Shown here: in pieces, positions 1-41,748 of the stretch
Numbering within the stretch: position 1 is the stretch's first letter
How the letters are laid out: every line of letters starts with the position of its first letter
Origin: Muribaculaceae bacterium
Lineage (GTDB): Bacteria; Bacteroidota; Bacteroidia; Bacteroidales; Muribaculaceae
DNA: 41,748 nucleotides
Reading direction: 5' to 3'
Assembly (NCBI GenBank): GCA_029062005.1
Contig: JAIDQZ010000038.1
Span: forward strand, 1-41,748
Translations under genes and position numbers: made by a program
The notes under the pieces: generated by a model
What the model saw: the letters and a program-made list of their open reading frames with translations, nothing else
Told to the model about the DNA's origin: nothing
Database searches by the model: none

Positions 1-12
1 CTAACTTTTTTA

Positions 13-1821
13 ATGAGCGAACTTAATGTTCAGACCCCGATCGAAGATTTCGATTGGGATGCCTACGAAAAAGGCACAACCGCTGGCTCGAAGACTCGCG
101 AGGAAGTAGAAAAAACCTACGACGAGACTCTCAAGACAGCAAAAGACAACGAAGTTGTAACCGGCACCGTAAAGTCCATCTCAAAGCGTGAGGTACGCGT
201 TGACATCGGCATGAAGAGCGATGCTATCATCCCAGTAAGCGAATTCCGTTACAACCCCGACCTCAAGGAAGGCGACGAAGTAGAGGTATTCATCGAAAAC
301 CTTGAAGACAAGAACGGTCAGCTTCGTCTCTCCCACAAGAAAGCCTGCCAGACCCGCAGCTGGGATCGCGTGAACCAGGCTCTCGAAAACGACGAAATCA
401 TCAAGGGCTACGTCAAGAGCCGCACCAAGGGCGGTATGATCGTAGACGTATTCGGCATCGAGGCATTCCTCCCCGGCAGCCAGATCGACGTACGTCCTAT
501 CCGCGACTACGATGTATTCGTCGACAAGACTATGGAATTCAAGGTAGTCAAGATCAATCAGGAATACAAGAACGTGGTCGTAAGCCACAAGGCACTTATC
601 GAAGCAGAACTTGAGGCCCAGAAGAAGGAGATCATCTCCAAGCTTGAGAAGGGTCAGGTGCTCGAAGGTAAGGTTAAGAATATCACCAACTACGGTGTAT
701 TCATCGACCTTGGCGGTGTTGACGGTCTCGTTCATATCACAGACCTCAGCTGGGGCCGCGTAAGCGATCCTCATGAGGTAGTTAAGCTTGACCAGGATAT
801 CAAGGTGGTAATCCTTGACTTCGACGACGAAAAGAAGCGTATAGCTCTCGGTCTGAAGCAGCTTATGCCCCATCCATGGGATAATCTGGACGCAAACCTC
901 AAAGTTGGCGACCACATCAAGGGTAAAGTTGTCGTCATGGCTGACTATGGCGCGTTCGTAGAGGTTCAGCCCGGTGTTGAAGGTCTCATCCACGTAAGCG
1001 AGATGAGCTGGAGCCAGCACCTCCGCAGCGCTCAGGACTTCCTCAAGGTAGGCGATGAAATCGAAGCTGTGATCCTTACCCTCGACCGCGAGGATCGCAA
1101 GATGAGCCTTGGCATCAAGCAGCTCAAGAACGATCCTTGGGAGAATATCGAGACCAAGTACGCTATCGGCAGCCGCCACACTGCAAAAGTGCGCAACTTC
1201 ACTAATTTCGGCGTATTCGTAGAAATAGAGGAAGGCGTAGACGGTCTCATCCACATCTCCGACCTAAGCTGGACAAAGAAAGTAAAACACCCCAGCGAAT
1301 TCACTTCAGTAGGAAGCGAAATCGAGGTTCAGGTACTCGAAATCGACAAAGACAACCGTCGTCTCAGCCTCGGTCACAAGCAGCTTGAGACCAATCCCTG
1401 GGAAGAATTCGAAGGTCGCTTTACAGTGGGCAGCATCCACGAAGGCACCGTATCTGAAGTTATGGACAAAGGCGCTGTAATCACTCTTGACGGTGGCGTA
1501 GAAGGTTTCGCAACTCCGAAACACCTCGTTAAGGAAGACGGAACCCAAGCTCAGCTCGGCGAGAAACTCAACTTCAAGGTGATCGAATTCAATAAAGACA
1601 GCAAACGCATAATCCTCAGCCATAGCCGCATTGCAGAAGACGCAACCCGTGCAGCTCAGCGTGCAGAGCGTCAGGCAAACCGTGCAGAACGTGCAGAACG
1701 CAATGCCCGCCGTCAGGAAGAGGAACGCGTAGAGGCTCCCGCAATCGAGAAGACAACTCTCGGTGACCTCGGCGCACTGCAGGCTCTCAAGGAGCAGCTT
1801 GCAAAAGCTGAAAAGAACTGA
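13..1821 (+). CDS. rpsA: 30S ribosomal protein S1
   Basis: S1 binds single-stranded mRNA and docks it on the 30S platform. In Bacteroidota, where Shine-Dalgarno sites are rare, it is expected to matter greatly for initiation. The 602-residue protein shows six tandem OB-fold S1 repeats, roughly at residues 48-115, 130-195, 213-283, 297-369, 384-455 and 470-540. Repeats 3-5 are the clearest, each carrying the YGVFI/YGAFV/FGVFV strand followed by a G(V)xGLxH(I/V)S-type segment. The last 60 residues form an Ala/Arg/Glu-rich, probably disordered tail containing repeats such as RAER. The ATG lies only 12 nt from the window edge, so the upstream promoter is outside. A perfect terminator hairpin follows at 1845, so the gene ends its transcript here. 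Identification is very secure; start choice is secure because the next in-frame ATG lies far inside. Confidence 0.97.
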   Translation: MSELNVQTPIEDFDWDAYEKGTTAGSKTREEVEKTYDETLKTAKDNEVVTGTVKSISKREVRVDIGMKSDAIIPVSEFRYNPDLKEGDEVEVFIENLEDKNGQLRLSHKKACQTRSWDRVNQALENDEIIKGYVKSRTKGGMIVDVFGIEAFLPGSQIDVRPIRDYDVFVDKTMEFKVVKINQEYKNVVVSHKALIEAELEAQKKEIISKLEKGQVLEGKVKNITNYGVFIDLGGVDGLVHITDLSWGRVSDPHEVVKLDQDIKVVILDFDDEKKRIALGLKQLMPHPWDNLDANLKVGDHIKGKVVVMADYGAFVEVQPGVEGLIHVSEMSWSQHLRSAQDFLKVGDEIEAVILTLDREDRKMSLGIKQLKNDPWENIETKYAIGSRHTAKVRNFTNFGVFVEIEEGVDGLIHISDLSWTKKVKHPSEFTSVGSEIEVQVLEIDKDNRRLSLGHKQLETNPWEEFEGRFTVGSIHEGTVSEVMDKGAVITLDGGVEGFATPKHLVKEDGTQAQLGEKLNFKVIEFNKDSKRIILSHSRIAEDATRAAQRAERQANRAERAERNARRQEEERVEAPAIEKTTLGDLGALQALKEQLAKAEKN

Positions 1822-1844
1822 TTCGAGTGATATCCTTATAATGT

Positions 1845-1884
1845 AAGGAGGGATTTCCCATATGGGAAATCCCTCCTTTTCATC
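1845..1884 (+). terminator. Rho-independent terminator of rpsA
   Basis: A perfect 16-bp inverted repeat (arms 1845-1860 and 1863-1878) with a 2-nt TA loop is followed by TTTTCAT. It starts 24 nt after the rpsA stop codon. Confidence 0.9.
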
Positions 1885-1996
1885 TACATAATAGTCTCAA
1901 CCGCACATGTAACGCATTGTGATGATCCTGAGTCTCCATGATACGCATATTAACGCATATGCTACGGATAACAATACATGATTACCGGGATTTTTG

Positions 1997-2004
1997 TAAT
2001 TTTG
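1997..2004 (+). promoter_or_regulatory. Bacteroidota -7 promoter box for the arabinofuranosidase gene
   Basis: TAATTTTG matches the TAnnTTTG -7 consensus of the Bacteroidota housekeeping sigma factor. No convincing TTTG -33 box lies 19-21 nt upstream. The box is inside the longest possible open frame (from 1978) and 19 nt before the ATG at 2023, which favours 2023 as the true start. Confidence 0.6.
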
Positions 2005-2022
2005 CAGAAAATTCAAACACCC

Positions 2023-4017
2023 ATGAAAAAACAACTTTGCTTTATCACAATGGCTGCATCAGCCATGATGCTTTCAGCCTCAACCGTCAAGGCTCCGGCA
2101 GGGGGCAAGCCGATAAGCGATCATCTAATCGGCATATTCTTTGAAGATATCAGCTCATCAGCAGACGGAGGACTCAGCTCCGAACTTATACAGAACGGAT
2201 CTTTTGAGTTCAGTCCCATCGAACATGACGGATGGGGACCGGGGACAGCCTGGAAAATGTCGCGTCCCGGCCACTCCCTCGGCAATATGCTCATCAAGCA
2301 GCAGGATCCCATTCACCACAACAATCCGACTTATATAAGGCTTGAGGCAGAACGTACCCGCGAATTCAAAGACTATCAGGGCTGGCGCGGTTTCGGACTT
2401 CAAAACGACGGATTTGACGGAATCTCCGTAAAGGGAGGAGATAAATATGACTTTTCAGTATTCCTTCGCAATGCAGGCAAAAACCACATGACAGTGCGCG
2501 TGGCACTTGTGGAGCCACAGGGCTGGGGAAAGTATCCCGAACTGCTCGCCGACACCACCCTTACCATCTCTTCCCAAAAATGGGAAAAATACTTCGGCGA
2601 ACTGACTCCATCAAAAACATGCACGAATGCTTCGCTCATATTGCTGCTTCTTGATCCTGGAGCTGTAGATATAGATATGGTCTCGCTTAAGCCGGCAGAC
2701 ACATACAAGGGTCATGGACTACGCAAAGATCTTGTAGAAACACTGGCTGCCTTGAATCCAAAGTTCATGAGGTTTCCCGGCGGCTGTATAGTACATGGCG
2801 GAGGCGACGGATTCTGGAACACTTACCGGTGGAAAGAGACCGTCGGACCCAAGGAGACAAGAAAGCAGCAGAAAAACTGCTGGGGCTACCACCAGTCTTT
2901 CGACCTCGGATATCCCGAATACTTCCAGCTCTGCGAAGACCTGGGCATGGAACCTCTGCCGATCCTTCCATCAGGCGTCAATTGCCAAGGCTCCAACGGA
3001 GGATGGGGAATGTGGCCCGAACAGGCTCAGGATGCCTGCGACATGGAAGATATGGAAATGTGGACACAGGATGCCCTCGACCTCATCGAGTGGGCTAACG
3101 GCGACATAAACACAAAATGGGGGCGAATTCGCGCTGAAGGAGGACATCCGGAACCATACAACCTTAAATACCTCGGCATCGGCAACGAAGAAAAGATTTC
3201 TCCGGAATTCAACGAGAGGTTCAAATATATGTATGACCGCATCACCAAAAAGCATCCTGAAATCATTATAGTAGGAACTGCAGGTCCGGGATCTCACCCC
3301 GGCAATCCTGACTATGACAACGGCTGGGCACTGGCACACGAACTCGATATTCCAATCCTTGACGAGCACTATTATGAACCGCATGAATATTTCATGAAAG
3401 CCCGCCAGTATGATTCATATCCGAGAGAAGGGAACACAAAGGTTTATCTCGGTGAATATGCCGCAAAAGATAAAAAACTGATAGATGCTCTTGCCGAGGG
3501 ACTCTACCTCCTGCATGTGGAACGCAACGGTGATATCGTGGACATGACTTCCTATGCTCCGCTCTTCGCCCGCAAAAACGCAATAAACTGGAATCCGGAC
3601 CTCATATATTTCGACAATGAGAATGTATTTCCGACGTGCAGCTACTATATTCAGAAGATGTTCGGCAACTCATCAGGTAATTATTTTTATGGAGACTGCG
3701 TAAGTATTGAAAATCCGGACAAATCAGAAGGAGACGGATATCTTCAGGAGCAATCAGTCGTGCTTGACACAAAAAGGGGGAAACTTTATGTAAAGGTCTG
3801 CAATGCCACAGCCAACGAGAAGACCGCGCACGTCGATCTCTCAAGATTCAAGCCAAAAGGTAAGGCTACCAAAACTGTGATTTCAGGCAATCCGGAAGAC
3901 GAGAACAATTTTGAAGCACAACCCGTAGTACCGGTAACAGAAACGGTAAAGGCAACCGGAAAATTCGACCTAAGGATACCGCCCTATTCCTTCACCATGC
4001 TCGAATACAGACTCTGA
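2023..4017 (+). CDS. Secreted alpha-L-arabinofuranosidase, glycoside hydrolase family 51
   Basis: GH51 enzymes release terminal alpha-L-arabinofuranose from arabinan, arabinoxylan or arabinogalactan by a retaining mechanism. From the ATG at 2023 the protein has 664 residues and begins with a signal peptide (MKKQ, then a hydrophobic stretch ending near residue 22), so it is exported, probably to the periplasm or outer surface. The N-terminal part contains the HLIGIFFEDIS segment typical of the family, then a carbohydrate-binding-like beta domain, the TIM barrel, and a C-terminal beta domain. The acid/base Glu is in GIGNEE (Glu389) and the nucleophile Glu is in YLGEYAA (Glu478). The frame is open from 1978, but that extension would hide the signal peptide and overlap the promoter box at 1997-2004. 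No SusC/SusD, regulator or other glycosidase flanks it, so it is an orphan carbohydrate gene between ribosomal genes. Confidence 0.9.
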   Translation: MKKQLCFITMAASAMMLSASTVKAPAGGKPISDHLIGIFFEDISSSADGGLSSELIQNGSFEFSPIEHDGWGPGTAWKMSRPGHSLGNMLIKQQDPIHHNNPTYIRLEAERTREFKDYQGWRGFGLQNDGFDGISVKGGDKYDFSVFLRNAGKNHMTVRVALVEPQGWGKYPELLADTTLTISSQKWEKYFGELTPSKTCTNASLILLLLDPGAVDIDMVSLKPADTYKGHGLRKDLVETLAALNPKFMRFPGGCIVHGGGDGFWNTYRWKETVGPKETRKQQKNCWGYHQSFDLGYPEYFQLCEDLGMEPLPILPSGVNCQGSNGGWGMWPEQAQDACDMEDMEMWTQDALDLIEWANGDINTKWGRIRAEGGHPEPYNLKYLGIGNEEKISPEFNERFKYMYDRITKKHPEIIIVGTAGPGSHPGNPDYDNGWALAHELDIPILDEHYYEPHEYFMKARQYDSYPREGNTKVYLGEYAAKDKKLIDALAEGLYLLHVERNGDIVDMTSYAPLFARKNAINWNPDLIYFDNENVFPTCSYYIQKMFGNSSGNYFYGDCVSIENPDKSEGDGYLQEQSVVLDTKRGKLYVKVCNATANEKTAHVDLSRFKPKGKATKTVISGNPEDENNFEAQPVVPVTETVKATGKFDLRIPPYSFTMLEYRL

Positions 4018-4043
4018 TTAAGGCTTCGAACACCCAACACCTT

Positions 4044-4083
4044 AAAAGGCTCATCCGAATTTAAGGAAGGATGAGCTTTTTTA
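4044..4083 (+). terminator. Terminator of the arabinofuranosidase gene
   Basis: GCTCATCC (4049-4056) pairs with GGATGAGC (4069-4076), extended by a G-T pair and A-T pairs, and is followed by a run of six T. Confidence 0.9.
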
Positions 4084-4103
4084 GTGAAATAAAAATAAAA
4101 TTA

Positions 4104-4135
4104 TTTTGCTATGTCATAAAAAATTTGTAATTTTG
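4104..4135 (+). promoter_or_regulatory. Promoter of the rplM-rpsI-rpsB-tsf block
   Basis: A TTTTG -33 element (4104-4108) lies 19 nt before a TAATTTTG -7 box (4128-4135), a full match to the Bacteroidota consensus. The expected transcript start is near 4142, leaving a leader of about 160 nt before rplM. Confidence 0.88.
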
Positions 4136-4141
4136 CGAGCC

Positions 4142-4300
4142 GATTTTATCCAGATCTCATTGCGAGCTCCGGCAGAAAAGGGATTTTGGCCGATTTCCCT
4201 GTCTTCCGAAGCAGTGAGACAGAGCGCTCGGAAGCGGAGTCTTAGACCGCAGAAGACGTTCAAAAACAGGAAATTAAAAATCAAATAAAACAAACAAAAA
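4142..4300 (+). promoter_or_regulatory. Structured 5' leader of rplM, candidate ribosomal-protein autoregulatory leader
   Basis: This long untranslated leader has several competing pairings: AGGGA 4179-4183 with TCCCT 4196-4200; CTTCCGA 4203-4209 with TCGGAAG 4228-4234; CTGTCT 4199-4204 with AGACAG further on; GTCTT 4239-4243 with AAGAC 4253-4257; and GCGG 4234-4237 with CCGC 4247-4250. The CTGTCT and CTTCCGA helices overlap, so two folds may alternate. The last 40 nt before the start codon are A-rich and unstructured. Leaders regulated by their own product are common for ribosomal protein operons, and I recall L13 leaders being predicted in Bacteroidia. I cannot compare it with a covariance model here. 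Confidence 0.55.
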
Positions 4301-4780
4301 GTGGATTCTTTAAGTTATAGGACACTTTCCGCTACTCCGGAAACAATCAACAAGAAGTGGGTCGTAATCGACGCCACCGATCAGGTCCTTGGACGCCTCT
4401 GCTCCAAAGTCGCAAAAATTCTCCGCGGCAAGTACAAACCTGACTTTACGCCCAACATGGACTGCGGCGACAACGTAATCATCATCAATGCCGACAAAGT
4501 CATCATGACAGGCTTCAAGATGGATAAGCACGAATATCTCCGCTACACTGGCTACCCCGGCGGTCAGCGTGTCTACACTCCGCGTGATCTTATGAACAAG
4601 TCGTTCAAGAAGACTATCAAGGCTGGCAAGCACCCACTTTACATCAAGGTGCTCAAGGGTATGCTTCCCAAGACAAAGCTTGGCGCAGCTCAGCTCCGCA
4701 ACCTCTACGTCTACAACGGTAGCGAACATCCCCATGAGGCAGTGAATCCGGAAGTAATCGATATCAACAAACTGAAATAA
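4301..4780 (+). CDS. rplM: 50S ribosomal protein L13 (uL13)
   Basis: L13 is an early-assembly 23S rRNA-binding protein. The 159-residue product has the family hallmarks WVVIDATDQVLGRL near the N terminus, GDNVIIINADKV in the middle and the GMLPKTKLG helix. The start is a GTG at 4301: the N terminus MDSLSYRT fits Bacteroidales L13 proteins as I know them, and no in-frame ATG gives a complete protein. A GTG start after a structured leader suggests initiation that is deliberately weak or regulated. The stop is 6 nt before rpsI, the universal rplM-rpsI pairing. Confidence 0.95.
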   Translation: MDSLSYRTLSATPETINKKWVVIDATDQVLGRLCSKVAKILRGKYKPDFTPNMDCGDNVIIINADKVIMTGFKMDKHEYLRYTGYPGGQRVYTPRDLMNKSFKKTIKAGKHPLYIKVLKGMLPKTKLGAAQLRNLYVYNGSEHPHEAVNPEVIDINKLK

Positions 4781-4786
4781 ACGAAG

Positions 4787-5173
4787 ATGGAAAAAATCAA
4801 TGCATTGGGCCGTCGCAAAGCTGCAGTAGCCCGCGTTTACCTCACCGAAGGCACAGGTAAGATCACAATCGACAAGCGTCCTCTCGACGTATATTTCCCG
4901 TCTTCAATTCTTCAGTATGTCGTAAAGCAGCCGCTCAAGACCCTCGACTGCGAAGAGAAATATGACATTTACGCCCACCTCGACGGAGGCGGCTACAAAG
5001 GTCAGGCAGAGGCTCTTCGTCTCGCTATCGCCCGTGCCCTTGTAAAAATCAACCCTGAAGACAAAGCAGCCCTCCGTGCAGAAGGTTTCATGACACGCGA
5101 CCCACGTTCTGTAGAGCGTAAGAAACCGGGTCAGCCAAAAGCACGCAAGCGCTTCCAGTTCTCCAAGCGTTAA
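4787..5173 (+). CDS. rpsI: 30S ribosomal protein S9 (uS9)
   Basis: S9 sits in the 30S head, where its basic C-terminal tail reaches toward the P-site tRNA. The 128-residue sequence begins MEKINALGRRKAAVARVYL and ends with the typical KARKRFQFSKR tail, including the terminal Lys-Arg. The length is normal. It follows rplM after 6 nt, so the two are translated from one message. A ~138-nt gap containing a hairpin separates it from rpsB. Confidence 0.97.
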   Translation: MEKINALGRRKAAVARVYLTEGTGKITIDKRPLDVYFPSSILQYVVKQPLKTLDCEEKYDIYAHLDGGGYKGQAEALRLAIARALVKINPEDKAALRAEGFMTRDPRSVERKKPGQPKARKRFQFSKR

Positions 5174-5217
5174 TCTTATTTACCGCAAGGAAACAGCTGC
5201 ATAGAGTTTAGTATCTA

Positions 5218-5276
5218 AATCATCCGGATGCACGGCAATTTCATGCTTCTGCCTACCGGATGATTGGGATTAAATC
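5218..5276 (+). promoter_or_regulatory. Conserved-looking hairpin in the rpsI-rpsB gap, candidate rpsB leader element
   Basis: AATCATCCGG (5218-5227) pairs perfectly with CCGGATGATT (5256-5265). Inside it GGCA (5234-5237) pairs with TGCC (5250-5253), giving a long helix with an internal loop. A small GGAT/ATCC hairpin follows directly. No T-run follows, so it is not an ordinary terminator. No promoter box was found in the gap. An autoregulatory S2 site, an RNA-processing site or a translation-spacing element are possible. Confidence 0.5.
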
Positions 5277-5311
5277 CAAAAAAGAAAGTAAACAAATAAA
5301 AAAGAAAAAAA

Positions 5312-6139
5312 ATGGCAACACCATCATTTGAACAACTCCTCGAAGCAGGATGCCACTTCGGTCACCTCAAGCGCAAATGGAACCCGGCAATGGAGCCGTA
5401 CATCTTCATGGAGCGCAATGGAATCCACATCATCGACCTATACAAGACTGCCGCCAAGATCGACGAAGCAGCCGCAGCCCTCAAGCAGATTGCAAAGAGC
5501 GGAAAGAAAGTGCTCTTTGTAGCAACTAAGAAGCAGGCTAAGGAAGCAATCGCTGAAAAAGCCGGAGCCATCGGCATGCCATACGTGATCGAACGCTGGC
5601 CTGGCGGTATGCTCACCAACTTCCCGACAATCCGCAAGGCTGTGAAGAAGATGACCACCATCGACAAGATGGAAAAAGACGGCACTTTCGACAACCTCAG
5701 CAAGCGTGAGAAACTCCAGATCACACGTCAGCGCGCCAAACTCGAAAAGAACCTCGGTTCTATCGCCGATCTTGGTCGCCTCCCGAGCGCACTCTTCGTT
5801 GTCGATGTAATGAAAGAGCACATTGCAGTGGCAGAGGCTAACCGTCTCGGTATCCCTGTATTCGCTATGGTAGATACAAACTCAGATCCAAGCAATGTAG
5901 ATTTCGTGATCCCGGCAAATGACGATGCATCACGTTCGATCGAAATCGTGCTTGACGCTCTCTGCTCCGCTATGGCTGAAGGACTTCAGGAACGCAGTGT
6001 AGAAAAAGCTGACGCAGAAGAAAAAGAAGAAGGCGCAGAGGCTAATCCCGGAAAGCGTCGTCGTGTTCGCCGCAGCGCACCTACAGCAGAAGCACCCGCT
6101 GCAGAAGCGGCTCCTGAAGCTGAAGTTCCCGCTGAGTGA
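5312..6139 (+). CDS. rpsB: 30S ribosomal protein S2 (uS2)
   Basis: S2 binds the 30S neck and body and is required for S1 docking. The protein shows the N-terminal LLEAGCHFGHLKRKWNP segment, the central VLFVATKKQAKEAI and RWPGGMLTNFPTI motifs, and the DVMKEHIAVAEANRLGIPVFAMVDTN-type core split around residue 180. It has 275 residues, longer than the ~240 of E. coli. The extra length is an acidic tail that becomes basic (RRRVRRSAP) and ends in an Ala/Glu/Pro-rich stretch from about residue 230. The ATG follows an A-rich run without a Shine-Dalgarno box. rpsB-tsf is a universal pair; tsf begins 75 nt later. Confidence 0.97.
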   Translation: MATPSFEQLLEAGCHFGHLKRKWNPAMEPYIFMERNGIHIIDLYKTAAKIDEAAAALKQIAKSGKKVLFVATKKQAKEAIAEKAGAIGMPYVIERWPGGMLTNFPTIRKAVKKMTTIDKMEKDGTFDNLSKREKLQITRQRAKLEKNLGSIADLGRLPSALFVVDVMKEHIAVAEANRLGIPVFAMVDTNSDPSNVDFVIPANDDASRSIEIVLDALCSAMAEGLQERSVEKADAEEKEEGAEANPGKRRRVRRSAPTAEAPAAEAAPEAEVPAE

Positions 6140-6214
6140 GAAATGAGATAGGGAGAATCTCTTCTTTATCCTTATCATCAAAAAAATCTAAACTTCTAAA
6201 CCATTAAACAAACA

Positions 6215-7207
6215 ATGGCAGTATCTATAGAAGATATCAAAAAGCTGCGCAACCTTACAGGCGCAGGCATGATGGACTGCAAGAACGCTCTTGCCGAGAC
6301 AGGCGGCGATATCGAAGCATCCATCGAAATAATCCGTAAGAAAGGTCAGGCAGTTGCAGCAAAGCGTGAAGATCGCGAAGCTGCAGAAGGCTGTGTTCTT
6401 GCCGGCACTAAGGAAGGATTTGCAGCTATCGTGGCTCTCAAATGCGAGACCGACTTTGTAGCTAAGAACGAATCATTCCGTGCTCTTACCAAGAAGATTC
6501 TTGATGCCGCAGTAGAAGCAGGCGCCAAGACTCTCGACGAAGTGAAGGCACTTCCCCTTGAAGGTCGCACAGTAGCAGAGCTCGTCACAGACGAAATCGG
6601 CAAGACCGGCGAAAAGATGGAACTCGGCGCATACGAGTGTGTTGAAGCTCCTTCAGTGGCAGCCTACGAACACCTCGGCAATAAGCTCGCCACTATCGTC
6701 GGACTCAGCATTCCTGGTGTAAGCACAGCAATAGGTCGTGAGATCTGTATGCAGGTAGCTGCCATGAATCCTATCGCAATCGACCGTGACCATGTAGATG
6801 CTCACGTAGTGGAAAGCGAGCTGAGTGTGGCTATCGAAAAGACTAAGGAAGAGCAGGTGAAGAAAGCTGTTGAGGCAGCTATCCGCAAAGCCGGCATCAA
6901 CCCGAATCTTGTAGACAGCGCAGATCACGTGGAGAGCAACATCGCTAAAGGCTGGCTTACCCGCGAAGAAGCTGACAAGGCTGCTGAAATAGCTGCAAAG
7001 GTAGGCGCTGAGAAAGCCGCCAACCTTCCCGAGGCAATGATTCAGAATATCGCCAATGGCCGACTCAACAAGTTCTTCAAGGAAAATTGCCTTATGGAAC
7101 AGGAGTACCACCGCGATGCAAAACTCACAGTAGGTCAATACCTCGACAGCGAGGTTAAGGGTTGTGTAGTTGTTGACTTCAAGCGTGTAAACCTCAACCA
7201 GGACTAA
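6215..7207 (+). CDS. tsf: Elongation factor Ts
   Basis: EF-Ts is the guanine nucleotide exchange factor for EF-Tu. The N-terminal UBA-like domain contains LRNLTGAGMMDCKNALAE, the universal signature, followed by the CETDFVAKN segment of the core that contacts EF-Tu. The product has 330 residues, longer than E. coli EF-Ts (283) because of extra sequence in the second core subdomain (about residues 190-270), as usual in Bacteroidota. It is the last gene of the rplM-rpsI-rpsB-tsf block. Its EF-Tu partner is encoded on the opposite strand at 25-26 kb in the same window. Confidence 0.97.
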   Translation: MAVSIEDIKKLRNLTGAGMMDCKNALAETGGDIEASIEIIRKKGQAVAAKREDREAAEGCVLAGTKEGFAAIVALKCETDFVAKNESFRALTKKILDAAVEAGAKTLDEVKALPLEGRTVAELVTDEIGKTGEKMELGAYECVEAPSVAAYEHLGNKLATIVGLSIPGVSTAIGREICMQVAAMNPIAIDRDHVDAHVVESELSVAIEKTKEEQVKKAVEAAIRKAGINPNLVDSADHVESNIAKGWLTREEADKAAEIAAKVGAEKAANLPEAMIQNIANGRLNKFFKENCLMEQEYHRDAKLTVGQYLDSEVKGCVVVDFKRVNLNQD

Positions 7208-7234
7208 AAAAAGGCTCTTAGGTGCTTTATATTG

Positions 7235-7266
7235 AAAGGCTCGCAAACAAGCGAGCCTTTTATTTG
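7235..7266 (+). terminator. Terminator after tsf
   Basis: AAAGGCTCGC (7235-7244) pairs with GCGAGCCTTT (7251-7260) around the loop AAACAA, followed by TATTTGTTTT. It closes the ribosomal-protein block. Confidence 0.92.
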
Positions 7267-7338
7267 TTTTATGTAGTGAGAAAGGATCGATTCCACTCTA
7301 AAATTACACTATAAACCTCACTTCTTAAACAAATTACA

Positions 7339-9051
7339 ATGAGCCAAGAAAGAAAACCGCATTTTAGCGTAGAGATAACAGACACTGACCAGTTTTTCAA
7401 AAACATACCGGATTCGCTCAATGAAATTTTGGAAGCATCTGTGCGCAGAAACTGGGATCTTCCCGCTCTCTCCGACTTTAAGGGTGACACCCATACATAT
7501 GGTGAGGTCGCTTCGATAATAGAAAAACTCCACATCCTTTTCAAAGCAGCAGGAGTTGAACCGGGAGACAAAATCGCAATATGCGGCAAGAACTCAGCCA
7601 AATGGGCTATAGCGTTCATCGCATGCCTTACATCCGGTGCAGTGGCAGTACCGATCCTTCATGAATTCAAACCTGAGACGATCCATCATCTCGTCAATCA
7701 CTCAGATGCGAAACTTCTATTCATCGATGAAGCGATCTGGAAACACCTTGACAACCTTGATCTGCCAACATTGAAAGGAGTCCTCTTCATCAGCGAGCTC
7801 GGAATGCCTCTGTCGCGTTCGGAAAATCTGACAACGGCTCGTGAAAATATCGAGAATTTTTTCAACGACAAATACCCTCACGGTTTTTCAGCCAACGACA
7901 TCCACTGGTTTCATGATAATCCTGACGATCTTGCCGTCATCAACTATACTTCAGGATCGACCGGCATGAGCAAGGGCGTCATGCTCCCCTATCGTTCCAT
8001 ATGGAGCAACATAAAATTCTGTATGGAGTTCCTCACTTTCCTAAAGCCCAGCGACGGCGTGCTCAACATGCTCCCGCTTGCACACCTTTACGGAATGGTG
8101 ATTGAAATGCTACATCCTTTTGCAAAAGGATGTCACTGCACATTCCTTGGACGTACGCCCTCACCAGCCGTGCTTCTGACTGCTTTTGCCGAGATCCAAC
8201 CAAAACTGATCATTACAGTCCCTCTTGTGCTGGAAAAGATAGTCAAGACAAAGGTATTCCCGGTCATCGAACAACCCAGAATGAAATTCCTGTTAAAGCT
8301 TCCTATCATAAAAGGCATCATACTGCGCAAGATCAAGGAACAATTGGAAAAAGCCCTCGGAGGAAGAGTGAAACAGGTGATAATAGGAGGTGCGGCACTG
8401 AATGCTGATGTCAATGCGTTCCTGACAAAAATCAAATTTCCCGTCACTGTCGGCTACGGCATGACAGAATGCGGACCACTCATCACTTATGAGACTCCAG
8501 ACAAGGAAAAACCTGGCACTGTTGGAAAGATAGTGGAGAGAATGGAGGCAAAAATTGACTCTCCAGACCCGGCTATAGTTCCCGGAAACCTCTGGGTAAG
8601 GGGCGACAACGTAATGAAGGGATACTATAAGAATGAAGAAGCTACCAAGGAAGTGATGCGTGACGGCTGGATGAACACAGGCGACCTCGTGACATGCGAC
8701 AAAGACGGGAATATAAGGATAATGGGACGATCCAAGACCATGATCCTCGGTCCTTCAGGACAGAATATCTATCCGGAGGAAATAGAACAGAAGATCAACA
8801 ATCTGCCATACGTGGTGGAATCTGTAGTCATCGACGACCATGGCAAGCTCGTAGGTCTTATCTTCCCGGATTTTGACTCAATCAAAAAAGAGGGCAAAGA
8901 CATCGACACAGTAATGGACGAAAATCTCAAGAAACTAAATCCGCAGCTGCCCGGCTATTCCAAGATATCAGAATTCCGTATCTTCGACAAAGAATTTGAA
9001 AAGACACCGAAAAGAAGCATCAAGAGATTTCTCTACCAACCATCGGAATGA
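7339..9051 (+). CDS. AMP-forming long-chain acyl-CoA synthetase (ANL superfamily)
   Basis: This enzyme activates a carboxylic acid, most likely a fatty acid, to acyl-AMP and then acyl-CoA. Visible motifs are the P-loop YTSGSTGMSKG (residues 203-213), YGMTE (373-377), the TGDL motif with Asp449, the hinge segment around Arg464 (GRSKTMIL) and a C-terminal lysine near residue 562 in a PKRSIKR context. The 570 residues match single-domain long-chain fatty acyl-CoA ligases of Bacteroidales. Substrate chain length cannot be read from sequence; a fatty-acid scavenging role is inferred. It stands alone between two terminator-like structures and I saw no consensus promoter box immediately upstream. 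Confidence 0.88.
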   Translation: MSQERKPHFSVEITDTDQFFKNIPDSLNEILEASVRRNWDLPALSDFKGDTHTYGEVASIIEKLHILFKAAGVEPGDKIAICGKNSAKWAIAFIACLTSGAVAVPILHEFKPETIHHLVNHSDAKLLFIDEAIWKHLDNLDLPTLKGVLFISELGMPLSRSENLTTARENIENFFNDKYPHGFSANDIHWFHDNPDDLAVINYTSGSTGMSKGVMLPYRSIWSNIKFCMEFLTFLKPSDGVLNMLPLAHLYGMVIEMLHPFAKGCHCTFLGRTPSPAVLLTAFAEIQPKLIITVPLVLEKIVKTKVFPVIEQPRMKFLLKLPIIKGIILRKIKEQLEKALGGRVKQVIIGGAALNADVNAFLTKIKFPVTVGYGMTECGPLITYETPDKEKPGTVGKIVERMEAKIDSPDPAIVPGNLWVRGDNVMKGYYKNEEATKEVMRDGWMNTGDLVTCDKDGNIRIMGRSKTMILGPSGQNIYPEEIEQKINNLPYVVESVVIDDHGKLVGLIFPDFDSIKKEGKDIDTVMDENLKKLNPQLPGYSKISEFRIFDKEFEKTPKRSIKRFLYQPSE

Positions 9052-9073
9052 TTCCATACTATTACAGATATAC

Positions 9074-9108
9074 ATAGGGGACACGCGGCACAAGCCATGT
9101 GTCCCTAT
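9074..9108 (+). terminator. Stem-loop after the acyl-CoA synthetase, probable weak terminator
   Basis: ATAGGGGACAC (9074-9084) pairs with GTGTCCCTAT (9099-9108) with one bulged G. The following sequence (CATTTAACC) is only weakly T-rich, so termination may be inefficient. Confidence 0.6.
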
Positions 9109-9347
9109 CATTTAACCAAGTCATCACCCTCTTTTTCTCCTTCTATAGAATCATCCGGCATAATAATCACTTTTTTTTCATATTAAAAATATGTTTCTTA
9201 ACATGAAACATTAATGAAATAAAATGCAACATTTGTGAAATATCGCCAAATTTATTACTTAATATATCATTTTGCCAAAATTTTGAAATATTTTAATATT
9301 TTTGTAGCTTTTTGAAATCGTTTCTTAATTTCGTTGTAAAAAAGTTA

Positions 9348-9379
9348 TTTGGAAAGTACAGAAATAAGTATTAACTTTG
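9348..9379 (+). promoter_or_regulatory. Consensus promoter of the putative non-coding RNA
   Basis: TTTG (9348-9351), a 20-nt spacer and TAACTTTG (9372-9379) form a full Bacteroidota promoter, embedded in a strongly AT-rich region (about 9170-9370). The same -7 box is used by the tRNA-tuf promoter at 26866. No substantial coding frame follows. Confidence 0.85.
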
Positions 9380-9385
9380 CAAATG

Positions 9386-9706
9386 AAATCAAGAGAGATT
9401 TCTTAGGATAAGTCTTACGAGACAATGGATTTGAAAAATATATCGTAATACATTCGAACCTAATACATGAACTTATGGGACGGACCTGTGAAGGCCATAG
9501 ATGCGGCGGAGACCATAATACAATACCTAAACATTATACCTGAAACGCCTGAAACAATCTTTTGCTAACCTTTTACGATTTTGAATAAATCGATATATGA
9601 GACCTAACCAACTCCGCCGCGATCCCAAAACCCAAAAGATAGAAATAATTCAATTTAACTAATCTGAATATGAGAAGGGCTTCCCGATGGGAAGCCCTAA
9701 AATCTT
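9386..9706 (+). ncRNA. Candidate structured non-coding RNA of about 310-320 nt
   Basis: The unit runs from a consensus promoter to a strong terminator with no credible protein gene. Its pairings suggest a defined fold. GCGGCGGAG (9503-9511) pairs perfectly with CTCCGCCGC (9612-9620), and GGGA (9477-9480) can pair with TCCC (9623-9626), enclosing a hairpin GG-a-CCT/AGG-CC with a GUGA (GNRA) tetraloop (9482-9496). Inside the long-range helix CGATTT (9576-9581) pairs with AAATCG (9587-9592). It lacks the signatures I would expect for tmRNA (no T-arm), RNase P RNA or SRP RNA. Bacteroidales-1 RNA, as I recall it, is defined by just such a promoter and terminator, so identity with that or with 6S RNA should be tested. 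The longest inner frame is 33 codons (9467-9568), not significant by length. Confidence 0.65.
9674..9706 (+). terminator. Terminator of the putative non-coding RNA
   Basis: AGGGCTTCCC pairs with GGGAAGCCCT across the loop GAT (about 9675-9697), followed by AAAATCTTTATTT. The NYN-domain gene converges on it from the right, and the hairpin may also serve that gene, though the minus-strand side has no good T-run. Confidence 0.88.
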
Positions 9707-9738
9707 TATTTCATATTGAAGTTGTTTATGCTTATTTT

Positions 9739-10386
9739 CTAGAACTCCGCCCCGATATTAAATGCAGGATCCTTGAGCTTATAAAGCAATTCATGCTGCA
9801 GTTCGGGATGATCATATACTATATGCGAAAGCTCCCAATGATGACCCGCCTCTTCCTTGAGCAACGGAGATGTTGCATCTACATCAGTAAGATTCCACGT
9901 CAACAGGACAGTCTTTATCTTAAGCGCCTTCAACTTACGCACTAACATTTCATGATCTGCATCACCAGTGATAAGCACGACATAATCGAATTTACGGAAA
10001 GTCGCAAGCTCATATGCCTCCAACGCAAACCATACGTCGACACCTTTTTCCACTACCTGCACCACACCGTCTTTCTCTACCTCACGCAAATGCTTATAAT
10101 GAAACACTACGTCATTCTCTATCAGGGAATCCTCAAATTTTCTTTCGTTGTAGAGGAGTTTCTTGTCATAAGCCTCTTTTACGCGGTAACGTCCACGAAA
10201 ATAATGGGCCTCTGTGATCTGGCAGTCTGATTGATCTACGTCTTCCTCCATGGCAAGACGGAAGGTTATGAAGTCAAACAGAGACTTCACGCGAATTATC
10301 GAATTCTCCGATTTCTTAAGGGCTCTGTTCACCTTGGCATAGTAGCCTCCATCAATGAACACTCCGACAGATATATATCCAAGCAT
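9739..10386 (-). CDS. NYN-domain protein, putative metal-dependent RNase (LabA/PIN-like)
   Basis: NYN domains are PIN-like folds that usually cleave RNA using clustered acidic residues. The 215-residue protein has the expected ones: Asp12 in GVFIDGGYY, Asp117 in KGVDVWFALEAYELA, and Asp142 and Asp144 in ITGDADHEMLVRKLK. The fold spans nearly the whole length, ending in a short unconserved tail, with no signal peptide or membrane segment. It is alone on the minus strand, divergent from folD (252 nt apart) and convergent with the putative non-coding RNA. Which RNA it acts on is unknown. I found no consensus promoter box upstream. Family assignment is firm; activity is inferred. Confidence 0.85.
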   Translation of the reverse strand: MLGYISVGVFIDGGYYAKVNRALKKSENSIIRVKSLFDFITFRLAMEEDVDQSDCQITEAHYFRGRYRVKEAYDKKLLYNERKFEDSLIENDVVFHYKHLREVEKDGVVQVVEKGVDVWFALEAYELATFRKFDYVVLITGDADHEMLVRKLKALKIKTVLLTWNLTDVDATSPLLKEEAGHHWELSHIVYDHPELQHELLYKLKDPAFNIGAEF

Positions 10387-10579
10387 AAGGATTATGATTT
10401 CTATTAAAACGTTAAATTATCATTATATAGTTATAAACACTCCCGATGCTGCTTCTGTTCGACTTAGCACCATCAAAAAGCAGACTTCAGAACCTACAAG
10501 ACAGCTTCGACTCCAGTGCTTTGACCGGGGCCGAGGGATACTGACTGAGATTCCATTTTTTTGAGTTGAGATCTAAAAT

Positions 10580-10611
10580 ATTGCGCATAATAGAATTTTT
10601 CGCTAATTTTG
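10580..10611 (+). promoter_or_regulatory. Promoter of folD
   Basis: A TTG -33 element (10581-10583), a 20-nt spacer and TAATTTTG (10604-10611) lie 28 nt before the folD ATG. The rest of the 252-bp divergent gap shows nothing else I can name. Confidence 0.8.
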
Positions 10612-10638
10612 CAGAGTAAACATCATATTTAATAAAAA

Positions 10639-11496
10639 ATGGGCGAAATTGTAAGCGGAACCGCCCTTGCAAAGAAAGTGAAGCAAGGAGTAGCGGAAAG
10701 AGTGAAGGAATGTGAGGCAAAATATGGACGAGTGCCCCACCTCGTCGTTATTCTTGTCGGTGAGGACCCCGGAAGCGTCTCCTACGTCACGGGAAAAGCA
10801 CGCGACTGCGGAGAAGTAGGATTCAAGAACACGACACTTAAGTACCCAGACACCGTCAGCGAAGAAGAACTTCTTGCTAAGATTGCAGAATTGAACTCAG
10901 ACGACAATGTGGACGGACTTCTGGTGCAGCTTCCTCTTCCCAAACACATAAGCGAGGCAAAAGTAATAGAGGCAATAGCAAAGGAAAAGGATGTGGATGG
11001 ATTCCATCCTCTCAATGTAGCGGCGCTATGGCAAAAACAGCCATGCCTCCTCCCCTGCACTCCCCAAGGCATAATCATGATGCTCAAAGAAGCCGGTGTG
11101 GAAATAGAAGGGAAGAAAGCGGTAGTGATAGGAAGAAGCAATATCGTAGGGCTCCCAGCTTCAAAACTTCTTCTTGACCATAACGCCACAGTCACTATGG
11201 CTCACAGCCGCACCAAGAACCTCGCAGAGGTGACCCGTGAGGCAGATATTCTCGTAGTAGCCATCGGAAAACCAAAATTCGTGACCGCCGATATGGTGAA
11301 ACCAGGAGCTGCGGTGATGGATGTCGGTGTAAACCGTAATCCGGAGACAGGTAAGCTTTGCGGTGACGTAGACTTTGAGAATGTGAAGGATGTGGCATCT
11401 GTCATCACTCCTGTGCCTGGGGGGCTTGGACCGATGACACGTGCTTGCCTTATGGTCAACACTCTTGAATGCTTCCTACGCAAGCAGGACAAATAA
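10639..11496 (+). CDS. folD: Bifunctional methylenetetrahydrofolate dehydrogenase / methenyl-THF cyclohydrolase
   Basis: FolD interconverts 5,10-methylene-THF, 5,10-methenyl-THF and 10-formyl-THF, supplying one-carbon units for purines and formyl-Met. The 285-residue protein has the active-site Tyr49 and Lys53 (SYVTGKARDCGEVGF), the GLLVQLPLP substrate motif near residue 95, the GRSNIVGLPAS dinucleotide-binding motif near residue 155 and the C-terminal PVPGGLGPMT signature. The length is typical. The ATG is set by the promoter 28 nt upstream and an A-rich preceding run. It is monocistronic, with its own promoter and terminator. Formate released by the oxalate pathway at the other end of the window could in principle enter folate one-carbon pools, but nothing in the sequence ties the two together. 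Confidence 0.96.
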   Translation: MGEIVSGTALAKKVKQGVAERVKECEAKYGRVPHLVVILVGEDPGSVSYVTGKARDCGEVGFKNTTLKYPDTVSEEELLAKIAELNSDDNVDGLLVQLPLPKHISEAKVIEAIAKEKDVDGFHPLNVAALWQKQPCLLPCTPQGIIMMLKEAGVEIEGKKAVVIGRSNIVGLPASKLLLDHNATVTMAHSRTKNLAEVTREADILVVAIGKPKFVTADMVKPGAAVMDVGVNRNPETGKLCGDVDFENVKDVASVITPVPGGLGPMTRACLMVNTLECFLRKQDK

Positions 11497-11510
11497 AAAC
11501 CAAGATATAG

Positions 11511-11554
11511 AAGACGCTTGAATCATGGAAATCATGGTTCAAGCGTCTTTTTTC
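11511..11554 (+). terminator. Terminator of folD
   Basis: AAGACGCTTGAA (11511-11522) pairs with TTCAAGCGTCTT (11538-11549), continued by a T-G pair and CATG/CATG around the loop GAAAT, then TTTTTTC. Confidence 0.93.
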
Positions 11555-11615
11555 TTTAAGACCCCATTTTTGGATCCGTGCCTAAAGAAAGGCTACGCTA
11601 TTAACACCCGCACTC

Positions 11616-13388
11616 TCATTTCTTCAGTGCGGAGATTGCAGTTGCGGCTATGCTGTCGGGAGTCAGACCGCATTCTTTCTGGAGATCCGCGTAGCTGTAG
11701 CGGTTAAGGAATTCCTTGGGAAGTCCAAGGTTGATTACCTTCACCGGAGACTCTCCAAGATACGAAGCCACTTTCTGACCATAGCCACCGTCGATGATTC
11801 CATCTTCAGCTGTTATGACCACCTCATAATCTTTGAGAGAGTCAAGGACCCGCTTGTCGAGTGAAGAAAGCTCGCGCGGATTTATAAGCGTGGCATTTAC
11901 CCCCTGCTCCGCGAGCATATCGGCTGCCAGCGACATATAAGCGAACATAGAGCCTGCTCCAATCAGGGCCACCTTATCTCCACGTCGCACAATATCATAT
12001 TCAGGCATCGAGTAGTCATCAAGAAGCTTGATATTTTTATTGGAGACAGCTGACGAGCCGGGAGTGCGGATCACTACAGCAAGCTTATCCTGCCTTACAG
12101 ACCAATCGAGCATTGCCTCAAACTCCTCTTTGCAAACTGGTGAGAGATATAGAAGATTCGGAATATTGGATAATAGCGCTATGTCGAAAAATCCAAGATG
12201 AGTCTCGTCGTTCATGCCGAACATGGAGCCATAGAACACTACAAATGTTGCTGCCTGGCGGTTGAGCGCGATATCCTGGCTGAACTGATCGAAAGCCCTC
12301 TGCAGGAAGCTGCTGACGAAACCTGCCACAGGACGCATACCACCCTTTGCGAGACCACTTGCCACGTCAACGGCTGACTGCTCCGCGATGCCGACATCTA
12401 CGAATTGACTGCCGGCTTCAAGACGACGGCTCTTATTGAATCCCAACACACCCGGAGTTCCAGCCGTGATGGTAACCACCCGTTTGTCTTCCTTCATCTT
12501 GGAAAGCATAATTCTGGCGAAAAGATCTCCATAGTCTTCAGGAGCATCCTTTGCCTCCTCATATTTCGGCGCACCGGTCTCCGGATCAAACGGACCGGAA
12601 AAATGGAAATCTTCCTTATCCTCTACAGCCGGTTTAAGACCAAGACCCTTTATTGTATTGATATGCACTAACACAGGATAATCTATATCCTTTACTGACC
12701 TGAACATTTCTATGAGGCTCTTCAGGTCATTGCCATATTTTACATAGCGGTAGGCATACCCCATCGAGCGGAAAAGATTCGGCTCGCCCTCTCCGTTTGT
12801 GTTCCGTAGAAGACGGAGGTCGGCATATATTCCACCATGGTTTTCAGCAATACTCATCTGATTGTCATTGACAACGACAATGAAGTTGGATCCGAGTGTA
12901 GCCCCATAGTCAAGACCCTCGAATGCGACACCCCCGCTCAGAGAGCCGTCTCCTATCACAGCCACAACGTTCTCTTTGTCTCCCCTGAGGTCACGTGCCT
13001 TTGCGAGTCCTGCCGCAAGGGCAACCGCGGAAGAGGTATGCCCGAGAGAATATAGGTCATAAGGGCTTTCTCCGGGATTAGTGTAGCCTGTCACATCGTC
13101 GTAATGTGCCGGATCGGTAAAAGCCTGCATACGTCCTGTAAGCATCTTGTGAGGATATGTCTGGTGAGACACGTCGAAGACAATCTTGTCATCCGGAGTA
13201 TCGAATACGTAATGAAGCGCTATGACGGCCTCAACCATTCCGAGGTTGGGTCCGACATGACCTCCATGTACTGATAGTTTATCTATAAGTGCAGTCCGAA
13301 GTTCGGATGCAAGCTGTTTAAGTTCCGGCAGATTCATCTTACGTATATCTGCCGGTGACTTTATTTCTGTCAAATCTATATTTTCCAT
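11616..13388 (-). CDS. 1-deoxy-D-xylulose-5-phosphate synthase-like thiamine enzyme, divergent
   Basis: DXS condenses pyruvate and glyceraldehyde 3-phosphate in the first step of the MEP isoprenoid pathway. This 590-residue protein has the DXS layout: an N-terminal domain with SHQTYPHKMLTGR (residues 74-86), the thiamine-diphosphate motif GDG (146-148) to NDN (174-176), FHFSGPFDPETG (261-272), and a central domain with the catalytic Glu336 in DVGIAEQ. It is shorter than usual DXS (about 620-640) and departs at active-site positions: GIAEQ is followed by Ser338 where DXS has His, and the DRAG.VG.DG.TH.G loop is replaced by YGSMFGMNDETHLG (386-399), losing the Arg. The RTPG arginine is kept. 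Some Bacteroides carry two annotated dxs genes, so this is probably the divergent paralogue. It is a single gene downstream of the rpoC terminator, with no obvious consensus promoter. Function as true DXS is uncertain. Confidence 0.75.
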   Translation of the reverse strand: MENIDLTEIKSPADIRKMNLPELKQLASELRTALIDKLSVHGGHVGPNLGMVEAVIALHYVFDTPDDKIVFDVSHQTYPHKMLTGRMQAFTDPAHYDDVTGYTNPGESPYDLYSLGHTSSAVALAAGLAKARDLRGDKENVVAVIGDGSLSGGVAFEGLDYGATLGSNFIVVVNDNQMSIAENHGGIYADLRLLRNTNGEGEPNLFRSMGYAYRYVKYGNDLKSLIEMFRSVKDIDYPVLVHINTIKGLGLKPAVEDKEDFHFSGPFDPETGAPKYEEAKDAPEDYGDLFARIMLSKMKEDKRVVTITAGTPGVLGFNKSRRLEAGSQFVDVGIAEQSAVDVASGLAKGGMRPVAGFVSSFLQRAFDQFSQDIALNRQAATFVVFYGSMFGMNDETHLGFFDIALLSNIPNLLYLSPVCKEEFEAMLDWSVRQDKLAVVIRTPGSSAVSNKNIKLLDDYSMPEYDIVRRGDKVALIGAGSMFAYMSLAADMLAEQGVNATLINPRELSSLDKRVLDSLKDYEVVITAEDGIIDGGYGQKVASYLGESPVKVINLGLPKEFLNRYSYADLQKECGLTPDSIAATAISALKK

Positions 13389-13528
13389 AAATTATAAAAT
13401 TATTCTTTATATATAAAACGTCATTCAGCGTACCTGAGTTTGATCCGTACTTTAGGATTCGCATACCATTATTACGGATTATACGCCCAAATTCCACACA
13501 TGGATCAGATAATTATCTCTATATAAAC

Positions 13529-13560
13529 AAAAAAAGGAGTGCCCATAAGCACCCCTTTCA
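13529..13560 (-). terminator. Terminator after rpoC
   Basis: On the minus strand AAAGGGGTGC (13558-13549) pairs with GCACTCCTTT (13542-13533, one G-T pair) over a 6-nt loop, followed by TTTTGTT. It closes the tRNA-tuf-rpoBC transcription unit. Confidence 0.92.
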
Positions 13561-13577
13561 TTTCATAATAGGATTTT

Positions 13578-17915
<4,338 letters not shown>

Positions 17916-18003
17916 AGGTTTCCTTTCTATGTTGTCCGGAACCGATGAGGCAAGACCTCACCGGTCCGGGAGTTTTAATTGTTATGGTCGGATCAAACTA
18001 TCA

Positions 18004-21000
18004 TCAGTCAAGGGTAACGCTGAGTCCGAGTCCGCGAAGCTCATGCAGAAGCACATTGAGTGATTCGGGGATGCCCGGATTAGGCATAGGATCTCCTTTC
18101 ACGATTGCCTCGTAGGCTTTGCTTCGACCGTTGACGTCATCACTCTTAACTGTGAGGATTTCCTGAAGTATGTGGCTCGCTCCGAATGCTTCGAGAGCCC
18201 AGACTTCCATCTCTCCGAATCGCTGACCGCCGAACTGCGCTTTACCACCAAGAGGCTGCTGAGTGATCAGAGAGTACGGACCGATTGATCTTGCATGCAT
18301 CTTGTCTTCGACCATGTGTCCCAGTTTAAGCATGTAGATCACACCCACAGTCGCAGGCTGGTCGAAACGGTCGCCTGTGCCTCCGTCATACAAATAGGTC
18401 TTGCCATATCTCGGAAGTCCTGCCTTGTCAGTCCACTCATTGAGGTCATCAAGGCTCGCGCCATCGAAGATAGGAGTAGCGAACTTTTCTCCAAGTTCGC
18501 GGCCTGCCCATCCGAGTACTGTCTCGAATATCTGACCGAGGTTCATACGAGAAGGCACACCCAGCGGGTTAAGCACGATATCAACCGGTGTACCATCTTC
18601 AAGGAACGGCATATCTTCCTGGCGGACCACTCTCGACACGATACCCTTGTTACCGTGACGACCTGCCATCTTGTCTCCGACACCGATCTTACGCTTCTTG
18701 GCAATATATACCTTAGCCATCTGCATGATGCCGGAAGGAAGTTCGTCACCTATCGTGATATCGAATTTCTTACGGCGAAGTTCACTGTCAATCTCCTTGT
18801 ACTTGCGCACATAGTTGGTCACAAGCTTCATGATCATGCCGTTGATGCGTTCGTCGTCGGTCCAGTTGCTCAGGTTGACGGTCTCATATTTGAAGTCTGC
18901 CCAATTAACACCATTAAATTTCTGACCCTTGGGCACAACCTCGTCACCAAGAAAATCCTTCACACCGGCAGAAGTAACTCCATTGAGAAGTTTCTCCATT
19001 TTGCCGACCATGATCTCCTTAAGCTCATCGAGTTTTTTCTTGTACTCCTTGTCAAGAGCTTCGGTCTGCTCGTTGGCAGATTTACGTGAAGTCTTAGTTT
19101 TAACAGCCTTTGAGAAGAGATTTGTACCGATCACTACACCTTTTAGTGACGGGCTTGCCTTAAGAGAAGCATCTTTCACCTCGCCTGCCTTGTCGCCGAA
19201 GATTGCACGAAGCAGTTTTTCTTCAGGAGTAGGATCGCTCTCACCCTTCGGTGTGATCTTACCGATCATGATGTCGCCTGGCACTACATATGCACCCACG
19301 CGGATAATGCCGCGGTCATCGAGATCCTTGGTAGCCTCTTCGCTCACGTTGGGTATATCTGAGGTAAGTTCCTCCATACCACGTTTAGTCTCGCGAACCT
19401 CAAGAGTATATTCATCTACATGGACAGAAGTGAGGATATCTTCCTTCACCATTCTCTCGTTGAGCACGATAGCATCCTCATAATTATATCCCTTCCAGGG
19501 CATGAACGCCACCTTCAGATTGCGTCCGAGAGCGAGTTCTCCCTTTTCAGTAGAGTATCCTTCTGTGAGAATGTCTCCTTTCTCAACTTTCTGCCCTACT
19601 TCACAGATAGGACGGAGGTCGATAGTGGTACCCTGGTTGGTACGTCTGAACTTAGGTATTCTGTATTCCTTAAGTGCAGGCTCGAATTCCACGAATTCTT
19701 CATCCTCGTTTCTGTCATACTTAATACGGATGGTAGTAGCATCAACATACTCGATCGTACCGCTGCCCTCAGCCATTATCTGAGTGCGGGAATCGCGGAT
19801 AAGCTGTCCTTCGATACCGGTACCCACTATAGGAGCCTCGCTTCTCATCAGAGGAACAGCCTGGCGCATCATGTTTGAACCCATGAGCGCACGGTTTGCA
19901 TCGTCATGTTCAAGGAAGGGAATGAGCGATGCCGCTATAGACGCTATCTGAATCGGAGCCACGTCCATAAGCTGGATATCGGATGGAGGCACGATCGGGA
20001 AGTCCGCGTCCTGACGGGCCTTCACCTTATCACGGATAAAGCTGCCGTCATCGTTAAGAGGAGCATTGCCCTGAGCGATATTAAGCCCTTCCTCCATCTC
20101 TGCAGTGAGATATACCACGTCCTCGTTCTTCAGGTCTACAACACTGTCGGTCACTTTCCTGTACGGAGTCTCAATGAATCCGAGATTATTGATCTTGGCA
20201 TATACACATAGAGAGGAAATAAGACCGATGTTTGGACCTTCAGGGGTCTCGATAGGACAAAGACGACCGTAATGAGTGTAGTGCACGTCGCGCACCTCGA
20301 AGCCCGCACGCTCACGGCTCAGACCACCTGGACCGAGTGCCGAAAGACGACGCTTATGTGTGATTTCGGCAAGAGGGTTGGTCTGGTCCATGAACTGAGA
20401 GAGAGCGTCAGTTCCAAAGAAGGTGTTGATCACACCTGATATTGTCTTGGCATTGATAAGGTCAGTGGGGGTGAACACCTCATTGTCGCGGACATTCATG
20501 CGTTCGCGGATAGTGCGGCTCATACGCGCCAGACCTACATTGAACTGATTATACATCTGCTCGCCGACAGTGCGCACGCGGCGATTTGAGAGGTGGTCGA
20601 TATCATCGACATCGCTCTTATTGTTGATAAGTTCGATCAGATATTTGATGATCTCCACAATGTCCTCGCGAGTGAGGACCCTGACATTCATAGGAGTGGA
20701 AAGCGACAGTTTCTTATTGATCCGATATCTGCCGACATCTCCTAAATCATATCTCTTTTCACTGAAGAAGAGATTCTGAATCACTTCGCGTGCGGAAGCA
20801 TCGTCTGGCGGCTCAGCGTTGCGGAGCTGCCTGTAGATATATTGAATTGCCTCTGTCTCAGAGTTGGAGCTATCTTTGGAAAGAGTATTGAAGATTATGC
20901 TGAAATCTGTAGCATTGGCATCTTCTCTTTCAAGCACTATGGTCTTAACGCCTGAATCAAGAATAGCCTGAATATTATCTTCTGAAATCTCGCTGCCACG

Positions 21001-21819
21001 GTCAACCACGACTTCGTTTCGCTCTATTGTCATGACCTCACCGATCTCGTCGCTGCTGATATCTTCAATCCAAGACTTCAGCACACGTGCTGCAAGCTTT
21101 CTGCCTATAACTTTTTCAAGATTGGACTTGGTCACCTTGACTTCTTCGGCAAGATTGAATACCTGAAGGATATCTTTATCGCTTTCAAGACCAATGGCAC
21201 GCAGAAGAGTCGTCACAGGTAATTTCTTTTTGCGATCGATATAGGCATACATCACATTGTTAATATCAGTGGCAAACTCAATCCAGCTGCCCCTGAACGG
21301 GATGATTCTCGCTGAGTAAAGTTTTGTACCATTGGCATGCATGCTCTGACCAAAGAACACACCCGGCGACCTGTGGAGCTGGGACACAACGACACGTTCA
21401 GCACCATTGATGATAAAGGTGCCTTGATCGGTCATATATGGAATAGGACCTAAATAAACATCTTGAATACTGGTATCGAAATCCTCATGATCGGGATCCG
21501 TACAATATAGCTTGAGTTTTGCCTTTAAAGGCACACTGTAGGTAAGTCCCCTCTCGAAACACTCATCTATCGTATAGCGTGGTGGGTCAATATAATAGTC
21601 AAGGAACTCCAGTACAAAATTATTGCGTGTGTCTGCAATAGGGAAGTTTTCTGAAAACACCTTGTAGAGACCCTCGTTTTTCCTCTGTTCGGGAGGAGTG
21701 TCAAGCTGAAGGAAATCCCTGAAGGATTTTAGCTGCACCTCAAGAAAATCCGGAAACGGGTAGGGATTCTTCACCGTTGCGAAGTTTACACGAGGTTTTG
21801 CAATTGTATTCTGTGACAT
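18004..21819 (-). CDS. rpoB: DNA-directed RNA polymerase subunit beta
   Basis: Beta forms the other half of the polymerase cleft and the rifampicin pocket. The 1271-residue protein contains the rif cluster segment [20 protein letters not shown] followed by [19 protein letters not shown]. The Asp, His and Ser residues most often changed in resistant mutants are in the wild-type state, so the sequence predicts rifampicin sensitivity. Also visible are [14 protein letters not shown], the [12 protein letters not shown] active-site region, the [15 protein letters not shown] motif and the C-terminal [20 protein letters not shown]. The 303-nt gap from rplL contains an attenuator-like hairpin and a second nested hairpin, a likely site for lowering polymerase output relative to L7/L12. 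Confidence 0.98.
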
Positions 21820-21953
21820 TCTGATAAGATTAATCGTTTGGATAAGTAGCTATTCAAAGGAGCTAAAACCGCGCCTTAAATCTTTAAAAAGTGTTAACGT
21901 CTTATAAAATATTATAAAATCGTAAAAAACACAGACGTTATTATACACAAAGA

Positions 21954-21992
21954 ATTTTCAGACTTGCCTTTACAAAAAAGGAATCTGAAAAT
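21954..21992 (-). promoter_or_regulatory. Nested hairpin in the rpoB 5' leader
   Basis: ATTTTCAGA (21954-21962) pairs perfectly with TCTGAAAAT (21984-21992), and within it CCTTT (21967-21971) pairs with AAAGG (21977-21981) around ACAAA. It lies 135 nt before rpoB, downstream of the attenuator-like hairpin in the direction of transcription. I found no TAnnTTTG box in this gap. Confidence 0.5.
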
Positions 21993-22063
21993 CTGCGGAA
22001 TCCTTGGTGCCATTCGACATGACAAGCCGTCAGTCATCCTCGGATGTGCGCACTATGAGCTTA

Positions 22064-22099
22064 AAAAGCTTAATTCCCCCGCACAAAAAGCGGGGGAAT
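22064..22099 (-). terminator. Attenuator-like hairpin between rplL and rpoB
   Basis: On the minus strand ATTCCCCCGC (22099-22090) pairs with GCGGGGGAAT (22082-22073) over a 7-nt loop, followed by TAAGCTTTTT. It starts 24 nt after the rplL stop. The GC-rich helix plus short T-run suits partial termination, as in the known rplL-rpoB attenuator of E. coli. Confidence 0.78.
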
Positions 22100-22122
22100 C
22101 GAGCTATGCTGCTATTGAAAGA

Positions 22123-22497
22123 TTACTTAAGTTCAACCTCAGCACCAGCTTCTTCGAGCTGCTTCTTAAGGCCTTCTGCATCAGCCTTGGGGAGCTGCTC
22201 CTTAACTACGCTGGGAGCGCCGTCAACGAGTTCCTTAGCCTCCTTAAGACCAAGACCGGTGAGTTCCTTGACGAGTTTAACAACAGCGAGCTTGCTTGCG
22301 CCGGCTGCCTTGAGCACTACGTCGAAGTTAGTCTTTTCTTCTGCAGCGGGTGCACCTGCTGCGGGGCCTGCTGCTACTGCAACTGCTGCAGCTGCGGGTT
22401 CAATACCGTATTCGTCCTTGAGGATCTGAGCGAGTTCGTTTACTTCCTTAACGGTGAGGTTTACGAGCTGTTCTGCAAATGCTTTCAAATCTGCCAT
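22123..22497 (-). CDS. rplL: 50S ribosomal protein L7/L12 (bL12)
   Basis: L7/L12 forms the flexible stalk that recruits translational GTPases. The 124-residue protein has the N-terminal dimerisation helix region (residues 1-35), an Ala/Gly/Pro-rich hinge (about 36-53) and the C-terminal globular domain with [20 protein letters not shown] and [16 protein letters not shown], whose Lys-rich helix binds IF2, EF-Tu and EF-G. It follows rplJ after 35 nt. A hairpin after the stop codon probably reduces readthrough into rpoB, in keeping with the several copies of L12 per ribosome compared with one polymerase subunit. Confidence 0.97.
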
Positions 22498-22532
22498 TTT
22501 TGTATAGTTTTTTGTTTATTTTACGATTTTGA

Positions 22533-23054
22533 TTATTCTTTGTTGGAAAGGGTCTCCAGGATGCCATGAAGTTTAGTAGCACCGCTGTTGAGGGCCGAGA
22601 TGACGTTCTTAGCAGGCGACTGAAGCAATGCAACAACATCTGCGATAAGTTCGTTCTTGCTCTTGATTGCGGCGAGGGTATCCAACATTTCCTCACCTAC
22701 ATAAACGCTTTCTTCTACGAAAGCTCCCTTAAGCATAGGGAGAGTTTCCTTCTTGTCACGGAACTTCTTCAGCATCTTTGCAGGAGCATTGCCTACATTT
22801 GATAGAAGAAGAGTAGTCTCTCCGTGAAGGAGACCGTAGAGTTCAGAGTAGTCGAGTTCACTTGCCTCAAATGCCTTCTTCAGAAGGGTGTTCTTCACAC
22901 ACAGCATCTTGATGCCGTCTTGAAAGCAAGCACGACGCAGGGCGCTTGTCTTTTCTGCGTTCAGTCCCTGAGACTGCACGAGATAGACACAGCTATATTC
23001 CTTGAGAGTCTCGCCGATCTTTTCAATCAGCAGGGTCTTATCTTCTTTCTTCAT
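22533..23054 (-). CDS. rplJ: 50S ribosomal protein L10 (uL10)
   Basis: L10 anchors L7/L12 dimers to the ribosome. The 173-residue protein shows KTLLIEKIGETLKEYSCVYL at the N terminus, the RNA-binding LRRACFQDGIKMLCVKNTLL segment near 38-57 and a C-terminal helix for L12 dimers. In many bacteria an L10-binding leader precedes rplJ. Here only 20 nt separate it from rplA, leaving no room for the classical leader, so any L10 feedback would have to act elsewhere. Confidence 0.96.
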   Translation of the reverse strand: MKKEDKTLLIEKIGETLKEYSCVYLVQSQGLNAEKTSALRRACFQDGIKMLCVKNTLLKKAFEASELDYSELYGLLHGETTLLLSNVGNAPAKMLKKFRDKKETLPMLKGAFVEESVYVGEEMLDTLAAIKSKNELIADVVALLQSPAKNVISALNSGATKLHGILETLSNKE

Positions 23055-23074
23055 CTTGAGTGTCGTTTTGAGGG

Positions 23075-23770
23075 TTATTCATCTATACTCTTAGTGTCAA
23101 CCTTCACACCGGGGCTCATGGTGCTTGAAAGATAGATGCTCTTGATATATGTGCCTTTGGCAGTAGCGGGTTTCAGCTTGATGAGAGTATTGATAAACTC
23201 CTTAGCGTTCTCCTTCATAGCCTTAGGGTCAAAAGACACCTTGCCGATTGAAGCATGAACGATACCGGTCTTGTCAACCTTGAAGTCGATCTTACCCTGC
23301 TTAACCTCCTTCACGGCCTTTGCGACATCCATAGTCACAGTACCGCTTTTGGGGTTAGGCATAAGACCACGGGGACCAAGAATACGTCCGAGAGGACCAA
23401 GCTTTCCCATCACGGAAGGCTGAGTGATGATAACGTCTACATCAGTCCAACCGCCTTTGATTTTCTGAAGATACTCGTCGAGACCTACGTAGTCAGCTCC
23501 AGCTTCCTTAGCGGCAGCTTCAGCATCAGGATTACAGAGCACGAGAACTCTTACCTCCTTACCGGTGCCATGAGGAAGTGAAACCACTCCACGAACCATC
23601 TGGTCAGCCTTTCGCGGATCCACACCAAGACGCACGTCGATATCTAATGAAGCGTCAAATTTAGTAAAGGTGATTTCTTTTACCTTTTCAGCAGCTTCTG
23701 CCAAAGTATATGCTTTCCCAGCTTCAATCTTCGACAGAGCCAACTTTTGATTCTTTGTCAGTTTTCCCAT
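23075..23770 (-). CDS. rplA: 50S ribosomal protein L1 (uL1)
   Basis: L1 forms the mobile stalk that guides deacylated tRNA from the E site, and in many bacteria represses its own operon by binding the rplK leader. The 231-residue sequence contains [20 protein letters not shown] near residue 40, the central [21 protein letters not shown] signature region near 125-145 and the C-terminal [20 protein letters not shown]. It follows rplK after 14 nt and precedes rplJ by 20 nt. Confidence 0.97.
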
Positions 23771-23784
23771 TTCGTATTGAAGTT

Positions 23785-24228
23785 TTAGTTAAGTTCAGGG
23801 AATGCTCCTTTGACGGTGATACCCATGCTTCTAGCTGTTCCGGCAACCATACGCATCGCCGAGTCCAAAGTGAAACAGTTCAAATCCGGCATCTTGTCTT
23901 CAGCAATAGTCTTTACCTGATCCCATGTGATTTCAGCCACCTTTTTACGATTTGGCTGTGCGGAACCGCTCTTCAGCTTTGTGATTTCCTTCAACTGTAC
24001 TGCTACCGGGGGAGTTTTTACTACGAATTCAAAACTCTTGTCGGTAAAGTAAGTGATTACCACAGGAAGAACCTTACCGGCCTTATCTTGGGTACGGGCA
24101 TTGAACTGCTTGCAGAATTCCATGATGTTGATACCCTTCGAACCGAGAGCCGGTCCTACCGGAGGCGACGGGTTTGCCGCACCGCCCTTAATCTGCAATT
24201 TGATCTGTCCAGCAATTTCTTTAGCCAT
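23785..24228 (-). CDS. rplK: 50S ribosomal protein L11 (uL11)
   Basis: L11 binds the GTPase-associated centre of 23S rRNA and is needed for the stringent response by RelA. The 147-residue protein begins [20 protein letters not shown] and contains [20 protein letters not shown] with the Pro residues of the thiostrepton pocket. The C-terminal rRNA-binding domain includes [22 protein letters not shown] and the final [10 protein letters not shown]. The 83-nt gap to nusG is the place where an L1-binding leader would be expected; I cannot identify the site by eye. Confidence 0.97.
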
Positions 24229-24311
24229 TTTGTCAATTACTTTAAAATTTGATTTTCTCTTGAGAATTCATTACAAAAGCCGACTGCGTAACACCAGACG
24301 ACTTCTTAACT

Positions 24312-24863
24312 TTATTCTCTTTCCACTTGGGAAGTTTCCAACTCCAGATCAGTGGGACGACCAAATATCTTGACCTCCACCTTTAATTTCTGCTTGTCGC
24401 CACTAACCTCCTTGATAACTCCGGAGAAACCGGAGAAAGGACCATCGGTGACTTTCACAGCCTCGCCCTCACAGTAGACCTCATCAACAGATTCGGGAGA
24501 ATCATTCAATGCATCTGCTGCTCCAAGCATATTCATCACTTCGCTTTCACGAAGCGACTCGGGCTCGGAATTCTTGGCACGTCCACGAAGGAAATCGATG
24601 ACGTTGCTGGTATTCCTCAGCTCATACTGAACCTCTCCAGTCAATATGCACTTGACAAATACATATCCGCTGAAGAGCGTGCGATCCTTGGCTACCTTCT
24701 TGCCAGAACGAGTAACGTAGACCTTTTCGGTCGGAATTAAAACCTCCGATACATACTTGCCAAGATCTGTGTTCCTGATAGCTGCATCAAGCACCTCCTT
24801 CACCTTAGCCTCCTTACCGGAAATGGCACGCAACACGTACCATTCATGTTTTTTTTCAGCCAT
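24312..24863 (-). CDS. nusG: Transcription termination/antitermination factor NusG
   Basis: NusG bridges the polymerase clamp and couples transcription to translation or to Rho. The 183-residue protein has the NGN domain with WYVLRAISGKEAKVKEVLD at the N terminus and LFSGYVFVKCILTGEVQYEL near 63-82, then a linker and the C-terminal KOW domain (EAVKVTDGPFSGFSGVIKEV, about 129-148). It follows secE after 17 nt. The secE-nusG-rplK order is universal. As a single-copy NusG beside rpoBC it is the housekeeping factor, not an UpxY-type antiterminator of capsule loci. Confidence 0.96.
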   Translation of the reverse strand: MAEKKHEWYVLRAISGKEAKVKEVLDAAIRNTDLGKYVSEVLIPTEKVYVTRSGKKVAKDRTLFSGYVFVKCILTGEVQYELRNTSNVIDFLRGRAKNSEPESLRESEVMNMLGAADALNDSPESVDEVYCEGEAVKVTDGPFSGFSGVIKEVSGDKQKLKVEVKIFGRPTDLELETSQVERE

Positions 24864-24880
24864 TGACGCCTACGTTAAAT

Positions 24881-25072
24881 TTAAAAACTGATACTGTAGA
24901 TAGTCTCCATAAGAAGACTGAAAATCTTATCAACCGCCCAAATGAAGACTGCCATGATGATGGAAGCTATCAGCACCAGCACTGAGCTGTTGACGAGATT
25001 CTTTCGAGTTGGCCAGGAAACCTTATGCACTAATTCGTCATAAGACTCCTTGATATCTTTAACTAAGTTCAT
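24881..25072 (-). CDS. secE: Preprotein translocase subunit SecE
   Basis: SecE clamps SecY in the inner-membrane translocon. The 63-residue product is the short single-span form: an amphipathic N-terminal helix with SYDELVHKVSWPTRKNLVNS (the conserved W-P-T-R motif), then one hydrophobic transmembrane helix (about 29-52). It starts 16 nt downstream of tRNA-Trp and precedes nusG by 17 nt, so it is translated from a message that also yields the tRNA. Confidence 0.95.
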   Translation of the reverse strand: MNLVKDIKESYDELVHKVSWPTRKNLVNSSVLVLIASIIMAVFIWAVDKIFSLLMETIYSISF

Positions 25073-25088
25073 TTTCTTTATTTTTTAG

Positions 25089-25161
25089 CACGGGAAGAGA
25101 GGCTCGAACTCCCGACACCTGGTTTTGGAGACCAGTGCTCTACCGACTGAGCTATTCCCGT
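25089..25161 (-). tRNA. tRNA-Trp (anticodon CCA)
   Basis: A 73-nt cloverleaf: acceptor ACGGGAA/TTCCCGT, D-arm GCTCAGTCGGTAGAGC, anticodon stem CTGGT/ACCAG with loop CTCCAAA, T-loop TTCGAGC, discriminator G. No CCA is encoded. It lies between tuf and secE. Confidence 0.96.
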
Positions 25162-25165
25162 ATGT

Positions 25166-25191
25166 AAGGGGTCTATATTTCAAGACCCCTT
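25166..25191 (-). promoter_or_regulatory. Hairpin between tuf and tRNA-Trp
   Basis: AAGGGGTCT pairs with AGACCCCTT (9 bp, 8-nt loop), ending 4 nt before the tRNA 5' end. No T-run follows, so it is more likely a processing or mRNA 3'-end-protecting element than a terminator. Confidence 0.55.
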
Positions 25192-25204
25192 TATATATCA
25201 TTGA

Positions 25205-26392
25205 TTAATCTTCAACGATTGAAGTGATCTGACCTGAACCAACAGTACGACCACCTTCACGGATTGCGAAACGAAGACCCTGATCGCAAGCTACCGGAGT
25301 GATGAGCTTAACATCGATCTCAACGTTATCGCCAGGCATTACCATTTCAGTTCCCTCAGGAAGAGTGATCTCACCTGTCACGTCAAGAGTACGGATATAG
25401 AACTGAGGACGATATTTGTTGTGGAACGGAGTGTGACGGCCGCCTTCTTCTTTCTTCAGGATATAAACCTGAGCCTTGAAGTGATCGTGAGGCTTAACCT
25501 GGCCCGGGTGGCAGATTACCATACCACGCTTGATTTCGTTCTTGTCAACGCCACGGAGAAGGAGACCTACGTTGTCACCAGCCTCACCCTGATCAAGAAG
25601 CTTGCGGAACATCTCGACACCAGTTACTGTAGACTTGCGGTCCTGACCAAGACCGAGGATCTGAACTTCGTCGCCTACCTTCACGATACCAGCCTCGATA
25701 CGACCTGTAGCCACTGTACCACGACCTGTGATTGAGAACACGTCCTCAACAGGCATAAGGAATGGTTTGTCGATATCGCGCGGAGGAAGCGGAATCCATG
25801 TATCAACTGCGTCCATGAGCTCCATTACCTTGTCAACCCACTGAGGTTCGCCGTTGAGGGCACCGAGAGCTGAACCCTGGATAATAGGAGTATTGTCGCC
25901 GTCATATTCATACTGAGCGAGAAGATCACGCATATCCATCTCTACGAGCTCAAGCATCTCAGGATCGTCAACCATGTCACACTTGTTCATGAAAACAACG
26001 AGTGCAGGAACGTTCACCTGACGAGCGAGAAGGATGTGCTCACGAGTCTGGGGCATCGGACCGTCAGTTGCAGCAACCACGATAATAGCACCGTCCATCT
26101 GAGCAGCACCGGTAACCATGTTCTTCACATAGTCAGCGTGTCCCGGGCAGTCTACGTGTGCGTAGTGACGGTTTGCAGTCTGATATTCTACGTGAGCGGT
26201 ATTGATTGTGATACCACGCTCTTTCTCCTCAGGAGCATTGTCAATTGAGTCGAATGAACGAACTTCGGAAAGACCTTTTTCAGCGAGCACCTTAGTGATT
26301 GCAGCGGTAAGAGTTGTCTTGCCGTGGTCAACGTGACCGATAGTACCGATGTTAACATGCGGTTTCGTTCTTTCAAATTTTTCTTTAGCCAT
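25205..26392 (-). CDS. tuf: Elongation factor Tu
   Basis: EF-Tu delivers aminoacyl-tRNA to the ribosomal A site as a GTP complex. The 395-residue protein has the P-loop GHVDHGKT (19-26), the effector region [22 protein letters not shown] (G3) and NKCD (G4). Domains 2 and 3 follow with [11 protein letters not shown] and the C-terminal [14 protein letters not shown]. Length and sequence are typical. It lies downstream of four tRNA genes under the promoter at 26866-26897, with a hairpin on each side. Whether a second tuf exists elsewhere cannot be judged from this window. Confidence 0.98.
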
Positions 26393-26438
26393 AGTTCTTT
26401 GCTATATTTTTATTTGTTTGAAATTTCTCTTTACGTTT

Positions 26439-26461
26439 AGGGGGACTACACGAGTCCCCTT
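26439..26461 (-). promoter_or_regulatory. Hairpin between tRNA-Thr(GGU) and tuf
   Basis: GGGGACT pairs with AGTCCCC around a 5-nt loop (26441-26459), extended by weak pairs. It begins just after the tRNA 3' end and lacks a T-run. It resembles the hairpin on the other side of tuf in having a GGGGNCT stem. Confidence 0.55.
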
Positions 26462-26463
26462 TG

Positions 26464-26535
<72 letters not shown>

Positions 26536-26549
26536 GATTTCTATTTGGG

Positions 26550-26622
26550 AGCGGAAGACGAGGTTCGAACTCGCGACCCTTAGCTTGGAAGGCTAATGCT
26601 CTACCAACTGAGCTACTTCCGC
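26550..26622 (-). tRNA. tRNA-Gly (anticodon TCC)
   Basis: A 73-nt cloverleaf with perfect acceptor GCGGAAG/CTTCCGC, anticodon stem TTAGC/GCTAA, loop CTTCCAA and T-loop TTCGAAC. Corresponds in position to glyT of E. coli. Confidence 0.96.
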
Positions 26623-26631
26623 ATAAATTTG

Positions 26632-26714
26632 TGGGCGAAGATGGATTCGAACCACCGAAGGTATTAACCAGCAGATTTACAGTCTGCCCCATTTGGCCAC
26701 TCTGGTATTCGCCC
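26632..26714 (-). tRNA. tRNA-Tyr (anticodon GTA)
   Basis: An 83-nt class II tRNA with a long variable arm (TGGTTAATACCTTCGG region), acceptor GGGCGAA/TTCGCCC, anticodon loop CTGTAAA and discriminator A. Corresponds in position to tyrU of E. coli. Confidence 0.96.
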
Positions 26715-26730
26715 TATTTCATCGTTCTTG

Positions 26731-26804
26731 AGCCTCTTGTCGGATTCGAACCAACGACCCCGAGATTACAAATCACGTGCTCTGGCCAACTGAGCTAAAG
26801 AGGC
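26731..26804 (-). tRNA. tRNA-Thr (anticodon TGT)
   Basis: A 74-nt cloverleaf with perfect acceptor GCCTCTT/AAGAGGC, anticodon loop TTTGTAA and T-loop TTCGAAT. The anticodon stem CGTGA/TCTCG contains a U29:U41 mismatch. First gene of the unit, corresponding to thrU of E. coli. Confidence 0.94.
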
Positions 26805-26865
26805 AATCATGTTCATTTCGTGGTCTTCAGGATTCGCTTGAGACATTCATTCCCGAAACCGAGTG

Positions 26866-26897
26866 CAAAGTTATAACTTTTTTTTCGATGCACCAAA
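26866..26897 (-). promoter_or_regulatory. Main promoter of the tRNA-tuf-secE-rpoBC unit
   Basis: On the minus strand TTTG (26897-26894), a 20-nt spacer and TAACTTTG (26873-26866) match the Bacteroidota consensus fully. The expected start is near 26860, about 55 nt before the first tRNA. It is the only full consensus promoter I found for the whole 13-kb unit. Confidence 0.9.
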
Positions 26898-26904
26898 TTT
26901 TTCT

Positions 26905-26950
26905 TAAAAAAAAAGCATGCGGACACTCATTTTTTTTTGCCCGCATACTT
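26905..26950 (-). terminator. Terminator of glmS
   Basis: On the minus strand AAGTATGCGG (26950-26941) pairs with CCGCATGCTT (26922-26913, one T-G pair), followed by a run of T. It ends 8 nt before the -33 box of the tRNA-tuf promoter, so the two units are tightly abutted. Confidence 0.88.
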
Positions 26951-27003
26951 AACATCACAGGCAATTTTTATTTATAACATTATTTATCATTTAATTAGCC
27001 AAA

Positions 27004-28848
27004 TCATTCCACAGTCACAGATTTTGCAAGATTTCTCGGCATATCGACGTTTTTCCCCTTGTTGATCGCGATATAATAAGAAAGCAACTGAAGCGGAATG
27101 CTTGTTATGATCGGAGTCAGGCATTCAGGCACATCAGGAACTTCAATCACGTGGTCTGCAATATTCCTTATCTCCTTGTCGCCTTCCGTAACGATTGCGA
27201 TCACACTGCCGTGGCGCGCCTTTACTTGCTGCACATTATTGACTATCTTTTCATACAGATGGTCGTTGGGCGCTATAATCACCGTCGGCATCTCCGCATC
27301 GATCAGCGCGATCGGACCATGCTTCATCTCGGCGGCAGGATACCCTTCCGCATGGATATAGGAAATCTCCTTGAGTTTAAGTGCCCCCTCAAGCGCCACG
27401 GGATAGCTGTAGCCCCTTCCCAGATATAGGAAATTATGCGCATATGTGAAAATAAGCGAAAGTCGCTCAATCTGTTCATTGAGTTCGAGCGTCTGCCTTA
27501 CATAATCAGGCACCTTCAGTATCTCCTCTCCTATCTTGATAAGGTCTTCCTTCGGCATCGTGCCCTTTAGCTCGGCAATTGCCATCGCTATCAATGTGAG
27601 CACCATCACCTGCCCCGTAAAAGCCTTGGTGGATGCAACCCCTATTTCCGGACCGACATGTATATATGTGCCCGAATCGGTGTTTCTGGGAATGGAACTT
27701 CCCACGACATTACTGATACCATAGACATATGCTCCCGCATCATGTGCCATCTGTATGGCTGCAAGGGTATCGGCTGTCTCACCGCTCTGCGACACTGCAA
27801 TCACCACATCCCTGTCGTCAAGTACCGGATTACTATAGCGGAACTCGCTTGCATACTCCACCTCGACAGGGATCCGACACATATCCTGGATTAGATATTT
27901 GCCTATAAGGGAAGCATGCCATGATGTGCCGCACGCCACAATTATAATACGCTTGGCATTCATAAATTTCTCCTTGCTGTCAAGGACACCGCTTACGATA
28001 ATATCCTTACCCTCATTTACCACACGTCCCCTGATACAGTCAAGTAGTGTGGTAGGCTGCTCAAAGATCTCCTTAAGCATAAAATGCGGATACCCCCCCT
28101 TTTCAAGCTGAGAGATAGAAAGTTCAAGAGTCTTCACATCCACACTCGTCTCCTCATTATTGAGATTGACAAGTTTCAGCGGCCGTGTCTTGGAAACGAC
28201 AGCAATCTCATTGTCCTTGACATAGACCACATCCTTGGTGTATTCAACTATCGGAGTTGCGTCTGATGCAAGAAACATCTCCCCATCCCCGATACCGATC
28301 ACGAGAGGGGAACTCTTGCGGGCGGCAATAATAGTATCGGGACGATTTTTCTCTATGACCGCTATCGCATAAGCTCCAACCACTTGCCTCAATGCTTCCT
28401 TCACAGCCTCAAGAAGCGTGCAGTCATTGTGTGTGCGTATATATTCTATAAGCTGGACAAGAACCTCCGTATCTGTCTCTGACTGAAATTTACATCCGTT
28501 CTGAATCAGAGCGTCCTTGAGCACCTTATAATTTTCAATAGTGCCATTATGCACGAGAGCAATCTCCTCATCTTCACTAAAGTGTGGATGCGCGTTGCGG
28601 TCGGAAGGCTCGCCGTGGGTAGCCCAACGGGTATGAGCAATTCCGATACCACCTGTGGTATCCTTGTCTTTACAATAATTTTCAAGGTTAGACACCTTCC
28701 CAGCCGCCTTATACACATTTAGCGTTCCCGACGGACTTACCAAGGCGACACCGGCGCTGTCATAACCTCGGTATTCAAGTCTATGCAAGCCTTTTATCAG
28801 AATATCGTAGGCATTACGTTCTCCTACATATCCCACTATTCCACACAT
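27004..28848 (-). CDS. glmS: Glutamine-fructose-6-phosphate aminotransferase (isomerizing)
   Basis: GlmS makes glucosamine 6-phosphate, the first committed step toward UDP-GlcNAc for peptidoglycan and lipid A. The start is placed at 28848 so that Cys follows Met: the class II amidotransferase needs the exposed N-terminal Cys (MCGIVGYVG), and a longer frame from 28896 would bury it. The 614-residue protein has HTRWATHGEPSDRNAHPH and HNGTIENY in the glutaminase half, then two SIS domains with CGTSWHASLIGKYL, SQSGETADTLAA and the C-terminal DMPRNLAKSVTVE. It is the last gene of the minus-strand cluster, 77 nt after cca. That gap is far too short for a glmS ribozyme of the Firmicute kind. Upstream lptD also serves the envelope. 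Confidence 0.97.
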   Translation of the reverse strand: MCGIVGYVGERNAYDILIKGLHRLEYRGYDSAGVALVSPSGTLNVYKAAGKVSNLENYCKDKDTTGGIGIAHTRWATHGEPSDRNAHPHFSEDEEIALVHNGTIENYKVLKDALIQNGCKFQSETDTEVLVQLIEYIRTHNDCTLLEAVKEALRQVVGAYAIAVIEKNRPDTIIAARKSSPLVIGIGDGEMFLASDATPIVEYTKDVVYVKDNEIAVVSKTRPLKLVNLNNEETSVDVKTLELSISQLEKGGYPHFMLKEIFEQPTTLLDCIRGRVVNEGKDIIVSGVLDSKEKFMNAKRIIIVACGTSWHASLIGKYLIQDMCRIPVEVEYASEFRYSNPVLDDRDVVIAVSQSGETADTLAAIQMAHDAGAYVYGISNVVGSSIPRNTDSGTYIHVGPEIGVASTKAFTGQVMVLTLIAMAIAELKGTMPKEDLIKIGEEILKVPDYVRQTLELNEQIERLSLIFTYAHNFLYLGRGYSYPVALEGALKLKEISYIHAEGYPAAEMKHGPIALIDAEMPTVIIAPNDHLYEKIVNNVQQVKARHGSVIAIVTEGDKEIRNIADHVIEVPDVPECLTPIITSIPLQLLSYYIAINKGKNVDMPRNLAKSVTVE

Positions 28849-28925
28849 ATTCGTAAGCAATTTTAATGTTAGACACTGTCGACAGAGCGAAAGCATATCT
28901 CTAAATGCCTAACGCCCTTTTAATC

Positions 28926-30383
28926 TTATTTATTATTCACCCCATCGATTATATTATCATCCGCATCCAGGGAATCAGCCGAATCCGACATATGAGCCAC
29001 GAGATAATCCCATGCTGCATCATGATCGTTCGGTATGATCCCGTCGAGAATCGCGTCCTTGACCACCTGCTTGAGCCGCGATATCTCCTGCGACGGCGGA
29101 AGTCCGAGCCGTTCCATTATTTCATGTCCATTGATAGGATTCTTCCATTTTCTATAGTCATCAGCAGCTATTATTTCCTTCATCCGCTCCCTCAGCGCCA
29201 TAAAGCCATCGAGCGCTGACCTTATTTTGACAGGATTGCGCGATGTAAGGTCGCTTTCAGCAAGTATCATCAGATCTTCCACATCTTCTCCTGCATCTGT
29301 CAGCAGTCTCCTTACACCTGAATCACTGACGCCTTCCTCCCCCACTTGCTGCGGACGCATGTGCAGACCCACAAGCTTCTGGACATATTTCATCTTGTCG
29401 TTGAGGGGCATCTTCATTGACTGGAAAATCTTAGGCACCATCCTCTCACCGATGAAATTATGATTATGGAAAGTCCAACCCAGATTGTTGTCCCATTTTT
29501 TCGTCACCGGCTTGGCTATATCATGGAGCAAAGCAGCCCAACGGAGCCATTCATTGTCCGACCTCTCAGCCACATTATCCACCACCTGAAGGGTATGAAG
29601 GAAATTATCCTTATGGGCGCGACCTCCGACAGTGTCAACCCCTTTAAGAGCATAAACTTCCGGCATGATCCGCTCAAGCAATCCGCATTGATCAAGAAGC
29701 ATGAACCCTATCGAAGGACGCCTTGAACGCATTATCTTACCGAGCTCATCATTTATACGTTCCTTAGTTATTATACTTATTCTGCCAGCATTCCTCCTGA
29801 TTCCTTCGAACGTTTCGGGCAATATGTCAAACTCAAGCTGGGTGGCGAAACGCACGGCACGCATCATCCTCAAAGGGTCATCGCTGAATGTTATGTCAGG
29901 ATCAAGGGGTGTGCGAATCAGCTTTGCCTCAAGATCCGCCACTCCGCCAAACGGATCCACGAGATCCCCGAAGCGATCGGCATTCAAGCATATCGCCATT
30001 GCGTTGATCGTAAAGTCCCGTCTCTTCTGATCATCGTCCAATGTCCCGTCTTCAACTATCGGATTACGGGAATTTCTCGTATAGCTCTCCTTTCTCGCTC
30101 CAACAAATTCAAGTTCCCTGTCCCTATGTTTTATCTGCGCAGTACCATAAGTTGCATATACCGTCAGTTTCCCTTTTCTTCCAAGACGTGAGCTCACAGC
30201 TCTTGCAAGCTCTATTCCGCTACCGACCGTCACGAAATCGAGATCGGCAGAACTCCTGCCTAACAACAAATCACGCACATACCCGCCTACGACGTAGACT
30301 TCGAGTCCCATTCCATCTGCGGTCTCGCCTATGGTACGAAAAACCGGATCTGTCAGTTTTCCCTTAAGATTCTTTGGCGTCAT
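28926..30383 (-). CDS. cca: CCA tRNA nucleotidyltransferase with HD domain
   Basis: This enzyme adds or repairs the 3' CCA end of tRNAs. From the ATG at 30383 the 485-residue protein has the class II nucleotidyltransferase motif VVGGYVRDLLLGR with the catalytic pair Asp47/Asp49 (ADLDF), RDFTINAMA and DPLRMMRAVRFA. An HD phosphohydrolase domain follows with ALLHDIAKP near the middle. The start at 30383 overlaps the upstream PSP1 gene by 20 nt; a longer frame from 30467 overlaps by 104 nt and adds an unlikely basic extension, so I prefer the shorter form. None of the five tRNA genes in this window encodes its CCA end, so this activity is needed for all of them. Substrate (CCA rather than poly(A) addition) is inferred from family. 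Confidence 0.9.
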   Translation of the reverse strand: MTPKNLKGKLTDPVFRTIGETADGMGLEVYVVGGYVRDLLLGRSSADLDFVTVGSGIELARAVSSRLGRKGKLTVYATYGTAQIKHRDRELEFVGARKESYTRNSRNPIVEDGTLDDDQKRRDFTINAMAICLNADRFGDLVDPFGGVADLEAKLIRTPLDPDITFSDDPLRMMRAVRFATQLEFDILPETFEGIRRNAGRISIITKERINDELGKIMRSRRPSIGFMLLDQCGLLERIMPEVYALKGVDTVGGRAHKDNFLHTLQVVDNVAERSDNEWLRWAALLHDIAKPVTKKWDNNLGWTFHNHNFIGERMVPKIFQSMKMPLNDKMKYVQKLVGLHMRPQQVGEEGVSDSGVRRLLTDAGEDVEDLMILAESDLTSRNPVKIRSALDGFMALRERMKEIIAADDYRKWKNPINGHEIMERLGLPPSQEISRLKQVVKDAILDGIIPNDHDAAWDYLVAHMSDSADSLDADDNIIDGVNNK

Positions 30384-31692
30384 TTGTCTCCTTACTGCTT
30401 GTTTTATTTTCTTTATTGCGCTGCTGACGCTTCTGGCGACGCTGGTTTCCTGATTTTTTGCCACCATCCTGCCGCTGTTCCGGTTTTACCTGTCCGGCTT
30501 GTTCAGGTTTCCGGTTTTCCTGCTGCGCGGATGCATTATCGCCATGCTGATTCTGCTTATGTTTCTTCTTTTTCTTTGCCTTATCAAATCTGGTGAGGGC
30601 ATCCTGATCGGTAAGATCTATATACTCTCTCATCTGTGGCTTTCCTTCTGCCTCTTCACCAAGACGGTCAACCTTAATACCCTGCTTGTTGAGCGCGATG
30701 ATTTCAAACGCCCTCGAAGCAGGAATCACTGTCAGGTTGGCTGCGGTCCTCCTGTCAGTACTGTAAGTCAATGTCCTTGTCAGTATATCTGTCTTGAAAA
30801 GGAAGTAGTCGCCATCTTTTGTCTGAAGCACCTCGTCTTTTGACGGCAACTGTTTCACAGCCTCCGCATATGCGTCTATTTCAAAATTAAGGCAGCATTT
30901 AAGTTTTGCGCACTGTCCGGCAAGTTTCTGAGGATTCATCGACAGATCCTGCATCCTGGCAGCTCCGGTACCCACACTCACGAAGTGTGTCATCCAGCTG
31001 GAGCAGCACAGCGGTCTGCCACACGGACCGATACCGCCGATACGCCCCGTCTCCTGTCTGGCACCGATCTGCTTCATCTCTATCCTGACCTTGAATTCCT
31101 CAGCGAGAATACGGATAAGTTTCCTGAAGTCGACACGCTCATCGGCAATATAATAGAATATCGCTTTACTGCCATCGCCTTGATATTCCACATCGCCGAT
31201 TTTCATGTTGAGTCCAAGTTCCTCAGCAATAGCACGCGAACGTATCATAGTGCTGTGCTCCTTACTTCTCGCCTCATTGAATCTGTCAAGGTCTGACTGC
31301 CGTGCCTTGCGGAACACCTTTTTCAATTCATCGAGATTATCAGGATCAAGCTTCGCCTTCACCATCTGCATCCTCACAAGAGGTCCCACCATAGTCACCT
31401 GACCTATATCATGTCCGTTGGCAGCCTCTACCGACACAACGTCGCCGATCTCAAGATTAAGTTTCGACGAATTGAGATAGAATCCGGCACGCGTATTTTT
31501 AAATTGTACCTGCACAGCCGGGAAATCAGCTACCGTCGATATATCGCCAAGCCAGTTGGTGGCGTATAGCTTTCCACGGGGTTCCCGACGCCAGCCCATC
31601 ACCTTGTGGGAGTTGCATCCGCCGCATCCGCCGGTGTCGCAGCCCTCACATTCCGTACAGTCAGGAACCGGCTTCATTTCTATTTCATCCAT
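30364..31692 (-). CDS. PSP1-domain protein related to RicT/YaaT
   Basis: PSP1 proteins include B. subtilis RicT, which with RicA and RicF forms the Fe-S Y-complex that steers RNase Y. The 442-residue protein opens with a dense cysteine cluster (Cys12, 15, 18, 23, 26) that looks metal-binding. The PSP1 core contains two more cysteine motifs: GPCGRPLCC (Cys224, 229, 230) and GQCAKLKCCLN (Cys261, 266, 267), the latter typical of the family. From about residue 370 the sequence is a Lys/Gln/Arg-rich disordered tail, suited to RNA contact. It starts 15 nt after rny and overlaps cca by 20 nt, so the three are probably co-translated. A role as an RNase Y partner is inferred from family and position. 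RicA and RicF homologues are not in this window. Confidence 0.85.
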   Translation of the reverse strand: MDEIEMKPVPDCTECEGCDTGGCGGCNSHKVMGWRREPRGKLYATNWLGDISTVADFPAVQVQFKNTRAGFYLNSSKLNLEIGDVVSVEAANGHDIGQVTMVGPLVRMQMVKAKLDPDNLDELKKVFRKARQSDLDRFNEARSKEHSTMIRSRAIAEELGLNMKIGDVEYQGDGSKAIFYYIADERVDFRKLIRILAEEFKVRIEMKQIGARQETGRIGGIGPCGRPLCCSSWMTHFVSVGTGAARMQDLSMNPQKLAGQCAKLKCCLNFEIDAYAEAVKQLPSKDEVLQTKDGDYFLFKTDILTRTLTYSTDRRTAANLTVIPASRAFEIIALNKQGIKVDRLGEEAEGKPQMREYIDLTDQDALTRFDKAKKKKKHKQNQHGDNASAQQENRKPEQAGQVKPEQRQDGGKKSGNQRRQKRQQRNKENKTSSKETNDAKES

Positions 31693-31707
31693 AGGCTCGC
31701 GTCTCTG

Positions 31708-33267
31708 TTATTTGGCGTATGCCACGGCACGAGTCTCGCGTATCACGGTGATCTTCACCTGACCCGGATAAGTAAGCTCGTCCTGGATCTTCTTTGCTAT
31801 ATTTGCAGACAGGCTGTCGATTTCCTCATCGGATATTTTGTCTGCTCCAACTATCACACGCAGCTCTCGACCTGCCTGAATAGCGTAAGTCTTGATGACA
31901 CCGGGATATGAGAGTGCAAGCTGCTCAAGATCATTGAGCCGCTTTATGTAAGCCTCCACGATTTCCCTTCTGGCACCGGGACGGGCACCTGAAATGGCAT
32001 CACACACCTGAACTATAGGGGAAAGAAGGCTTGTCATCTCCACTTCGTCGTGGTGAGCGCCGATAGCGTTGCATATATCAGGCTTCTCCTTAAATTTTTC
32101 GGCGAGCTTCATGCCGAATATAGCATGCGGGATCTCGGGATCATCATCAGGCACCTTGCCTATATCATGAAGCAGTCCTGCACGACGTGCCTTTTTAGGA
32201 TTAAGTCCGAGTTCGGCGGCCATTATGGCGCACAAGTTGGCTGTCTCGCGAGCATGCTGAAGGAGGTTTTGCCCATAGGATGAACGGTATTTCATCTTGC
32301 CCACCATCCTGATAAGTTCCGGATGAAGTCCATGAATACCGAGATCGATACACGTTCTCTTGCCGGTCTCGTTGATTTCTTCTTCAACCTGCTTCTGAAC
32401 TTTTGCCACCACTTCCTCAATGCGGGCAGGATGGATACGACCGTCAAGCACGAGCTGATGAAGCGCAAGGCGGGCGATTTCGCGGCGCACCGGATCGAAA
32501 CCCGACAGCACTATCGCCTCGGGAGTGTCATCTACAATAATCTCTATTCCGGTAGCGGCTTCAAGCGCACGGATGTTGCGGCCTTCCCTGCCTATGATGC
32601 GACCCTTTATCTCATCGTTCTCTATATGGAATACAGTCACTGAATTTTCCACAGCAGCTTCAGTAGCAACCCTCTGTATTGACTGGATGACAATCTTTTT
32701 GGCTTCCTTATTGGCGGTAAGCTTCGCCTCGTCCATGATATCGTTGATATACCCTTGCGCTGCTGTCCTCGCCTCATCTTTAAGGCTTTCGATAAGGCGC
32801 TCGCGTGCCTCATCGGCAGAAAGCCCGGATATGTGTTCAAGCTGCTCCTGAGCCTGACGGTGAAGATGCTCCACCTCTCCCTTTCGAGCCTCAAGGGTAC
32901 GCTCAAGGTTCTCGGCATTGTTTATGCGAGTGTCGAGACTCTGCTTCTGGGAATCAAGCTCTTTCTTGCGGCGGTTTAGTTCCGACTGCTGCTGATTGAG
33001 CTGGATCTCCCTCTGTTTGGCTCTCGCCTCCGATGCCTGGGCCTTCTGCATTTTGGCATTGGCATTCCGCTCAGCGTCAGAAAGTATCTTCACCTCCTGC
33101 TCTTTAGCTTCGATAATCTTCTTTTCCTTGATCACTTCCGCATCCTTACGTGCATCTTCAAGAATCATATGCGCTCTGCTGCTTGCGCTTTTACTGCTTA
33201 TCGCAGTCGCAACCGCATATCCTGCTGCGGCGGCCACCACGACTATTATGATCCATATCGCTGTCAT
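31708..33267 (-). CDS. rny: Ribonuclease Y
   Basis: RNase Y is a membrane-bound endoribonuclease that initiates mRNA decay in many bacteria. The 519-residue protein shows an N-terminal transmembrane helix (about 3-24), a long coiled coil (about 30-190), a KH domain with [10 protein letters not shown] (222-231), and an HD domain with LLHDIGK, where His367-Asp368 bind the catalytic metal. The C-terminal domain ends in [15 protein letters not shown]. Length and order are standard. Its 149-nt upstream gap from zapA can form an H-type pseudoknot. A RicT-like gene begins 15 nt downstream. Confidence 0.96.
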
Positions 33268-33319
33268 GTCTTAATGTTTGAAAAGTTTATATATTGTTGT
33301 TGAAATCTCATCACTCACA

Positions 33320-33363
33320 CATACGCATACGACAAAACCTTCCTGCGTATGGATGCCGGAAGG
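33320..33363 (-). promoter_or_regulatory. Pseudoknot-capable element in the rny 5' leader
   Basis: Reading the minus strand: CCTTCC (33363-33358), 6 nt, CATACGCA (33351-33344), GGAAGG (33343-33338), 10 nt, TGCGTATG (33327-33320). The first and third blocks pair (6 bp) and the second and fourth pair (8 bp), with no nucleotide between the helices. This is the layout of an H-type pseudoknot, or of two mutually exclusive hairpins. No terminator or promoter box is near, so it lies in the zapA-rny intergenic RNA. Confidence 0.6.
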
Positions 33364-33416
33364 ATGACTTCAGTGGCCACATTCAGCCTTTGAACAATAA
33401 AGAATTCAGCAATTTG

Positions 33417-33755
33417 TCAATAAACATCAAACTCATCTGCCGACTGATCCGCGGTATCTTCGTCAGAGTTCCTGCAAAGACTCTCCGCTTCCCTTAGCAG
33501 CTGCTCGGCTTCCTCCACCTCGTTCTCGCGTGTCTCAGCAAGACTGTAGTAATTAGAGGCATAGTGATACACCATCATGGCCAGCAATTCTTTCTGACCT
33601 TTGCCGGGGAACCTCTCCCCGAGCTCCTTCAGTCGAAACTTTATCTCAGATTCAGTCCTTCTTACGAAATCCTGCTGAGGAAAAGGAACATTAAGAGACA
33701 ACCTCTCACCGGCAATATTGACTTCTATATTGATTTTTAAATCTTTATAATTCAT
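33417..33755 (-). CDS. zapA: Cell division protein ZapA
   Basis: ZapA bundles FtsZ filaments at mid-cell. The 112-residue protein has the ZapA N-terminal beta region (KINIEVNIAGERLSLNVP), a middle segment EIKFRLKELGERFPG, the helix ELLAMMVYHYASNYYSL and a C-terminal coiled coil rich in Glu, ending in an acidic tail. Its ATG overlaps the stop of the upstream coiled-coil gene by one base (TGATG), a sign of translational coupling. The pairing suggests a two-component accessory of the divisome. Confidence 0.85.
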   Translation of the reverse strand: MNYKDLKINIEVNIAGERLSLNVPFPQQDFVRRTESEIKFRLKELGERFPGKGQKELLAMMVYHYASNYYSLAETRENEVEEAEQLLREAESLCRNSDEDTADQSADEFDVY

Positions 33756-34111
33756 CAGCTGATGTCTGCGTCATCCTTGAGGAGAGCGACGCATCTGTCA
33801 ATTTTTGCAATCAATCTCTGCAGACGCCGTCGGGCGGAGATAAGATTCTCAGGTGAATCCGCAAGCCTATGCGACACCGTAAGAAAGTCTACTTCCATAC
33901 GGACTGCAACAAGCTCACGCTCCCGCTCCTCAAGTCGAAGTTTAAGTTCTTTCACTTCTTCCTTGAACCCCGTGCATTCATCGACCGCTTTGTCTCTTTG
34001 GGAGGCAAGCGAGGCAATCTTACTGCGAAGATCCCTTATCACTTGATGCATCTGACGGGCCATGCTTCGATAAATCTCTACAAAGTTAATATATTTTTTG
34101 GATATATCCAA
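33755..34111 (-). CDS. Small coiled-coil protein coupled to zapA
   Basis: I do not recognise a named family. The 118-residue product is almost entirely helical: heptad-like pattern from about residue 18 to 75 (RDLRSKIASLASQRDKAVDE, then KEEVKELKLRLEERERELVA), a short break at DSPENL, and a second helix with SARRRLQRLIAKIDRCVALL. It has no signal peptide or membrane span. It begins 6 nt after lptD and is coupled to zapA by a TGATG overlap. By position and shape it could be a ZapB-like partner of ZapA, but sequence similarity to ZapB is not evident to me. Confidence 0.7.
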   Translation of the reverse strand: MDISKKYINFVEIYRSMARQMHQVIRDLRSKIASLASQRDKAVDECTGFKEEVKELKLRLEERERELVAVRMEVDFLTVSHRLADSPENLISARRRLQRLIAKIDRCVALLKDDADIS

Positions 34112-34117
34112 ATAAAA

Positions 34118-37045
34118 TCACCAATTGATACCGTTTAGACGCGACGACTGCTTGTCATACTTGATGTCTTTCAGCAGCGAAGACTTGACTGCGACATTGA
34201 AATTGAAACTTTTATACATGCCTACAGGGATGATGGAGCATGTCATGGTGAAGCAGTGCATGTCGCGGGATATGTTGCAGTTCATATATGCTATCTTCTT
34301 AGCCTGGAAGTCATAACTGCACGACATAGAGAAGTTCCAGTTTTTGGTAGGTCTAATATTTCCGGAGATCGACAGATTCTGCGTGAACTTACCGTTGAAG
34401 TCCATTTTTTTGTAGTTGAACGTGCCCAGCCCGTAATTTATAGAATAATTGAAAGAAAGACTCCACGGGCATTCCCACGGAGAATATCCGTCGGCATCAT
34501 TCTGCCTTGTATCCTCCTGGTCTCCACGCCTTCTGCGAGATGGTGACTGATCAGCAAAACTTTCATCACTGTCTTCCTCATCATAATCATCATCGTCATC
34601 ATTCCGGTTAGTGTTCGCCTGTGTCTTGTCGTTTTTCTTCTTTTTAAATGTGCTGTTGTTGATCGTATAGCTGAACGAAGTTCCGGTAGAAGTCAGTTTC
34701 ACCCATCCCTTGCCTGCCTGCAGTCGCGTCCTGTTGACCTTGACAGGGTTTCCGTTGGCATCCAAAGCATAAGTATAAGGATCCCATGTGGCATTGAGGT
34801 TAAGATTGAAGCTTTTTGTAAGCCTCAGCAGTATCGATGTATTCAGATTGCTCCAGTTCATGGAGTCTGCGGCAAAATTATAGCTCTGACTCAAAGACAG
34901 GTTTTCGATAAGCGATATTTTCTTCACACCGGTTGAATCCTGATCGCTGCGCACCTTCATCTCAAGATTGTTTGCCAGAGAGAGTGTTACGGAGCTTGAC
35001 ATACCTGATCCCGGACTCCCCACTACTCCATGCTGGAAATAGTTATATTTTCTGGTTATGTTTTCTCCCGCATTGTTTACGTATGAATACTGACCGTAAG
35101 CTCCCCACATCGGAGCACTGAAGTCAGGCGTATAATTATAAGAAAGACTGGGGGTGAGCACATGACGTATCATCTGCACTTTGTTGCCTAAAAACTTCAT
35201 CGGCTTGTAGAAACCATATAGCTTTGTGTCGGCTGAAAGAGACGCCTGGAAATCGAAGATGTTATAGAATCCGTAGCAGGTGTCAAGCACTTCGGCAGAC
35301 TTGTTGGGATCCCAGTCTCTCTTTATCTTTGAGGTGTACATACGGTCAGTCATGTTAAGCGAAGGAGACAGATTGATATATTTCAACACTGAAAATGTAG
35401 CCGACACCGGCACAGAGTGCCTGATACCGTTGCGCCAGTCCTTTATAAGGCTTTTCTTAAAAAACACATCCTGCTGTGCCGTAAGAGAGTTTTGAAACTG
35501 TCCGCTATAGCTAAGCTTTATTTTTTCATACCATCGCTCTGCACCGGCGGCTTTCTTGCGCTTGAAGGGTGCCACCTGACTCAAAGTGACGTTGAGATTA
35601 GGAAACGAAACTGCAAGTGTAGAGTCCTGCGTGCGCTGGCTTATGTTGGCAGATGCACTCGCAGTCCACTTCGTGCCGGGAAATCTGTAGGTCATATTGA
35701 CCGTACTCGACTTGGTGTTTTCAGTGAAAGAATTGGAATAATATGAATTCAGGTCATTGCGGGTATATCCTGACGTAGAGAAATTGACTGACGCGGAAAA
35801 CGACAGGTTTGGGTTTGATTTCTGATCCATTGAATGACTCCATACCACCTGGAAGTTGTTCTGCTTAGCATAGTCCGGAAGCCCCTTGTCGCCTGTGACC
35901 GTATTCAGAAATGAAATATTGAATGAGCCGCTGTATTTATATCTCTTCCTGTAGGAAGAACGTCCGGATATTCCCCACGAACCCTTTGTGTATATCTCAC
36001 CCGTGACAGCCAGATCCACATAGTCGCTGAATGCGAAGTAATATCCACCGTTGCGCATATAGAAGCCCCGGTTATAGTCATCACCGAAAGTCGGGAATAT
36101 AATACCTGATGAATATTCCTTACTGAACGGGAAATAGCCGAAGGGCAATGCAAGAGGCAACGGTATATCTGCTACCACCATGTATACAGGTCCGGACACG
36201 ACATCCTTTCCTGGACGGATCTTTCCTCTTGTAAGTTGAAAATAAAAGTGGGGATGTTCATGCTCGTCGCATGTGGTATATATTGCATCTTCAGCAAAAA
36301 AGCTGCCGTCTTCCATTTTTTTCGCACGTCCTCCGGTCAGATAGCCTTCGCCCTGCTCTGTCACGATGTCTGTGATGAAACCTCGCTGGTTCTTGAAATT
36401 AAACGACATGCTCTTTGATTCGTATGTGTCGCCTCCGTCCTGGAACACGGGTTTTCCAATAAGCTCTCCAAGGCTGTCCACACGTCCAGTGGCATAGACA
36501 GTCGTGGAGTCCATAACCATTTTTATTTCATCAGCGTCAAGCTTAAACTGCCCATACTCTACTTTTCCTTCGCCAAAAAGATATGCAAGATTGTTTCCAA
36601 GAAGCACTACTGAGTCTTTTGCGGAAAAAGCCACGGCTGTCTCGATATCCACTTTCTCACGGTTGATACGGGTGAAATCGTCGCGGTCATCGTCTATAGA
36701 GTCCGCGGATATAGCCGACTTGTCGGATATCTCTTGCGACACTGTGTCATTACCCAAAGAATCCACATCAATCATTCCGACCGACAAGGAGTCTGCATCG
36801 GGCATATCAACCGCCGATGAATCTGACAATATCTGTATGTTCCGTCGGGTCAAAGGTTTAATTCCTATAAGAGTATCTTCCGGAGACAAATTTGATGCGA
36901 CGATTTCAGGCAAATGATTTTTCTCTTCCACTTGCGGCTCCGAGTCGGCAACAGGCGTGTTACCTACTCCTGTGCGCATCGACGGCTGTGCCAGCATAAG
37001 AGCAAGAAACAACAACGAAAACAATATTAAGAAAAATCGTCGCAT
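34118..37045 (-). CDS. lptD: LPS-assembly outer-membrane protein LptD-like
   Basis: LptD with LptE inserts lipopolysaccharide into the outer leaflet of the outer membrane. The protein has an N-terminal hydrophobic signal (RRFFLILFSLLFLALML), a Ser/Asp-rich linker, and an OstA-type periplasmic domain (SVVLLGNNLAYLFGEGKVEY to DIVTEQGEGYLTGG). The barrel entry motif PLPLALPFGYFPFSKEYSSG and a long beta-barrel with aromatic strand ends follow. Near residues 805-845 is an acidic then Arg-rich low-complexity insert (a run of Asp, later RRRR) between strands. From 37045 the length is 975; a frame from 37057 is open, but its ATG lies inside a -7 promoter box at 37055-37062. The next gene begins 6 nt after the stop. 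Confidence 0.85.
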   Translation of the reverse strand: MRRFFLILFSLLFLALMLAQPSMRTGVGNTPVADSEPQVEEKNHLPEIVASNLSPEDTLIGIKPLTRRNIQILSDSSAVDMPDADSLSVGMIDVDSLGNDTVSQEISDKSAISADSIDDDRDDFTRINREKVDIETAVAFSAKDSVVLLGNNLAYLFGEGKVEYGQFKLDADEIKMVMDSTTVYATGRVDSLGELIGKPVFQDGGDTYESKSMSFNFKNQRGFITDIVTEQGEGYLTGGRAKKMEDGSFFAEDAIYTTCDEHEHPHFYFQLTRGKIRPGKDVVSGPVYMVVADIPLPLALPFGYFPFSKEYSSGIIFPTFGDDYNRGFYMRNGGYYFAFSDYVDLAVTGEIYTKGSWGISGRSSYRKRYKYSGSFNISFLNTVTGDKGLPDYAKQNNFQVVWSHSMDQKSNPNLSFSASVNFSTSGYTRNDLNSYYSNSFTENTKSSTVNMTYRFPGTKWTASASANISQRTQDSTLAVSFPNLNVTLSQVAPFKRKKAAGAERWYEKIKLSYSGQFQNSLTAQQDVFFKKSLIKDWRNGIRHSVPVSATFSVLKYINLSPSLNMTDRMYTSKIKRDWDPNKSAEVLDTCYGFYNIFDFQASLSADTKLYGFYKPMKFLGNKVQMIRHVLTPSLSYNYTPDFSAPMWGAYGQYSYVNNAGENITRKYNYFQHGVVGSPGSGMSSSVTLSLANNLEMKVRSDQDSTGVKKISLIENLSLSQSYNFAADSMNWSNLNTSILLRLTKSFNLNLNATWDPYTYALDANGNPVKVNRTRLQAGKGWVKLTSTGTSFSYTINNSTFKKKKNDKTQANTNRNDDDDDYDEEDSDESFADQSPSRRRRGDQEDTRQNDADGYSPWECPWSLSFNYSINYGLGTFNYKKMDFNGKFTQNLSISGNIRPTKNWNFSMSCSYDFQAKKIAYMNCNISRDMHCFTMTCSIIPVGMYKSFNFNVAVKSSLLKDIKYDKQSSRLNGINW

Positions 37046-37054
37046 AATACGCGG

Positions 37055-37062
37055 CAAAATTA
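37055..37062 (-). promoter_or_regulatory. -7 promoter box at the start of the lptD cluster
   Basis: The minus strand reads TAATTTTG, a perfect -7 box, but no -33 TTTG is evident 19-21 nt upstream. It would place transcript start only a few nt before the ATG at 37045, an almost leaderless message. Confidence 0.5.
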
Positions 37063-37103
37063 CAAAAAAAACTTGAGATTACGACGACCTTTAACATAAA
37101 ATA

Positions 37104-37140
37104 AGAAAAAGTCCCATGCCCCTGAGGGGTATAGGACTTT
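37104..37140 (-). terminator. Terminator after the AEC permease gene
   Basis: On the minus strand AAAGTCC (37140-37134) pairs with GGACTTT (37114-37108), with an inner CCCC/GGGG pairing, followed by TTCTTAT. It ends the oxalate cluster. Confidence 0.85.
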
Positions 37141-37175
37141 GGAATAAATAATATATCTTATCCGGTCTTTGATCC

Positions 37176-38150
37176 TTAGAAATGTACAAGGCAAAGATTT
37201 GTAAGCCAGATCCACAACGGACAGAATCCGATGAAGAGGATCACGGACAATGTCAGCGACGAAGTACCTGTGGCGACATATGTGTTGTATTCATCGGCAA
37301 TAATGATACCTGAGAATGCCGGCGGCAGTGCAGCTGCGACTACAAGCATCTTGAGGTTGAGGGGATCCATCTTGAAAATAAGACCGAGAATCAATACAAC
37401 TGCCGGCATCATGATCATCTTCATAATTGACCCGAGCACAGCCTGCCAGTTTATCTGAATCTTAATTGCAGAAAGCGTGATACCTGCCGAGAATACTGCC
37501 ATTGAAGCATTCGCCTTGGCTATAAGGTCGAACGAAGGACTTAATTCTTTAGGCCATGGAATGCCTGCCACAACCCAGATCACAGCCAGGATAGGAGCCC
37601 ATGCCACAGGCTGCTCAAGAGCATGCAGCACCGGTTTCCATGCACTTTGCTTTTTAGTTGTACCCGGATTCTGCTTCTCCAAAGATGCATTCATCAGTGA
37701 AAGACCTACAGGAATACCGATGGCGTTTACTACAATTCCGACGATCGCGACCACAAGTGCGACAGAAGGAGATGTGCCGAAAATCGGCTCAAGCACAGCA
37801 AAACCAAGGAATCCGATTGTCGGAGATCCGCTGATAAGGGCTGATACCGCGGCATCAGCGCCGGTATTTTTCTTAAAGCAGTATTTGAATACAAAATAGA
37901 CAATCATGAAACATGCCATGATACCTATAGTCGATACTATTGTCAACTTGATATCTTTCACAAGGTCGGCGCGAGACGCCTGAACAATCGATACGAACAA
38001 GGCTGCCGGCAATGCAAAGTCAAGCACAACCTTATTGAACTTCTTGGCGTCTTCACCTGAGAATGCGCCCTTCTTACCGGCAATGTAGCCCGCAAGCATC
38101 ACCACTATGATCGGCACAATGGCGTATAAAATAACGTGCGATATATCCAT
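37176..38150 (-). CDS. AEC-family permease of the oxalate cluster
   Basis: The auxin-efflux-carrier (AEC) family comprises ten-helix carriers of organic anions such as malate and malonate. The 324-residue protein is hydrophobic throughout, with an N-terminal helix (VILYAIVPIIVVMLAGYIAG), a family-like GSPTIGFLGFAVLEPIFG segment near residue 108-125, and two halves separated by a short polar stretch (KQNPGTTKKQ, about 164-173). It is the third gene of frc-oxc-permease. In E. coli the AEC carrier gene yfdV lies in the same place beside yfdW (frc) and yfdU (oxc), which supports a link to oxalate or formate. Substrate and direction of transport are not proven; the known Oxalobacter exchanger OxlT belongs to a different family. 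Confidence 0.8.
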   Translation of the reverse strand: MDISHVILYAIVPIIVVMLAGYIAGKKGAFSGEDAKKFNKVVLDFALPAALFVSIVQASRADLVKDIKLTIVSTIGIMACFMIVYFVFKYCFKKNTGADAAVSALISGSPTIGFLGFAVLEPIFGTSPSVALVVAIVGIVVNAIGIPVGLSLMNASLEKQNPGTTKKQSAWKPVLHALEQPVAWAPILAVIWVVAGIPWPKELSPSFDLIAKANASMAVFSAGITLSAIKIQINWQAVLGSIMKMIMMPAVVLILGLIFKMDPLNLKMLVVAAALPPAFSGIIIADEYNTYVATGTSSLTLSVILFIGFCPLWIWLTNLCLVHF

Positions 38151-38189
38151 AGCAGAATTATTTTAATAATTTTAAACAATGATTTTAAT

Positions 38190-38240
38190 AAAAGATCCGA
38201 CTGCCACTCTGGACGATCACCCCGAAAGGCAGTCGGCATC
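38190..38240 (-). terminator. Hairpin between oxc and the permease gene, possible partial terminator
   Basis: On the minus strand CCGACTGCC (38236-38228) pairs with GGCAGTCGG (38205-38197), extended by GAT/ATC across a bulge, followed by ATCTTTTATT. It starts 20 nt after the oxc stop codon. Confidence 0.7.
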
Positions 38241-38260
38241 TTGTGATTATAAATTTTTGA

Positions 38261-40003
38261 TTATACAGTATATTCGATAAGCGGAGCCGGATTCAGATAA
38301 CCGATATGACCGCTTTCTGCACCTGAATTGTCTGCAAGCTGGACATCGATAAGACAGGGCTTGCCTGATGCTATAGCTTCCTCAAGTGCCTTCTTCAGAT
38401 CGGCAGGATTGTCGACACGATAGTTGTTGGCACCGAAAGCTTCCCCTATAAGGTTATACTTGGCATTGATGTCAAGTGTGGTAGGAGCGGGAGCGTCGCC
38501 ACCCGAAGGATTGACACCTATACCGTTGTAGATTCCACCGTTGTTGAAGATAACCACAGTCACAGGGAGTTTGTAGCGACAGATAGTCGCGAAGTCCATT
38601 CCAGAGAAACCGAAAGCAGAGTCGCCTTCAACAGCGACAACCTTCTTTCCTGTGGCAACGGCTGCACCGATCGCGGATCCCATACCCATGCCCATGATAG
38701 ACCACGAAGCGCAGTCAATACGATGGCGTGGCAGGAACATATCAACAGAGTCACGGGTGTCATCGAGGGTATTGGCACCTTCATTGACAAGAATCACGTC
38801 TGGATTTGACTCCAATACAGGTTTCACGACAGAAAGAGCTGTCCAATGTGTCATAGGCATCAGGTTGGCAGCATCGGTCAGACGAGTCGCAAACTTGGCA
38901 TTCTTAACCTTTGATTCTGCCTGAAGCGATGCGAGCCACTGAGGATCAGCCTGCATCGTCTTGCCTTTCAAGCCAGCAAGGATCATATCGAGAGAAAGAC
39001 CCATGTCACCAACAACCGGAGCTGCGATAGGAACATTTCTGTCTATTTCCTTAGGCTCGACATCAAGCTGAATGAATTTCATCTCGGGATTCCATTTTCC
39101 CTTGCCAAACGAGAGCATCCAGTTGATTCTCGCACCTATCACCATCACTACGTCAGCTTTCTCCATAATGGTCGAGCGGCAGCTCAAAGCACTGTATTCA
39201 CCGTTGTCAGGCATCAGTCCTTTAGCCATAGACATTGCCAGATAAGGTATTTTATAAGTCTCGATGAGCTCCTTGATCTTATCGTCTACCTGAGCATATG
39301 CAGCACCCTTACCGAGAAGGATAGCAGGGCGTTTAGCAGAAGTAAGTATTTCAACCGCACGGTCTACAGCACTCTGTGTAGGAGCTACAGGAGAAGCTAT
39401 GTCAACCGGTGAATAGAACAGTTTTTCAGCTTCAGCGGCATCCATGATCTCGCCGAGTGCAGGAGTTGTCATGTCAATATACACACCTCCGGGACGTCCG
39501 CTGACAGCAGCGCGGTATGCACGGGCAACAGCTGCAGGAATATCCTTAGCATGAGAGCAGCGGAAAGCAGCCTTTACGTAAGGACGGGCGGCGTTGAGTT
39601 GGTCAAGCTGTTCGTATGTGCCCATATCCATGTCGACCATAGTAGGATCGGATGCACCTGAGATCTGAATCATAGGATAGCAGTTCACAGTAGCATTGGT
39701 CGTGGCGGTCAGACCATTGAGGAATCCAAGTGAAGATACCGTAAGAAGCACACCAGGTTGCTTTGTGAGGTAACCGTGGGTAGCGGCTGCCATGCCTGCC
39801 TGCTGTTCGAAACGGAAACCATAGTAGTTGATACCGATCTTCTGCATAGCGTATGCAGCTTCAGTAACCGGAATGCCGACAAGACCGTAGACATCCATAA
39901 GTCCGAGACGTTTGAGGCTCTCTGCGAGTATATACATGCCGGTCACCTGCTCGGGAAACTTAGGAGCCGTAGGATCGGCGGGTTTTGTTGCTGTATTTTC
40001 CAT
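38261..40003 (-). CDS. oxc: Oxalyl-CoA decarboxylase
   Basis: Oxc uses thiamine diphosphate to turn oxalyl-CoA into formyl-CoA and CO2, consuming a proton. The 580-residue protein resembles, from memory, the Oxalobacter enzyme along its whole length. Features include YGLVGIPVTEAAYAMQ (39-54), the cofactor-activating Glu66 in GFRFEQQAG, NCYPMIQISGA, the nucleotide-binding-like LLGKGAAYAQVDDKI (229-243), LVNEGANTLDDTR and the thiamine motif GDSAFGFSGMD to NNGG (460-490). An N-terminal extension rich in Ala, Pro and Thr precedes the first domain. The family also contains acetolactate synthase, but these segments favour Oxc. It follows frc after 166 nt holding a long hairpin. Confidence 0.93.
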   Translation of the reverse strand: MENTATKPADPTAPKFPEQVTGMYILAESLKRLGLMDVYGLVGIPVTEAAYAMQKIGINYYGFRFEQQAGMAAATHGYLTKQPGVLLTVSSLGFLNGLTATTNATVNCYPMIQISGASDPTMVDMDMGTYEQLDQLNAARPYVKAAFRCSHAKDIPAAVARAYRAAVSGRPGGVYIDMTTPALGEIMDAAEAEKLFYSPVDIASPVAPTQSAVDRAVEILTSAKRPAILLGKGAAYAQVDDKIKELIETYKIPYLAMSMAKGLMPDNGEYSALSCRSTIMEKADVVMVIGARINWMLSFGKGKWNPEMKFIQLDVEPKEIDRNVPIAAPVVGDMGLSLDMILAGLKGKTMQADPQWLASLQAESKVKNAKFATRLTDAANLMPMTHWTALSVVKPVLESNPDVILVNEGANTLDDTRDSVDMFLPRHRIDCASWSIMGMGMGSAIGAAVATGKKVVAVEGDSAFGFSGMDFATICRYKLPVTVVIFNNGGIYNGIGVNPSGGDAPAPTTLDINAKYNLIGEAFGANNYRVDNPADLKKALEEAIASGKPCLIDVQLADNSGAESGHIGYLNPAPLIEYTV

Positions 40004-40116
40004 AATACTTAGATTTTAATTGATTATATAGTGGTTTAGTGATTAATATTTGGATTTATATAGATGAATCTTGATTTATCATGATACATCTTGTTGGAGA
40101 ATAAAATGATTATTAA

Positions 40117-40155
40117 AGATTAGGTCTTTAAGGAATCTCCTTAAAGACCTGATCT
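40117..40155 (-). promoter_or_regulatory. Long perfect hairpin between frc and oxc
   Basis: An 18-bp helix (arms 40117-40134 and 40138-40155, one G-T pair, 3-nt loop) begins 14 nt after the frc stop codon. The sequence downstream on the minus strand (TTAATAATC) has no proper T-run. A partial terminator or an mRNA 3'-end stabiliser are both possible. Confidence 0.7.
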
Positions 40156-40169
40156 AAAAGTGATTTCAA

Positions 40170-41498
40170 TTATTTAGCCGGAGCTGCCGCAGGCTTAGGC
40201 ATCGGAGCCGTAGTACCGTTAGCCTTCATGGCTGCCTGCTGTTCGGCAGTGTAACCCAGAGAAGACAGGATCTCTTCCGTATTTCCGCCAAGTTCAGGAG
40301 CAGGACCGTATGTAGGCTGATAGTTGCTCATAGTGAACGGACAACCGACAGTCACGAATTCACCGATTTCGCCACCCTGATTAATACGTACGAGAGTATT
40401 ACCGTCATAGAGGCTTTCGTCTGTCATCATTTCCTTAGTAGACAATACCGGACCAACAGGTACGCCATACTTTGAAAGAAGTTCAGTGACCTCATATTTG
40501 GTCTTATCAGCACACCATGCGCCGATACGAGCGTAAATCTCCTGTTTATGTTTATCACGAGCATCCGCAGTGTTGAAGTCAGGATTAGTCAACCAGTCTT
40601 CAAAACCGAATGCCTGACATGCAAGCTCAAAGTCTTTTGCACCTCTCTGAAGGATGACATAAACGTAGTTGTTGGCATCGATCTCAGAATCATAGCCGCC
40701 GGAAGGTTTACACTTGTAGGTCCAGCCAAGCACACCACCACCTTCGATGTTGCCTGAACGAGGAACGCAGTCACCGAATTTTTCGTTAGGATACTGCGGG
40801 AACTGGGTCAGATAACCGATCTTGTCGAGAGTGAGCTGGTCACGGGTCTTGATACGACAAAGATTAAGACATGCATTGTGCATTGACTGATATACGAAAC
40901 ATCCTTCGCCTGTCTTGTTACGCTGCTGAAGCGCTGCGAGAAGACCGATCAAAAGGTGCATACCGGTGTTTGAGTCACCGAGTGCAGCGCCGCTCTGTGT
41001 TGGAATGTTATATTCTCCATCATACCAACCTGTAGTAGACGCAGCAGCTGCAGTCACCTGTGCGATAGGCTCGTAAGCCTTGAGATCTTTATATTTAGAA
41101 GAAAGAGGGAAACCTTTAATTGTTCCGTATATACACTTAGGATTCAATTCATGAACAACCTCCCAGCTGAATCCGAGCTTATCCATTGCACCCGGGTGAA
41201 GGTTTTCCACGAAGATATCACACTCCTTGATAAGTTTTGTAAGAATCTCCTTGCCGTCAGGAGTTTTAGCGTCAAGAGCAAGAGATTTCTTATCACTGTT
41301 CAGCTGAAGGAAATAATAGCTGGGAAGATCGGGGTTGAACTGAAGTTCCTTACGGGTGGCGTCACCTACACCGGGACGCTCAATTTTAATTACATCTGCG
41401 CCAAGCCAAGCAAGCATTTGTGTACATGAAGGACCTGATTGAACTTCTGTGAAGTCTACGACTTTAATGCCCTGAAGGGGCGCTGTGTTCTGTGCCAT
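40170..41498 (-). CDS. frc: Formyl-CoA:oxalate CoA-transferase
   Basis: Frc moves CoA from formyl-CoA to oxalate, giving oxalyl-CoA and formate, and so recycles the product of Oxc. This class III CoA-transferase of 442 residues opens with IKVVDFTEVQSGPSCTQMLA and LGADVIKIERPGVGD. It carries the catalytic Asp175 in SGAALGDSNTGMH, has NLCRIKTRDQ after it, and a glycine loop GNIEGGG (249-255) like the loop that gates the active site in the Oxalobacter enzyme. The last ~15 residues are a Pro/Ala/Lys tail (KPAAAPAK) absent from known Frc as I recall it. It is the first gene of the cluster, about 180 nt downstream of the rRNA-operon terminator. No perfect promoter box is visible upstream. Confidence 0.93.
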   Translation of the reverse strand: MAQNTAPLQGIKVVDFTEVQSGPSCTQMLAWLGADVIKIERPGVGDATRKELQFNPDLPSYYFLQLNSDKKSLALDAKTPDGKEILTKLIKECDIFVENLHPGAMDKLGFSWEVVHELNPKCIYGTIKGFPLSSKYKDLKAYEPIAQVTAAAASTTGWYDGEYNIPTQSGAALGDSNTGMHLLIGLLAALQQRNKTGEGCFVYQSMHNACLNLCRIKTRDQLTLDKIGYLTQFPQYPNEKFGDCVPRSGNIEGGGVLGWTYKCKPSGGYDSEIDANNYVYVILQRGAKDFELACQAFGFEDWLTNPDFNTADARDKHKQEIYARIGAWCADKTKYEVTELLSKYGVPVGPVLSTKEMMTDESLYDGNTLVRINQGGEIGEFVTVGCPFTMSNYQPTYGPAPELGGNTEEILSSLGYTAEQQAAMKANGTTAPMPKPAAAPAK

Positions 41499-41671
41499 AG
41501 TTTTAATAAGATTAATTTATAGGTTTATTATATTAATTAAGGCTTTTTTCAAGCTTCATATATAAAACACCCTAACAAAAATTAAGTTTATACGAAGGAT
41601 AAAAAAATTATCACAATTATTAGGCTTATTCTCAAACAAAGCATCTTAGAGATAGATACAGACGGATACAA
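41499..41671 (-). other. AT-rich gap between the 5S rRNA terminator and frc
   Basis: This gap must contain the frc promoter unless transcription comes from the rRNA operon. It is very AT-rich. The best -7-like site is TAATTTTTG (41584-41576), one base too long in the spacer of the consensus and lacking a well-placed -33 element. No gene or clear operator is seen. Confidence 0.4.
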
Positions 41672-41706
41672 AAAAAAAGACCGGGTCCCGATATCGGGAT
41701 CCGGTC
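41671..41706 (-). terminator. Terminator of the rRNA operon
   Basis: A 28-nt near-perfect palindrome (41679-41706, centred on GATATC) is followed on the minus strand by an unbroken run of T. It lies 5 nt beyond the 5S 3' end. Confidence 0.93.
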
Positions 41707-41710
41707 CGTA

Positions 41711-41748
41711 AGGCGGCGATTACCTACTCTCCCGCTTTCGCAGTACCA
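41711..41748 (-). rRNA. rrf: 5S ribosomal RNA, 3' end only
   Basis: The minus strand reads TGGTACTGCG, AAAGCGGGAGAGTAGGT, then AATCGCCGCC, the conserved 3' part of bacterial 5S rRNA. The gene is cut by the window edge, and the rest of the rRNA operon should lie beyond it. Confidence 0.9.

What the first reader, a model, noticed from the sequence alone, without database searches (positions are those of the whole stretch)
9348..9706. Structured, apparently non-coding transcript with its own consensus promoter and terminator
A full Bacteroidota promoter (TTTG, 20 nt, TAACTTTG) and a strong terminator bracket about 310 nt that hold no credible gene but do hold GC-rich long-range pairing in an AT-rich surrounding: GCGGCGGAG with CTCCGCCGC at 100 nt distance, plus a GNRA-capped hairpin and an outer GGGA/TCCC helix. 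This layout fits an independent small RNA. It may be Bacteroidales-1 RNA or 6S RNA, or something undescribed.
Basis: partly seen in the sequence, partly recalled or inferred. Interest (0 to 1): 0.72.

Follow-up and report, generated by a model that had tools for sequence, protein, structure and literature searches.

The report
Clamp-loop RNA sponge against FopS
A gut-type bacterium whose near relatives are filed under Muribaculaceae carries a strongly conserved RNA gene without a conserved protein frame, whose long-range stem closes a loop that is complementary (17 pairs, one mismatch) to the FopS small regulatory RNAs of sister species, so the RNA, if it is transcribed as predicted, would likely soak up such regulators.

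Summary
The feature is real. Promoter, ~315-nt body and end hairpin recur, once per genome, in 14 of 111 genomes of the window's genus. The core is 70-92% identical to 12 relatives while four-fold sites of neighbouring genes are 22-55%; the 33-codon frame is full length in 2 of 13. No Rfam family matches. The clamp stem is invariant in the clade, but is replaced with matching changes in a longer sister RNA. An upstream palindrome, ATGTTNNNNARCAT, lies 181-183 bp before the promoter in 12 of 13 form A loci and recurs in 17 of 48 NYN-glmS gaps of sister species. Following it led to FopS sRNAs (RF04319). All 16 sister loops tested are antisense to the FopS seed; form A loops are not, but 12 of 13 are antisense to the FopS block after the seed (z -5.3 to -6.9), at 9555-9572 in the window. 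Best reading: a FopS sponge RNA; Bacteroidales-1 is not supported, 6S unlikely. Weak points: no transcript data; no FopS seen in the 41% of this genome I could read; the second-block test came after the seed test had failed.

The parts
9191..9204 (.). Palindrome ATGTTTCTTAACAT (consensus ATGTT-N4-ARCAT), predicted operator 181 bp before the -7 box
   Evidence: 181-183 bp before TAnnTTTG in 12 of 13 form A loci (the 13th, G108, has only 129 bp upstream) and present in 17 of 48 NYN-glmS gaps; 97 matches of palindrome plus spaced promoter in 111 genomes against 4 for the reversed pattern
9348..9379 (+). Bacteroidota-type promoter, TTTG-20-TAACTTTG
   Evidence: TTTGG and TTAAYTTTG in all 13 rows of A2 that hold this part, window included
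9386..9706 (+). Predicted RNA (form A), about 310-320 nt; start and end inferred, not measured
9458..9472 (+). Conserved 5' block ACCTAATACATGAAC; resembles a FopS antisense site by eye, but the 5' part as a whole scores no better than shuffles
   Evidence: negative duplex test in 13 of 13
9477..9480 (+). Outer helix, 5' arm (GGGA), pairs with 9623-9626
   Evidence: 88.5% of cells paired, one pair changed on both sides
9485..9494 (+). Hairpin CCU-GUGA-AGG, GNRA loop
   Evidence: 100% of cells paired; C-G to U-A in G102
9503..9511 (+). Clamp stem, 5' arm GCGGCGGAG
   Evidence: Invariant in 13 of 13; compensatory change against form B
9512..9611 (+). Clamped A/T-rich loop, 100 nt
9555..9572 (+). 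Predicted FopS pairing site CAATCTTTTGCTAACCTT; holds 9557-9569, one of the two longest runs of invariant columns (13 each)
   Evidence: 17 bp (one G-U) with one mismatch to FopS AAGGTTAACAGAAGATTG of G035 and G061, -20.5 kcal/mol, z -5.85, 0 of 200 shuffles; same in 12 of 13 form A loops; random 23-mers of this genome reach it 5 of 11,523 times; invariant runs
9576..9592 (+). Small hairpin CGATTT...AAATCG in the loop
   Evidence: 92.3% of cells paired
9612..9620 (+). Clamp stem, 3' arm CTCCGCCGC
9623..9626 (+). Outer helix, 3' arm TCCC
9638..9664 (+). Conserved 3' block GATAGAAATAATTCAATTTAACTAATC, function unknown
   Evidence: Nearly invariant in 13
9676..9698 (+). End hairpin, predicted terminator (weak T-tract), could serve both strands
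   Evidence: not listed by the scan
9739..10386 (-). Neighbour: NYN-domain (PF01936) protein, 215 aa, near this RNA gene in both genomic arrangements seen

Best explanation
This is a gene for a conserved RNA that is predicted to be transcribed on its own and likely works as a sponge for FopS small RNAs. Shown in sequence: promoter, upstream palindrome, a GC-rich long-range stem that closes a 100-nt A/T-rich loop, and in that loop a near-invariant stretch complementary (17 pairs, one mismatch) to the block that follows the seed in FopS of sister species. Inferred: the gene is transcribed; the stem clamps the loop open; the loop pairs with FopS and takes it away from its mRNA targets or its RNA-binding protein; the palindrome, which also lies before FopS genes of sister species, sets sponge and FopS under one regulator. 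What looks like the same gene in sister species has another body and another clamp sequence, with loops antisense to the FopS seed itself.
For: Conservation far above neutral with no kept frame. Clamp covariation between forms A and B: 7 of 15 pairs changed on both sides, 93.3% of cells paired, slid controls 34-44% (arms picked by me). Shared palindrome upstream. FopS identified by Rfam behind the same palindrome. Antisense: 16 of 16 sister loops z -2.97 to -5.90 against the FopS seed, 0-3 of 300 shuffles, controls -2.3 to +2.0; 12 of 13 form A loops z -5.3 to -6.9 against the FopS 3' block, 0 of 200, and z -2.8 to -4.3, 0-3 of 200, against the whole FopS 5' stretch; 7 of 7 form B 5' parts z -6.9 to -7.9 against that block. 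Both partners in one genome: G035 and G061. Two further RNAs, RNA X (in this genome too) and the Bacteroides BTnc060 consensus, carry a similar antisense core.
Against: No expression or interaction data. No canonical FopS in the 1.27 of 3.06 Mb of this genome that I could read (one chance-like site with 3 mismatches). Form A loops show nothing against the FopS seed (13 of 13 near z 0), nor do the 5' part (13 of 13) or the 3' part (4 tried; best G102, z -2.4). The second-block test was made after those failures, on seeing the BTnc060 alignment. G117 fails it (z -1.37, 18 of 200). In G035 the loop is not significant against its own FopS (43 of 200); its 5' part is (1 of 200). Controls for form A, run against the whole FopS stretch only, are not all flat: reverse complement down to z -2.99, reversed down to -1.8. 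A profile of form A finds no form B RNA, so the kinship of the two is inferred.
Confidence: 0.66

Rival explanations
1. A decoy for an RNA-binding protein (an RRM protein such as RbpB, or the neighbouring NYN nuclease): the clamp displays single-stranded repeats (CCTRA/CCTGAAAC) that titrate the protein, and the likeness to FopS antisense is a by-product.
For: Window transcript has 5 CCTRA against 1.1 in shuffles, none of 1000 as high; G117 carries one more CCTGAAA unit; the NYN gene stays near the RNA in two arrangements; RbpB prefers single-stranded parts of its sRNA ligands and binds FopS (PMC11697453, passages).
Against: CCTRA is not enriched at the 5% level in any of 7 form B RNAs; one of the two best-kept runs is antisense, not identical, to FopS.
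Confidence: 0.15
2. A trans-acting antisense sRNA whose targets are mRNAs of neighbouring genes (glmS, NYN) or others.
For: In sister lineages the RNA gene sits between NYN or a lipoprotein gene and glmS.
Against: Sister loops against glmS and NYN start regions: 12 loci, z -2.1 to +2.7, no consistent pairing (form A not tested against them); 12- to 14-mers complementary to the window RNA in 1.27 Mb of the genome are about as many as for the reversed control; in the window glmS lies 17 kb away (27007-28848).
Confidence: 0.08
3. A diverged 6S RNA, regulating RNA polymerase.
For: 6S exists in Bacteroides thetaiotaomicron (PMC7366714, passages) and was not found by model in this genome.
Against: The models are nearly blind in this order, so absence is uninformative; a clamped 100-nt loop instead of a long hairpin with a central bubble; a different body in sister species.
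Confidence: 0.03
4. FopS acts on this RNA rather than the reverse: the RNA is a regulated effector and pairing controls its stability.
For: Same antisense data.
Against: Several FopS-like sites per sister RNA and two further antisense RNAs look like titration.
Confidence: 0.08

Closest known systems
BTnc060 (RF04184), Bacteroides sRNA of 213 nt
   Same: Its consensus holds CCUGAAAACAAUCUUUUUACCUUAA...CUAAUACC...GAAAAC, which is like the window's CCUGAAACAAUCUUUUGCUAACCUU; that core is complementary to the FopS consensus (z -5.05, 0 of 300).
   Different: The window RNA does not reach its cut-off and is not listed up to E 10; length and clamp differ. No paper in the held library holds the word BTnc060.
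FopS / GibS sRNAs (RF04319, RF04182)
   Same: FopS is the predicted partner: a single-stranded 5' stretch plus terminator, with the same palindrome before its promoter in this genus.
   Different: The window RNA is complementary to FopS, not a member.
Bacterial sRNA sponges such as SroC or RbsZ (recalled, no call)
   Same: RNA that pairs with an sRNA and takes it out of action; PMC7366714 names sRNA sponges as an emerging class (passage).
   Different: Those I recall are mostly pieces of mRNAs or tRNA precursors; this is a separate gene with its own promoter and a long-range clamp, and sister lineages have a different body.
RbpB protein
   Same: Reported to counter FopS-10, possibly by titrating it away from its target mRNA (PMC11697453, passages): the same effect as predicted here.
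   Different: A protein, not an RNA.
CsrB/RsmZ protein-sponge RNAs (recalled, no call)
   Same: Repeated motifs displayed by an RNA scaffold to titrate a regulator.
   Different: The partner predicted here is an RNA.

Membership tests
sRNA sponge (functional class) | Complementary to a known sRNA beyond chance | tested here: met
   12 of 13 form A loops against the FopS 3' block of sister species, a block chosen after the seed had failed; 16 of 16 sister loops against the seed; 5 of 11,523 random 23-mers as good
sRNA sponge (functional class) | Partner sRNA present in the same genome | tested here: inconclusive
   Not found in 41% of G000; with sister forms, FopS is present in G035 (Rfam) and G061 (by its letters)
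sRNA sponge (functional class) | Lowers activity or level of the sRNA | not testable with these tools
   Needs an experiment
BTnc060 (RF04184) | Reaches the family's gathering score of 228.9 bits | tested here: not met
   No BTnc060 match for the window at gathering or up to E 10
6S RNA (RF00013, RF01685) | Match to a 6S covariance model | tested here: inconclusive
   No match, but the models are nearly blind here
6S RNA (RF00013, RF01685) | Long hairpin with one central bubble | tested here: not met
   Fold shows a 9-bp long-range stem around a 100-nt loop
Bacteroidales-1 (RF01693) | Match to the covariance model | tested here: not met
   Not listed at gathering or up to E 10
tmRNA | tRNA-like ends and tag frame | tested here: not met
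   ARAGORN lists five tRNAs and no tmRNA in the window; Rfam none
FopS (RF04319) | Match to the model | tested here: not met

The most novel reading that the evidence does not exclude
Gut Bacteroidales keep a dedicated class of clamp-loop sponge RNAs that rein in the multicopy FopS/GibS sRNAs: one gene locus beside an NYN nuclease, one shared operator for sponge and FopS, and a body that is rebuilt in every lineage while the antisense blocks and the clamp are kept by co-variation with FopS. BTnc060 would be the Bacteroides member, still unrecognised, which makes the idea testable in a model strain.
Probability: 0.5. Interest if true: 0.85.

Novelty: new variant of a known kind. Interest (0 to 1): 0.74.

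Why it matters
FopS is a large sRNA family in gut Bacteroides that represses a glycan-uptake gene and is countered by the global RNA-binding protein RbpB (PMC11697453, passages). A conserved RNA that pairs with it would add a second, RNA-level check, and the shared palindrome would tie both to one signal. It also shows an RNA gene whose body differs almost completely between sister species while operator, clamp and antisense blocks remain, which sequence searches and Rfam models miss. The BTnc060 link makes it testable at once in B. thetaiotaomicron.

Tried and rejected
Rejected: protein-coding frame (2 of 13); phage or plasmid origin (no match); control of glmS or NYN by pairing at their starts (12 sister loci); Bacteroidales-1, and 6S with less certainty (above). 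Led nowhere: the profile of form A against 60 sister loci found no form B RNA, so A-B kinship rests on palindrome, promoter, NYN neighbour, clamp and the FopS block; unfiltered model R1 put two of its top four weak hits (E 1 and 2.9) in form B RNAs. The leave-one-lineage-out motif test (19 sequences) reached p of at most 0.01 in 6, and was weak for form A (window 0.08, G102 0.46, G086 0.64). Palindrome-promoter spacings of 172, 182-185, 196 and 205-208 look about one helical turn apart, but four clusters are too few; where a gap has several TAnnTTTG I chose the one, so spacings lean on that choice. The one exact 14-mer complementary to the loop, near 22.5 kb before a 124-aa frame that reads like ribosomal protein L7/L12 (recalled), is what chance gives (one for the reversed control too).

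Dropped or partial rows: G012, cut by its contig end, is left out of A3 and the fold. G007 was left out of A6 because its stem lacks one pair (it pairs by eye). The stem arms in A6 were picked by me because they pair, which favours control (a). In one search, 13 of 24 gaps beat all 20 shuffles and 11 did not, among them all three of group C; L115 and L116 beat them without a promoter. One search's 16 sister loops (13 cut at a clamp, 3 by hand) are those I had located among the 60 loci fetched, plus G019; L094, L100 and L101 were not run there. L094's gap was mis-cut (102 bp). The 'sense' control is no control, because both strands were scanned.

Full report
Observation. The promoter pattern is rare (5 in the window, 0.30 expected) and the fold is better than all 100 shuffles (z -3.07). 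The end hairpin is real but its T-tract is poor and the scan did not list it. No Rfam family matches at gathering score; matches up to E 10 are unrelated weak ones.

Distribution. BLAST in the 111 genomes held of the genus matched 15, of which one (G089) is a 37-bp stretch only; a covariance model gave the other 14 of 111 and, in 397 genomes drawn from the family, 12 matches, all in the same genus. An exact core pattern over the named species genomes found 12 contigs, all MAGs: nine titled Muribaculaceae or Muribaculum, two Porphyromonadaceae, one Bacteroidales; none in viral contigs. The 13 genomes whose NYN protein is at least 91% identical to the window's all carry the RNA, and the next NYN is 88% (the 14th carrier, G117, ends before NYN), so the carriers look like one clade. 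Of 13 relatives, 11 show the AMP-ligase upstream and 11 show NYN downstream on the other strand; the missing cases are contig ends (G086 has one gene inserted before NYN).

Selection. Between the window and 12 relatives the RNA core (9437-9668) is 70-92% identical, while four-fold sites of tsf, acs, NYN and folD are 22-55%. Within the clade the clamp stem is invariant, which says nothing for pairing; one pair of the outer helix and one of the GUGA-capped hairpin change on both sides, once each.

Sister form. Scanning 17 NYN loci of sister species with the model, filters off, gave two weak hits (E 1 and 2.9) inside a longer RNA of roughly 570 nt; BLAST and alignment showed it in seven loci, and a second model found it in 8 of 111 genus genomes. 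Here the order is NYN, lipoprotein, RNA, then glmS. Its clamp is GGCGCGGAG/CTCCGCGCC in most. Set against the window's, with the outer helix, 7 of 15 pairs change on both sides and 93.3% of cells pair, against 34-44% when slid (six rows; I chose the arms for pairing). Other lineages have further conserved blocks in the same gap; in 13 of 24 gaps the best long-range stem beats all 20 shuffles, in 11 it does not. Profile searches do not join form A to these.

Operator. Upstream of the promoters lies ATGTT-N4-ARCAT. In form A it is 181-183 bp before the -7 box in 12 of 13 loci; the other contig starts too late. It is in 17 of 48 NYN-glmS gaps: 182-185 bp in nine, 205-208 in six (all form B), 172 and 196 in one each, taking the box that starts the RNA where several exist. 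Palindrome plus a promoter at 180-208 bp occurs 97 times in 111 genomes against 4 for the reversed pattern, and once in the window's genome, at this gene. It is therefore a genus-wide site, not special to this RNA. A 5-4-5 palindrome recalls Crp/Fnr-type sites (recalled, no call).

Partner. Five of the palindrome hits outside this locus begin a transcript with GTTTTTCATGGTATTAGATTTTAAGG, the reverse complement of the loop motif ACCTTAAATCTAATACCATGAAAAC that I had collected from sister loops before. Rfam names one of them FopS, RF04319, 75 bits, and two more. FopS is a multicopy sRNA family bound by RbpB in B. thetaiotaomicron; RbpB counters FopS-10, possibly by titrating it (PMC11697453, passages). 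The word sponge or decoy does not occur in that text. GibS rises on GlcNAc, mucin and starvation (PMC10994844, passage).

Antisense tests. Against the FopS seed, 16 of 16 sister loops have z -2.97 to -5.90 (0-3 of 300 shuffles) with reversed and reverse-complement controls between -2.3 and +2.0, while 13 of 13 form A loops sit near zero; the form A 5' part (13 of 13) and 3' part (4 tried, best z -2.4) also fail. After one search showed that the Bacteroides sRNA BTnc060 is like the window loop (CCUGAAAACAAUCUUUU against CCUGAAACAAUCUUUU), I tested the FopS block after the seed: 12 of 13 form A loops reach z -5.3 to -6.9 (0 of 200), G117 does not (18 of 200), and form B 5' parts reach z -6.9 to -7.9 (7 of 7). 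Against the whole FopS 5' stretch the same 12 reach z -2.8 to -4.3 (0-3 of 200), where the reverse-complement control falls to -2.99 in one (G107) and -2.58 in another (G005). In the window the site is 9555-9572, 17 bp with one mismatch, -20.5 kcal/mol; 5 of 11,523 random 23-mers of this genome, and 1 of 2,925 of like GC, do as well. Bases 9549-9570 are mostly unpaired in the predicted ensemble (0.68) and the clamp is fully paired. The block was tested after the seed had failed, so its probability should be read with that in mind; the agreement of form B at the same block is the separate check. Against their own FopS, G035's 5' part (1 of 200) and G061's loop (1 of 200) pass and G035's loop (43 of 200) does not.

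Two further antisense RNAs. A ~95-nt unit (RNA X), with the palindrome before it in eight fetched relatives' loci, lies in this genome too (G000 C41) and is strongly antisense to FopS (six genomes z -4.8 to -7.0; this genome z -6.2 on repeat). The BTnc060 consensus core pairs with the FopS consensus along both blocks (z -5.05, 0 of 300). No paper in the held library holds the word BTnc060, and the listings of my searches for a FopS sponge and for Bacteroides RNA work showed none on a FopS sponge; I read passages of four of those papers only (PMC7366714, PMC2864571, PMC11697453, PMC10994844), and of PMC10294740 on another question, and subscription journals are mostly not held.

Verdict. Shown: a conserved RNA gene with palindrome, promoter and clamp, and a loop complementary to FopS of sister species. 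Predicted: transcription, pairing, titration. Open: FopS itself was not seen in the 1.27 of 3.06 Mb of this genome that I could read.

Noticed in passing
L311 (G000:C41:20001-40000, minus strand, about 18,564 from the reverse-strand start); also L222, L223, L228, L219, L220, L221, L213, L203: A ~95-nt RNA-like unit with end hairpin, AACAATCTTTTTACCTTAAGATTTTTTACCTGTAGAAAC, strongly antisense to FopS and weakly like BTnc060 (29.6 bits, below its cut-off); in the eight relatives' loci it has the palindrome 63-64 bp before its -7 box.
   Followed up: partly
L193 1221-1260 and 1500-1540, L215 54-90 and 475-510, L216, L217, L218: FopS genes of this genus have the ATGTTNNNNARCAT palindrome (one copy in L215 with its last base changed) 32-34 bp before the -7 box, with two copies in L193 and in L215: perhaps one regulon of FopS, sponge and RNA X.
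   Followed up: partly
window 9186-9345: The ~150 bp between palindrome and promoter are also conserved among window, G005 and G014; more protein sites may lie there.
   Followed up: no
NYN-glmS region of L113, L120, L117, L114, L118, L112: A further conserved RNA-like block (GACATNTTGAGACYNTTCCG ... TAGTTGAAGTGA) near NYN in six species.
   Followed up: partly
window 27007-28848 (-): glmS lies 17 kb from the RNA in the window, whereas in sister species it follows the RNA; the NYN-RNA pair and glmS have come apart.
   Followed up: partly
window 9077-9105: Strong hairpin GGGGACACGCGGCACAAGCCATGTGTCCC just after the AMP-ligase gene, presumably its terminator.
   Followed up: no
window 26866-26897 (-) and 34081-34112 (-): Two further full Bacteroidota promoters, the first just upstream of the tRNA cluster.
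   Followed up: no
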